A stretch of 44,483 bases of DNA from Thermoleophilaceae bacterium (GTDB lineage Bacteria > Actinomycetota > Thermoleophilia > Solirubrobacterales > Thermoleophilaceae): NCBI GenBank assembly GCA_016929195.1, contig JAFGJG010000112.1, positions 1 through 44,483 on the forward strand. The letters are read 5' to 3'. Each line of letters opens with the position of its first letter. The first letter of the stretch is position 1. The notes beneath the pieces are model-generated. The model saw only the letters and a list, made by a program, of their open reading frames with translations. It was not told where the DNA came from and ran no database searches. Positions 1-44,483 of the stretch are shown here, piece by piece. The translations under genes and the position numbers were made by a program.

Positions 1-155
1 GCGGTGAGCTCCTCATCGATGATCTCGTTGCAGAGGTCGATGCACTCGTCGCAGATGTAGACGCCGGGGCCGGCGATCAGCTTCTTCACCTGCCGCTGCG
101 ACTTCCCGCAGAAGCTGCAGAGGAGCTGTTCGTTGGAGTCAGTGGGTCGGGCCAC
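1..155 (-). CDS. clpX: ATP-dependent Clp protease ATP-binding subunit ClpX (N-terminal part)
   Basis: Only the first 51 codons lie in the window; the gene runs off the left edge. The peptide is the ClpX zinc-binding domain: CSFCGKSQ at residues 13-20 and CDECIDLC at about 35-42 give the two CxxC pairs that bind zinc and recognise adaptors and substrates. ClpX is the AAA+ unfoldase that feeds proteins into ClpP, which is encoded just upstream (673-1257). The start is the GTG at 153-155, with a GGGGAG purine run about 9 bases upstream of it on the minus strand. One NTF2-like gene separates it from clpP. Confidence 0.93.
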
Positions 156-236
156 GCAGTGTCTCCCCGTCGCAAAGGTACCAGTGGGCGGTACCCCGGG
201 TCCCCAGCTAGATACTCGGCTGGGCCGGGCGTCCCT

Positions 237-668
237 TCAAGCGCGATCGACCTGGTCCTGAGAGCCGAGTGCCTTCAGCGCGGTCGCGCGGGCCTCGCGA
301 TCGGCCCAGATCTCGACCGCGACGACCTTCTCGTCGCGGAGCGTGTAGGCGTAGGCCCAGCGCTCCCCGACGGGCACGCCGCTGTCGCGCCCGCGGCCGT
401 GATGGGTGGCGACCAGGAGGACGCGGCCGCCTACGTCGCGGGCCTCCTCGACCTCGAAGCGATAGCCGCGGTCGAACTGGCGGAACCAGTCCCCGAACCA
501 CTCCCCCACGGCGTGCTTGCCGGTAACCCTCCCGCCGAGCAGGCCGAACCGCTCGCCGTGGGCGACGAGCTCCACGTCGTCCGCATACGCGTCCATGACC
601 GCGGCGAAGTCGCGGGCGTTGGTGTCGCGGTACTGCTTCAGGACGACGTCGACATCGGCCTGAGACAT
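237..668 (-). CDS. SnoaL/NTF2-like small protein
   Basis: A 143-residue protein of the SnoaL-like/NTF2-like alpha+beta cone fold: an N-terminal helix (residues 3-29, VDVVLKQYRDTNARDFAAVM), a conserved DDVELV strand around 30-35, a GEWFGDWFRQF segment, then alternating strands ending in VVAVEIWADREA. Members of the fold are polyketide cyclases, isomerases or small-ligand binders; nothing here fixes a reaction. It starts at the ATG 666-668, four bases after the clpP stop and 80 bases before clpX, on the same strand, so it is probably co-transcribed with both. Its insertion between clpP and clpX is the odd feature. Fold assignment fairly sure, function unknown. Confidence 0.8.
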   Translation of the reverse strand: MSQADVDVVLKQYRDTNARDFAAVMDAYADDVELVAHGERFGLLGGRVTGKHAVGEWFGDWFRQFDRGYRFEVEEARDVGGRVLLVATHHGRGRDSGVPVGERWAYAYTLRDEKVVAVEIWADREARATALKALGSQDQVDRA

Positions 669-672
669 GCGG

Positions 673-1257
<585 letters not shown>

Positions 1258-1291
1258 GGGCCGAGCAGTCTAGCGACGGTTCCGACGGGCT

Positions 1292-2689
1292 CTACGAGCC
1301 TGGAGTCCAGATCTCGGACGACTTCTGCTCGGCGTCCTTCTCGGGCGTCCAGAGCTTTTCACGGGCCTCCGCGGTGTCGATCGGGATCGGCTTCGCCCGC
1401 TCCACGATCAGGTCCACGGCCTTGCGCAGCGCGATGTCCTCGCGCAGTGCGTCGTCGGCGCCTCGCGAGCGGGCGCGCTTCAGCGCGCGCTTGACCTGCT
1501 TCTCGTTCGCCTCCGGCCCGGCCGCCTCGCGGAGGGCCTCCTCCACCTCGTCGTCTCCGACCTCGATGCCCTCGGCCTCGACGACGGCGGCCAGCACGGC
1601 CTCGCGCCGCAGTGCGGTCTCGGCGTCCTCCTCGGACTCGACCACGAGCTCCTCCTCGGTCTTGCCGGAGAGCTCGAGGTAGCGGCGCGGGTCCACGCCC
1701 TGCGCCTGTAGGCGGTGCGCGGTCCGGTGCCACATCTCGTGGGCCTTCGCATGCACGAGCTCGTGCGGTATCGAGACCTCGGAGCGCTCCACCACCGCGT
1801 CGACCGCGGCCTGCCGGAACTCGACCTCGATCGCGCGCTCGTCGGCCTCCTTGAGGCGCTCCTCGATCTCTGCGCGCAGCTCCTCGAGCGAGTCGTAGCC
1901 GCCGGCCTCGACGGCGAGGTCGTCGTCCAGCTCGGGGAGGCGCTTCTCCTTGACCTCCTTCACGCTGACCGCGAACTCCGCGTCCTTGCCGGCGAGCGGC
2001 TCGGCCGGGTAGTCGTCGGGGAAGGTGAGCGACACGGTGCGCTCGTCGCCCGCCGCTGCGCCCGCCAGCTGCTCCTCGAAGCCGGGCACGAGCCGCCCGG
2101 AGCCGAGCTCCACAACGAAGCCGCGGCCCTCGCCGCCCTCGAACTGCTCGCCGTCGACGGACCCGACGAAGTCCATGACCACGAAGTCGCCGGTGGCGGC
2201 GGCGCGCTCGACGGTCTCGAGCGACGCGAGCGACTCGCGCAGGCGGTCGAGCTCGGTCTGGACCTCGTCCGCGTCGATCGCCGGCTCGCGGCGGCCGACC
2301 TCGATCTCGCTCATGTCGCCGAGCTTGGCGGGCGGGACGATCCCGACCTCAACGGTGAAGGCGAGCGCCGAACCCTTCTCGGGCAGGTCGCCCAGGTCGA
2401 TGCTCGGGTCGCCGACGGTCGTGACGCCCGCCTCGGAGACCGCCTCCTCGTACCAGCCCGGGAGCCCGCGCCGGACGGCCTCGTCGAGGACGGCCTCGCG
2501 GCCGACCTGCTGGAGCACGACCTGAGGCGGCACCTTGCCGCTCCGGAAGCCGGGGACCTTGAGCGAGCGCCCGATCTCCTCGGCGGCGGTGCGGAGCTCC
2601 CGCTCGAGCGCCTCGCTCGGCACCTCCACCTCGAGGCGGATGCGCGAGTCGCCGAGCTCCGTCGCGTTCGTCTTCAGGGCGGCGGCCAT
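1292..2689 (-). CDS. tig: Trigger factor (ribosome-associated chaperone/peptidyl-prolyl isomerase)
   Basis: Trigger factor binds ribosomal protein L23 at the exit tunnel and shelters nascent chains. The N-terminal ribosome-binding domain carries the signature VPGFRSGKVPPQVV (about residues 45-58). An FKBP-type isomerase domain follows at roughly 160-250 (DFVVMDFVGSVDG, LVPGFEEQL, FPDDYPAEPLAGKDA), then a long helical, acidic C-terminal substrate-cradling domain. From ATG 2687-2689 it is 465 residues. An in-frame TTG four codons upstream (2699-2701) would add MSAH; neither start has a clear Shine-Dalgarno, so a leaderless or weak site is likely. It heads the tig-clpP-(NTF2)-clpX run. Confidence 0.96.
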   Translation of the reverse strand: MAAALKTNATELGDSRIRLEVEVPSEALERELRTAAEEIGRSLKVPGFRSGKVPPQVVLQQVGREAVLDEAVRRGLPGWYEEAVSEAGVTTVGDPSIDLGDLPEKGSALAFTVEVGIVPPAKLGDMSEIEVGRREPAIDADEVQTELDRLRESLASLETVERAAATGDFVVMDFVGSVDGEQFEGGEGRGFVVELGSGRLVPGFEEQLAGAAAGDERTVSLTFPDDYPAEPLAGKDAEFAVSVKEVKEKRLPELDDDLAVEAGGYDSLEELRAEIEERLKEADERAIEVEFRQAAVDAVVERSEVSIPHELVHAKAHEMWHRTAHRLQAQGVDPRRYLELSGKTEEELVVESEEDAETALRREAVLAAVVEAEGIEVGDDEVEEALREAAGPEANEKQVKRALKRARSRGADDALREDIALRKAVDLIVERAKPIPIDTAEAREKLWTPEKDAEQKSSEIWTPGS

Positions 2690-2715
2690 ATGCGCGCTCA
2701 AGATAGCGTGGCGCC

Positions 2716-2883
2716 GTGCTCCGACTTCGGCGCGGACCCGTCGAGCGCCTGGCGGCCTGGGTCTACACCGGGCCGCCCGGCCATGCCTGGAGCGCCCTGG
2801 CGGACATCGCCGTCTTCTGGGCGCGCTGGGCGCGTCAGCGCATGCTGCCGGGGGCGGGAAGCCGCCCGAGCAGCCGCCGGTAG
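2716..2883 (+). CDS. Small conserved-looking protein of unknown function (55 aa)
   Basis: A short GTG-started frame (2716-2718) that ends at TAG 2881-2883. The central part, TGPPGHAWSALADIAVFWAR, followed by WARQR, reads like a real small protein: an aromatic, amphipathic or membrane-skimming helix followed by a basic tail. Its 3' end overlaps the 3' end of the opposite-strand M14/amidase gene by 49 bases, and it starts 27 bases from the tig start, so it would be divergent from tig. From memory, similar short proteins with a GHxWSxxADxxVxWAR pattern occur in related actinobacteria, but I cannot check this. Chance ORFs of this size are common at this GC content. Confidence 0.5.
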   Translation: MLRLRRGPVERLAAWVYTGPPGHAWSALADIAVFWARWARQRMLPGAGSRPSSRR

Positions 2884-4121
2884 CGGTCCATCGACGCGGG
2901 TCCCATGTCGCCGTGGGTCTGGGTGCGGAGCCGGGCCACGCGCTCGCGGTGGAACCGGCTCGACAGGCTCTCGGCGTGGCCGATGACGTTGCGGGTCCTG
3001 ATGCCGTGGCGCCCCTGGAGCGAGCGGGTCAGCCGCAGGGAGGCGCGCATCTGGCGCGGGTTGCCGAGCACCTGTCCGTCGCTCGTGCCCACGTGCTCGA
3101 TCCCGATCGCCGTCCAGTTGAGCCCGACGGTGTGGCGGCACATGATGCTGGTGGGGACGAGCCGGTAGACGCTGCCGTCGCGGTCGATCACGAAGTGGGC
3201 GCACACGCCGGGCAGCTCGCCGAGCTCCACGTCGGGCGCGTCGGAGGCGAAGGTGTTGAAGACGGGGGCGAATGTGCTCGTGGCGGTGTGGTGCTCGACG
3301 ATCACGCGCGGGCGCCGCAGGCGGTGGTCGTCGATGCCGTAGTGGCGTCGCGCGTAAGCCCGCATCTCCGCCTTGCGCCGAGCGCCGAACGGGATCGGCT
3401 TCGAGGTGACCGGCTGCGGCGCGACCGCGCGCGCCAGCGCGAGGGCGGCGCGCGCGTGCCTGGCGACGTACGCGCGTGGAGGCTGGCCGCCGTGCAGCTC
3501 GACGACGAACGCCGTGTCGCCCGGGAAGCGCCGGTTCTGCCAGCCGACCGCCGTGCCGTGGTAGCGCGGGAGCCCCTCGCGGGGGAGCCCCGAGCGGCGC
3601 GAGTAGAGCCGCTCGAGCTGCGCGTCGCCGGTGGAGCGCACGACGATCCGGAGCGCCTGGTGGTACCAGAGCGTGACCCGCGGCCGCACGCGCTCGACGA
3701 AGCGGGCGAGCGCCTGCGTCTCCGGCTCGGAGGCCGGTCCGGAGCCGGAGTGATACGTGTCGAACGGGCCTCCGTCGGCCTGCCAGCGGTAGGGGAAGTT
3801 CCGGTTGAGGTCGACGCCGTTGGCGTTCTGGCGGGACCCGGCGGCGTGCCCGTCCGGGTTCAGGTCCGGGATGAGCCAGAGCGCCGTGCCGCGCGGCGGC
3901 GCCGAGCGCCGCAGCCGCGCCACGATCGCCCGCCCCGCCGGCTCGTCGCCGTGCACGGAGCCGACCACGAGGAGCTTCACGCGCGCCCGGGCCGGGCCGA
4001 CTCGGAACGCCCTGATCGGCGTTCCGCGGACGGAGCTGCCGATCACCTCGGTGTTCGCCGCCGGCGCCGCCTGGGGCGCCGCCGCGAGCGCCGAGAGCAT
4101 CAGGGTGAGGACGTGCAGCAT
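2835..4121 (-). CDS. Secreted M14-family carboxypeptidase fused to an N-acetylmuramoyl-L-alanine amidase domain
   Basis: 428 residues from ATG 4119-4121, chosen because a strong GGAGG lies two bases upstream of it and a signal peptide (LHVLTLMLSALAAAPQAAPA) follows directly. Residues 25-230 are an M14 zinc peptidase of the MpaA type: HxxE zinc ligands His57 and Glu60 (GSVHGDEPAG), the VDLNRNFPYRW substrate loop, third ligand His154 (LWYHQAL) and catalytic Glu209 (FVVELHGG). Residues 270-400 form an Amidase_2/PGRP-like domain (VIVEHHTATST, AHFVIDRDGSVYRLVP, CRHTVGLNWTAIGIEHVG, GHAES). M14 MpaA-like enzymes cut gamma-D-Glu-diaminopimelate bonds and Amidase_2 enzymes cut MurNAc-L-Ala bonds, so this is probably a two-headed peptidoglycan hydrolase. 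It is divergent from RNase D. Confidence 0.86.
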   Translation of the reverse strand: MLHVLTLMLSALAAAPQAAPAANTEVIGSSVRGTPIRAFRVGPARARVKLLVVGSVHGDEPAGRAIVARLRRSAPPRGTALWLIPDLNPDGHAAGSRQNANGVDLNRNFPYRWQADGGPFDTYHSGSGPASEPETQALARFVERVRPRVTLWYHQALRIVVRSTGDAQLERLYSRRSGLPREGLPRYHGTAVGWQNRRFPGDTAFVVELHGGQPPRAYVARHARAALALARAVAPQPVTSKPIPFGARRKAEMRAYARRHYGIDDHRLRRPRVIVEHHTATSTFAPVFNTFASDAPDVELGELPGVCAHFVIDRDGSVYRLVPTSIMCRHTVGLNWTAIGIEHVGTSDGQVLGNPRQMRASLRLTRSLQGRHGIRTRNVIGHAESLSSRFHRERVARLRTQTHGDMGPASMDRYRRLLGRLPAPGSMR

Positions 4122-4200
4122 TTCCTCCGAGTATGGCTTCGGCGCGCACGCGGCCGAGCCGCGTGCTCCCGCGCGGCGCCGGGGAGGTAGATTCGCCTCC

Positions 4201-5367
4201 GTGATCGCCGACCTAGCGGCCCGGGCGTCGTCCGAGCGCCGGCTCGCGATCGACACCGAGTTCGTGTCCGAGCGGCGCTACCGCGCCCTTCTCTGCCTGG
4301 TCCAGGTCGCCGTGCCGGACCCGGCCGGCCCAGACGGCGTCCGCACGGAGGTCATCGACCCGCTCGCCGAGGGGTTCGACCCGGCGTCCACCCAGCCGCT
4401 GGCCGAGGTGCTGGCGGACCCCGAGGTGGAGATCGTCGTCCACGCCGGGCGCCAGGACGTGGCGATCCTCCGGCGCGCCTGGCGGACCGAGATCAACAAC
4501 ATCTTCGACACCCAGGTCGCGGCGGGCTTCGTCGGGCTCGGGAACCAGGAGGGCTACGAGTCGCTCGTGCGCAAGGTCATGGGGACGCGGCTGAAGGGCT
4601 CGGAGGGCTTCACGCGCTGGGACCGCCGGCCGCTGACCGAGCAGCAGCTCGAGTACGCCGCCGACGACGCGCGCTGCCTGCTCGAGCTGGGCGAGCGGCT
4701 CGAGAAGCGGCTCGACGACCAGGGCCGCCTTGAGTGGGCGCGCGAGGAGTGCCGCGCGCTCGAGGACGTCAGCGACGAGCGCCCACCCGAGCGGATGTAC
4801 GAGCGGCTGCCGCGGCTGGCCCGGCTGTCGGAGAAGGGCCGCGCCGTGGCGCGCGAGCTCGTGGAGTGGCGGGAGGGCATCGCGGAGTCCATGGACCGGC
4901 CGGCCGGTTTCGTCCTCCCCGACCAGGCGCTGATGGAGCTGGCCCGGAGGTCGCCGACCGACCGCAACGGGCTCGAGCAGATCCGGGGCCTCCCGCCGCA
5001 GACGATGCACCGCCGCGGCGACCAGCTGCTGGCGGCGATCGCGCGCGGCGCCGAGCGCGAGGCGCCGCCGACCCCCGAGACTCCCCCGGCGCGGGACTCG
5101 GGCGATGCGCCGCTCGTCTCGCTCGCCCAGGCGCTCGTGCGCCAGCGGTCCATCGACAGCGGCGTGGCCGTCGAGCTGATCGCCACCCAGTCCGAGCTCG
5201 CCGCCCTGGTCACCGCCGCCCGGCGCGGCGAGGACGGCGCCGGGCTGCGGGTTACGGAGGGGTGGCGCCGGGAACTGGTCGGGGACGAGCTGCGCGAGCT
5301 CCTGGCCGGAAGGCGCCGGCTCGAGGTGGGACCCGATCGAACTCTCCAGGTGACGGAGAAGTCATGA
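4201..5367 (+). CDS. rnd: Ribonuclease D family 3'-5' exonuclease
   Basis: 388 residues from GTG 4201, which follows a GGGGAGG ribosome site at 4180-4186 a little further upstream than usual. The DEDDy exonuclease domain is complete: Asp18 and Glu20 (LAIDTEFVSERRY), Asp86 (VVHAGRQDVAIL), Tyr152 and Asp156 (YAADDARCLLEL). An HRDC-type helical nucleic-acid-binding domain follows at about 200-285 (ELVEWREGIAESMDRP... LPDQALMELARRSP), then a variable tail. RNase D trims 3' ends of tRNA and other stable RNAs. The last bases overlap the next gene as ATGA, so the two are translationally coupled. It is divergent from the M14/amidase gene. Confidence 0.94.
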   Translation: MIADLAARASSERRLAIDTEFVSERRYRALLCLVQVAVPDPAGPDGVRTEVIDPLAEGFDPASTQPLAEVLADPEVEIVVHAGRQDVAILRRAWRTEINNIFDTQVAAGFVGLGNQEGYESLVRKVMGTRLKGSEGFTRWDRRPLTEQQLEYAADDARCLLELGERLEKRLDDQGRLEWAREECRALEDVSDERPPERMYERLPRLARLSEKGRAVARELVEWREGIAESMDRPAGFVLPDQALMELARRSPTDRNGLEQIRGLPPQTMHRRGDQLLAAIARGAEREAPPTPETPPARDSGDAPLVSLAQALVRQRSIDSGVAVELIATQSELAALVTAARRGEDGAGLRVTEGWRRELVGDELRELLAGRRRLEVGPDRTLQVTEKS

Positions 5368-5846
5368 ACCGCAAGCTGCTCAGCATCTATCTGAACGACC
5401 ATCTGGCCGGCTCGACGGCGGGCGCGGAGCTCGCGCGGCGCGCGGCCGGCTCGAACGAGGGCACCGAGTACGGGACCTTCCTGTCGACGCTCGCCGGCGA
5501 GATCCAGGAGGACCGCGAGAGCCTCCAGGACATCATGAGGCGCCTCGAGTTCGGCGAGGACATCCCGAAGAAGGTCGCGGCCTGGACCGCCGAGAAGGTC
5601 GGCAGGCTCAAGCCGAACGGGCAGCTGCGCGGCTACTCCCCGCTCAGCAGGGTGGTCGAGCTGGAGGGCCTCGCTCTCGGGATCACCGGCAAGCTCGCGC
5701 TGTGGAAGGCCCTCCTCGAGCTCGTGGACGAGGAGCCGCGCCTGAAGGCCGCAGAGTTGAAGCGGCTGCGCGAGCGCGCCGAGCGCCAGCAGCGTGACGT
5801 GGAGGAGCGCCGCCTCCGCGCCGTGAGCGAGACGTTCCGCGGCTAG
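5364..5846 (+). CDS. Conserved hypothetical helical protein coupled to RNase D
   Basis: 160 residues, started by the ATG at 5364-5366 that overlaps the RNase D stop. No family I can name with certainty. The sequence is almost entirely helical: an N-terminal LLSIYLNDHLAGSTAGAELARRAA segment, a charged TLAGEIQEDRESLQDIMRRL helix, a middle region (LKPNGQLRGYSPLSRVVELE) and a C-terminal Arg/Glu-rich coiled region (KRLRERAERQQRDVEERRLR). The LND-LAGS-AGAELARR opening recalls four-helix bundle proteins. No signal peptide or membrane segment, so cytoplasmic. Its stop codon shares a CTAG with the stop of the converging lipoprotein gene. Confidence 0.85.
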   Translation: MNRKLLSIYLNDHLAGSTAGAELARRAAGSNEGTEYGTFLSTLAGEIQEDRESLQDIMRRLEFGEDIPKKVAAWTAEKVGRLKPNGQLRGYSPLSRVVELEGLALGITGKLALWKALLELVDEEPRLKAAELKRLRERAERQQRDVEERRLRAVSETFRG

Positions 5847-6445
5847 CGCGCGACCCGCTTCAGGACCCCGTCGAGGCGCCGGAACGAGGCGCCGGTCCCG
5901 CGCCGCGGCCCGCCGAGCCAGGCGACCATGACGGTCCCGCCGGCGTAGAACGCGTGGGCGGTGTGGAGACGGTCGCCGAGGGGGTCGGTCTCTGCACGCC
6001 AGACGATTCCGCGCGCGTCGGGCATGGCCGCAGGGACGATGTCATCGAGGCCGCCCACGTCGACCAGCCTGTGCCCGCCCTTCGCGACGTAGAGGGAGAA
6101 GCTGCCGAAGCGCTCGAGCGCGTCGTCCGGAAGCGGGTTGCCCCGGGCGTCGGCCGTCGGGAGGCTCAGCACCGCGTGGCGCGCGGACGCGCTCTCGACG
6201 ACGAGCCGCTCGCCGGTTTCGCGCTCGAACCCCTCCACGACCTCCTCCGGCGGCGGGCCGGCCACCTTCCGCTCGGCCGGGAGCTGCGCTCGGACGGCGC
6301 TGCGCTGCGCGGGTGTCTTCGCCGCCGCGAGCCGTGCCGATCCGTCGATGACGGGCGTGTCGGAGCCGCCGTCGGAGGCTTCCTCCGAGGAGCAGCCGGC
6401 GAGGGCGATCGCGAGGGCGGCGGCGAACGTGCTTGCGCGGCGCAT
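5843..6445 (-). CDS. Putative lipoprotein under a metal-type operator
   Basis: 200 residues. A typical lipoprotein signal peptide ends in the lipobox LAGC with lipidated Cys18 (MRRASTFAAALAIALAGCSS), followed by a disordered Ser/Gly/Glu linker. The mature domain (about 60-200) has no motif I recognise; it contains ADARGNPLPDDALERFGSFSLYV, which resembles predicted beta-sandwich secreted proteins of actinobacteria. The most telling feature is its position: its ATG (6443-6445) begins inside the palindrome TTAGGGTACCCTAA, and the FhuC-like ATPase starts 15 bases away on the other strand. This suggests co-regulation with the metal transporter, perhaps as an accessory envelope protein. Function unknown. 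Confidence 0.85.
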   Translation of the reverse strand: MRRASTFAAALAIALAGCSSEEASDGGSDTPVIDGSARLAAAKTPAQRSAVRAQLPAERKVAGPPPEEVVEGFERETGERLVVESASARHAVLSLPTADARGNPLPDDALERFGSFSLYVAKGGHRLVDVGGLDDIVPAAMPDARGIVWRAETDPLGDRLHTAHAFYAGGTVMVAWLGGPRRGTGASFRRLDGVLKRVAR

Positions 6446-6458
6446 TAGGGTACCCTAA
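6445..6458. promoter_or_regulatory. Metal-regulator box (14-bp palindrome), site 1
   Basis: TTAGGGTACCCTAA is a perfect palindrome. Its first base is shared with the start codon of the minus-strand lipoprotein, and it ends two bases before the ATG of the FhuC-like ATPase. The half-site TTAGG resembles the outer part of DtxR/IdeR boxes, but the spacing is four bases instead of nine. On the minus strand TAGGGT plus six bases leads exactly to the lipoprotein ATG, as expected for the -10 element of a leaderless promoter. The same motif recurs at 10168-10195, 16035-16048 and 32574-32601. Confidence 0.8.
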
Positions 6459-6460
6459 CC

Positions 6461-7285
6461 ATGGCCCTGCGAGCCGACGCCCTCACCCTCGCATACGACA
6501 GCCGCGTGGCCGTCAGCGACGTGGACCTGGAGGTTCTCGAGGGGGCCGTCACCGCGATCGTCGGCGCCAACGCGAGCGGCAAGTCGACGCTCCTGCGCGG
6601 GCTCGCGCGGCTGCTGCGGCCCCGCTCCGGCTCCGTCCTGCTGGACGGAGCCGATATCGCGACGCTCAGGACACGGGAAGTGGCGCGGCGCATCGGGCTC
6701 CTCCCCCAGGCCCCGGTGGTGCCCGACGCGATCACCGTCGAGGAGCTCGTCGCCCGCGGGCGCTATCCGCACCAGCGCCTCCTTCGCCCGATGTCCCGGG
6801 AGGACCGGGACGAGGTCGAGCGGGCGCTCGCCGCGACCGGAGTCGAGGACCTGCGCGACCGCCTGCTGGACGAGCTCTCCGGCGGGCAGCGCCAGCGCGC
6901 CTGGATCGCGATGGTGCTCGCGCAGGAGACGCCGCTGCTGCTGCTGGACGAGCCGACCACCTACCTCGACCTGGCGCACCAGATCGAGGTGCTCGACCTG
7001 CTCGAGGACCTCAACCGCGGCGAGGGCAGAACCGTCGTGATGGTGCTCCACGACCTGAATCAGGCCTGCCGCTACGCCTCCCACGTGGTCGCGCTCCTCG
7101 ACGGCCGCGTCCACGCCGTCGGGCGACCCGCCGAGATCGTGGACGAGGAGTTGATCGAGACGGTCTTCGGAGTGCACGCGCGGGTCGTCCCCGACCCCGT
7201 CCGGGGTACCCCGATGTGCGTGCCGCTGGGCCGCGGCGATCAGGCCGCCACCGCCCTTCCGCGCAGCAGCAGCCACCCGAGATAG
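6461..7285 (+). CDS. Iron-siderophore/metallophore ABC transporter ATPase (FhuC/FepC-like)
   Basis: 274 residues. All ATPase motifs are present: Walker A GANASGKST (35-43), Q-loop LLPQAP (80-85), signature LSGGQRQR (139-146), Walker B LLLLDEP (159-165) and the switch His197 (VLHD). The RGRYPHQ stretch after the Q-loop and TTYLDLAHQIEVLDLL are typical of FhuC/FepC/BtuD-type importers. It powers uptake of chelated metal through the neighbouring permease. It is the only ATPase of this type in the window, although there are two permeases, so it may serve both. The ATG is two bases from the 6445-6458 box, so the message is nearly leaderless. Its 3' end overlaps the converging permease gene by 46 bases. 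Confidence 0.93.
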   Translation: MALRADALTLAYDSRVAVSDVDLEVLEGAVTAIVGANASGKSTLLRGLARLLRPRSGSVLLDGADIATLRTREVARRIGLLPQAPVVPDAITVEELVARGRYPHQRLLRPMSREDRDEVERALAATGVEDLRDRLLDELSGGQRQRAWIAMVLAQETPLLLLDEPTTYLDLAHQIEVLDLLEDLNRGEGRTVVMVLHDLNQACRYASHVVALLDGRVHAVGRPAEIVDEELIETVFGVHARVVPDPVRGTPMCVPLGRGDQAATALPRSSSHPR

Positions 7286-9240
7286 GGCGCGCCCACCACG
7301 GCGACCACGAGCCCGGACGGCAGCTCCGTGGGCGCGAACGCGAGGCGCCCGAGGACGTCGGCGCCGGCGAGCAGCGTCATGCCCAGCACGATCGCCAGCG
7401 GCAGCAGGCGGCGGTGCCCGCCCCCGGCCACGAGCCGGGCCGCGTGCGGTGCCATCAGGCCGACGAACGCGATCGCGCCCGTGACCGCCACCGCCGCTGC
7501 GGCCAGCGATGCGCCCAGCGCGAGCAGCCCGATGCGAACGCCCCGGAGGCGCAGCCCGAGTGCCGCCGCCGCATCGTCGCCCAGCGCGAGCACGTCGAGG
7601 CGGCGCACCGCCAGGAGCGCGAGCGGCAGCAGGACCGCGGCCGGAACCGCAAGCAGCGTGAGCTCGTCCCAGCCGCTCGCGTAGGTCGAGCCGGCCAGCC
7701 ACGCGACCGCCACGCCCGCCTCGGGCTGGGCATCCAGCAGCATCAGGGCCGTGACCGCGGTGCACGCCGCCGTGACGGCGAGCCCGGTGAGCGCCAGCCG
7801 CGACGGTGAGGCGCTGCGCGGGCCGGCCAGGAGCAGCACCACCGCGAGCGCGCCGACGCCGCCGGCGAAGGCGGCGAACGGGAGCAGGCCGGACGGAGCT
7901 TCCGGGAAGGCCAGGAGAACGGCGAACGCCCCGAGCGAGCCGCCGCCGGTCACACCGAGGAGGTCCGGGCTGGCGAGCGGGTTGCGCACCACCCCCTGCA
8001 TCAGGACGCCGGCGGCCGCCAGGCACGCGCCGGCGAGCAGCGCCACGGCGAGCCGAGGTCCACGGAGGTCGAACGCGATCTCGGCCAGCGGGCCGCCCTG
8101 ACCCGCCACCGCGCGCGCCATCTCGGAGACGCTCACCTCGAGCTCGCCCAGGCACAGCGACGCCGCGGCCGCGGCCGGCAGGAGCAGCAGCAGCGCGAGG
8201 GCGAGACGCGGCCGTCGCCGCGCCGCCGCGCGCGCGGGCTCTGCCACGGCTCCGGTCTCAGCGGGCAGGCGCCGCGCCAGCGCGACGAGGACGGGCGCGC
8301 CGATCAGCGCGCAGACGATCCCGGCCGGGGTCTCGCTCTCCGTGCCGAGCAGGAGGCGCGCCGCCACGTCGGCGGCGAGCACGATCGCGGCGCCCCACGG
8401 CACGGCCACGGCCAGCAGCTCCAGATGGTTGCGCGGGCGCGCCGCGCGCGCTGCGAACGCCGCCAGGAGGCCGGCGAAGCTGATCGGTCCCGCGACCGCG
8501 ACCGCGGCCGCCGCGAGCACCGCCGCGGCGAGGCCGGCGGCGGCCTGCACGCGCCCGGCGTGCTGGCCGAGCGAGCGCGCGGCGGCCTCCCCGAGCACGG
8601 CCACGTCGAGCGGGCGCGCCAGCAGCAGCGCCGCAAGCAGCCCGGCAGCCGCCGCGGGCGCGGCGGCGGTGACCGTCCCCCACCCGAGCTGCATCAGCGA
8701 GCCGGCGCCCCAGAGGAACAGCCCGCCGGTCTCGGTCTCGCGCACCAGCCGGATCGCGGCGGTCACCGCCGACAGCGCGAGGCTCACGGCCATGCCGGCG
8801 AGCAGCAGCCTCACCGGCCCGGCCCGGCCCACCGCGGCCAGGGCACCCACGAGCAGCGCGCCCGCAAGCACTCCGCCGAAGGCGGCGGCGATCGTCGTGC
8901 CGGCCGTGGCGGTGGATGCGTACGCCGAGATCGCGGTCACGGCGAGCGCACCGCCCGCGGTCAGGCCGAGGATGCCCGCGTCCGCCAGCCGGTTGCGCGT
9001 GACCGCCTGCAGCAGCACCGCCGCCGCCGCGAGCGAGCCGCCCGCGAGCGCGCCCGCGGCGGCCCGCGGCAGGCGGATGTCCTCGACGATCGCGCGGTCG
9101 AGCGCGCGGCCGCCGCCCGTGAGCGCCGACAGCGCCTCGGACACCGTCATCCCGCCCTGCCCCTGAAGCACATCGGCAAGCGCGGCGAGCAGCGCCGCGG
9201 CGACGCCGGCGGCGGCCACCGCCGCCGCCCGCCCGCTCAC
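7240..9240 (-). CDS. Fused double permease of a metallophore ABC transporter (FhuB-like), copy 1
   Basis: About 666 residues, twice the usual FecCD length: two FecCD permease halves in one chain, as in E. coli FhuB. Each half has the family pattern: LPRAAAGALAGGSLAAAAVLLQAVTRN with GILGLTAGGAL in the N-terminal half, and GPRLAVALLAGACLAAAGVLMQGVVRNPLASPDLLGVTGG in the C-terminal half. The coupling segment APHAARLVAGGGHRRLLPL and the closing ELPSGLVVAVVGAPYLGWLL are FecCD hallmarks. The start is the GTG at 9238-9240, overlapping the stop of the binding-protein gene as GTGA. It probably imports a ferric or other metal chelate across the cytoplasmic membrane with the FhuC-like ATPase. Confidence 0.93.
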   Translation of the reverse strand: MSGRAAAVAAAGVAAALLAALADVLQGQGGMTVSEALSALTGGGRALDRAIVEDIRLPRAAAGALAGGSLAAAAVLLQAVTRNRLADAGILGLTAGGALAVTAISAYASTATAGTTIAAAFGGVLAGALLVGALAAVGRAGPVRLLLAGMAVSLALSAVTAAIRLVRETETGGLFLWGAGSLMQLGWGTVTAAAPAAAAGLLAALLLARPLDVAVLGEAAARSLGQHAGRVQAAAGLAAAVLAAAAVAVAGPISFAGLLAAFAARAARPRNHLELLAVAVPWGAAIVLAADVAARLLLGTESETPAGIVCALIGAPVLVALARRLPAETGAVAEPARAAARRRPRLALALLLLLPAAAAASLCLGELEVSVSEMARAVAGQGGPLAEIAFDLRGPRLAVALLAGACLAAAGVLMQGVVRNPLASPDLLGVTGGGSLGAFAVLLAFPEAPSGLLPFAAFAGGVGALAVVLLLAGPRSASPSRLALTGLAVTAACTAVTALMLLDAQPEAGVAVAWLAGSTYASGWDELTLLAVPAAVLLPLALLAVRRLDVLALGDDAAAALGLRLRGVRIGLLALGASLAAAAVAVTGAIAFVGLMAPHAARLVAGGGHRRLLPLAIVLGMTLLAGADVLGRLAFAPTELPSGLVVAVVGAPYLGWLLLRGRAVAA

Positions 9241-10136
9241 CTGACGAGCGCGCCGGTGATCCGCTGGGCGAGGACGCGCGTGGCGAGCGGCCCGCCGAAC
9301 GGCCACGTGTTTCCCGGCACGGTGCGGGCCCGGCCGTTGCGCGCCAGCGCGAGCTCGGTCCAGGCGTCCTGCTCCTGGATGCCGCGGATGATGTCGCTGA
9401 ACTGCCTCGGGTAGGCGAACACGAACCAGTTGCGCTCGACCTTCCGGAGCTGCTCGATGCCGCCCTCCGTGTACCCGTAGTGGCGCGGCTTCGCGGTCCA
9501 CGCGTTGCGGAGGCCGAGGCGCCGGAGCACGGCGGCCGTGACGGAGTTGTCCGTGAACAGGCGCAGCCCCGGCGCCGCGAGGGTGCCGCCCGCCATCCCC
9601 ACCGTCACCTTGGCGCGCGCGAGGCCCGCCTTCTTCAGCCGCTTGCGGAGCGGGGCGTAGGAGCGGTCGAGGCTGCGGATCACCGCGTCGGCCCGGGCCC
9701 GCCTTCCGACGGCCTTCGCAACCTGGCGCAGCTCGTCGAGCATCACGCGGTACTGCGTGTCGCGCCCCTGCTTCTGCGGGAATGGATTCATGATCTTCAC
9801 GCGGGCGATCTCGCGCAGCTGGTCCAGGCTGCGGACGATCCGGCCCTTCGGCGCGATGATCAGGTCGGGCTCGAGGGCGGCGATGCGCTCCAGGCTCGGC
9901 TCCGTGCGCGTACCCACGTCCTTCACGCCGGCCGGGACCTGCACCGGCGTCCAGTCCTCCATCCCCTTGATGTCGGCGATCCCCACCGGCCTGACGCCCA
10001 CGGCCAGCAGGTCCTCGGCGTAGTTCCACTCGATCGCGACCACGCGCTTCGCCGGGCCGGCGCCGGCGGGCGCGGCGGAGAAGGCGGCGACGAGGGCGAG
10101 AGCGGCCCCGAGGGCCAGGGTCAGTCGTGGACGCAT
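9237..10136 (-). CDS. Metallophore-binding protein (FhuD-like), copy 1
   Basis: 299 residues from ATG 10134-10136, supported by GGAGG nine bases upstream; the signal peptide follows (RLTLALGAALALVAAFSAAPAGAG). The mature part opens with KRVVAIEWNYAEDLLAVGV and RPVGIAD, the FhuD arrangement of EW, LLAxG and GIAD, then DVGTRTEPSLERIAALEPDLII, the standard type III binding-protein lobe. It should capture a hydroxamate-type siderophore or another metallophore. It has no cysteine at all, so it cannot be a lipoprotein, unusual for a binding protein of a Gram-positive organism. It is first in the fhuD-fhuB unit and lies behind the tandem boxes at 10168-10195. Confidence 0.92.
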   Translation of the reverse strand: MRPRLTLALGAALALVAAFSAAPAGAGPAKRVVAIEWNYAEDLLAVGVRPVGIADIKGMEDWTPVQVPAGVKDVGTRTEPSLERIAALEPDLIIAPKGRIVRSLDQLREIARVKIMNPFPQKQGRDTQYRVMLDELRQVAKAVGRRARADAVIRSLDRSYAPLRKRLKKAGLARAKVTVGMAGGTLAAPGLRLFTDNSVTAAVLRRLGLRNAWTAKPRHYGYTEGGIEQLRKVERNWFVFAYPRQFSDIIRGIQEQDAWTELALARNGRARTVPGNTWPFGGPLATRVLAQRITGALVR

Positions 10137-10167
10137 TCGCGGGATCCTCCGGGGCGTTCGGTGGCTC

Positions 10168-10195
10168 TTAGGCAACCCTAATTAGGCTACCCTAA
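10168..10195. promoter_or_regulatory. Tandem metal-regulator boxes, site 2
   Basis: Two abutting 14-base palindromes: TTAGGCAACCCTAA (10168-10181) and TTAGGCTACCCTAA (10182-10195). They fill the core of the divergent region between the FhuD-like gene (ATG at 10136, minus) and the PKD-ExbB-DUF2149 operon (TTG at 10203, plus). On the minus strand TAGGGT in the box plus six bases predicts a transcript start about 33 bases before the FhuD ATG, leaving room for its GGAGG. On the plus strand TAGGCT predicts a start about 8 bases before the TTG. The abutting arrangement is repeated at 32574-32601. Confidence 0.82.
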
Positions 10196-10202
10196 CCGCG
10201 CT

Positions 10203-11318
10203 TTGCGCTGCCTCACGGCCCTCGCCACGACCGCCGCCCTGCTCGCGCCCGCCGCCGCCGCGAGCGCCGAGCCCGGAGTGTCCGTCGAGCTCCCCGAGCG
10301 GACCGTGTTCCTCTCCGCGGACGAGCTCGCCGCCGACGCCGACGTGCCCGCGACCGAGTACACCCTGCGAGCCGAGGGCGGTCAGGCCACACGCGAGACA
10401 CACGCAGGCATCTCACTGGGGCGGCTCGTGGCGCTCGCGGGCGGCAACCCCGACGTGGTCGCCGGCGTGACCGTCTCCGCCGGGGATCGGGAGAGCTACC
10501 TGCCGGGCGCCGACCTCGCCGATCCGCCGCCCTTCCCCGAGGGCCCCGCGCTCGTGTGGGTGGAGGGGGACGTGACGGGCTACCTGCGTCCCGTCCGCGA
10601 CGACGCCGACGTGAACTCGGGTGACCGGCTCACGAGCGAGCCCGGCGCGTCCCTCACCGTCGCGGTGCAGACGGGCGCGCTGCTCGAGGTCACGGCCGGC
10701 AGCGACCGCGAGAGGGTCGCCCCGCGCAAGCCCGTGGGCTTCTGGGCGTCCGCGCTGGGCGGCGAGGGCGGCGAGCAGCTCACCTACCGATGGCGCTTCG
10801 GGGACGGGACCACCGCCACCGGGCAGGAGGTGCGCCACGCCTACAGGCGCCCCGGCCGCTACCGCGCGTCGGTCTCCGTCATCGGGGACGGACGCTCCGG
10901 CGGGACCTCGGAGGCGGTCACCATCACCGTCGGCAAGCCGCCGGCCGAGGCGGCCGGCGACGGCCGCGGCGGCGGCGGCGGCGGGAAGGACGAGGGGACG
11001 GCCTCGGGGGCCTTCGACGGCGGCTCCGGCTCCACGGGTGCGAAGGCCGGTCCCGGATCGACCAGGCCGAAGGCGAGGCCCCGGGCCGCGCCGGAGCCGA
11101 CCGCGCCGGGGCGACGCGTGAGCGGCCGCCTGCTCGACGAGGCGGCGACCGCGGCACCGCCCGCGCTCGGCGCCGCCACGGGGACGGCAGGCGCGGTGAA
11201 GGCCGCCGGGGGGGAAGCCCCCGGGGCCCTGCCGCTGGCCGGCATCGCCGCGATCGGGCTGCTCGCCGCCGGAGCCTTGCTCGAGCTGCGGCCGCGGCGC
11301 CGAACCCACCCGGCATGA
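10203..11318 (+). CDS. Membrane-anchored PKD-domain surface protein of the metal-uptake operon
   Basis: 371 residues from TTG 10203; an in-frame stop in the operator leaves no earlier start. Layout: signal peptide (1-22); an N-terminal beta-rich domain (25-160) with ISLGRLVALAGGNPDVVAGV and EGDVTGYLRPVRDDADVN that I cannot assign firmly; a PKD domain (about 165-244: TYRWRFGDGTTATGQEVRHAY then RRPGRYRASVSV); a 95-residue Gly/Pro/Ala/Lys linker (245-340); one membrane helix (343-361, LPLAGIAAIGLLAAGALL) and a basic tail. The protein thus stands outside, tethered by a flexible stalk. It overlaps the ExbB-like gene as ATGA. A stalked anchor beside an ExbB-type motor could play a TonB-like or substrate-handing role; that is inference. 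Confidence 0.85.
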   Translation: MRCLTALATTAALLAPAAAASAEPGVSVELPERTVFLSADELAADADVPATEYTLRAEGGQATRETHAGISLGRLVALAGGNPDVVAGVTVSAGDRESYLPGADLADPPPFPEGPALVWVEGDVTGYLRPVRDDADVNSGDRLTSEPGASLTVAVQTGALLEVTAGSDRERVAPRKPVGFWASALGGEGGEQLTYRWRFGDGTTATGQEVRHAYRRPGRYRASVSVIGDGRSGGTSEAVTITVGKPPAEAAGDGRGGGGGGKDEGTASGAFDGGSGSTGAKAGPGSTRPKARPRAAPEPTAPGRRVSGRLLDEAATAAPPALGAATGTAGAVKAAGGEAPGALPLAGIAAIGLLAAGALLELRPRRRTHPA

Positions 11319-11962
11319 ACGCACTCGCAGCGCTCGAGAACGACGTCATCTTCCACGTGGCCGAGGCGCTGCGGGTGCCCGTGCTAGTGCTGACGATGGC
11401 GGCGCTCGCCGTCGTGCTCGTCGAGCTCGGGGCGTTCTGCGTCGAGCTGGTGCGCCGGCGGCGGCGCGACTACGGGCGGCTCGAGACCGCCGTGACACAC
11501 GCCAGCGCGGTCCTCCGCGAGCGCGGCGACCGGGCCTCGGCGCAGGCCATCGTGGGCGACGTGGCCTGGAGCGCCCCGATGGCGAGCACGCTCGACTTCC
11601 TCGTGGCGCAATGGGCGCTGCCCGGCGGCGAGGCGCGGATGGCCAAGGCGCTCGCCGACTTCGACTTCGGCTCGCTGCGGCGGCTCGAGCGCACGCGCCT
11701 GCTCGTGCGGGCGGGGCCAGCGCTCGGGCTCATGGGAACCCTGATCCCGCTCTCCCCCGCGCTCGCCGGGCTCGCGGCGGGCGACGTGCAGGAGCTGTCC
11801 GAGAACCTGCGCGTGGCTTTCAGCGTGACGGTGCTCGGCCTGCTCGTGGGCGCGGTGGCCTTCGGGATGTCGCTCGTCCGCGACCGTCTCTACGGCCAGG
11901 ACCTCTCGGACCTCGAGTTCGTGGCCAACGCGCTCACGGCCGGCCCGGAGCCGCGCGCTTGA
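11315..11962 (+). CDS. MotA/TolQ/ExbB-family proton channel subunit
   Basis: 215 residues. Membrane helix 1 is at about 20-45 (VPVLVLTMAALAVVLVELGAF), followed by a cytoplasmic stretch rich in Arg. The MotA_ExbB core comes next: RAGPALGLMGTLIPLSPAL (about 133-151), then the LSENLRVAFSVTVLGLLVGAVAFGMSL pair (about 163-189), which matches the family pattern PxLGLxGTVxGM...AF...T..GL. These proteins form proton-conducting pentamers that drive TonB, Tol or flagellar machines. It is coupled to the PKD gene upstream (ATGA) and to the DUF2149 gene downstream (TTGA). ExbB homologues next to FhuBD-like genes usually energise outer-membrane receptors, none of which is seen here. Confidence 0.88.
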   Translation: MNALAALENDVIFHVAEALRVPVLVLTMAALAVVLVELGAFCVELVRRRRRDYGRLETAVTHASAVLRERGDRASAQAIVGDVAWSAPMASTLDFLVAQWALPGGEARMAKALADFDFGSLRRLERTRLLVRAGPALGLMGTLIPLSPALAGLAAGDVQELSENLRVAFSVTVLGLLVGAVAFGMSLVRDRLYGQDLSDLEFVANALTAGPEPRA

Positions 11963-12288
11963 TCCCGGTCAGCCGGCGGGCCCGCGGCCACCCCGACCGC
12001 GGCGGCGACCCGCTCGACGGGCTGGTGAACCTGTTCGACCTCGGCATCGTGCTCGCGGTCGCCTTCCTGCTGGCGACGCTCTCGTCGCTGAAGCTGTCGT
12101 CCCTGCTCACGGACGAGGACGTGACGGTCGTGCGCAGCACCGAGGACTCGAGCACCGTCATCGTGAAGCGCGGGCAGAAGGTGCGCGCCACCCGCCTCGA
12201 GGGCCGCCGCGTGGTCGGGCGCGGCGAGCGGATCGGCTCGGTCTACCGCCTGTCGGACGGCAGGACGGTCGTGGTGGAGGGCCGGTGA
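11959..12288 (+). CDS. DUF2149 family protein, likely ExbD-like partner of the proton channel
   Basis: 109 residues from TTG 11959-11961, overlapping the ExbB stop. A short cytoplasmic N-terminus ends in GDPLDGLVNLFDLGIVLAVAFLLATLSS: one membrane helix entered by Asp27. ExbD, TolR and MotB have the same layout, with a single helix and an essential Asp near its start. The outside part (about 50-109) holds two small strand-rich segments, VTVVRSTEDSSTVIVKRGQ and ERIGSVYRLSDGRTVVVEGR. The N-terminal DPLDGLVNLFDxGIVLAVAFLLA pattern is what I know as DUF2149 (found in methanogens next to ExbB-like and CobN-like genes). I infer that it is the stator partner of the 11315-11962 product. Confidence 0.82.
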   Translation: MIPVSRRARGHPDRGGDPLDGLVNLFDLGIVLAVAFLLATLSSLKLSSLLTDEDVTVVRSTEDSSTVIVKRGQKVRATRLEGRRVVGRGERIGSVYRLSDGRTVVVEGR

Positions 12289-13145
12289 GCGCCGCCCGGC
12301 ACACCTATGGCGAGAGCGCGTTCGCGGAGACGCCCGACGGCCGCCGGCTCCACTACATGGAGGCCGGGCGCGGAGCGCCGGTGGCCGTCTTCGAGTCGGG
12401 CATGGGGATCTCGCGGTCGACCTGGGGCCTCGTCCAGCCGCGCGTGGCCGAGCACGTGCGAGCCGTGGTCTACGACCGCGCCGGGCTGGGCCGCAGCGAC
12501 CCGGACGCCGAGCCGCGCACGCTCGAGCGGCTGGCCGCGGACCTCGGCGCGCTGCTGACGGCGCTCGGCCCAGGCCCGTTCGTGCTCGTCGGGCACAGCT
12601 GGGGCGGCCCCGTCGTCCGGCGCGCCGCCGCCGCGGACCCGAGCCGCATCCGCGGGCTCGTGCTCGTCGACCAGACGGACGAGAACTGCGACCTCTACTT
12701 CTCGCCCGCCGGCCGCAGGCGCTTCGCGAGCGCGCGTGTCCTCACGCCCCCGGCGGCGCGCGTGGGCCTGTACCGGCTGGCGGGAAGCCGGCCCGGACGG
12801 GTCCAGCCGCCGGACGTGGCCGCCGAGCACCGCGCGGAGGACTTCACACCGCGCGCGGCCAGGGTCATGGCGGCCGAGCTGGCGGCCTTCACCGACGAGC
12901 TGAGCGCGCTCCGCGCGCACCCGCCCGCGCTGGGCGACATCGAGGTGAGCGTCATCTCGGGGACGAAGCCCACGCGCGCCGACAAGAAGGTCCGCACCGC
13001 CGTGACCGCAGCCCACCGCGAGACCGCGGAGGCCCTGGCGGGCGGCCGCTTCGTCGAGGCGGCCGGCTCGGCGCACCTCGTGATGTTCGACGAGCCCGGC
13101 GTGATCGTCGGGGAGATCCTCGAAATGGTTGACAAGGAGTCCTGA
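12285..13145 (+). CDS. Alpha/beta hydrolase in the metal-uptake operon
   Basis: 286 residues from GTG 12285-12287, overlapping the DUF2149 stop as GTGA. Alpha/beta hydrolase fold: YDRAGLGRSDPD (63-74) after strand 4, nucleophile elbow VGHSWGGP with Ser105, and a C-terminal AGSAHLVMFDEP carrying the likely catalytic His. No signal peptide, so cytoplasmic. It ends in TGATG with the next FhuD-like gene. Its place between a motor operon and a binding protein fits an esterase that opens an imported ester- or amide-type metallophore to release metal, but alpha/beta hydrolases are very diverse and this is only context. Confidence 0.9.
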   Translation: MSAARHTYGESAFAETPDGRRLHYMEAGRGAPVAVFESGMGISRSTWGLVQPRVAEHVRAVVYDRAGLGRSDPDAEPRTLERLAADLGALLTALGPGPFVLVGHSWGGPVVRRAAAADPSRIRGLVLVDQTDENCDLYFSPAGRRRFASARVLTPPAARVGLYRLAGSRPGRVQPPDVAAEHRAEDFTPRAARVMAAELAAFTDELSALRAHPPALGDIEVSVISGTKPTRADKKVRTAVTAAHRETAEALAGGRFVEAAGSAHLVMFDEPGVIVGEILEMVDKES

Positions 13146-14038
13146 TGCGTCTCATCCGTCTCGCCCTGCTGCCGGCCCTGGCCGGCCTGGTCCTGCTGCC
13201 GGCCGCGGCCGCCGGCGCTCCCAAGCGCATCGTCTCGATCGAGTGGGAGAACACCGAGAACCTGCTCGCGCTCGGGATCAAGCCGGTGGGGATCGCGGAC
13301 GCGGAGACCATGAGCACCTGGACTCCCATCGTGCCGCCGAAGGCCACCGACGTGGGCTCGCGCATCGCGCCGAACATCGAGCGCATCGCCTCGCTCGAGC
13401 CGGACCTGATCGTCGTCACGACCCGCGGGGGGGCGCCGCCCTTCGTCCGCCAGCTGCGCCAGATCGCCAAGACCCTCGTGCTCGACCAGTACGCGGGCAA
13501 GCGCACGGACGGCTCGCTCTACGACGCGATGATCAGGGGCCTCCGGCGGACCGCCGCCGCGGTGGGCCGGCGCGCGCGCGGCGAGACCGTGATCCGCTCG
13601 CTCGAGAGCACCTACGCCAAGCTGCGCAAGCGCATCAAGCGAAAGGGCCGGGCCGGTGACAGGGTCGTCTTCTCATACCCCTGGGGCGCCCCCGGCCGCC
13701 CGATGGTCCAGCTCGCGACGGACAACGGCATGCCCGCGACGGTGCTCCGCCGCCTCGGGCTCCGCAACCCGTGGCACGGCCAGCGCGGCCGGTACGGCTT
13801 CACCCGCATCTCGCCGGAGGGCCTCGTGAAGGTCCAGAAGGCCGATTGGGTGCTGTTCCCGCTCGCGCGCGAGTTCAGGGAGGAGTTCGGCCAGGTCACC
13901 TCGCAGCCGTTCTTCAACCGGCTCGACTTCGTGAAGCGGGGGCGCTTCCGCACGCTCGCCGGGAACACCTGGCCGTACGGCGGGCCGCTGTCGGCGAAGG
14001 TCCTCGCTCAGCGCGTGGCGGGCGCGATCACGCGCTGA
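13145..14038 (+). CDS. Metallophore-binding protein (FhuD-like), copy 2
   Basis: 297 residues; ATG 13145-13147 overlaps the preceding stop by one base and has AAGGAG 5-6 bases upstream. Signal peptide (RLIRLALLPALAGLVLLPAAAAGA), then KRIVSIEWENTENLLALGI and KPVGIADAE, the same EW/LLALG/GIAD signature as copy 1, and DVGSRIAPNIERIASLEPDLIVV. Both copies end almost identically (GNTWPFGGPL or GNTWPYGGPLSAKVLAQR), so they are paralogues. Like copy 1 it contains no cysteine and cannot be lipidated. It is the last gene of the PKD-ExbB-DUF2149-hydrolase operon and converges on its probable permease two bases away. Confidence 0.92.
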   Translation: MRLIRLALLPALAGLVLLPAAAAGAPKRIVSIEWENTENLLALGIKPVGIADAETMSTWTPIVPPKATDVGSRIAPNIERIASLEPDLIVVTTRGGAPPFVRQLRQIAKTLVLDQYAGKRTDGSLYDAMIRGLRRTAAAVGRRARGETVIRSLESTYAKLRKRIKRKGRAGDRVVFSYPWGAPGRPMVQLATDNGMPATVLRRLGLRNPWHGQRGRYGFTRISPEGLVKVQKADWVLFPLAREFREEFGQVTSQPFFNRLDFVKRGRFRTLAGNTWPYGGPLSAKVLAQRVAGAITR

Positions 14039-14040
14039 CC

Positions 14041-16035
14041 TCAGGCGGCGGACGCACGCGTTCGCAGCAGGAGCCAGGCGAAGTAGGGCGCGCCGATCAC
14101 GGCGACGACGATGCCGGACGGGATCTCGGTAGGCGCGAAGGCGAGCCTGCCGATCACGTCGCCGGCCGCGAGCAGGCTCATCCCGAGCCCGATCGCCACG
14201 GGCGTGAGCAGCAGGTGCCGGCTACCCACGAGCAGCCGGCCCGCGTGTGGCGCGACGAGGCCGACGAAGGCCGTCGCGCCGGCGACCGCCACGGCCGTCC
14301 CGGCGAGCGCGGCCCCGAGCAGCAGCAGCGCGGCGCGCGAGGCACCGAGCGGCAGCCCGAGCGCGGCGGCCGTCTCGTCGCCCAGGCCGAGCACGTCCAG
14401 CGCGCGCCCCGCGAGCAGGGCGAGCGGCAGGAGCAGGAGCGCGGGGACCGCGATCAGCCAGAGCTCCCGCCAGCCGACGCCGTACGTCGACCCGGCGAGG
14501 AAGGTGACCGCCGTGGTGGCGGCCGGGTCGGCCCGGAAGACGAGCACGGCCGTGAGCCCCGAGCAGAGGGCGGTCACGCCGAGGCCCATCAGGGCGAGCC
14601 GGACCGGCGACGCGCTGCGCGGCCCCGCCAGCGCGAGCACGGCCGCCAGCGCAGCGACGCCGCCGGCGACCGCCGCGACCGACAACCCCCAGGCCGGGAC
14701 GGAGGACGCGAGCAGGAGCAGGGCGAGCGCGCCGACCGACGCGCCGCCCGTGACCCCCACCACCTCGGGGCTCGCGAGCGGGTTGCGCACGACACCCTGG
14801 AAGATCGTGCCCGCAGCCGCCAGGCAGCCGCCGGCGAGCATCGCCACGCCGAGCCGCGGGGCGCGCAGGTCGATGGCGAGGTCGGCCAGCGGGCTGCCCG
14901 CGCCCGCGGCCGCGCGCGCCAGGTCCGCCGGCCCGACCGTCAGCTCCCCGAGGCAGAGGCCGGCGAGCGCGCTGCACGTGAGGAGCGCCGGGACGGCCAG
15001 GGCCAGCCCGCGCCGGCGCGAGAACCCTGCGCCCTCGGTAACGACCGGCGCGACGTCCGCGGGCAGCCGGCGTGCGACGAGGATCAGCACCGGCGCGCCG
15101 AGGATCGCGCACGTCACCCCCACGGGCATCTCCGCGTCCGCCCCGAGCGCCAGGCGCCCGATCACGTCCGCGAGCAGCACGAGCGCGCCGCCCCAGGGAA
15201 CGGCCACCGCCAGGAGCTCCCACCGGGAGCTCGCCCCGCTCGCGCGCGCGACCGCCACGGCGGCGAGGCCCACGAACGCGATCGGCCCGGACACGCCGAC
15301 CGCCGCCGCGGTGAGGACGACGGCCGCCGCGGCCGCGGCGACGGTGACGGCGCGCGTGCGCTGTCCGAGCGCACGCGCGGCCGGGGCGCCCAGCACCGCC
15401 ACGTCGAGCGGCCGCGCGAGGACGAGCGCCGCGCCGAGCGCCACGGTGGCCACCGCGGCCGCCGCCTCGACGTCGTCCCAGCCGAGCTGCACCAGCGATC
15501 CGGCGCCCCAGAAGAAGAGGTCGGCCGTGCGCGTCTCGTCCAGCAGCTGGATCGCCGACGTCAGGGCGGCCAGCGCGAGGCTCACGGCCATGCCCGCCAG
15601 GACGAGCCGGAGCGGACCGGCCCGCGCCGCCAGCGCGAGCGCGAGGACCACGAAGCCGCCGATGGCCACGCCGGCGCCTGCAACGAGCACGGCGCTGAGC
15701 CCGCCGCCGCCCGACCCGACGGTCGCCCAGAGCGCGATCGCGAGCCCCCCTCCTGCGGTCAGCCCGAGCGTGCCCGGCTCGGCCAGCCGGTTGCGCGTGA
15801 GTGCCTGGAGCAGCACCGCCGACGCGGCCAGCGACCCACCGGCGACCACCCCCGCCGCGGCGCGCGGGGCGCGCACGCTCTGCACGACGCCGTCCTCGAC
15901 CGTGCCGTTCGGGTCGAAGAGCCCGGTCAGGACCTGGCTCGCTGCGACCCCGCCCGACCCCTGGAGCATGTCGGCGAACGCCGCCAGGACGAGCACCGCC
16001 AGGCCGGCGCCGGCGACCCACAGCGAACGGCGCAT
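14041..16035 (-). CDS. Fused double permease of a metallophore ABC transporter (FhuB-like), copy 2
   Basis: 664 residues, a second FhuB-type double FecCD permease, clearly paralogous to 7240-9240 along its whole length (VRAPRAAAGVVAGGSLAASA, LTRNRLAEPGTLGLTAGG, VVRNPLASPEVVGVTGGASV, ending in EIPSGIVVAVIGAPYFAWLL). Some twenty hydrophobic helices are expected. No ATPase lies next to it, so it probably borrows the FhuC-like ATPase at 6461. It is convergent with the second binding-protein gene, its likely partner. The ATG (16033-16035) shares its A with the last base of the box at 16035-16048, giving a predicted leaderless message. Confidence 0.93.
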   Translation of the reverse strand: MRRSLWVAGAGLAVLVLAAFADMLQGSGGVAASQVLTGLFDPNGTVEDGVVQSVRAPRAAAGVVAGGSLAASAVLLQALTRNRLAEPGTLGLTAGGGLAIALWATVGSGGGGLSAVLVAGAGVAIGGFVVLALALAARAGPLRLVLAGMAVSLALAALTSAIQLLDETRTADLFFWGAGSLVQLGWDDVEAAAAVATVALGAALVLARPLDVAVLGAPAARALGQRTRAVTVAAAAAAVVLTAAAVGVSGPIAFVGLAAVAVARASGASSRWELLAVAVPWGGALVLLADVIGRLALGADAEMPVGVTCAILGAPVLILVARRLPADVAPVVTEGAGFSRRRGLALAVPALLTCSALAGLCLGELTVGPADLARAAAGAGSPLADLAIDLRAPRLGVAMLAGGCLAAAGTIFQGVVRNPLASPEVVGVTGGASVGALALLLLASSVPAWGLSVAAVAGGVAALAAVLALAGPRSASPVRLALMGLGVTALCSGLTAVLVFRADPAATTAVTFLAGSTYGVGWRELWLIAVPALLLLPLALLAGRALDVLGLGDETAAALGLPLGASRAALLLLGAALAGTAVAVAGATAFVGLVAPHAGRLLVGSRHLLLTPVAIGLGMSLLAAGDVIGRLAFAPTEIPSGIVVAVIGAPYFAWLLLRTRASAA

Positions 16036-16048
16036 TAGGGCACCCTAA
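16035..16048. promoter_or_regulatory. Metal-regulator box, site 3
   Basis: TTAGGGCACCCTAA on the plus strand, a near-perfect palindrome and the same 14-base motif as at 6445. Read on the minus strand the box runs straight into the ATG of the second FhuB-like permease: TAGGGT, six bases, then ATG. A regulator bound here would cover the -10 element and the transcript start together. No gene starts on the plus strand nearby, so this is a single-direction site. Confidence 0.78.
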
Positions 16049-16136
16049 CTCAATGTGTGAGGGGACCGCTCCGGGGCAGGCAACGAGGACGCGCCCACCA
16101 CGTGATCTCCGAGGTCAGCTGGCCGCCGCCGCGGAG

Positions 16137-16796
16137 CTAGGCGAGCGCGGGCAGCCCGAACTCGCTGCGGAACTCGTTCGTGTCGTGCAGGTGCGGGAAC
16201 GGCTCGTCCGGCACGTCCACGCCCAGCGCGTCCGCGAGCGGCTCCCAGCCGTCGCCGAGCTCCCAGTAGACGAGCCGGTCGGCCGGCACCTCGCGCTTGA
16301 TCGTCTCGATGCGCTCGTAGTACATCTGGCGCACCCACTCCTTGTCCTGGAAGCGTCCCTGGAAGTCGCCCTGCCAGATCAGCTTCTCGATGACGCCCCA
16401 GAGCTCGGGGGCGGGCTGCTCGCGATTCGCGTCCTGCTCCAGCTCGCCGGCCTGCGCCGCCTGCTTGACGGCGAGGATCGTGTTCGTGCAGCTCTTGTAG
16501 AAGCCGTCGAAGTCACGGACGTTGAGGAGCACGGGGATGTCCGGGAACGCGTCGACCAGCTCGCGCCACTTCGAGGCGGCCGGCCAGTCGACGGTGGCCT
16601 CCCACGGCTCGAAGACCTCGTCCCAGTCCACGGGCTCGCCGTCTGCGATCTTGATCCAGTACTCGAGGTCGCGCTGCTTGTCCTCCCCCATGATCAGGTC
16701 GATCATGTGGAAGCACGGCCCGGCGCCCAGCTCCTCGAGCGCCGCCTTCAGCGACATGGTGCCGGTTCGGCCGAAGCCGACGCCGATCATCTTCAT
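16137..16796 (-). CDS. Sulfotransferase family protein
   Basis: 219 residues from ATG 16794-16796. The N-terminal MIGVGFGRTGTMSLKAALEE (residues 3-22) is the 5'-phosphosulfate-binding loop of the Sulfotransfer_4-type family, which transfers sulfate from PAPS. PVLLNVRDFDGFYKSC (about 88-103) corresponds to the 3'-phosphate-binding strand, with Arg/Ser positions kept. The C-terminus has the YYERIETIKREVPADRLVYW and LGDGWEPLADALG segments usual for this family. The acceptor cannot be told. It lies about 50 bases downstream of the wax-ester synthase on the same strand; a 90-base gap with no feature I can name separates it from the box at 16035-16048. Confidence 0.88.
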   Translation of the reverse strand: MKMIGVGFGRTGTMSLKAALEELGAGPCFHMIDLIMGEDKQRDLEYWIKIADGEPVDWDEVFEPWEATVDWPAASKWRELVDAFPDIPVLLNVRDFDGFYKSCTNTILAVKQAAQAGELEQDANREQPAPELWGVIEKLIWQGDFQGRFQDKEWVRQMYYERIETIKREVPADRLVYWELGDGWEPLADALGVDVPDEPFPHLHDTNEFRSEFGLPALA

Positions 16797-16846
16797 CTCA
16801 GTTAACCCCCCGGTTGAGTGACGCTGGAGCGTACCCCGAACCGGGG

Positions 16847-18295
16847 TCACCCGACTGTCAGCAGATCCTGGAGCTCGTCGTCCAGCCAGTCCATCAGCCG
16901 CCAGAGGTCCGGCATCTGGTCGCGGTCGGCCACGATCCCGAAGTCGAGCTTCCCGCAGTAGCTCATCACGGTGATGTTGAGCCCCATGCCGTCGGTGATC
17001 ACCGACACCGGGTAGTTCGCCTCGAGCCGCGCGCCCGCGAGGTAGAGCGGGAACTGCGGCCCCGGGACGTTCGAGATGACGAGGTTCCAGGTCGGGCGCG
17101 CCGCCCCGCTCGAGAGCGCGAACGTGACGCGCGCGGCGCGCGAGAAGACGGCGGGCGGGATGAAGTGGTTCACGTCCTGGAGGAGCTCGGCGGGCAGCGC
17201 CCGGTGGCGCTCCTTCATGGACAGCAGCGCCCCGTGGGTCTGGCGGAGGCGCTCGACCCCGTCCTCGACGTTCGTGAACAGCGGCGCGCTCATGAGCATG
17301 ATCCGGTTGCCGTAGGTGCCGGCCTGCTCCGAGGTCCGCACCGACACGGGGATCTGGGCCACGAGCGGCTCGTCCGGCAGCTCGCCGTGCTCCTCGAGCC
17401 AGCGCCGCACCGCCCCGGCGCAGATCGACACGACCACGTCGTTCACGGTGCACTCGTGGCGGTTCTTGACGCGCTTGACCGCCTCGAGCGAGAGCCGGCC
17501 GAAGACGAAGCGCCGGTGCGGGGAGATGCGGCCGTTGAAGGTCGTGCGCGGCGCCTTGAGCGTCGTGCGCTCGAGCACCCCGCCGTCGCCACGGGTGAGG
17601 GCGCGGCCGACGGCGTCGGCCACGCGCGAGGCCACGCCGGTGCCGGGCAGCGTGTTGAACGCGGTCTCGTCGAGGTTCGGCAGCGCCGACGGCAGCGCGC
17701 GAAGGAGGCGCAGCGGGTAGCGCGGGAGGCCGAGCAGGCCGCGCGCGAGCATCTCCACCTCGGTCGGCTCCCCGTCGACGCTTCCCGCGAGCGGCTCGGG
17801 GGCGTCGCGGCCCTCGGGTGAGAGGTCGAGCAGCACGCCCATGATCTCCGCGCCCGATAGGCCGTCGATCAGCGAGTGGTGGATCTTCGTCAGCATCGCC
17901 ACGCGGTCGGCTCCGAGCCCGTGGATCAGGTAGATCTCCCAGAGCGGCCGCGCGCGGTCGAGCGGCCGCGCGACGATGCGCGCCACCTGCTCGGCGAGCT
18001 TCTCGTCGTTGCCGGGCGGCGAGAGCGCCAGCTCGCGTACGTGAAAGTCCAGGTCGAAGTCGGGGTCGTCCACCCAGTACGGGTAGTCGAGCCCGAACGG
18101 CACCTCGACGAGCCGCCAGCGGAGCGGCGGGAGCAGCGGCAGCCGCTCGGCGATCAGGTCGTGGATCGAGGCGAGCGTGAGCTTCCCGTCCGGCCGAGTG
18201 GACGGGTCGAGGATCGCAAGGCCCCCGACGTGGCCGCTCTGGCGTGCGGACTCGAGCGCCAGGAACTGCGCGTCCACACTCGTGAGCTGGCGCAC
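16847..18295 (-). CDS. Wax ester synthase/diacylglycerol acyltransferase (WS/DGAT)
   Basis: 482 residues from GTG 18293-18295, chosen because the family normally begins with an MRQLTSxDAQFLALE-like motif, exactly what follows. The catalytic HHxxxDG motif is HHSLIDG at 139-145 (TKIHHSLIDGLSGAEIM). A PLWEIYLIHGL stretch precedes it and NLVISNVPGPQFPLYLAGA, the second family signature, lies near the C-terminus. The enzyme joins acyl-CoA to fatty alcohols or diacylglycerol at the membrane or lipid-droplet surface to make storage lipids. It begins 17 bases after the stop of the dioxygenase gene, so the two are probably co-transcribed. Confidence 0.94.
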   Translation of the reverse strand: MRQLTSVDAQFLALESARQSGHVGGLAILDPSTRPDGKLTLASIHDLIAERLPLLPPLRWRLVEVPFGLDYPYWVDDPDFDLDFHVRELALSPPGNDEKLAEQVARIVARPLDRARPLWEIYLIHGLGADRVAMLTKIHHSLIDGLSGAEIMGVLLDLSPEGRDAPEPLAGSVDGEPTEVEMLARGLLGLPRYPLRLLRALPSALPNLDETAFNTLPGTGVASRVADAVGRALTRGDGGVLERTTLKAPRTTFNGRISPHRRFVFGRLSLEAVKRVKNRHECTVNDVVVSICAGAVRRWLEEHGELPDEPLVAQIPVSVRTSEQAGTYGNRIMLMSAPLFTNVEDGVERLRQTHGALLSMKERHRALPAELLQDVNHFIPPAVFSRAARVTFALSSGAARPTWNLVISNVPGPQFPLYLAGARLEANYPVSVITDGMGLNITVMSYCGKLDFGIVADRDQMPDLWRLMDWLDDELQDLLTVG

Positions 18296-18312
18296 GGCGC
18301 CAGCATCCAGCT

Positions 18313-19233
18313 TCAGCTGGTGCGCGTCAACCTGGGGTTCTGAATCGGCGTCAGCGTCCGCTCGACCTGGTCGCGGTAGCGCTCGAAGTTCGGCGGGAGC
18401 GACAGCCGCTCGCCCAGGTGCTCCGCGTCCTCGTCGGTCGCGAACCCGGGGCCGAGCGTCGCTATCTCGAAGAGCACGCCCGAGGGCTCGCGGAAGTAGA
18501 TCGAGCGGAAGTAGAAGCGGTCGATGACCGGCGTGACCTGGGCGCCCGCCTGGCGGAGCCGCTGCTGCCAGGCCTCGTGCTCGTCCATCCCGGAGGCCCA
18601 CGCCACGTGGTGGACCGTGCCGGCGCTCTGGACGCCGGCCTGCTCGGGCGGGTCGTCGTAGACGTAGCGCCCGCCGCGCCGCTCGCCGCGCGCCTCGTAG
18701 GCATCCCCGTCACGCTCGAACCCGAGCACGTCCTCGAGCAGCGCGCGGCTCGCCTCGGGACGCGCCGAGAAGGCCCGCACCGTGTCGAAGCCGCGCAGCG
18801 CGTGCTCGGCCGGCACCTCCGGGTGGTCGGCGATCAGCGGGTCGTCGCCGCTCTCGTCCACGGCGAGCTCGTGCGCCAGGCCCTCGGGGTCGGCGAAGCG
18901 CAGCCGGGCGTCCTCGCGGAGGCTCTCGACGCCCTCCGCGGCGAGGCGCTCGGCCCAGAAGCCGATCGAGGCCGGGCTCGCGACCCGCCAGACGATCGTG
19001 TGCACCATGCCGGCGCCCGCACGCCCGGGCCGGGCGCCCGGGTACTCGAAGAAGGTGAGGTCCGAGCCGGCGCTGCCCTTCTCGTCCGCATAGAAGAGGT
19101 GGTAGACGGTCGGGTCGTCCTGGTTGACCGTCTTCTTCACGAGCCGCAGCCCGAGCACGCGTGCGTAGAAGTCGACGTTTCCGGGCGCGTCGCCGGTGAT
19201 GGCGGTGATGTGGTGGATCCCCTCGAGCTTCAT
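18313..19233 (-). CDS. Ring-cleaving dioxygenase / VOC family protein (MhqO/PcpA-like)
   Basis: 306 residues with two glyoxalase/VOC repeats: residues 1-135 (LEGIHHITAITGDAPGNVDF, TFFEYPGARPGRAGAGMVHT) and about 145-270 (FDTVRAFSARPEASRALLED, GTVHHVAWASGMDEHEAW, FREPSGVLFEIAT). His8, the His in TVHHVAW and the Glu in VLFEIAT fit the 2-His-1-carboxylate iron site. The N-terminal GIHHITAITG and the TVNQDDPTVYHLFYADEKGS motif place it in the MhqO/PcpA group that opens hydroquinone-type rings or detoxifies quinones. ATG at 19231-19233. Divergent from the diguanylate cyclase; the 63 bases between them hold isolated TTAG/CTAA half-sites only. Confidence 0.87.
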   Translation of the reverse strand: MKLEGIHHITAITGDAPGNVDFYARVLGLRLVKKTVNQDDPTVYHLFYADEKGSAGSDLTFFEYPGARPGRAGAGMVHTIVWRVASPASIGFWAERLAAEGVESLREDARLRFADPEGLAHELAVDESGDDPLIADHPEVPAEHALRGFDTVRAFSARPEASRALLEDVLGFERDGDAYEARGERRGGRYVYDDPPEQAGVQSAGTVHHVAWASGMDEHEAWQQRLRQAGAQVTPVIDRFYFRSIYFREPSGVLFEIATLGPGFATDEDAEHLGERLSLPPNFERYRDQVERTLTPIQNPRLTRTS

Positions 19234-19296
19234 GACGTCGAGGTTAGCCCGCGCTCAGAACCTAAAGACGCCCTGACTGGTGCCGATCTAGTGCCT

Positions 19297-20355
19297 ATGG
19301 CTGCGAAGTCGTGGCTCTGCCGCGACGACATGGACCGCCAGCGGCTGCTCGACATGGACGGACGCATCGGGCCCGTGCGTCGCATCTCAATCGGCGTCAT
19401 CGCCGTGGCGCTCGCCGCCTGCGGTCCCTGGCTGGGCTGGTGGACGCTGATCCCGCTGGCCGTGGCGGCGGCCGGCTTCCAGGTGGCGGAGCGCTTCAAG
19501 GAACGCGTCGAGCGGCCCGAGTACCTGCTGTTCGCCGCCTGGGTGGGTAGCGAGGTCGCGATCGCCGGCTCCGTGTACCTCACCCACGACGTCGAGACGC
19601 CGATGCTCGCCTGGCTGGCGATCCCCGTCGTCACCCTGAGCGCGCGCTTCTCGGCCCGCGGTGTCGCGCTCGGCGTGGGGGTCGCGCTGGCGCTCGCGTT
19701 CGCGGTCGCCTTCGGCAGCGACAGCCAGGCGATCGTGGACAACCCGGTGCTGCTCGTGGCCCCGCTGACGCTGATCACCTCCACGGCGATCCTCTCCACC
19801 GCGCTCATGCACTCGGACCTCCACCACCGGAGCGAGACCGTGATCGACCCGCTGACCGGGATGCTCAACCGCAAGGCGCTCGCCACCCGCGTGTCGGAGC
19901 TCGAGCAGCAGTCGCGCGTGAGCGGCGAGCCGATCGGGCTGGTCGTGGGCGACCTCGACCACTTCAAGCAGGTGAACGACTCGTGCGGACACGCGACCGG
20001 CGACGCGGTGCTCAAGGAGGTCGCCTACGAGATGCGCAAGGAGCTGCGCGCGTTCGACCTCGCGTACCGGCTCGGCGGCGAGGAGTTCCTGGTGGTGCTG
20101 CCGGGCGCCGACTCGCGCCAGGCCCAGCGGCTGGCCGAGCGGCTCCGCGAGATCATCGCGTCGGTCGAGTTCAGCGGCCAGCAGCGGCTCACGATGAGCT
20201 TCGGTGTCAGCGCGTCGCCGCGCGGACAGCTGTTCGACTACGGGCGCGTGTTCGGCGAGGCCGACATGGCCCTGTTCGAGGCGAAGCGCTCCGGCCGCGA
20301 CCGGGTGCTGCTGGCCGACGAGGCGGCCGTGCCGGCCGGGCCTGTCACCGCGTAG
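19297..20355 (+). CDS. Membrane diguanylate cyclase (GGDEF domain)
   Basis: 352 residues from ATG 19297; an in-frame GTG two codons upstream is possible. The N-terminal half has about six hydrophobic helices (from RRISIGVIAVALAACGPWLG to LLVAPLTLITSTAILSTALM) forming a membrane sensor of unknown ligand. The C-terminal GGDEF domain (about 180-340) starts with the family DPLTGMLNRKAL, continues GDLDHFKQVNDSCGHATGD and reaches the active site RLGGEEF (258-264). An RxxD inhibitory site, RAFD (251-254), lies exactly five residues before GGEEF, so the enzyme is probably active and feedback-inhibited. It makes cyclic di-GMP from GTP. Confidence 0.93.
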   Translation: MAAKSWLCRDDMDRQRLLDMDGRIGPVRRISIGVIAVALAACGPWLGWWTLIPLAVAAAGFQVAERFKERVERPEYLLFAAWVGSEVAIAGSVYLTHDVETPMLAWLAIPVVTLSARFSARGVALGVGVALALAFAVAFGSDSQAIVDNPVLLVAPLTLITSTAILSTALMHSDLHHRSETVIDPLTGMLNRKALATRVSELEQQSRVSGEPIGLVVGDLDHFKQVNDSCGHATGDAVLKEVAYEMRKELRAFDLAYRLGGEEFLVVLPGADSRQAQRLAERLREIIASVEFSGQQRLTMSFGVSASPRGQLFDYGRVFGEADMALFEAKRSGRDRVLLADEAAVPAGPVTA

Positions 20356-20395
20356 GCGCGCAGGTCCGGCCCCGGCGCCGTCGAATACCCGCCTC

Positions 20396-20641
20396 GTGGA
20401 CGACTCGCCGCAGCGGCCCAGCCCGTTCGCCTCGCTCGAGGCGTCGTCGCGCGAGCGCCTGCTCGCCGAGACCGCCGAGGCCTGGTACCACTTCGGCGAC
20501 GCGGCGGACGTGCAGGACCTGATCTCCCGCGTGGACGACTCGCTCACCTCCGGCGGGCGCAGGCTCGCCGCAGCGCTCATCTTCGCGGTGCTGTCGTCGG
20601 ACGACACGCACCTGGGCCACACGCTCGCTCAGAGCCGCTGA
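20396..20641 (+). CDS. Small hypothetical protein (81 aa)
   Basis: A GTG-started frame (20396-20398) about 40 bases after the diguanylate cyclase stop, on the same strand, with no recognisable domain. It reads like a soluble helical protein: SLEASSRERLLAETAEAWYH, FGDAADVQDLISRVDDSL, RLAAALIFAVLSSDD. The last 13 bases overlap the end of the converging lipase gene. The amino acid make-up is not the Arg/Pro/Ala-rich kind seen in shadow frames here, which favours a real gene. Moderate confidence only. Confidence 0.5.
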   Translation: MDDSPQRPSPFASLEASSRERLLAETAEAWYHFGDAADVQDLISRVDDSLTSGGRRLAAALIFAVLSSDDTHLGHTLAQSR

Positions 20642-21870
20642 GCCGCCACGAGCCACTCGCGCATCCGCTCGTAGACGTGCGGGTGGTTGAGCAGCGCCAG
20701 GTGGTGGGCGCCGCCCACATGCACGCCGTACTCCTCGTCGAAGGCGATCCGCCGGCGGCGCGACCGCCCCGACCCGCTCGGCTGCAGCACCAGCGCGTCC
20801 CCGAGCAGGCGCCCGAGCGGGTGACGGTCGCTGCGGGTGATGGTGGCCGTCACGAAGCAGTGGGTGGCCCCGTCCAGCAGCGGCACCTCGGCCAGGGCCA
20901 CCGCCGCAAGGGCGTCGGGGTCGCAATCCGTCCAGTCCTCGTCCACGAGCGAGCCCTGGCGGAGGTCGCGGATGCCGGCGCTGCGGCGGCGGAGGAAGGC
21001 GCCGAACGGGCGCACCTCGGGCAACGCGTGGAGGCCGGCGCTCATCCAGTGCACGGCCTGCGCCAGCGGCGCTCCCATGTGAGGCGTCCCGAGCGAGACC
21101 ACGTGGCGCACGTGCTCCACCCAGCGCGCGCCGCCCTCGCTCGCGTAGTGGCAGGCGCTGCGGGAGACGAGGCCGCCCATCGAGTGCCCGACGAGCGCGA
21201 CCTGCTCCACCTCCACCGGCCACGCGTCCACGAGCGCTTCGAGCAGGTCGCTGAGCGAGCGCCCGTTCTCCGAGATGTGGCGGCCCGTGTTGTAGCGGAC
21301 GTGGACCGGCGTGCAGCCGACGTCCTCGGCGAGCCTCGAGGCGTAGGTCCCGCCCAGGCGCGCGGCCCCCAGGCTCCAGGCGTGCTCCGTCTCCATCAAC
21401 CCGTGCACGAACACCACGAGCGCCGGCCGCGCGCCAGGGAAGACGCGCGCCACGGCGGAGGGCTCGAGCGCGACCGGCCGCCCGTCCACGCGCACGCACA
21501 TCGGCTCCTGGAGATCGCTGCCGCGCCGCTCCAGCTCGTCCCCGACCAGCCCGTTGATCGCGGCGAGCACCGCGCTGCCGCTCGGCGTGGTCGAGAGCTC
21601 GCGGTCCCCGGCGCGCCGTCGCAGGGCCAGCAGCTCGCCAGCGCCCCTGCCGGCCAGCGCCCCGGCGCCGCGGAGAGCCGCGTAGGCGCCCGCCGAGATC
21701 GCGTCGTGCGCGGCCCGCACCGGCGCGCCGGCGGGCCCGACGCCGTCGAAGGCGCGCTTGGCGATCGCCCGGTGGATGGCGCCGATGCCGCCGACCGCGT
21801 CGCGCAGCTCGCCGAAGGCCAGGTCGCTCAGGCCGCGCACCTCGTCGGGCCGCCGGGCGATCTCGTTCAT
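20629..21870 (-). CDS. Alpha/beta hydrolase, lipase/PGAP1-like
   Basis: 413 residues from ATG 21868-21870. After a ~120-residue helical N-terminal region (ELRDAVGGIGAIHRAIAKRA), the hydrolase core starts with LVVFVHGLMETEHAW (oxyanion-hole HG at 156-157), continues HVRYNTGRHISENGRSLSDLL, and has the nucleophile elbow LVGHSMGGLVSRSA with Ser230. SLGTPHMGAPLA follows, typical of PGAP1/lipase class enzymes. The C-terminal HHLALLNHPHVYERMREWL carries the likely catalytic His. No signal peptide. Substrate probably an acyl ester lipid, not provable. Last of the long minus-strand run, 31 bases after a peptidase-S51 gene. Confidence 0.9.
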   Translation of the reverse strand: MNEIARRPDEVRGLSDLAFGELRDAVGGIGAIHRAIAKRAFDGVGPAGAPVRAAHDAISAGAYAALRGAGALAGRGAGELLALRRRAGDRELSTTPSGSAVLAAINGLVGDELERRGSDLQEPMCVRVDGRPVALEPSAVARVFPGARPALVVFVHGLMETEHAWSLGAARLGGTYASRLAEDVGCTPVHVRYNTGRHISENGRSLSDLLEALVDAWPVEVEQVALVGHSMGGLVSRSACHYASEGGARWVEHVRHVVSLGTPHMGAPLAQAVHWMSAGLHALPEVRPFGAFLRRRSAGIRDLRQGSLVDEDWTDCDPDALAAVALAEVPLLDGATHCFVTATITRSDRHPLGRLLGDALVLQPSGSGRSRRRRIAFDEEYGVHVGGAHHLALLNHPHVYERMREWLVAAQRL

Positions 21871-21901
21871 GCGGGGTTCCTATGCCACGGCGCCCACGGC
21901 G

Positions 21902-22705
21902 TTACACGGGCCGCGCCCGCCGGCTCCCGGCCTCGCGCCGCCGGCGCGCCTCGCGGAACTCGGCGATCTCGACCGGCGCGTCCCGTCCGGCCGCGGGCGC
22001 GGGGTCGAGCAGCCGCGGTAGCACGGGCGTCTCCACCAGCCTGCCGCCGTCCGCCTCGATCCTGTGGGCGCGGGCACCCTCGCGCGCGCTGACGACCTCG
22101 ACCAGCTCGGTGCCGGCGAACAGCAGGCCTACCCCGTCGTCAACCGCGTAGCCCGGCGGCAGACCGTCCAGGACCGCCTCCGCGTAGCACGCGCGCCGGT
22201 CCGGATCGCTCCCGTGATGGACGGAGTTGCTCCCGGGCAGGAGGCCCAGGCCCGCCGCGGGCCGTGATCGCCCGTGGGACCGGGTGATGCCGTGCTCGAA
22301 CCAGCACATCGACCCCGCGCTGACCCCGCAGAGAACGATCCCGCGCTCCCACGCCTCGCGGAGCGTCTCGTCCAGTCCGTGCACCCTCCAGATCGCGAGC
22401 AGGTTGGCGAGGCTCCCGCCGCCCACGTAGATCACGTCCTGGGCCAGCAGGTGCTCGCGCGGGTCGACCGGATGCGTCCCGAGCCGGAACAGCGAGAGGT
22501 GGGACAGCCTGCCGAGCCCCCTGAACGCGCGGTGGAAGCGGTCGATCTGCTCGTCCGCGTCTCCGCCGGCCGTCGGGAGCAGGCAGATCGCCGGCTCGGC
22601 CACCGCCGGCAGGCTCGCCGCGTAGTGCTCGAGCGGCGCGTCCGAAACGGACGTCGTGAACCCGCCGCCCCCCATCGCGAGGATGCGCCGTCGCTCCTCC
22701 CTCAT
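21902..22705 (-). CDS. Peptidase S51-like (dipeptidase E / type 1 glutamine amidotransferase-like) protein, copy 2
   Basis: 267 residues from ATG 22703-22705, overlapping the preceding paralogue's stop as ATGA. The family pattern is ILAMGGGGF (8-16), ICLLPTAGGDADEQIDRF, DVIYVGGGSLANLLAIWR (90-107) and the nucleophile elbow LCGVSAGSMCWFE with Ser129. S51 enzymes (PepE, cyanophycinase) are Ser-His-Glu hydrolases acting on Asp-containing dipeptides or related isopeptides. The C-terminal 60 residues are Arg/Ala-rich and less ordered than in copy 1. An ATG ten codons later is an alternative start. Confidence 0.88.
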   Translation of the reverse strand: MREERRRILAMGGGGFTTSVSDAPLEHYAASLPAVAEPAICLLPTAGGDADEQIDRFHRAFRGLGRLSHLSLFRLGTHPVDPREHLLAQDVIYVGGGSLANLLAIWRVHGLDETLREAWERGIVLCGVSAGSMCWFEHGITRSHGRSRPAAGLGLLPGSNSVHHGSDPDRRACYAEAVLDGLPPGYAVDDGVGLLFAGTELVEVVSAREGARAHRIEADGGRLVETPVLPRLLDPAPAAGRDAPVEIAEFREARRRREAGSRRARPV

Positions 22706-23463
22706 GCCGCTCTTGGCAGAGCGGCGAGCCGGGTCGGCGGCGCGGGTGCGGGCACCGCGTCGCCCAGGAACGAGACCCGCAGCGCGGACCTGATGACGCG
22801 CCCGCGGACGGTGCGCATGCGGAAGGCGCGCGCATCCGGGCGCGACGAGACCGCGCGCAGCAGCCGGCCGCCGGCGAAATGGAGGCCCACGCCGTCGCTC
22901 GCGGCGTAGCCGGGGCGCATCCCGCCGCGCAGGGCCAGCCGGTAGGCGTCCTCGCGGCCGCTCTCGGACTCGTAGTGGACGGTGTTGCTGCAGCCGAGGA
23001 GGCCGAGCCCGGTGTAGCGCTCCGGGGTGCCGTGGAAGCCGGTGATGCCCTCGGCGAACCAGCACAGCGACCCCGCGCTGACGCCGGACAGGACGATCCC
23101 GCGCTCCCACGCCTCGCGCATCACCGCGTCGATGCCGTGCGCCTGCCAGACGCCGAGCAGGCTGATCACGCTGCCGCCGCCGACGTAGATCAGGTCCTGC
23201 GAGAGCAGGTGCTCGCGCCAGCCGGAGGCGCCCCCGCGGCGGAACAGGGAGATGTGCGACGGCTCGCAGCGGTCGGCGGAGAATGCCTGGTAGAAGCGGA
23301 CGATGTAGTGGTCCGCGTCCCCGCTCGCCGACGGCAGGAAGCAGACGCGCGGGCGCTCACGCCCCGTCGCCCGGAGCACGTAGTCGTCGAGCAGCGGATT
23401 GCCGGCCTCCATCGAGAACCCTCCACCCCCGAGCGCCACGATCTGACGTCGGACGCCGCGCAT
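22702..23463 (-). CDS. Peptidase S51-like protein, copy 1
   Basis: 253 residues from ATG 23461-23463. Same architecture as its downstream neighbour: IVALGGGGFSME (8-19), VCFLPSASGDADHYIVRFYQ, LIYVGGGSVISLLGVWQ (91-107), elbow LSGVSAGSLCWFAEGI with Ser129 in the same position. GHGT... regions and the DGVGLHFAGGRL strand are also shared. The two are tandem duplicates that have diverged substantially. It follows the DUF1254 gene by 32 bases on the same strand and may be the tail of that operon. No signal peptide, cytoplasmic. Confidence 0.88.
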   Translation of the reverse strand: MRGVRRQIVALGGGGFSMEAGNPLLDDYVLRATGRERPRVCFLPSASGDADHYIVRFYQAFSADRCEPSHISLFRRGGASGWREHLLSQDLIYVGGGSVISLLGVWQAHGIDAVMREAWERGIVLSGVSAGSLCWFAEGITGFHGTPERYTGLGLLGCSNTVHYESESGREDAYRLALRGGMRPGYAASDGVGLHFAGGRLLRAVSSRPDARAFRMRTVRGRVIRSALRVSFLGDAVPAPAPPTRLAALPRAA

Positions 23464-23495
23464 CGGCTCGACGGTAGGGGCGCCCGGCCACCCCG

Positions 23496-24878
23496 TCAAT
23501 CGATTTGCGCGTTGTGTCGAGCGGCCTTCGACAGAAGGTCCATACGCCGGACCGGCGGCGGCCGCCACGCGCCGGACAGGACGCTCCGCCGCGGCCGGTA
23601 GATGCGCAGGTTGAGTCGGAACTCCCCGCGCGGCGTGGGCAGCCAGTTCACGTTCCTCTCGGTGGGCTTGGTGCGCTGGAGCAGCACGACGACGCTGCCG
23701 TCGGCCTTTCTGCGGAGCGGCGGATGGCTGTCGCCGATCGCGTATCGGCGCTGCGGGTTCGCGACCAGGTAGCCGTCGCCGTCGTAGAGGGTCAGCGACC
23801 AGAACGCCCGGTTCGGCGGGTCCTTCGGGAACACGAGCCGGTAGGGGTGCGAGCCGTCCAGAGGCGTGCCCGTGGAGTCTCCGAAGGCGGTCGGGTAGAT
23901 CGCCTCCTCACGGGTGTTGGCGCCGAGCCCGAGGGTCGCGACGCCCGCGCGGAACGTGTAGTCGGTGCCGTAGCTCCCGATGTTCTTCTGCGGGATCGCC
24001 CAGCCTCCGTTGGCGGCTGCCTGGCTCTGGATCGTGTTCTTCGCGGTCGTGGGCAGGAGACCCGCGATGTTGTCGATCGAGCTGACCGCCGCGTCGAGCG
24101 CGTCGCCCGAGATCCCCTCGAGCGAAGCGATGCGCTCAACGATCTCGCGGTCGCGCGCGGGCGGCGGGTTGAGACGCATCTGGCGCACCAGCTCGCGCAG
24201 GAAGGCGGCGCCCGTGGGCGTGACGGCCTTCTTGGGGCGGCCGGGCCTGCACCCCTTCGCGAAGCGCCGCGGGCCGCCGGGCGGCGCGAGCCGGTAGCGG
24301 CTCATCAGCCGGACCGCACGCCGCCTGTCGGCCGAGCCGGCGGCGAGCGTCCGCCCGATCATCCAGAGCCGCCGGTGCTTCGAGCGCACGACGCGCGCGC
24401 CCGGCACGCCGCGGCCCCTGTGGCCGGCCCAGGTGATCGCGAACCGGCCGGCCTTCGACCCCGTCGTGCGCGTTCCCACGTATCCGATCGTGTTCGTGTA
24501 CGGGTCGAGCAGCTGGAACGAGAAGTAGCGGCTGCCCATGTCCGGGTGGCTGAGGACGACGGGCCCGCGGCCGAGGTCCAGGTGGGCGATCGAATAGAGC
24601 GTGTCCACGTTCGGCGCCACGACGGTCCGGCTGGCCGGCGTGGCGAAGCGGCGGGCGTTGCTGAGGCTGTTCACGGGGGCGTTGCCCTTCGCATCCGGGC
24701 AGCGCACGCTCGTCGCGGTTGCCCGCACGCGGATGAACTCGAGCAGCGGGAAGCCGTAGAGATACGCCTCCTGGGCGATCGCGCCCGCCTCGGACGGGCC
24801 GGCCGGCTCGCCGGCCGACGCGGGGACCGCACAGGCGGCCAGGGCGAGAGCGGCTGCGAGGGCTGCCTTCGCGCGCAT
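23496..24878 (-). CDS. Secreted DUF1254/DUF1214 family protein
   Basis: 460 residues from ATG 24876-24878, overlapping the upstream stop as TGATG; a GTG one codon earlier is also possible. A signal peptide (RAKAALAAALALAACAVPASAG) is followed by the DUF1254 domain (about 30-190): EAYLYGFPLLEFIRVRATAT, VVAPNVDTLYSIAHLDLGRG and GSRYFSFQLLDPYTNTIGYV. The C-terminal DUF1214 domain (about 330-440) has SHPYRLVFPKDPPNRAFWSL, TLYDGDGYLV, and the NVNWLPTPRGEFRLNLRIYRP ending. The family is common in secreted proteins but has no settled biochemical role. Sixth gene of the overlapping operon that begins with the GMC oxidoreductase. Confidence 0.9.
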   Translation of the reverse strand: MRAKAALAAALALAACAVPASAGEPAGPSEAGAIAQEAYLYGFPLLEFIRVRATATSVRCPDAKGNAPVNSLSNARRFATPASRTVVAPNVDTLYSIAHLDLGRGPVVLSHPDMGSRYFSFQLLDPYTNTIGYVGTRTTGSKAGRFAITWAGHRGRGVPGARVVRSKHRRLWMIGRTLAAGSADRRRAVRLMSRYRLAPPGGPRRFAKGCRPGRPKKAVTPTGAAFLRELVRQMRLNPPPARDREIVERIASLEGISGDALDAAVSSIDNIAGLLPTTAKNTIQSQAAANGGWAIPQKNIGSYGTDYTFRAGVATLGLGANTREEAIYPTAFGDSTGTPLDGSHPYRLVFPKDPPNRAFWSLTLYDGDGYLVANPQRRYAIGDSHPPLRRKADGSVVVLLQRTKPTERNVNWLPTPRGEFRLNLRIYRPRRSVLSGAWRPPPVRRMDLLSKAARHNAQID

Positions 24879-26242
24879 CACCGCGAGCCTCTCACAAGCC
24901 GTGCGACGCGGGTCCGCTGCTCGAACCTCCCGGGCGTGCCTGGACGCGTGCCGCCGCAGCCGGGCGCACGGCGTGCGTACCCGGATGGGTCGCGCAGCAG
25001 CTCGGCCACGGAGTCACGGATCTCGCCGTCGATGCCGCTCGGGATCTCGCCCACGCCGTCCACGCCCGAGAGCCGCTCGATGAAACCGGCGCGGAGGCGC
25101 CGGAGCATGCAGGCCTGGTCGAGCCGCACGTCGGGCGGATAGCGGTTCTCCGTCCACAGCAGCCGCCGCCCCGAGGGGTCCCAGGCGAACTCCGGCACGA
25201 TCCAGCCGCGCTCTCCCGTGCGTGTGAGCCGCTCCGGCCGTCCCACCGGGCGCACCCGGGCGCGGCCGCCGCTCCAGCGGACGCGCTGGGACCAGAGGTC
25301 CGTGGCCTGGCCCAGCACCGGCTGGAGGAAGCTGTCGCTGAACACGCTGAGGATCAGCACGTAGTCGAAGCGCGCGGGCAGGTCGAGGATGCGGGCCACC
25401 CTCGACCAGTCGCCGTAGGCGCCGGGAAGGCCGCGCGAGGACATGAACACGACTCGGTCCATCGCCGGGGTGAAGACGGCCTGCTCGTCCCACGCCGGGT
25501 TGCGCGTGAGCCGCGACGGGCGGCAGCGGCCGCGGTCGGGATCCGGCAGCCGGCAGAAGAACAGCTCGGGATCGATCGCGGTGCCGGTCGTCTCGGTGTA
25601 GAGGAACCCGGACCCGTCGGGCGCCCACCACTGCGTCTCGTACCAGTGCCCATTGCCGGGGCGCACGACGTGCTCGCCCACCAGCCGCGGCCCGCGCGGG
25701 TCGAAGCGGGCGACGTGGATCTCAGAGCGCCCGTCGCCCCCCGCGGCCGAGTTCCAGTTGAGCGCCGTCCACGCCAGGTGGCGGCCGTCCGGCGACCAGT
25801 AGGCGTGGAAGTTGTCGCTCAGCTCCGGGCCGGCCGTGAGATTCGTGCGGCGCCTCCCGTCCCGCGTCATGACCCACACGTCCGAGCCGATGCCGCCGAA
25901 CCCGGCGCCCCCGAGCCGCGCCTGGCGGCCGCTCCAGGAGTGGAACAGGATCCAGCGGCCGCCGGGACGCACGACCGGCACCTGGTTCGGGCCGTCGAGC
26001 CCGCACGTGAGGCAGCGCCGGCCGCGGCCGGAGAGCGCGGCGCTGTAGATGTGCACGCCCCCGTCCCCGCCCTCGTCGCGGCCGACCGGGTCGTGGTAGA
26101 CGACGTGCCGGCGGTCGAGCCAGTCGGCGGCCTGGCCCAGCACGTACGGGTTCGCGCGCACCCGCAGCCGGTCGGCTGAGGCCGCGCCAGGCCAGAGCGC
26201 GACCGCCGCGAGCAGCGCACCGATGAGCGCCCAACGCCTCAT
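24878..26242 (-). CDS. Secreted TolB-like beta-propeller protein
   Basis: 454 residues from ATG 26240-26242 (overlaps the upstream stop). Signal peptide RRWALIGALLAAVALWPGAASA. The mature part shows repeating WD40-like/PD40 blades: VPVVRPGGRWILFHSWSG, NFHAYWSPDGRHLAWTALNW, ETQWWAPDGSGFLYTETTG, AVFTPAMDRVVFMSSRG and PEFAWDPSGRRLLWTENRYP, about six blades. A CLTCG pair (about 80) and later lone cysteines may form disulfides. The propeller probably binds a ligand or partner outside the cell; no catalytic motif is visible. Fifth gene of the six-gene overlapping operon. Confidence 0.86.
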   Translation of the reverse strand: MRRWALIGALLAAVALWPGAASADRLRVRANPYVLGQAADWLDRRHVVYHDPVGRDEGGDGGVHIYSAALSGRGRRCLTCGLDGPNQVPVVRPGGRWILFHSWSGRQARLGGAGFGGIGSDVWVMTRDGRRRTNLTAGPELSDNFHAYWSPDGRHLAWTALNWNSAAGGDGRSEIHVARFDPRGPRLVGEHVVRPGNGHWYETQWWAPDGSGFLYTETTGTAIDPELFFCRLPDPDRGRCRPSRLTRNPAWDEQAVFTPAMDRVVFMSSRGLPGAYGDWSRVARILDLPARFDYVLILSVFSDSFLQPVLGQATDLWSQRVRWSGGRARVRPVGRPERLTRTGERGWIVPEFAWDPSGRRLLWTENRYPPDVRLDQACMLRRLRAGFIERLSGVDGVGEIPSGIDGEIRDSVAELLRDPSGYARRAPGCGGTRPGTPGRFEQRTRVARLVRGSR

Positions 26243-28740
26243 CGCAGCCGCACCGCGAAGTGCGACGCGCGCCCGGCGCGTGTCCGGAGGCGGACGACCC
26301 TCCGCCCGCCGCCGGCCGGCACCTCGATCTCGAGCGGGCCGCCGCGGCTCGGCCGGACGTAGCCGCGCAGCACCCCGCGGTCGAGGCTCACCCCCACGTT
26401 CGGGAGCCGCAGGGAGAAGCGCTTCAGCGGGAGCGACGGGCTCAGGCGGTAGCCGCGCGCGGTCGGCCTGATGCCGGCGAGGCGCGTGGTCGCGTAGAGC
26501 AGCCAGGCGGGCTGGTGCATGATCTGCCCGGCGTAGGTGCGGTCGAGGCCGATGCCGCACGCGCCCGGGTCCTCCGCGAACCACGAGTGGCACGCGTCGT
26601 CGACCGAGATGATCCCGTTCCAGCGGTTCGGGAAGGCGTGCGCGTGAGCGGCGAGCGTGTTGCGCTCGAGCTCGTCGAGCGCGTAGCGGGCCGCTCCGGG
26701 GACCGTGCCGTCCAGCTCTCCCAGCGCCCAGGTGAGCCAGCCGTTGATCGCGTACCAGACCCCGCCCACGTAGACGGCGTTGCCGCCGCCGATCCCCGGG
26801 CCGCCCACGCGCTCGGTCACGCCGGGGTCGGCGGCCGCCGGGGACATCGAGGAGCCGATCCGGCTCGAGCCCGTGAGGAAGCGCCTGATCGCCGCCACGA
26901 GCGTCCGGGCCCGGTCGCGGCTCGGCACGCCGGCCAGGATGTTCCACGGCTGCGGCTCGCCGAAGACCGCCCCCGTCCCGATCGGGCGGTCGCCGGCGAA
27001 CCCGCGGGTGTACCAGCGGCCGGTCCACTGGGTCCGCTGGAAGCTGCGGAGCTGCGCCCCGCGCCTGCGCAGCGTGCGCGCGAACGAGCGGTCGCCGCGC
27101 GCGTCCGCGAGCTCGGCGAGCCGCGGGTACACGTACGCGAGCTGGGCCGACACGAGCGTGGACTCCGTCATCCCGAGCAGCGCGCCGGAGAAGTCCGACC
27201 AGTCCCCGGTCGCGGTGGTCCGGTAGCCGCCGTTCGGCCCGCGCAGCGACTCCTGGTGCGCGTATGCGCGCTTCAGGTGCGCCCAGAGCGAGGCCGCGCC
27301 CCCGTCCCGGTACGGCACGCGCGCCCGGAAACCGCGGAAGTCGCGCGTGGCGAGCCCGTACTCGGCCGCCGACCAGAGCAGCCACAGGTCCATGTCGTTC
27401 GACGGCTCGAGCTCGGCCGGGCGGCAGAGCGACCCGGTGCCGTACTCGATCGGGCCCGTGCGCGGCTGCTGCCGAGCGGAGTAGAGCAGCACGTCGCGCG
27501 CGAGCCGCGGTGCCGCGTAGACCATCGGCAGCATGTGCTGGAGGGGGTCCCGGTAGGCGATCTGGGAGCCGAAGGTCCCGTACTGGTAGTAGCCGCCCTG
27601 CGAGATCACGTGGCGTCCGGCGCACTCCTCGTAGCTCGCTCCCGAGCGGACGGTGTACGCGGCCCAGGCGAGCTCACGCGCGAGCCAGCGCCGCGCCCGG
27701 CCGAGCCGCGCGCGCGGAAGCCAGCGCGCCCAGCTGCGCTGACTGCGCACGAGCGGGCGCGGGGCGGCGCGCCAGCGCCTCACGAGCCGGCCGACCGCGG
27801 CAGGCCGAGCGGCGCCGTACGCGTAGCGGAGCGTCACCGATTCGCCCGGCGCCAGCCGGAGCGGCGCGCGGAACGCGAAGAGCGTTCGCCCGGTCGCGCC
27901 CGGCGCGGTGGCAGGCGCAGGACGCGGGTCGAGGCGCCCGGCCCGCACAGCCGCGGGCGCCGCGCGCGTACCGGCGCCGAAGAAGCGGCCGGCGTCGGTG
28001 GCGTGCCCGCGCACCGGGCCGCGCAGCGCCGCCGCGAAGATCGCGAGCGGGCGGCGGTCCGCCCCCTCGGCGGCCTGCCGGACCGACAGGGCGCGCAGAC
28101 CCGCCCGCCAGCGCGGGACGCCGAGCCCGCGCGCACGCTTCGTGGCCGGCTCCCATGGGTTGACGCCCCAGTACTCGAACCAGGTGACCGGGCGGACGCG
28201 GCCCGAGCGGTTGCGGATCGTCACGTCGTGGAGCAGCACGGGGTCGTCGCCGAAGGGGGCGTAGACGTGCTCGAGCACGTCGAGACCGCGGGTGGCCAGC
28301 CTCCGGCGGAAGTAGCCGGCGCCGAAGACGCGCTCGGTCGCCGCGCCGCGCGGGCGGTCGGAGTAGAGCGTGCTGATCGTCCTCCCCCCGGCGCGCAGCC
28401 AGCCGAAGCCGCCGGCGTACTGGCGGTCGGCCTCCGCGTACCGATTGACCCACTCGTAGACGCGGTCCTGGCTCCAGAGCTGGGTGAAGCCGTGGTTGTA
28501 GGCGTTGGCCACCACGTGGTCGTTGCCGAGCTGTGACCACGCGATCGTCGGGTCGGGCACGTCCGCGAGCTCGGCGCGCCGCGCCCGCGGGTCGCGCGCC
28601 TCGTCGATCCGGTAGTCGTAGGCGGGCAGGCCGAAGCGGTCCTCCGTCCAGCGCCCGAACGCGCCGCTGCCGTAGGGGGCCGCCGCCGCCTGCGCCGGAA
28701 GCGCCAGCGCGAGCGCGGCCAGGACGACCGCCCGCCTCAT
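26239..28740 (-). CDS. Secreted GH94/GH36-like glycoside hydrolase or phosphorylase
   Basis: 833 residues from ATG 28738-28740 (overlaps the upstream stop as ATGA). Signal peptide RRAVVLAALALALPAQAAAA. Residues 25-340 form a beta-supersandwich (RVRPVTWFEYWGVNPWEP); then an (alpha/alpha)6 barrel with GYYQYGTFGSQIAYRDPLQ, similar to the FRDQLQD motif of GH94 cellobiose phosphorylases, and TGDWSDF at about residue 510, in the place of the GH94 general-acid DWND motif. A C-terminal beta-sandwich (RLSPSLPLKRFSLRLPNVGV) closes it. GH94 enzymes are normally cytoplasmic; a secreted member in an oxidative operon is unusual and could act hydrolytically on a beta-glycoside. Fold fairly sure, substrate unknown. 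Confidence 0.85.
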   Translation of the reverse strand: MRRAVVLAALALALPAQAAAAPYGSGAFGRWTEDRFGLPAYDYRIDEARDPRARRAELADVPDPTIAWSQLGNDHVVANAYNHGFTQLWSQDRVYEWVNRYAEADRQYAGGFGWLRAGGRTISTLYSDRPRGAATERVFGAGYFRRRLATRGLDVLEHVYAPFGDDPVLLHDVTIRNRSGRVRPVTWFEYWGVNPWEPATKRARGLGVPRWRAGLRALSVRQAAEGADRRPLAIFAAALRGPVRGHATDAGRFFGAGTRAAPAAVRAGRLDPRPAPATAPGATGRTLFAFRAPLRLAPGESVTLRYAYGAARPAAVGRLVRRWRAAPRPLVRSQRSWARWLPRARLGRARRWLARELAWAAYTVRSGASYEECAGRHVISQGGYYQYGTFGSQIAYRDPLQHMLPMVYAAPRLARDVLLYSARQQPRTGPIEYGTGSLCRPAELEPSNDMDLWLLWSAAEYGLATRDFRGFRARVPYRDGGAASLWAHLKRAYAHQESLRGPNGGYRTTATGDWSDFSGALLGMTESTLVSAQLAYVYPRLAELADARGDRSFARTLRRRGAQLRSFQRTQWTGRWYTRGFAGDRPIGTGAVFGEPQPWNILAGVPSRDRARTLVAAIRRFLTGSSRIGSSMSPAAADPGVTERVGGPGIGGGNAVYVGGVWYAINGWLTWALGELDGTVPGAARYALDELERNTLAAHAHAFPNRWNGIISVDDACHSWFAEDPGACGIGLDRTYAGQIMHQPAWLLYATTRLAGIRPTARGYRLSPSLPLKRFSLRLPNVGVSLDRGVLRGYVRPSRGGPLEIEVPAGGGRRVVRLRTRAGRASHFAVRLR

Positions 28741-29513
28741 CGCACCGCCGCCAGCATCTCGCGCGCCACCGCCTCGGGGTCGTCGTAGAAGGGCGTGTGG
28801 CCCAGCCCCGCGAGCGTCACGTGACGCGCCGCGGGGAGCGCGCGGCGTGCGCGCGGCGCCTGGCGGCCGTAGAGCAGCAGCAGGTCGCGGCTGCCCCAGA
28901 GGACGCTGACCGGCACCCGCAGCTCGTGCCCGTCCCGGAACGTGTACCGGTCGAACGCCGCGAGCGCCCGGGCGAACGCGGGCGCCGCCCAGAAGTCCTC
29001 GAGCGTGGCGCGGGCCTCGGCGGGTGGGATGAGCCAAGGGCGGGCGAACTCCTGGCCCATCAGGAGCGTCCGGCCGGCCGGCTTCGCGGACAGGGCCAGA
29101 GCGGCGCGGCGGACCGGCTCCGGCACGCCGTGGGCGGAGCCGAGCGAGAGCTGGCAGAAGCGGCGCTCGCGCGGGGTCCAGAAGCCGACCGGCGAGATCG
29201 CGGTGACCGACCGGGCGGCGCCGCGGCGCCCCAGCTCGAGCGCGATCCCGCCGCCCATCGAGTTTCCCGCCACGTGCGGCGTCGGGATGCCGAGCTCGCC
29301 GAAGAAGCGCTCGAACGCCGTGGCGAACGCGTGAACCGTCGGCTCGACGCCGGACGGCAGCGCCGGCGACTGCCCGAAGCCGGGCACGTCGGCGGCGATC
29401 ACGTCGTGGCTCTGCGAGAGCGCCTCCACGACGGGGCTCCACACCTGCAGGCGGGACCCGATCCCGTGGATGAGGACGAGCGGCTGGCCGGAGCCCCGGC
29501 GGGCGTGGTTCAA
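28737..29513 (-). CDS. Alpha/beta hydrolase
   Basis: 258 residues from TTG 29511-29513, which overlaps the monooxygenase stop as TTGA; a longer open frame upstream is only antisense or shadow sequence. The fold is clear: GQPLVLIHGIGSRLQVW (9-25) with the oxyanion HG, DVPGFGQSPALP (42-53), nucleophile elbow VAGNSMGGGIAL with Ser85, VSVLWGSRDLLL with the acid Asp, and LAGLGHTPFYDDPEAVA with the catalytic His. Downstream of a Baeyer-Villiger enzyme, which makes esters or lactones, an ester/lactone hydrolase is the expected next step. Confidence 0.92.
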   Translation of the reverse strand: MNHARRGSGQPLVLIHGIGSRLQVWSPVVEALSQSHDVIAADVPGFGQSPALPSGVEPTVHAFATAFERFFGELGIPTPHVAGNSMGGGIALELGRRGAARSVTAISPVGFWTPRERRFCQLSLGSAHGVPEPVRRAALALSAKPAGRTLLMGQEFARPWLIPPAEARATLEDFWAAPAFARALAAFDRYTFRDGHELRVPVSVLWGSRDLLLLYGRQAPRARRALPAARHVTLAGLGHTPFYDDPEAVAREMLAAVR

Positions 29514-30970
29514 GCTGCCCTCTCGGCCGGGCGCACCTCGCGGAACTCCTCCGGGCGGACCGCCCGCGTTGCGCGCACGTACTCCAGCATGAAGCCGGGC
29601 CAGTTGTTCACGACCCGGCCGGTGCCCTCGTCGCGGTACCAGTTGCGGCAGCTCGCCCACACCGAGCCGCGCAGGCGCTCCTGCACCCGCCGGGTGGAGC
29701 CGTGCTGGACCTCGGGCCGCACGTCGAGCGCCGCCCCCGAGCGGCGGGCGCGGCGGATCGCGTCGAGCGCGTAGCCCACCTGCGCCTCGATCATCACGAT
29801 GATCGACCCCACGCCGAGGTTCGTGTTCGGGCCGTAGAGGACGAACATGTTCGGGAAGCCGGACACCGAGATGCCGAGGTGCGCCTCGGCCCCGGCGGCC
29901 CACGCCTCGTCGAGCGTGCGCCCGCCGGCGCCCGCCACCCGCATCGGCATGACGAAGTCGCCTGACCGGAAGCCCGTTCCGTAGACGACGCAGTCGGCGG
30001 CCCGCTCGCGGCCGTCCGCGGTGACCACCCCGGCCGGAGTCAGGCGCTCGATCGGATCCGTGACGAGCTCCACGTCCGGCCGCTGGAGGGCGGGCAGGTA
30101 GTCCGAGCTGAACAGGATCCGCTTGCAGCCGAACGGGTGGTCGGGCCAGGCCCTGCGGCGCACCTCGGGGTCCTTCAGCTGCGAGCGCATGAACAGTGTC
30201 GACCAGCCGCGGAACAGCCACGCGAGCGGGCGCAGCCGCGTCAGCCCCAGCACGAACAGCTCCATGAAGGCCCACATGCCGTAGCGGCGCAGGCCCTGGA
30301 GCCCGGGCACGCGCTCGATCAGCCGCCGCAGCGCGGACGGGTACGGCGAGTTGTCGCGCGGCAGCATCCACGGCGCGCTCCGCTGGTAGACGTCGACGTG
30401 CGCGGCGCGCTCGGCGACCGGCGGGACGAACTGGACCGCGCTAGCGCCGGTGCCGATCACCGCCACGCGCTTGCCGGCTAGGTCGTAGCCGTGGTCCCAC
30501 TCGGCCGAGTGGAACGAGCGGCCCGCGAACTCGTCCATGCCGGGGATCGACGGCAGGCGCGGGCGGCTCAGCTGGCCGCACGCGAGGACGAGCGCGTCCG
30601 CCTCGCACGTCTCGCCGGCCCTCGTGCGCAGGGTCCAGCGGGCCGTGGACTCGTCGAAGTCGGCCCGCTCGACCTCCGTGCCGGTCCGGATGCGGCCGGT
30701 CACGCCGTGCTTGCGCGCGGTCTCGCGGAGATAGCCGAGGATCTCCTGCTGCGGGGAGCACGGCTGCGACCAGTCGCGGCGCTGCTCGTAGGAGTAGGAG
30801 TAGAGGTAGGAGGGCACGTCGCAGGCCGCGCCCGGATACGTGTTGTGGTGCCAGACGCCGCCGAGGCCGGGCGCGCGCTCGAACAGCGCGAAGTCCTCGA
30901 TCCCCTCCCGGCGCAGGGCGATCGCCATCGCGATCCCGCTGAACCCGGCGCCGACGATCGCGACCCTCAC
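29510..30970 (-). CDS. Flavin-containing Baeyer-Villiger-type monooxygenase
   Basis: 486 residues from GTG 30968-30970, overlapping the GMC oxidoreductase stop as GTGA. FAD-binding Rossmann motif GAGFSG at 7-12; the Baeyer-Villiger fingerprint FxGxxxHxxxW appears as FAGRSFHSAEW (about 147-157); the NADPH Rossmann motif GTGASAVQF follows at about 173. YPGAACDVPSYLYSYSY near residue 45 is also typical. These enzymes insert oxygen next to a ketone to give an ester or lactone, using NADPH, O2 and FAD. The next gene is a hydrolase that could open that product. Confidence 0.94.
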   Translation of the reverse strand: MRVAIVGAGFSGIAMAIALRREGIEDFALFERAPGLGGVWHHNTYPGAACDVPSYLYSYSYEQRRDWSQPCSPQQEILGYLRETARKHGVTGRIRTGTEVERADFDESTARWTLRTRAGETCEADALVLACGQLSRPRLPSIPGMDEFAGRSFHSAEWDHGYDLAGKRVAVIGTGASAVQFVPPVAERAAHVDVYQRSAPWMLPRDNSPYPSALRRLIERVPGLQGLRRYGMWAFMELFVLGLTRLRPLAWLFRGWSTLFMRSQLKDPEVRRRAWPDHPFGCKRILFSSDYLPALQRPDVELVTDPIERLTPAGVVTADGRERAADCVVYGTGFRSGDFVMPMRVAGAGGRTLDEAWAAGAEAHLGISVSGFPNMFVLYGPNTNLGVGSIIVMIEAQVGYALDAIRRARRSGAALDVRPEVQHGSTRRVQERLRGSVWASCRNWYRDEGTGRVVNNWPGFMLEYVRATRAVRPEEFREVRPAERAA

Positions 30971-32544
30971 GCGCGGCCCCGGATCAGGTCCGCGGCGCGC
31001 TCGGCGATCATGATCGTCGGCGCGTTCGTGTTGCCGCCGGTGATCGCCGGCATCACGGAGGCGTCCACGACGCGCAGGCCCTCGAGCCCGCGCACGCGCA
31101 GCTGCGGGTCGAGCACCGCGTCCTCGCCCTCGCCCATGGCGCAGGTGCCGACGGGGTGGTAGAGCAGCTCCACGCGCCGACGCACGCTCGCCTCGATGTC
31201 GGAGTCGCTCGACACGCCGGGGCCCGGCCTGAGCTCGCGCACGACCGTCCCCGCCAGCGGGGCGCTCGCGGCCATCTCACGGGCCAGCTTCACGCCCGCC
31301 ACGAGCGAGTCCACGTCGTCGCGCTCGGCGAGCGTGTTCGTGAGGATGAGTGGCTTGTCGCGCGGGTCGGCCGAGCGCAGCCAGACCCGGCCGCGGCTGC
31401 GGGTGCTCACGAGCACGGGGCCGAGCGTGATCGCGTGCCCGTCGAACTCCTGAGCCCCGTGGTCCTCGAAGTAGAGGGCGCCGATGTGGAACTGGATGTC
31501 GGCCGCGGGCAGCCCCGGCCGGGTCCGCGTGAAGGCGCAGACCTCGGCCGCGGTCGAGGTCAGCGGCCCGCTGCGGCGCAGGAGCCACTCGGCGAGCGGC
31601 TTCGGCTTGTCCGCGCCGTACAGGGTGTTCTCGTCGCGCACCTCGCAGAGCACCGTCACGAACGGGTGGTCCTGGAGGCGCCGGCCGACGCCCGGCAGGT
31701 CGTGGCGCGGCGCGACGCCCGCCTTCCGGAGCTCGTCGGCCGGGCCGATCCCCGAGAGCAGCAGCAGCTGGGGCGACCCGATCGCCCCGGCGGACAGGAT
31801 CACCTCGCGCTGCGCGCGCACGGAGCGCGCGCGCCGCCCGGGCCGCCGGTAGCGCACGCCCGTGACGCGGCCGCCGTCCCACTCCAGCCCGAGCGCGTGC
31901 GCGCGCGTGACGACCTCGAGGTTCGGGCGTCGGAGCGCGGGCCGCAGGTAGGCGTCCGCGGTGCTCCAGCGGCGGCCGCCGCGCTGGGTCACCTGGAAGG
32001 GCGCGGCCCCGTCCTGCTCGGGCCCGTTGACGTCGTCGATCCGCGGGATGCCCACGGCCTCGGCGGCTGCAAGGAAGCGGGCGTTCAGCGGCCGCGGCGA
32101 GCGGTGGTCGGCCACGTTCAGCGGTCCGCCGACGGCGTGGAACTCGGACGCCCCGCGCTCGTTGTTCTCGGCCTTGAGGAAGTACGGGAGCACGTCGTCC
32201 CAGCCCCAGCCGTGCGCCCCCGCCGCCTTCCAGAGGTCGTAGTCGAGCGGACGGCCGCGCACGTAGAGCATCGCGTTCATCGAGCTCGAGCCGCCCAGCG
32301 TCTTGCCGCGAGGGACGTAGAGCGAGCGCCCCTCGCAATGGGGCTCGGGCTCGGTCCGGAAGTCCCAGTCGAGCCGCGAGTGGAACTGGTTGGCGAACGC
32401 CGCCGGGATCTTCACGTTCAGATCGCGGTCGCTGCCGCCCGCCTCGAGCAGCAGGACGTTCACGCCGGGGTCCTCGCTCAGCCGGTTCGCCAGCACGCAG
32501 CCGGCCGAGCCGGCGCCCACGACGACGAAGTCGGGCTCGTCCAC
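30967..32544 (-). CDS. GMC family FAD-dependent oxidoreductase (choline dehydrogenase-like)
   Basis: 525 residues from GTG 32542-32544. FAD motif VVVGAGSAGCVLANRL at 7-22, LLLEAGGSDRD (31-41), the first GMC signature GKTLGGSSSMNAMLYVRG (about 80-97) and the second GAIGSPQLLLLSGIGP. The catalytic His is in YHPVGTCAMG and the partner Asn in GGNTNAPTIMIAERAADLI. GMC enzymes oxidise alcohols to aldehydes or ketones. It is first in the six-gene overlapping operon and would supply a ketone to the Baeyer-Villiger enzyme. A leaderless promoter is likely (TAGAGT eight bases before the GTG); its -35 region falls in the boxes shared with rpsD. Confidence 0.93.
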   Translation of the reverse strand: MDEPDFVVVGAGSAGCVLANRLSEDPGVNVLLLEAGGSDRDLNVKIPAAFANQFHSRLDWDFRTEPEPHCEGRSLYVPRGKTLGGSSSMNAMLYVRGRPLDYDLWKAAGAHGWGWDDVLPYFLKAENNERGASEFHAVGGPLNVADHRSPRPLNARFLAAAEAVGIPRIDDVNGPEQDGAAPFQVTQRGGRRWSTADAYLRPALRRPNLEVVTRAHALGLEWDGGRVTGVRYRRPGRRARSVRAQREVILSAGAIGSPQLLLLSGIGPADELRKAGVAPRHDLPGVGRRLQDHPFVTVLCEVRDENTLYGADKPKPLAEWLLRRSGPLTSTAAEVCAFTRTRPGLPAADIQFHIGALYFEDHGAQEFDGHAITLGPVLVSTRSRGRVWLRSADPRDKPLILTNTLAERDDVDSLVAGVKLAREMAASAPLAGTVVRELRPGPGVSSDSDIEASVRRRVELLYHPVGTCAMGEGEDAVLDPQLRVRGLEGLRVVDASVMPAITGGNTNAPTIMIAERAADLIRGRA

Positions 32545-32552
32545 GGCGGGGG

Positions 32553-32558
32553 ACTCTA
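32553..32558 (-). promoter_or_regulatory. Predicted -10 element for the GMC operon (leaderless)
   Basis: On the minus strand TAGAGT fits the TANNNT -10 consensus of actinobacteria and is followed by eight bases to the GTG start at 32544. The corresponding -35 region (around 32576-32581) falls inside the first metal box. A regulator on the boxes could therefore also block this operon. Predicted by eye only. Confidence 0.35.
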
Positions 32559-32573
32559 ACTCCGCGCGATCGG

Positions 32574-32601
32574 TTAGGCTGCCCTAATTAGGGTCCCCTA
32601 A
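32574..32601. promoter_or_regulatory. Tandem metal-regulator boxes before the cysteine-free S4 gene, site 4
   Basis: Two abutting palindromes: TTAGGCTGCCCTAA (32574-32587) and TTAGGGTCCCCTAA (32588-32601), the same arrangement as at 10168-10195. TAGGGT in the second box plus six bases puts the predicted transcript start at about 32601, followed by AAGGAGG (32603-32609) and the GTG of rpsD at 32617. The divergent GMC operon starts at 32544, so the pair sits between two promoters. Confidence 0.82.
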
Positions 32602-32616
32602 TAAGGAGGCAAGGCG

Positions 32617-33246
32617 GTGGGTAGGTACACGGGTCCACGCGAGCGCCTGTCCCGGCGGGCGGGCGTCGATCTGGAGCTGAAGGGCGAGCGCCGCATGGCC
32701 CGCAAGGGCGGGCTTGAACGGAGGCCCCACCCGCCCGGCGAGCACGGCCGGACCTCCGGCCGCCGGCCCTCGACCTACGAGCGGCAGCTGCGCGCGACCC
32801 AGGCTGCGAAGCGCTACTACGGCGTGCGCGAGCGCCAGTTCCGCCGCTACGTCCGCGAGGCCCAGCGGACGCTCGACGCGCTCACCGGCGACCGGCTGCT
32901 CCAGCTCCTCGAGCTCCGGCTCGACAACACGCTCGTGCGCCTCGGGTTCGCCGCCACGCGGGCGCAGGCGCGCCAGTTCGTCGTGCACGGCCACGTGGAC
33001 GTGGACGCCCGCCGCAACGACATCCCGTCGCGCCGCCTCTCCCCCGGCGACGTCGTCTCGATCCGCCTCGGCAGCTCGGTCAGCGAGGCCGCGCGGCGCG
33101 CCTCCGAGCTCGTGGACCGCGTGCCCGCCTGGCTCCTTGCCGACCACGAGGCGCTCGTGGGGCGCGTGATGCGCGACCCGCACCGGGACGAGATCCAGAC
33201 GCCCGTGGACGAGCAGCTGATCGTCGAGTACTACAGCCGGGTCTGA
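32617..33246 (+). CDS. rpsD: Ribosomal protein uS4, zinc-independent (cysteine-free) paralogue
   Basis: 209 residues from GTG 32617, with AAGGAGG seven bases upstream. The S4 sequence is complete: MGRYTGPRERLSRRAGVDLE, LKGER, LERRPHPPGEHGR, RQFRRYVREAQ, the S4 RNA-binding domain RLDNTLVRLGFAATRAQARQ with VVHGHVDVD, and the ending VDEQLIVEYYSR. In zinc-binding S4 the N-terminus has four cysteines (positions 9, 12, 26, 31 in the Thermus numbering I recall); here those positions are Glu9, Ser12, Arg26 and Gly31, and the protein has no cysteine at all. It stands alone, away from the rpsM-rpsK-rpoA operon, behind tandem metal boxes, so it is most likely a backup S4 used when metal is short. Confidence 0.94.
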   Translation: MGRYTGPRERLSRRAGVDLELKGERRMARKGGLERRPHPPGEHGRTSGRRPSTYERQLRATQAAKRYYGVRERQFRRYVREAQRTLDALTGDRLLQLLELRLDNTLVRLGFAATRAQARQFVVHGHVDVDARRNDIPSRRLSPGDVVSIRLGSSVSEAARRASELVDRVPAWLLADHEALVGRVMRDPHRDEIQTPVDEQLIVEYYSRV

Positions 33247-33249
33247 GGG

Positions 33250-33897
33250 ATGCTCGAGCCGCTGCCGTTCGCGCTCCAGGCCACGAGCGCGGATCCGACC
33301 CACGCCGAGCTCGCGGTCTCGCTCGCGCGCGCCTTCGGGCCGGTGGACGCCGGGGCGCTCGACGACGCCGTCGAGCGGCTCGCACGCGCCGTCCCGGCCC
33401 CCGCCGGAGACGATCCGCTCGAGCAGCTCGCCGCGCTCTCGGCGCTCGTCCGGACCGACGCCTGGCCGCGCGCCGCGCATGGCGCCGGGCCGTGGGGCGC
33501 GCTGCTGCCGAGCGCGCTCGCGCGCGGGCCCGTGCACCCGCTGACGCTCGCCCTCCTCGTGAGCGAGGTGGCGGGCCGGCGCGGTATCCCGGTCGGGGTC
33601 GTGAGCAACGGCGTCGATCACCTGAACGCGCACACCGAGCTGGCCGACCCGCTCCTCCTGCGGCCCGACACCGGGACGATCGTGGACGCGCGCGAGCTGC
33701 CGCCGCCGCTCACCTGGCGCTGCTCGCACGAGACCTGCGGGCAGCTGCTGGACGTGCTCGAGCCGCTCTGGCTGCGCTACGGGCGCCTCGACCACGCCAT
33801 CACGTGCGCGGAGCTCCGGCTCTGCCTGCCGTTCGAGCCGGGGGCGCTCGCCAAGGCGCGCAACCGCCTGGCCCACGTGCGCTCGCGGCTCAACTGA
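33250..33897 (+). CDS. SirB1/transglutaminase-like protein, partner of the alternative S4
   Basis: 215 residues; ATG 33250 comes three bases after the rpsD stop, so the two genes form an operon. The central part resembles the SirB1_N transglutaminase-like domain: LTLALLVSEVAGRRGIPVGV (about 98-117), then NGVDHLNAHTEL and LRPDTGTIVDARELPPP. The C-terminal region is helical and TPR-like (QLLDVLEPLWLRYGRLDHA, LPFEPGALAKARNRLAHV). A Cys pair (WRCSHETCG) near residue 160 is noteworthy beside a cysteine-free S4. SirB1-like proteins have no firmly known reaction. The last 121 bases are overlapped by the opposite-strand EamA gene. Confidence 0.8.
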   Translation: MLEPLPFALQATSADPTHAELAVSLARAFGPVDAGALDDAVERLARAVPAPAGDDPLEQLAALSALVRTDAWPRAAHGAGPWGALLPSALARGPVHPLTLALLVSEVAGRRGIPVGVVSNGVDHLNAHTELADPLLLRPDTGTIVDARELPPPLTWRCSHETCGQLLDVLEPLWLRYGRLDHAITCAELRLCLPFEPGALAKARNRLAHVRSRLN

Positions 33898-34784
33898 GCG
33901 AGGCCCGGCGGGAGCCGCCCGTCGGTCGAGAGCCAGGACCCGGCGATGATCAGGAGCAGGCCCGCGACGGCGCCGGTGCCCGGCCGCTCGCCGAGCACCG
34001 ACACGCCGAGCGCGACGGCCACGACCGGAGCGACGTAGGTGATCACCGTGGCGCGGCCGGGGCCGACCTCCGTGATCAGCGCCGCGAAGAGGACGAACGC
34101 CGTGGCGGTGCAGAGCAGACCGAGGATCAGGAGCGCGCCGACAGTCTCCGCCGGCGGCGCCTCGGACGGCGGGGCGATCAGCGCAGCGGGCGTCAGCACG
34201 ATCGCGGCGATGCCGAGCGCGGCCCCCATCATCGGGATCGGCTCGAGGTCCGACAGGTGCCGCTTGAGGAGCATCGGCCCGGCGGCGTAGCCGGTGGCTG
34301 CCACGAGTATCGCCCCGGCCCCGATCAGCTCGTCGGTCTCGCCGGCCACGTCCAGCCCCACCAGGGCGACCACGCCGCCGAAGCCGACCAGCAGGCCCAC
34401 GAGCCGCCTGCCCTGGGCGCGCTCGCCCGCGTCGAAGCGGATCGCCAGCAGCGCGACGATCAGCGGCACGGCGGCGATCAGGATCGCGGCGAGCGACGAG
34501 GAGACGTGCTGCTCACCGGCCGCGATGAGGGGGAACGGGACGCAGATCTCGACGATCGCGTAGGCGGTCATCCACCGCAGCCGTCCGCGCAGCGTGCCGA
34601 GCAGCCCGGCCCGCCACGACAGGCCCAGCAGGATCACAGCCGCGAGCAGCACGCGCGACCAGGCGAGGAACGCGGGCGGGATCCCGTCGTCCACCGCGAT
34701 CTTGATGAACAGGTACGGGATCCCCCAGAGAAAGGACACGGAGGCGAATGCCACCCACGCGCGGGCGCTCATCCGGGTGAGCAT
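33777..34784 (-). CDS. EamA/DMT-family transporter
   Basis: 335 residues from ATG 34782-34784; a second ATG four codons later is equally possible. Ten hydrophobic helices in two EamA repeats: WVAFASVSFLWGIPYLFIKI and AFLAWSRVLLAAVILLGLSW in the first, AGAILVAATGYAAGPMLLKR and VITYVAPVVAVALGVSVLGE in the second, the latter being the usual EamA signature around helix 9. Such exporters move amino acids or other metabolites; the substrate is unknown. About 40 C-terminal residues (from LAQLSRERTW on) are Arg/Ser-rich and run antisense into the SirB1-like gene. Confidence 0.88.
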   Translation of the reverse strand: MLTRMSARAWVAFASVSFLWGIPYLFIKIAVDDGIPPAFLAWSRVLLAAVILLGLSWRAGLLGTLRGRLRWMTAYAIVEICVPFPLIAAGEQHVSSSLAAILIAAVPLIVALLAIRFDAGERAQGRRLVGLLVGFGGVVALVGLDVAGETDELIGAGAILVAATGYAAGPMLLKRHLSDLEPIPMMGAALGIAAIVLTPAALIAPPSEAPPAETVGALLILGLLCTATAFVLFAALITEVGPGRATVITYVAPVVAVALGVSVLGERPGTGAVAGLLLIIAGSWLSTDGRLPPGLAQLSRERTWARRLRALASAPGSNGRQSRSSAHVMAWSRRP

Positions 34785-34807
34785 CGCAGGCAGTAGATTG
34801 CCGCGCC

Positions 34808-35794
34808 GTGCGTGCGGTGCAGATAACCGACCTGACCGGGCCGTCCGAGGCGCTCAGGCTCGTGGACGTCCCCGAACCGGAGCCGGTGCACATGCTCTCG
34901 GGCGACCGCGCGGTGGTGGTGGACGTCCACGCGGCCGGGGTCTCATTCCCCGAGGTGCTCCAGACTCGCGGTGAGTACCAGTACAAGCCGCCGCTGCCGT
35001 TCGTCCCCGGCAGCGAGGTGGCGGGCGTCGTTCGCAGCGCGCCCGACGGGTCCGCGCACAAGGAGGGCGACCGCGTCGCCGCGTGGTGCGGGCTCGGCGC
35101 GTTCGCCGAGGTGGCCGCCGCGCCGGAGTTCCTCACGTTTCCGCTGTCCGACGACCTGAGCTACGCCCAGGGCGCCGGGCTGATCCTGAACTACCACACG
35201 GCGTGGTTCTCGCTCGTCCTCCGCGGCCGCCTCGCCGAGGGCGAGACCGTGCTCGTCCACGGCGCGGCCGGCGGCGTGGGCACCGCCTCCATCCAGGTGG
35301 CCAGGGGCGTGGGCGCGCGCACGATCGCCGTCGTGTCGAGCGACGAGAAGGAGGCCGTGGCCCGCGAGGCCGGCGCCGACGAGGTCGTGCGCTCGGACGG
35401 TGCCTGGAAAGACGAGGCCAAGGAGCTGTCGGGCGGCGGCGTGGACGTGGTGCTCGACCCGGTGGGCGGCGACCGCTTCACGGACAGCCTGCGCTCGCTG
35501 CGTGAGGGCGGCCGCGTGGTGGTCGTGGGCTTCACCGGCGGGTCGATCCCCGAGGTGAAGGTCAACCGCCTGCTCCTGGGCAACACCGAGGTCGTGGGCG
35601 CGGGCTGGGGCGCCTTCGTGATGGGCAAGCCGAACCTGAACCAGGAGATCGGCGCGGCGGTCAACCGGCTGGTCGACGAGGGCGTGGCGCGCCCGATCGT
35701 CGGCGCGAGCTTCCCGCTCGAGCGCGCGTCCGAGGCGCTCGAGCTGATCGACTCGCGCGGCGCGACCGGCAAGGTCGTGCTGGAAGTGCGCTAG
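34808..35794 (+). CDS. NADPH:quinone oxidoreductase / zinc-less MDR-family dehydrogenase
   Basis: 328 residues from GTG 34808. Medium-chain reductase without the zinc-ligand cysteines: AGVSFPEVLQTRGEYQYKPP and LPFVPGSEVAGVV in the N-terminal catalytic domain (about 45-75), LVHGAAGGVGTASIQVARGV (about 148-167) as the NADPH Rossmann loop, DVVLDPVGGDRF and GRVVVVGFTGG in the second half. These enzymes reduce quinones or enones with NADPH. Divergent from the EamA gene 23 bases away. Confidence 0.93.
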   Translation: MRAVQITDLTGPSEALRLVDVPEPEPVHMLSGDRAVVVDVHAAGVSFPEVLQTRGEYQYKPPLPFVPGSEVAGVVRSAPDGSAHKEGDRVAAWCGLGAFAEVAAAPEFLTFPLSDDLSYAQGAGLILNYHTAWFSLVLRGRLAEGETVLVHGAAGGVGTASIQVARGVGARTIAVVSSDEKEAVAREAGADEVVRSDGAWKDEAKELSGGGVDVVLDPVGGDRFTDSLRSLREGGRVVVVGFTGGSIPEVKVNRLLLGNTEVVGAGWGAFVMGKPNLNQEIGAAVNRLVDEGVARPIVGASFPLERASEALELIDSRGATGKVVLEVR

Positions 35795-35797
35795 GCC

Positions 35798-36673
35798 CTA
35801 CGCCGCGATCAGGACCACGCCGGCCATCGCGGCGACGACGCCGATCGCCTGCGGGCGCGAGAGCCGCTCGCCCAGCAGCGCGACGCCCAGCCCGACCGTG
35901 AAGACCGGAAACAGCGAGCCCACCACCGACACGAGCGAGAGCTGTCCGTGGTCGGCCGCCAGCGTGTAGAAGACCGTTCCGCAGACCAGCAGCAGGCCGG
36001 GGACGGCCAGCAGCGGCAGGTCGCGCGTGGCGCGCACGATCGACACCTTCCGGCCCGCCCAGATCAGCAGCAGCGCGACCAGGGCCACGCGCGCGTCGAA
36101 GAGCGCCCACGCGCGCCCGTCCGTGGACGCCTTGGGGAGCGCCGTCAGGAAGACGCCGAAGGCCACAGCCGAGCCGGCGGCCCAGACCACGCTGGCGCGC
36201 GGGTCGGGGTAGCGCGGCTCCGGGCCCTCGGGCGGAGGCTTCGCGCGCGCGGCGAGCGCCGCGCCGCCCATCGCGAGGACGATCCCGGCGACCTGAGCCG
36301 GGCCCAGCCTGTCCCCGGTCGCGAGCCCCCACACGACCGGCACGATCGCGCCGGTCGCGCCGATCGGGGCGACCAGTGACAGCGGGCCGAGCTCGGCGGC
36401 CCGGTAGAAGCCGATCAGCCCGGCGGCGTTGCCCAGGCCTGCGAGCAGGGCCAGCATCAGGCTGGACGGCGGCAGGGCCGCGCCGCGCTCCACCGCCAGG
36501 TAGACGGCGCAGCCGACGAGCGCGGCCGCCTGCGACACGACGAGCACGGTCACGAGCGCATGGCGGCGGGCGAGCTGCGGCCCCACGAAGTTCGAGACGC
36601 CGTAGCACGCCGACGACCCCAGGGCGAGGGCGATCGCGAGCACGGCCGGCCAGTCTCGCAGGGGAGCGCTCAT
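35798..36673 (-). CDS. EamA/DMT-family transporter, second
   Basis: 291 residues from ATG 36671-36673, chosen because the first EamA helix begins directly (AVLAIALALGSSACYGVSNF). Ten helices in two repeats; GPLSLVAPIGATGAIVPVVW and GQLSLVSVVGSLFPVFTVGL are the paired EamA signatures. It converges with the quinone reductase (three bases apart) and is divergent from the DUF1800 gene. Substrate unknown. An in-frame ATG 19 codons upstream would add a hydrophilic tail and overlap the opposite gene, so it is less likely. Confidence 0.9.
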   Translation of the reverse strand: MSAPLRDWPAVLAIALALGSSACYGVSNFVGPQLARRHALVTVLVVSQAAALVGCAVYLAVERGAALPPSSLMLALLAGLGNAAGLIGFYRAAELGPLSLVAPIGATGAIVPVVWGLATGDRLGPAQVAGIVLAMGGAALAARAKPPPEGPEPRYPDPRASVVWAAGSAVAFGVFLTALPKASTDGRAWALFDARVALVALLLIWAGRKVSIVRATRDLPLLAVPGLLLVCGTVFYTLAADHGQLSLVSVVGSLFPVFTVGLGVALLGERLSRPQAIGVVAAMAGVVLIAA

Positions 36674-36707
36674 GTTCCGGCCGTCTCCCGCCGACACCGA
36701 AGCGGGG

Positions 36708-38096
36708 ATGGCCGTGCCTCCCACAGCCACGGACGCTCGCCGCCGCGCCCGCCGCCGCCGCCGCAGGCGCGGCTGGTCGGAGGCCCATGTCCGCCGCCTG
36801 TTCTGGCGCGCGGGCTTCGGCGCGACACCGCGCGAGGCCCGTCACTGGGCACGCCGCGGCAAGCGCGCCACGCTTCACTGGGTCCTGAACGGCGGGCCCT
36901 CCCCCGCCCCGCACATCCGCGGCGCCCGCGTGGACGGCCACGGCCTGCAGCCGAAGGACGAGTGGGGCCACGACGTCCTCTGGTGGCTCGACCGCATGGT
37001 CCGTTCGCGGCGCCCGCTCCAGGAGAAGCTCACCCTCTTCTGGCACGACCACTTCGCGACTTCGGACCAGGACACGCCGCTGATGCTGGCCCAGAACCAG
37101 ACCCTGCGGCGGCACGCGCTCGGCAGCTTCCCCGCGCTGCTCCGGGCCGTCACGGAGGACGACGCGATGCTCCTCTTCCTCTCGCTCGCCGACTCCGACA
37201 AGGAGGCGCCGAACGAGAACTACGCGCGCGAGCTGATGGAGCTGTTCACGCTCGGCCGCGGCTACGCCGAGCGCGACATCCGCCACGCCGCACGGGCGCT
37301 CACCGGCTTCCGGGTCGACTGGGACACGGACGGCCCGCCGCGCTGCTACTACGAGCGCGAGGCGCACGACGCGGGCGTCAAGCGCATCTTCGGGCGCCAC
37401 GGCCGCTTCGACTGGCAGGACGTGCTGCGGCTGTGCGTGAACCATCCCGCGCACGCGCCCTTCATGGTCGGAAAGCTCTGGGACTACTTCGTCGGGACGC
37501 CGATCCCCGGCGGCACCCGGCGCCGGCTCGCCGCCGTCTACCGGCGCTCGGGCCACCGCATCAAGCCCGTCGTGGGCGAGATCCTGGCCCACCCCGCGCT
37601 CTACCGGAAGCTCGACGCGCCCGGCCTCGTCAAGTCACCCGTGGTCTACCTCGCCGGCGCTCTCCGGAGCACCGGACAGGGCATCGACCGCGAGAGCTGG
37701 GCCTGGCTGCTCGAGGGGATGGGCCAGGTTCCGTTCGAGCCGCCGTCCGTGGCCGGCTGGGACTGGGGGCTCGCGTGGCTGTCGTCCAACTCGATGCGCG
37801 TGCGGTTCGACGTCGCCAACTACCTGATGGACACGCCCCGCCTGCACGTCAACGACGGCTCCACGCCTTCGAAGCTGTCGCCGCGCGCCGCCGTCGCGCG
37901 TGCCCGCCGCGCCACCGGCAACCCCTGGATCTCCGGGCGCACCGAGGCCGAGCTCGTGCGGATGGCCCGGCGCCTCCTGACCGAGCGCAAGCTGAAGGAC
38001 GGCGAGTGGCGCCAGGACAAGCAGGAGCGCGCCGACATGTGCCAGCGCGCGCTCCGCCAGCTCCTCCTCTGCGGCCCCGACGCCCACGTCCACTGA
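36708..38096 (+). CDS. DUF1800 family protein
   Basis: 462 residues from ATG 36708; another ATG at 36672 would overlap the start of the divergent EamA gene and seems less likely. After an Arg-rich start, the DUF1800 hallmarks appear: HVRRLFWRAGFGATPREARH (about 30-49), LQEKLTLFWHDHFATSDQD (about 104-122), ENYARELMELFTLGRGYAER and PPSVAGWDWG near the C-terminus. Function unknown, but DUF1800 and DUF1501 genes nearly always travel together and are thought to act in secretion or surface processes. It overlaps the next gene as TGATG. Confidence 0.92.
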   Translation: MAVPPTATDARRRARRRRRRRGWSEAHVRRLFWRAGFGATPREARHWARRGKRATLHWVLNGGPSPAPHIRGARVDGHGLQPKDEWGHDVLWWLDRMVRSRRPLQEKLTLFWHDHFATSDQDTPLMLAQNQTLRRHALGSFPALLRAVTEDDAMLLFLSLADSDKEAPNENYARELMELFTLGRGYAERDIRHAARALTGFRVDWDTDGPPRCYYEREAHDAGVKRIFGRHGRFDWQDVLRLCVNHPAHAPFMVGKLWDYFVGTPIPGGTRRRLAAVYRRSGHRIKPVVGEILAHPALYRKLDAPGLVKSPVVYLAGALRSTGQGIDRESWAWLLEGMGQVPFEPPSVAGWDWGLAWLSSNSMRVRFDVANYLMDTPRLHVNDGSTPSKLSPRAAVARARRATGNPWISGRTEAELVRMARRLLTERKLKDGEWRQDKQERADMCQRALRQLLLCGPDAHVH

Positions 38097-39439
38097 TGCC
38101 TCGCCACAACGCCTGCGACGACTTCCACCGGACCTCCGAGGCCGTGCGCCGCGACCTCCTCGGGGGCGCCCCGCTCACGCGCCGCCAGGTCCTGGCCGGC
38201 GGGCTCGGCGCCGGGCTCGCGCTCTACACCGCGCAGGCGCTGCCCGTGACGCGCGTGCTGGAGGCCGCGGCGGCCGACGCCGCGGCCGCCCCGAACGCAC
38301 CTGTGCTCGTGTCCGTGTTCCTGCCCGGCGGCGTGGACCTCCTCGACACGCTGGTCCCGCTCCACGACTTCGGCCGCTACGCGGATCTGCACAAGGAGCT
38401 GAGGGTCGACGCAGAGGCTCTGGCCGGCGGCAGCGGACTGGGTCTTCATCCCTCGCTCACGCGGGGGCTGAACGGCGGGGTCAGGGGCCTGTTCGAGCGC
38501 GGCAAGATCGGCTTCCTGCCGGGCATCGACTACCCCGACCCGGACCTGTCGCACTTCCACTCCCGCCACTTCTGGGAGACGGGCCTGATCACCGAGCGCT
38601 CGGCGCCGGGCTGGCTGGGCCGCTGGCTCGACCGCGCGGGGAACCGCGACAACCCGCTCCAGGGGATCTCGATGGGCTACGGGCTCTCGCCGGTGCTGCG
38701 CTCCGGCCGCGCTCCGGTCGCAGCCGTGGCGTCGCCCGGTGACGCCGGCTTCTGGATGCGCAACGTGTGGGGCGAGCCCTACAAGGAGGCGATGGCGACC
38801 TACGAGCGGCTCGGCCACGGGCCGGCCGGCAGCCGCGCCCTCGAGGCGGCGCGCGACTCGGTGCGGCTGGCGAAGGGCGTGGCCGACCGGCTGGCGCCCT
38901 ACGCCGAGGAGGACGGGCGCGACCCGCTGGCGTCGTCGGTCCCGTACCCGGCCGAGAGCGACTTCGGCACCCGGCTGCGCTACCTGGCGGCGCTGATCTC
39001 GAAGCCGCTCGGCATCCGGGTCGCGCACGTGGACGCCGACGGCGACTTCGACACGCACGACAACCAGAAGTCCCTCGTGGGCCTGCTCGCCGACGTGAGC
39101 GAGTGCCTGTCCGCCTTCCAGGCGGACCTGGAGGCGCGCGGGGTCTCTGGACGGGTGCTCACCCTCGTCTGGTCCGAGTTCGGCCGGCGTCCCGAGCAGA
39201 ACGGCTCGGGCACCGATCACGGCGCGGGCGGGCTGGCCTGGGTGCAGGGCGACCGCGCGCGGCCGGGGATCCACAGCGACTACCCGAGCCTGAGCCAGCT
39301 CGACGGCCACGACAACCTGAAGGTCACGATCGACTTCAGGCGCGTCTACTCGAGCGTGCTGGAGCAGCACCTGGGCGCCGACGCCTCCTCGGTGATCCCG
39401 AACGCGGGCCGCCTGGGCCGCGTCCAGCTGGTCCGGTGA
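38096..39439 (+). CDS. DUF1501 family protein with Tat signal
   Basis: 447 residues from ATG 38096. A twin-arginine signal is seen at TRRQVLAGGLGAGLALYTAQ (about 27-46), indicating export of a folded protein. The mature part carries the DUF1501 pattern: LVSVFLPGGVDLLDTLVPLHD (about 64-84), LGLHPSLT, FLPGIDYPDPDLSHFHSRHFW, FDTHDNQKSLVGLL and LVWSEFGRRPEQNGSGTDHG (the sulfatase-like metal-site ending). DUF1501 is related to the alkaline phosphatase/sulfatase superfamily; its substrate is not known. Second in the DUF1800-DUF1501-cupredoxin operon, overlapping the next gene as GTGA. Confidence 0.92.
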   Translation: MPRHNACDDFHRTSEAVRRDLLGGAPLTRRQVLAGGLGAGLALYTAQALPVTRVLEAAAADAAAAPNAPVLVSVFLPGGVDLLDTLVPLHDFGRYADLHKELRVDAEALAGGSGLGLHPSLTRGLNGGVRGLFERGKIGFLPGIDYPDPDLSHFHSRHFWETGLITERSAPGWLGRWLDRAGNRDNPLQGISMGYGLSPVLRSGRAPVAAVASPGDAGFWMRNVWGEPYKEAMATYERLGHGPAGSRALEAARDSVRLAKGVADRLAPYAEEDGRDPLASSVPYPAESDFGTRLRYLAALISKPLGIRVAHVDADGDFDTHDNQKSLVGLLADVSECLSAFQADLEARGVSGRVLTLVWSEFGRRPEQNGSGTDHGAGGLAWVQGDRARPGIHSDYPSLSQLDGHDNLKVTIDFRRVYSSVLEQHLGADASSVIPNAGRLGRVQLVR

Positions 39440-39801
39440 GGAAGGTCCTCCCGCTTCTGCTGCTCGCGGCGTTCGCCGCCGCTCCGGCGGCCGCGCACAG
39501 CCCCACTTCGGTCGGCGTGAGCGAGCGCGAGTGGCGCGTGGCCCTCTACCGGACGCGCGTGCCGACCGGGGTGCTGCGCCTCAACGTGCACAACTACGGC
39601 GAGGACGGCCACGACCTGGCGATCCGGAACCGCGACGGGAAGGTGCTCGCCTCCGTTCCCGAGGTCGAGCCCGGCGAGGGCGACACCCTGCGCGTCCGCG
39701 TGCGCCGGCGCGGCCGCTACGTGGTCTTCTGCACTCTCGAGGGGCACGAGGCGAAGGGCATGCGCGCGCGCCTCACCGTGGTCAAGCGCAAGCGGGGCTA
39801 G
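39436..39801 (+). CDS. Secreted cupredoxin (type 1 copper protein)
   Basis: 121 residues from GTG 39436. Signal peptide RKVLPLLLLAAFAAAPAAA, then one cupredoxin barrel. Type 1 copper ligands fit His59 (YGEDGHDLAI), Cys99, His104 and Met109 in FCTLEGHEAKGM, with the canonical C-x4-H-x4-M spacing of plastocyanin-like proteins. It should carry electrons outside the cytoplasmic membrane, perhaps to or from a DUF1501/DUF1800 system; that link is inference. The stop shares a CTAG with the stop of the converging desaturase gene. Confidence 0.88.
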   Translation: MRKVLPLLLLAAFAAAPAAAHSPTSVGVSEREWRVALYRTRVPTGVLRLNVHNYGEDGHDLAIRNRDGKVLASVPEVEPGEGDTLRVRVRRRGRYVVFCTLEGHEAKGMRARLTVVKRKRG

Positions 39802-40685
39802 GCGCTCACCTCGCGCTGCTGCTGGCGGTCCGGGGTGATCCGGACCACGTTCCGCGCGAGGCCGACCTTCTCGAGCCCGCTGATCACGAGCGCCGACGGG
39901 TCGAGCTCCCAGCGTCTGAGGCCGTGCTCGGCCGAGCGCGGGAAGGCGTGGTGATTGTGGTGCCACGACTCGCCGAACGACGGCAGCGCGAGCCAGAAGA
40001 CGTTGCGCGACTCGTCGTCGGTCTCGAACCGGCGCGACCCGAGGAAGTGGCAGACCGAGTTCACGCTCCAGGTCACGTGGTGGACCAGGAACACGCGCAC
40101 CAGGCCGCCCCACAGGAAGCCGGTGGCCGCGCCCGCGAGCGTGCCCGTGATCGCCCAGCCGGCCAGGGCGGGGAGCGCCAGGCCGGCCAGCACGATCAGC
40201 GGGAAGCGCCGGTTGATCAGGCGCATGCCGGGGTCCCCGCGAAGGTCTTTCGCGTACTGCCTGCTCGCGGCGGTGCCGTGGTCGGTGAGCAGCCAGCCGG
40301 CGTGCGCGTGCCAGAGGCCGCGGAACACGGCGGCGGGCCCGTCGCCGTGACCGACGTGGGGGCTGTGCGGGTCGCCCTCCTTGTCGGTGTGGGCGTGGTG
40401 CTTGCGGTGGTCCGCCACCCAGCTGATCACCGGACCCTGGACGGCCATCGTGCCGAGCACCGCGAACGCGTACTCGACCGGCTTCGGAGCCTGGAAGGCG
40501 CGGTGGGTGAGCAGCCGGTGGTACCCGACGGTCACGCCCAGTCCGGTGAGGACGTACATCACCCCCAGGATCGCCAGGTCGGTGGCCGAGACGGCCTCGT
40601 TCCAGAGCAGCACGATCGCGGCGAACATGGCCGCGAAGGGCAGGACGACGGCGGCCAGGTTCACACGCTTCTCGAGCTTCGTCAT
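39798..40685 (-). CDS. Membrane acyl-CoA fatty acid desaturase
   Basis: 295 residues from ATG 40683-40685. The three histidine boxes of the di-iron delta-9 desaturases are present: HRLLTH (56-61), HRKHH (93-97) and HHNHH (242-246), set between hydrophobic helix pairs (VVLPFAAMFAAIVLLW, LIVLAGLALPALAGWAI). The enzyme inserts a cis double bond in acyl chains using O2 and an electron donor. Divergent from a PucR-type regulator 79 bases away, its likely controller. A promoter is predicted upstream (40719-40746). Confidence 0.94.
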   Translation of the reverse strand: MTKLEKRVNLAAVVLPFAAMFAAIVLLWNEAVSATDLAILGVMYVLTGLGVTVGYHRLLTHRAFQAPKPVEYAFAVLGTMAVQGPVISWVADHRKHHAHTDKEGDPHSPHVGHGDGPAAVFRGLWHAHAGWLLTDHGTAASRQYAKDLRGDPGMRLINRRFPLIVLAGLALPALAGWAITGTLAGAATGFLWGGLVRVFLVHHVTWSVNSVCHFLGSRRFETDDESRNVFWLALPSFGESWHHNHHAFPRSAEHGLRRWELDPSALVISGLEKVGLARNVVRITPDRQQQREVSA

Positions 40686-40718
40686 GCCACGGAACGCTAG
40701 GCGCGCCCGGCTTCGCGT

Positions 40719-40746
40719 TCTAGACTGCCGATAGCGCGATCTGCAA
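40719..40746 (-). promoter_or_regulatory. Predicted desaturase promoter
   Basis: On the minus strand TTGCAG (40741-40746) and TCTAGA (40719-40724) lie 16 bases apart, close to a -35/-10 pair, about 34 bases before the desaturase ATG. TCTAGA is itself a palindrome. Predicted by eye; the spacing is slightly short. Confidence 0.35.
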
Positions 40747-40764
40747 CCGGTTTTGCTCACCTAG

Positions 40765-41946
40765 ATGACAAGAACTGCCACCGTGGCCGAGCCGTGGCGC
40801 GGCCTCTCCCCCGGCGTCGCGGACCTGATCGAGCCCGACCTGGGCGCCGTGACGGACGAGATCCTGGCCGCCATCGGGCGCGAGGTACCGGAATACGCCC
40901 GCCCGATCGAGGGAGCCTTCGGGCAGGGCCTCCGCCTGGGCGTGACCGAGGCGCTGCGGCAGTTCGTGGCGCTGATCCGCGACCCCGACGCGGGGCGCGG
41001 GCCGGGCCGCGACGTCTACGTCGGCCTCGGGCGCGGGGAGCTCCGCCAGGGCCGGACGCTCGACGCGCTCCAATCCGCCTACCGCGTCGGCGCGCGCGTG
41101 GCGTGGCGGCGGCTGTCCGAGACCGCGGTCGAGGCGGGCCTCGACACCCGGACGGTGAGCCTCCTGGCCGAGTCGATATTCGCGTACATCGACCAGCTCT
41201 CGGCGGAGTCCGTGGAGGGCTACGCGGAGGCGCGCTCGCGCCTCGAGGGCGAGCGCGAGCGGCGCCGCTCCGAGCTCGTCTCACTGCTGCTGCGCGAGCC
41301 GCCGCTAGACCAGGCCGAGCTGCGCGCGGCGGCGGCCGCGGCGGGCTGGGCGGTCCCGCGCGCGGCGGCGGCGCTCGCGTGCGCAGACCGGGACCTGGAC
41401 CGGCTGGCGCGGCGGCTGCCGCCCGATGCCCTCACCGCCCGCCGCGACGGGCTGGGCTGCGCCGTGGTCGCCGACCCGGAGGGACCGGGCGCGGCGGAGC
41501 GGCTCGACCAGGCTTGTGCCGAGGCGCCGGCCGTGCTCGGCCCGACCGGCGCTCCGGAGGGGCTCGCCGCCTCGTGGGCGCTCGCCCGCACGGGCCTGGC
41601 CACGGCGAGCCTCACGGGTCCGGGGCTCGTCCGCGCCGAGGACCGGCTCGTGGAGCTCGTCCTGCTCGAGAGCGCCCCGCTCGCGGAGCGCATCGCCGCG
41701 CGGCGGCTGGCGCCGCTGGCGGAGCTCACGCCCCGGGCGCGCGAGCGGATGGAGGAGACGGCGCTGGCGTTCGTCCAGCACCAGGGCAACGCCGCCGCGA
41801 TGGCGCGCGCCCTCCACCTGCACCCCCAGACGGCGCGCTACCGCCGCGCCCGTCTGCGCGACCTGCTGGGCGACCAGCTGGACGACCCGGACGCCCGCTT
41901 CGAGCTCGAGCTGGCGCTACGGGCGCGCCGCGGCGCCGGCCAGTAG
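40765..41946 (+). CDS. PucR/CdaR-type transcriptional regulator
   Basis: 393 residues from ATG 40765. The N-terminal helical domain (about 15-160: EYARPIEGAFGQGLRLGVTE, ELRQGRTLDALQSAYRVGAR) is an RsbT-co-antagonist-like input domain; a middle GGDEF-like segment follows; the C-terminal HTH_30 (about 325-375) reads LAFVQHQGNAAAMARALHLH then PQTARYRRARLRDLLGDQLD, the PucR DNA-binding signature. It lies divergent from the desaturase and may regulate it and itself. The last 30 bases overlap the end of the converging esterase gene. Confidence 0.92.
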   Translation: MTRTATVAEPWRGLSPGVADLIEPDLGAVTDEILAAIGREVPEYARPIEGAFGQGLRLGVTEALRQFVALIRDPDAGRGPGRDVYVGLGRGELRQGRTLDALQSAYRVGARVAWRRLSETAVEAGLDTRTVSLLAESIFAYIDQLSAESVEGYAEARSRLEGERERRRSELVSLLLREPPLDQAELRAAAAAAGWAVPRAAAALACADRDLDRLARRLPPDALTARRDGLGCAVVADPEGPGAAERLDQACAEAPAVLGPTGAPEGLAASWALARTGLATASLTGPGLVRAEDRLVELVLLESAPLAERIAARRLAPLAELTPRARERMEETALAFVQHQGNAAAMARALHLHPQTARYRRARLRDLLGDQLDDPDARFELELALRARRGAGQ

Positions 41947-42867
41947 CGCCCGGAGGTCCGCACACACCTCGCCCACCGCGGCGGCGGCCGCCGGGCTCAG
42001 CGCCGCGAGGTCGAAGAAGCCATGGATCAGGCCGGGATAGCAGCGCTTGACGACCGGCACGCCGGCCGCCTGGAGCGCGTCCGCGTACGCGTTGCCCTGG
42101 TCGCGAAGCGGGTCGAACTCGGCCGTCGCGATCACGGCCGGCGGCAGGCCGGCGAGGTCGTCGGCCAGGGCGGGCGACAAACGCGGATCGGTGCGGTCGG
42201 CGTCGCCCGTGTAGTGGTCCGCGAACCACTCCATGTCCTCGAGGGTGAGGAAGTAGCCCTCCGCGTTCTCCTCCTCGGACGGATGGCGCGTGACGAAGTC
42301 GGTGCCGGGATAGATCAGCAGCTGCGCCGCGAGCCGCGGTCCAGTCTCGCGCGTCTCGTGTGCGACGACCGCGGCGAGGTTTCCGCCCGCGCTGTCGCCG
42401 GCGATCGCCAGGCGCTCGGGGTCCCCGCCCAGCTCGTCCACGTGCTCGGCCGCCCACCGCGTGATCGCCAGCGCGTCGTCGAGGGCCGCGGGGAAGCGCG
42501 CCTCGGGCGCCAGCCGGTAGTCGGAGCTGAGCACGACCGCCCCGGTCTGGTTGGCCAGCGTGCGGCACTGGTTGTCGTGCGTCTCGACGTCACCGAGCAC
42601 GAAGCCGCCGCCGTGGATGAAGACGACGGTCGGGAGCGGCGGCTCGGCCGCGGGCCGGTAGATACGCGCGCGCAGCGGGCCGGCGGCCCCGGGAACCTCG
42701 ATCTCCTCGACGGCATCGCAGGGGACGATCGTGGCGGGGTCGCGGAGCTCGACGGTGAGCATGCGGAACGCCTGGCGCGCCTCCGCCGGCGACGCGGAGG
42801 CCATCGATCCCGGCCGCATGGCCGCGAGCAGGTCCAGCATGCGCTGGATCGGCGGGTCGACCGGCAT
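41917..42867 (-). CDS. Hormone-sensitive-lipase-type esterase
   Basis: 316 residues from ATG 42865-42867. HSL-family esterase: oxyanion motif HGGG at 85-88 (VFIHGGGFVLGD), nucleophile elbow IAGDSAGGNLAA with Ser159, acid in TAEFDPLRDQG, and the His in YPGLIHGFFDLA. SSDYRLAPEARFPAALDDAL after the oxyanion loop is typical. No signal peptide, so it hydrolyses short acyl esters in the cytoplasm. It lies 13 bases downstream of the ArsR-type regulator on the same strand and may belong to the sigma-ArsR operon. Confidence 0.94.
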   Translation of the reverse strand: MPVDPPIQRMLDLLAAMRPGSMASASPAEARQAFRMLTVELRDPATIVPCDAVEEIEVPGAAGPLRARIYRPAAEPPLPTVVFIHGGGFVLGDVETHDNQCRTLANQTGAVVLSSDYRLAPEARFPAALDDALAITRWAAEHVDELGGDPERLAIAGDSAGGNLAAVVAHETRETGPRLAAQLLIYPGTDFVTRHPSEEENAEGYFLTLEDMEWFADHYTGDADRTDPRLSPALADDLAGLPPAVIATAEFDPLRDQGNAYADALQAAGVPVVKRCYPGLIHGFFDLAALSPAAAAAVGEVCADLRALLAGAAARP

Positions 42868-42880
42868 GACGAGGCGGCGG

Positions 42881-43507
42881 CTAGCGCGCCGCGGTCTTGG
42901 CCTTCTTGCCCTTCTTCGCGGGCTTGTCGCTCTTCGCCTCGGGTGACTCGAACGACAACACCACGAGTTTCGCGCTGAAGCCGTCATCGCCGCTCTCGGC
43001 GAGGCGCGACGCGCTCTCCGACTCGATCCGCACGGTCTCCTCGAAGATCCCGGCCAGGAGCTTCCCGAGCTCCTCCCAGCCCTCCTCGTCGAGGACGAGC
43101 GGGTAGCGGCTGAGGTGGCGGTCGGTCCGCGACTCGAACGTGCCGGCCTCGACCGACTCGGTCACGTCGTCCCAGATCAGCTGGAGGCCGACGTCGCTGA
43201 TGGCGCGGCGGAGCGACTTCGGCAGCCGGCTCCAGTCGCGATCCGAGAAGTAGGGCCGCTCGATCGCCCGGTAGAAGTGCTCGACGGCGCCGCGGCGGGG
43301 CGTCGTGCTCACGAGCTCGATGCACTCGAGCTCGAGCAGGGCCTTCACGTGGTAGCTGACGTTGCCGAGCGGCTCGCCGAGTGCCTCGGCCATCTGATTC
43401 GGGCTGGCCACGCGCTCGTTGAGAATCGTCAGGACGTGCGCGCGCAACGGATGGGAGAGCGCCTTCGCCACCCTGGGATCGACGAGTCCATCCTTCTTCG
43501 AGCTCAC
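42881..43507 (-). CDS. ArsR-type winged-helix regulator coupled to a sigma factor
   Basis: 208 residues from GTG 43505-43507, overlapping the sigma-factor stop as GTGA. The winged helix (about 10-75) reads VAKALSHPLRAHVLTILNER, NQMAEALGEPLGNVSYHVKA and LLELECIELVSTTPRRGAVE, an ArsR-type HTH_20 domain. No metal-binding cysteine pair is present in the helix, so it is not a classical ArsR metal sensor. The middle region (RRAISDVGLQLIWDDVTESV) may bind a ligand, and a Lys-rich tail (AKSDKPAKKGKKAKTAAR) suggests nonspecific DNA contact. Confidence 0.9.
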   Translation of the reverse strand: MSSKKDGLVDPRVAKALSHPLRAHVLTILNERVASPNQMAEALGEPLGNVSYHVKALLELECIELVSTTPRRGAVEHFYRAIERPYFSDRDWSRLPKSLRRAISDVGLQLIWDDVTESVEAGTFESRTDRHLSRYPLVLDEEGWEELGKLLAGIFEETVRIESESASRLAESGDDGFSAKLVVLSFESPEAKSDKPAKKGKKAKTAAR

Positions 43508-44013
43508 TGGCGTCCTTTCTTCAATTCTCTCTTCAGCCGCTGTCGCGCCCGGTAAAGCCGGACCTTCGCGGTCCCCTCAGGGATTCCCAAACGATGGGCC
43601 ACGTCCGTCTGGGTCAAATCTTCAAGGTACCGCAAACGTAGGACTTGCCGGTCAAGTAGGGGGAGACTAGTCAGTCCCGCGAGGGCCTCGATGCCGTCGT
43701 GGAGGCTCCCCTCCCACTCATCCGCCGCCATGAGGTCGACCTCGAGCGTCGCGTGGCGGCCGGCGAGCACGCGCTCGCGCTCGACGACGCGCAGCGCCTC
43801 GTTCCGTGCGACGCGCGCGAGCCACGCCTTCGGGTCGCGGACCGTGGCACGGTCGGCGGCCGTCCACGCGCGCAGCATCGCCTCCTGGGCGGCGTCTTCC
43901 GCGCCAGGCCCCCTCAAGTACAGGCACGTGATCCGGTGGCAGTGCGTCCACAGGTCATCCCAGTCCCAATCGACGCAAGTTGGTGAAACCTTTTCGAACG
44001 TTCGGAGGGTCAT
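43504..44013 (-). CDS. ECF-type RNA polymerase sigma factor
   Basis: 169 residues from ATG 44011-44013; an earlier in-frame start would overlap the divergent methyltransferase. Region 2 covers about 20-85 (LWTHCHRITCLYLRGPGAED, AAQEAMLRAWTAADR, DPKAWLARVARNEALRVVER) and region 4 about 110-165 (LLDRQVLRLRYLEDLTQTDV, AHRLGIPEGTAKVRLYRARQ). No anti-sigma gene is next to it; instead an ArsR-type regulator is translationally coupled downstream. Part of the gene (43500-43680) looks less GC-rich than its surroundings. Nine bases separate its start from the methyltransferase start on the other strand. Confidence 0.92.
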   Translation of the reverse strand: MTLRTFEKVSPTCVDWDWDDLWTHCHRITCLYLRGPGAEDAAQEAMLRAWTAADRATVRDPKAWLARVARNEALRVVERERVLAGRHATLEVDLMAADEWEGSLHDGIEALAGLTSLPLLDRQVLRLRYLEDLTQTDVAHRLGIPEGTAKVRLYRARQRLKRELKKGRQ

Positions 44014-44022
44014 GACTGCACG

Positions 44023-44483
44023 ATGCAGCTCGCGACCGCCCCGGCTGAGACCGCATACGAGTCCTTCGCCCCCTTCTACGACCGCTTCATCGCAGGGTCG
44101 GACTACGAGGCCTGGGCTGACAGCGTGGAACCGCTCATCCGCGCGCACGCCCCTGGCAACCGCCTCCTCGACCTCGCCTGCGGGACGGGCAAGAGCACCG
44201 CCCCGTTTGCGAGGCGCGGCTACGAAGTCACGGGCTGCGACGTCTCGGCCGCGATGATCGACCGCGCGCGTCGGCGTGTGCCGGACGGGCGCTTCGTGCG
44301 AGGCGATCTGCGCGACCTCGGGCGACTCGGCGAGTTCGACGCGCTCACCTGCTTCGGTGACTCGCTCAACTACCTGACTTCTGAAGAGGACCTCGCGGCG
44401 GCGTTCCGGTCTGCGTCGCGAAACATCGTGCCCGGCGGGGTGCTCGTGTTCGACCTGAACACGCTGGCCGCGTACCGGACCAC
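44023..44483 (+). CDS. Class I SAM-dependent methyltransferase (N-terminal part)
   Basis: 153 codons from ATG 44023, running off the right edge. The opening YESFAPFYDRFIAGSDYEAW, motif I RLLDLACGTGKST (47-59), VTGCDVSAAMIDRAR (motif II) and the post-II FRSASRNIVPGGVLVFDLNT are those of a small-molecule methyltransferase. Its substrate is unknown. Divergent from the ECF sigma factor, nine bases apart, so the two may share a control region. Confidence 0.9.
   Translation, partial: MQLATAPAETAYESFAPFYDRFIAGSDYEAWADSVEPLIRAHAPGNRLLDLACGTGKSTAPFARRGYEVTGCDVSAAMIDRARRRVPDGRFVRGDLRDLGRLGEFDALTCFGDSLNYLTSEEDLAAAFRSASRNIVPGGVLVFDLNTLAAYRT

What the first reader, a model, noticed from the sequence alone, without database searches (positions are those of the whole stretch)
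10203..14038. ExbB-like channel, DUF2149 and a stalked PKD protein in an operon with a FhuD-like binding protein: a possible TonB-like energiser without an outer-membrane receptor
Seen: five genes joined by 1- to 4-base overlaps: PKD anchor (membrane helix 343-361, Gly/Pro/Lys linker 245-340), MotA_ExbB channel, one-helix DUF2149 protein with Asp27 at the membrane entrance, hydrolase, FhuD-like protein. Known: ExbB with ExbD drives TonB; DUF2149 is found with ExbB-like genes in methanogens. Inference: DUF2149 is the ExbD-like stator and the PKD protein transmits work across the wall to deliver a metallophore. No TonB or receptor gene is in the window.
Basis: partly seen in the sequence, partly recalled or inferred. 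Interest (0 to 1): 0.88.

Follow-up and report, generated by a model that had tools for sequence, protein, structure and literature searches.

The report
Proton-driven motor tied to metal importers
A soil actinobacterium with no detectable outer-membrane uptake receptor carries, under iron control and beside its siderophore importers, a TonB-like proton-channel pair plus a wall-spanning stalk protein, and relatives attach the same kit to tungstate, heme and vitamin B12 importers, which suggests that bacteria without an outer membrane may also power metal uptake with a mechanical motor.

Summary
The five overlapping genes are real. [quoted passage not shown] The genome, 98% complete, has two ExbB-family genes, both paired with DUF2149, and no ExbD, TonB-dependent receptor or CobN hit. 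Paired operators (TTAGG-N4-CCTAA) precede the operon; the same motif precedes Fhu genes here and Efe, SUF, ferritin-like and siderophore genes elsewhere, so the operon is inferred to be iron-regulated.

In 88 non-redundant actinobacterial loci ExbB adjoins DUF2149 (86 as called; 2 have a gap of fitting size), and 40 lie beside a metal or metallocofactor importer: tungstate Tup (21), FecCD siderophore/heme (11), ECF-CbiQ (7), ABC-3 (1). Iron operators occur in 11/11 FecCD loci and 0/29 others with importers; B12 riboswitches head the ECF operons. PKD and toroid stalks share a VxGxLL-like motif before the membrane helix.

Best reading: a proton-driven motor plus stalk, recruited to metal importers. 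Motor activity and complex formation are inferred, not shown.

The parts
5843..6445 (-). lipoprotein-like gene whose start abuts the operator at 6445; possible member of the same regulon
6445..6458 (.). operator TTAGGGTACCCTAA between the lipoprotein gene and the FhuC-like gene
6461..7285 (+). FhuC/FecE-like ABC ATPase
   Evidence: NCBIfam FecE/FepC/FhuC-type models, below their cut-offs
7240..9240 (-). FhuB-like double permease 1 (two FecCD units)
   Evidence: Pfam FecCD 8e-144; start
9237..10136 (-). FhuD-like binding protein 1 (ATG at 10136 preferred; the TTG at 10175 lies inside the operator)
10168..10195 (.). two tandem operators TTAGGCAACCCTAA / TTAGGCTACCCTAA between divergent FhuD1-FhuB1 and the PKD-ExbB-DUF2149 operon
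10203..11318 (+). stalk/transducer candidate: signal peptide, SUOX-fold head (22-158), PKD (158-245), disordered linker, VSGRLL motif, C-terminal membrane helix (346-361)
11315..11962 (+). MotA/TolQ/ExbB-family subunit with T142 and T172 (align to ExbB T148 and T181)
11959..12288 (+). DUF2149 (HmuV family), one membrane helix with Asp27, small C-terminal beta domain
12285..13145 (+). alpha/beta hydrolase; possible siderophore esterase (inference)
13145..14038 (+). FhuD-like binding protein 2
   Evidence: FhuD model 3e-34 (below its cut-off)
14041..16035 (-). FhuB-like double permease 2
16035..16048 (.). operator TTAGGGCACCCTAA at the start of FhuB2

Best explanation
The PKD-ExbB-DUF2149 genes encode a proton-motive-force-driven motor with a dedicated transducer that assists iron-siderophore import. 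Proposed working: ExbB subunits form the channel ring, and DUF2149 is the axle or gate whose membrane helix carries a proton-relay Asp, as in ExbD, TolR and MotB. The PKD protein is anchored by its C-terminal helix and reaches out through a disordered linker to a PKD domain and a sulfite-oxidase-fold head. Cycles of the motor move or tension this stalk, which helps capture or release of the metal chelate and its hand-over to the FhuD/FhuB/FhuC-type ABC importers. The module is generic: relatives couple it to tungstate, heme or cobalamin importers under the matching regulator. Shown here: gene anatomy, family membership, synteny, domain folds by prediction, the shared operator (its iron identity inferred from the genes it precedes), B12 riboswitches in the ECF class. 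Inferred: complex formation, proton flux, force transmission, the exact step that is helped.
For: ExbB called directly before DUF2149 in 115 of 117 copies, 86 of 88 non-redundant loci; the two others have a gap of fitting size. Conserved Thr pair of ExbB and Asp27-Asp25 register with ExbD. Own genome: two MotA_ExbB genes, both with DUF2149, no ExbD. A single-helix anchor with VxGx(L/V/P)(L/V/I) before its C-terminal helix lies directly upstream in 51 of 88 loci and nearby in 8 more, with either a PKD or a squalene-cyclase-like toroid ectodomain. Importer within 8 genes in 40/88; in all 18 loci with a called TupA, TupB starts -40 to +16 bases from the DUF2149 stop; the window lies in one of only two FecCD places in its genome. 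Iron operators 11/11 FecCD, 0/21 Tup, 0/7 ECF, 0/1 ABC-3; B12 riboswitch at all five ECF operons with enough upstream sequence. Operator regulon = iron genes. In Bacteroidota the same pair sits in iron-induced heme operons (PMC10434189).
Against: No complex was predicted or measured. DUF2149-ExbD similarity is short and weak (21 columns, HHalign probability 30%), and DUF2149 is too short for a full ExbD periplasmic domain. Asp27 is replaced by Val, Thr or Tyr in three loci. ExbB Glu176 is replaced by Val. 48 of 88 loci have no such importer nearby and 29 have no recognised anchor. ABC and ECF importers already use ATP, so the need for a second energy source is unexplained. The DtxR/IdeR-type regulator was not searched for.
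Confidence: 0.55

Rival explanations
1. A PMF-linked sensor or gate: ExbB-DUF2149 and the stalk sense extracellular ligand or envelope state and regulate the importer, without doing mechanical work on import.
For: SUOX-fold head resembles the pterin-binding protein PruR, a ligand-binding fold; ATP-driven importers need no extra energy; stand-alone copies exist.
Against: Invariant Thr pair and nearly invariant Asp suggest an ion-conducting motor; no signalling gene is constant in the neighbourhoods.
Confidence: 0.2
2. A Ton-like system that reaches a real outer layer: these actinobacteria may have a cryptic outer membrane or lipid layer, with an unrecognised receptor.
For: The pair is an ExbB/ExbD-like motor and in Bacteroidota is proposed to power an outer-membrane receptor (PMC10100974, PMC12583661).
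Against: No TonB-dependent receptor or ExbD in a 98% complete genome; copies also in monoderm genera such as Nocardioides, Aeromicrobium and Frondihabitans (monoderm status from general knowledge).
Confidence: 0.08
3. An inner-membrane metal or chelate permease: DUF2149-ExbB (HmuUV) itself helps move the ligand or freed metal across the membrane, with the stalk as a receptor.
For: P. gingivalis authors suggest that HmuTUV may carry heme across the inner membrane (PMC13227078).
Against: Dedicated ABC or ECF permeases are encoded in the same operons; ExbB-family channels pass ions, not chelates (general knowledge); HmuS/CobN is absent here.
Confidence: 0.1
4. Decayed or non-functional Ton remnants, as suggested for incomplete Ton systems in monoderms.
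For: PMC12204202 regards the occasional Ton genes of monoderms as likely non-functional.
Against: Strong conservation of motor residues across loci, translational coupling, repeated association with importers on the ExbB tree and metal-specific regulation.
Confidence: 0.05

Closest known systems
HmuU-HmuV of Bacteroidota hmuYRSTUV heme operons
   Same: HmuV is annotated DUF2149 and HmuU MotA/TolQ/ExbB, adjacent genes, iron-starvation induced (PMC10434189)
   Different: Here no HmuR-type receptor and no HmuS/CobN in the genome; instead a stalk protein and ABC importers; other metals in relatives
ExbB-ExbD-TonB (Ton system)
   Same: ExbB-family channel, one-helix partner with membrane Asp, a tethered single-helix protein with a flexible linker, metal-chelate uptake
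   Different: DUF2149 is not matched by the ExbD profile; the stalk is anchored at its C terminus, not its N terminus, lacks a TonB domain match, and no TonB receptor was found
TolQ-TolR-TolA, MotA-MotB, vWA-type force transducers (PMC12204202)
   Same: Class of PMF-driven 5:2 motors with varied output proteins
   Different: Different output domain (SUOX-PKD or toroid), monoderm host, tied to metal importers
FhuBCD hydroxamate siderophore importer
   Same: FhuD-like, FhuB-like double permease and FhuC/FecE-like ATPase flank the trio
   Different: FhuBCD models are matched below their equivalog cut-offs, so the ligand is not settled
TupABC tungstate importer
   Same: In relatives the trio lies between tupA and tupB
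   Different: The window itself has no Tup genes

Membership tests
MotA/TolQ/ExbB family (PF01618) | Profile match above the gathering score | tested here: met
   29.2 bits against cut-off 22.9
MotA/TolQ/ExbB family (PF01618) | Conserved Thr ring residues in the last two membrane helices | tested here: met
   T142 and T172 invariant in 39 sequences and aligned with ExbB T148 and T181
ExbB subgroup | Glu176 in the last membrane helix | tested here: not met
   Aligned residue is V167
ExbD/TolR (PF02472) | Profile match | tested here: not met
   No PF02472 match in the own genome at E <= 0.001; DUF2149 matches PF09919 instead
ExbD/TolR (PF02472) | Single N-terminal membrane helix with Asp near the cytoplasmic entrance | tested here: met
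   Helix 18-43 with Asp27; aligned to ExbD Asp25, weak score; Asp lost in 3 loci
ExbD/TolR (PF02472) | ExbD-type periplasmic domain | tested here: inconclusive
   The short beta domain has no significant PDB match; moderate-confidence model
DUF2149 / HmuV (PF09919) | Profile match above the gathering score, next to an ExbB-family gene | tested here: met
   75 bits against cut-off 27.1; adjacency
Hmu heme system | TonB-dependent receptor HmuR and CobN-like HmuS | tested here: not met
   No PF00593 or PF02514 match in the own genome
Ton system | TonB energy transducer acting on an outer-membrane receptor | tested here: not met
   No receptor; a TonB domain was not searched genome-wide, and the stalk has no such Pfam match
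5:2 PMF rotary motor | Pentamer:dimer assembly and ion flux | not testable with these tools
   Only single-chain prediction on window proteins was available
DtxR/IdeR-type iron regulon | Operator shared with known iron genes | tested here: met
   Sites before SBP/permease-SUF, Ferritin_2, Peripla_BP_2, imelysin/Dyp-peroxidase (EfeO/EfeB-type) and FecCD genes
DtxR/IdeR-type iron regulon | Control by a DtxR-family repressor | not tested
   Regulator gene not searched; resemblance of the site to the DtxR/IdeR box is from general knowledge

The most novel reading that the evidence does not exclude
Actinobacteria use a general cell-surface force machine: ExbB-DUF2149 as motor and a reversed-topology TonB analogue (C-terminal membrane helix, VxGxLL docking motif, disordered linker, exchangeable ligand-binding head: SUOX-PKD for iron and tungsten, transcobalamin-like toroid for B12), which powers metal and metallocofactor capture across the thick wall of monoderm cells and is recruited to importers under the regulator of each metal.
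Probability: 0.4. Interest if true: 0.92.

Novelty: new variant of a known kind. Interest (0 to 1): 0.8.

Why it matters
PMF-driven 5:2 motors are thought to serve outer-membrane work, motility or phage defence, and Ton genes in monoderms have been written off as probably non-functional (PMC12204202). A conserved motor-plus-stalk inserted into tungstate, iron, heme and B12 importer operons, each with its own metal-responsive control, would mean that ATP-driven importers of cells without an outer membrane also depend on mechanical or PMF input at the cell surface. It would also give a function to DUF2149, a family of unknown function that is part of the gut Bacteroidota heme operons, and offers cultured actinobacteria (Solirubrobacter soli, Nocardioides, Aeromicrobium, Frondihabitans) for tests.

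Tried and rejected
Sequence search of the PDB with ExbB and DUF2149 profiles: no meaningful hit. Foldseek of the DUF2149 model: nothing significant, so no claim on its beta domain. An early count that many Tup operons lacked the PKD gene was an artefact of my gene caller: nearly all TupA-ExbB gaps are about 1.25-1.7 kb, and the anchor was found in most by a direct ORF scan; L074 (85-base gap) is the clear exception. The idea that the module belongs to siderophore uptake only was rejected by the Tup and ECF loci. The idea that all loci share the iron operator was rejected: it is absent from Tup, ECF and ABC-3 loci. A Zur-type reading of the operator was considered because a Cys-less S4 paralogue shares it; rejected because the other targets are iron genes.
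Full report
Observation. The five genes, their overlaps and their families are as described. FhuD-like, FhuB-like and FhuC/FecE-like genes flank them on both sides: 6461-7285 (+), 7240-9240 (-), 9237-10136 (-), 13145-14038 (+), 14041-16035 (-). NCBIfam models of FhuD, FhuB and FecE match strongly but below their equivalog cut-offs, so the exact chelate is open.

The stalk protein. AlphaFold2 on ten relatives gives an ordered region 22-245, a disordered linker and a helix 346-361. The N-terminal domain 22-158 has the sulfite-oxidase fold: PruR pterin-binding protein 7kp2, Z 12.8, 120 residues, rmsd 2.6; sulfite oxidases Z about 10-11.6. Residues 158-245 are a PKD domain (collagenase PKD, Z 13.3). 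The ordered domains hold no cysteine, so this is not a molybdenum enzyme of the sulfite-oxidase type (sequence). All 27 PKD-type relatives have a [VIL]xGx[LV][LIV]-like motif roughly 60-80 residues from the C terminus, before the membrane helix.

Motor genes. The ExbB-family protein keeps the two Thr that align with E. coli ExbB T148 and T181, invariant in 39 class sequences, but has Val at the E176 position. DUF2149 has one membrane helix (18-43); HHalign puts its NLFDLGIVLAVAFLLA on ExbD PFIDVMLVLLIIFMVA with Asp27 on Asp25 (P 5.5e-4, probability 30%). Asp27 is conserved in 36 of 39; the exceptions are three Thermoleophilia metagenome loci (V, T, Y). The own genome has a second ExbB-DUF2149 pair (C89) downstream of a toroid-type protein, no ExbD, no TonB-dependent receptor and no CobN.

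Known relatives. In Porphyromonas, Prevotella and Bacteroides the pair is HmuU-HmuV, strongly induced by iron starvation (PMC10434189). Bacteroides authors call them ExbB/ExbD-like (PMC10100974); P. gingivalis authors find no homology for HmuV (PMC13227078). Full-text searches for DUF2149, for ExbB with monoderm and TonB, and for ExbB with TupA and tungstate found no description of this arrangement in the papers held; that is not proof that none exists.

Survey. DUF2149 occurs in 46 of 299 genomes of the class and 13 of 396 of the phylum sample. I fetched neighbourhoods from 40 places plus 80 named loci, and called genes with my own script. After removing identical DUF2149 proteins, 88 loci remain. 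ExbB adjoins DUF2149 in 86; the other two have a gap of fitting size. An anchor is directly upstream in 51 and nearby in 8. Anchors come in two ectodomain types, PKD or squalene-hopene-cyclase-like toroid (Pfam), with a similar membrane-proximal motif. The motif is short, so for the toroid type it is suggestive rather than proof of common descent.

Importers. Within eight genes: Tup/Wtp 21, FecCD 11, ECF with CbiQ 7, ABC-3 1, none 48. Tup identity rests on NCBIfam TupA, TupB and Mop-domain regulator matches, on translational coupling DUF2149-tupB in 18/18 and on Mop-type regulators in 9/18. HtaA heme-binding-type genes (Pfam on the L054 member; the others by clustering) occur in nine loci, nearly all of them FecCD. 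As a yardstick, the own genome has FecCD at only two places, so a random gene would rarely be this close to one. On an ExbB tree the FecCD association appears in at least three separate places and ECF in two (FastTree, read by eye).

Regulation. TTAGG-N4-CCTAA occurs at six places in the window (12 strand matches against 0.5 expected for a closely related degenerate pattern) and about 16 in the genome against 1 for the reversed pattern. Its other targets are an iron-type SBP/permease pair divergent from SufB, ferritin-like proteins, two siderophore binding proteins, FecCD permeases, and imelysin/Dyp-peroxidase genes of the Efe type. The same operator (up to one mismatch) lies in 11/11 FecCD loci (37 sites, control 2), 0/21 Tup, 0/7 ECF, 0/1 ABC-3 and 11/46 loci without importer; within 160 bases of the ExbB gene or operon head in 7 FecCD and 8 importer-less loci, control 0. 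Cobalamin riboswitches stand at the head of five ECF operons and of DUF4430-toroid-ExbB-DUF2149 operons in two further loci, L065 and L067; L149 has one nearby, but ExbB-DUF2149 are on the other strand there. None were found in seven Tup loci or the window. So 50 of 88 loci have an importer neighbour or a metal-cofactor regulatory element at the operon head, and the element fits the importer.

Interpretation. A generic ExbB-DUF2149 motor with a dedicated surface stalk is recruited to metal and metallocofactor importers. In the B12 class the toroid stalk and the DUF4430 lipoprotein recall the two domains of transcobalamin (general knowledge, not tested). The step that is powered is unknown: capture through the wall, release of the ligand from the binding protein, or gating of the importer.

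Limits. Gene calls are heuristic; loci come partly from fragmentary metagenome assemblies; related loci are not independent; the operator is assigned to a DtxR/IdeR-type regulator by resemblance and by its targets only; no complex was modelled.

Noticed in passing
window 32574-32601 and 32617-33246: Two tandem iron-type operators lie between a GMC-oxidoreductase/monooxygenase operon (-) and a ribosomal protein S4 paralogue (+) with no cysteines; L133 7103-7735 has a similar S4 paralogue, without the N-terminal cysteines, inside an iron/heme locus. Suggests iron-dependent replacement of the Cys4 form of S4.
   Followed up: partly
L003 9490-16333 (own genome, contig C89): Second ExbB-DUF2149 pair downstream of a toroid-type membrane protein and at least three related secreted proteins of unknown family; no importer or iron operator found next to it.
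   Followed up: partly
L044, L045, L047 (DUF2149 genes): Three DUF2149 proteins have Val, Thr or Tyr in place of the otherwise conserved Asp27, while Asp17 and Pro18 stay invariant; natural test cases for the proton-relay role.
   Followed up: no
L059, L062, L121, L134, L137: Importer-less ExbB-DUF2149 copies of one Solirubrobacterales clade lie near a MetH-like methionine synthase gene and have an operator-like site 18-22 bases before ExbB.
   Followed up: partly
L063 1325-8923: Patulibacter locus with an ABC-3 (Zn/Mn-type) importer, several choice-of-anchor M surface proteins and the PKD-ExbB-DUF2149 trio.
   Followed up: partly
window 6445-6458 and 16035-16048: Operators abut start codons of the FhuC-like and FhuB-like genes, leaving no room for a ribosome-binding site: likely leaderless transcripts with the operator over the -10 element.
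   Followed up: no
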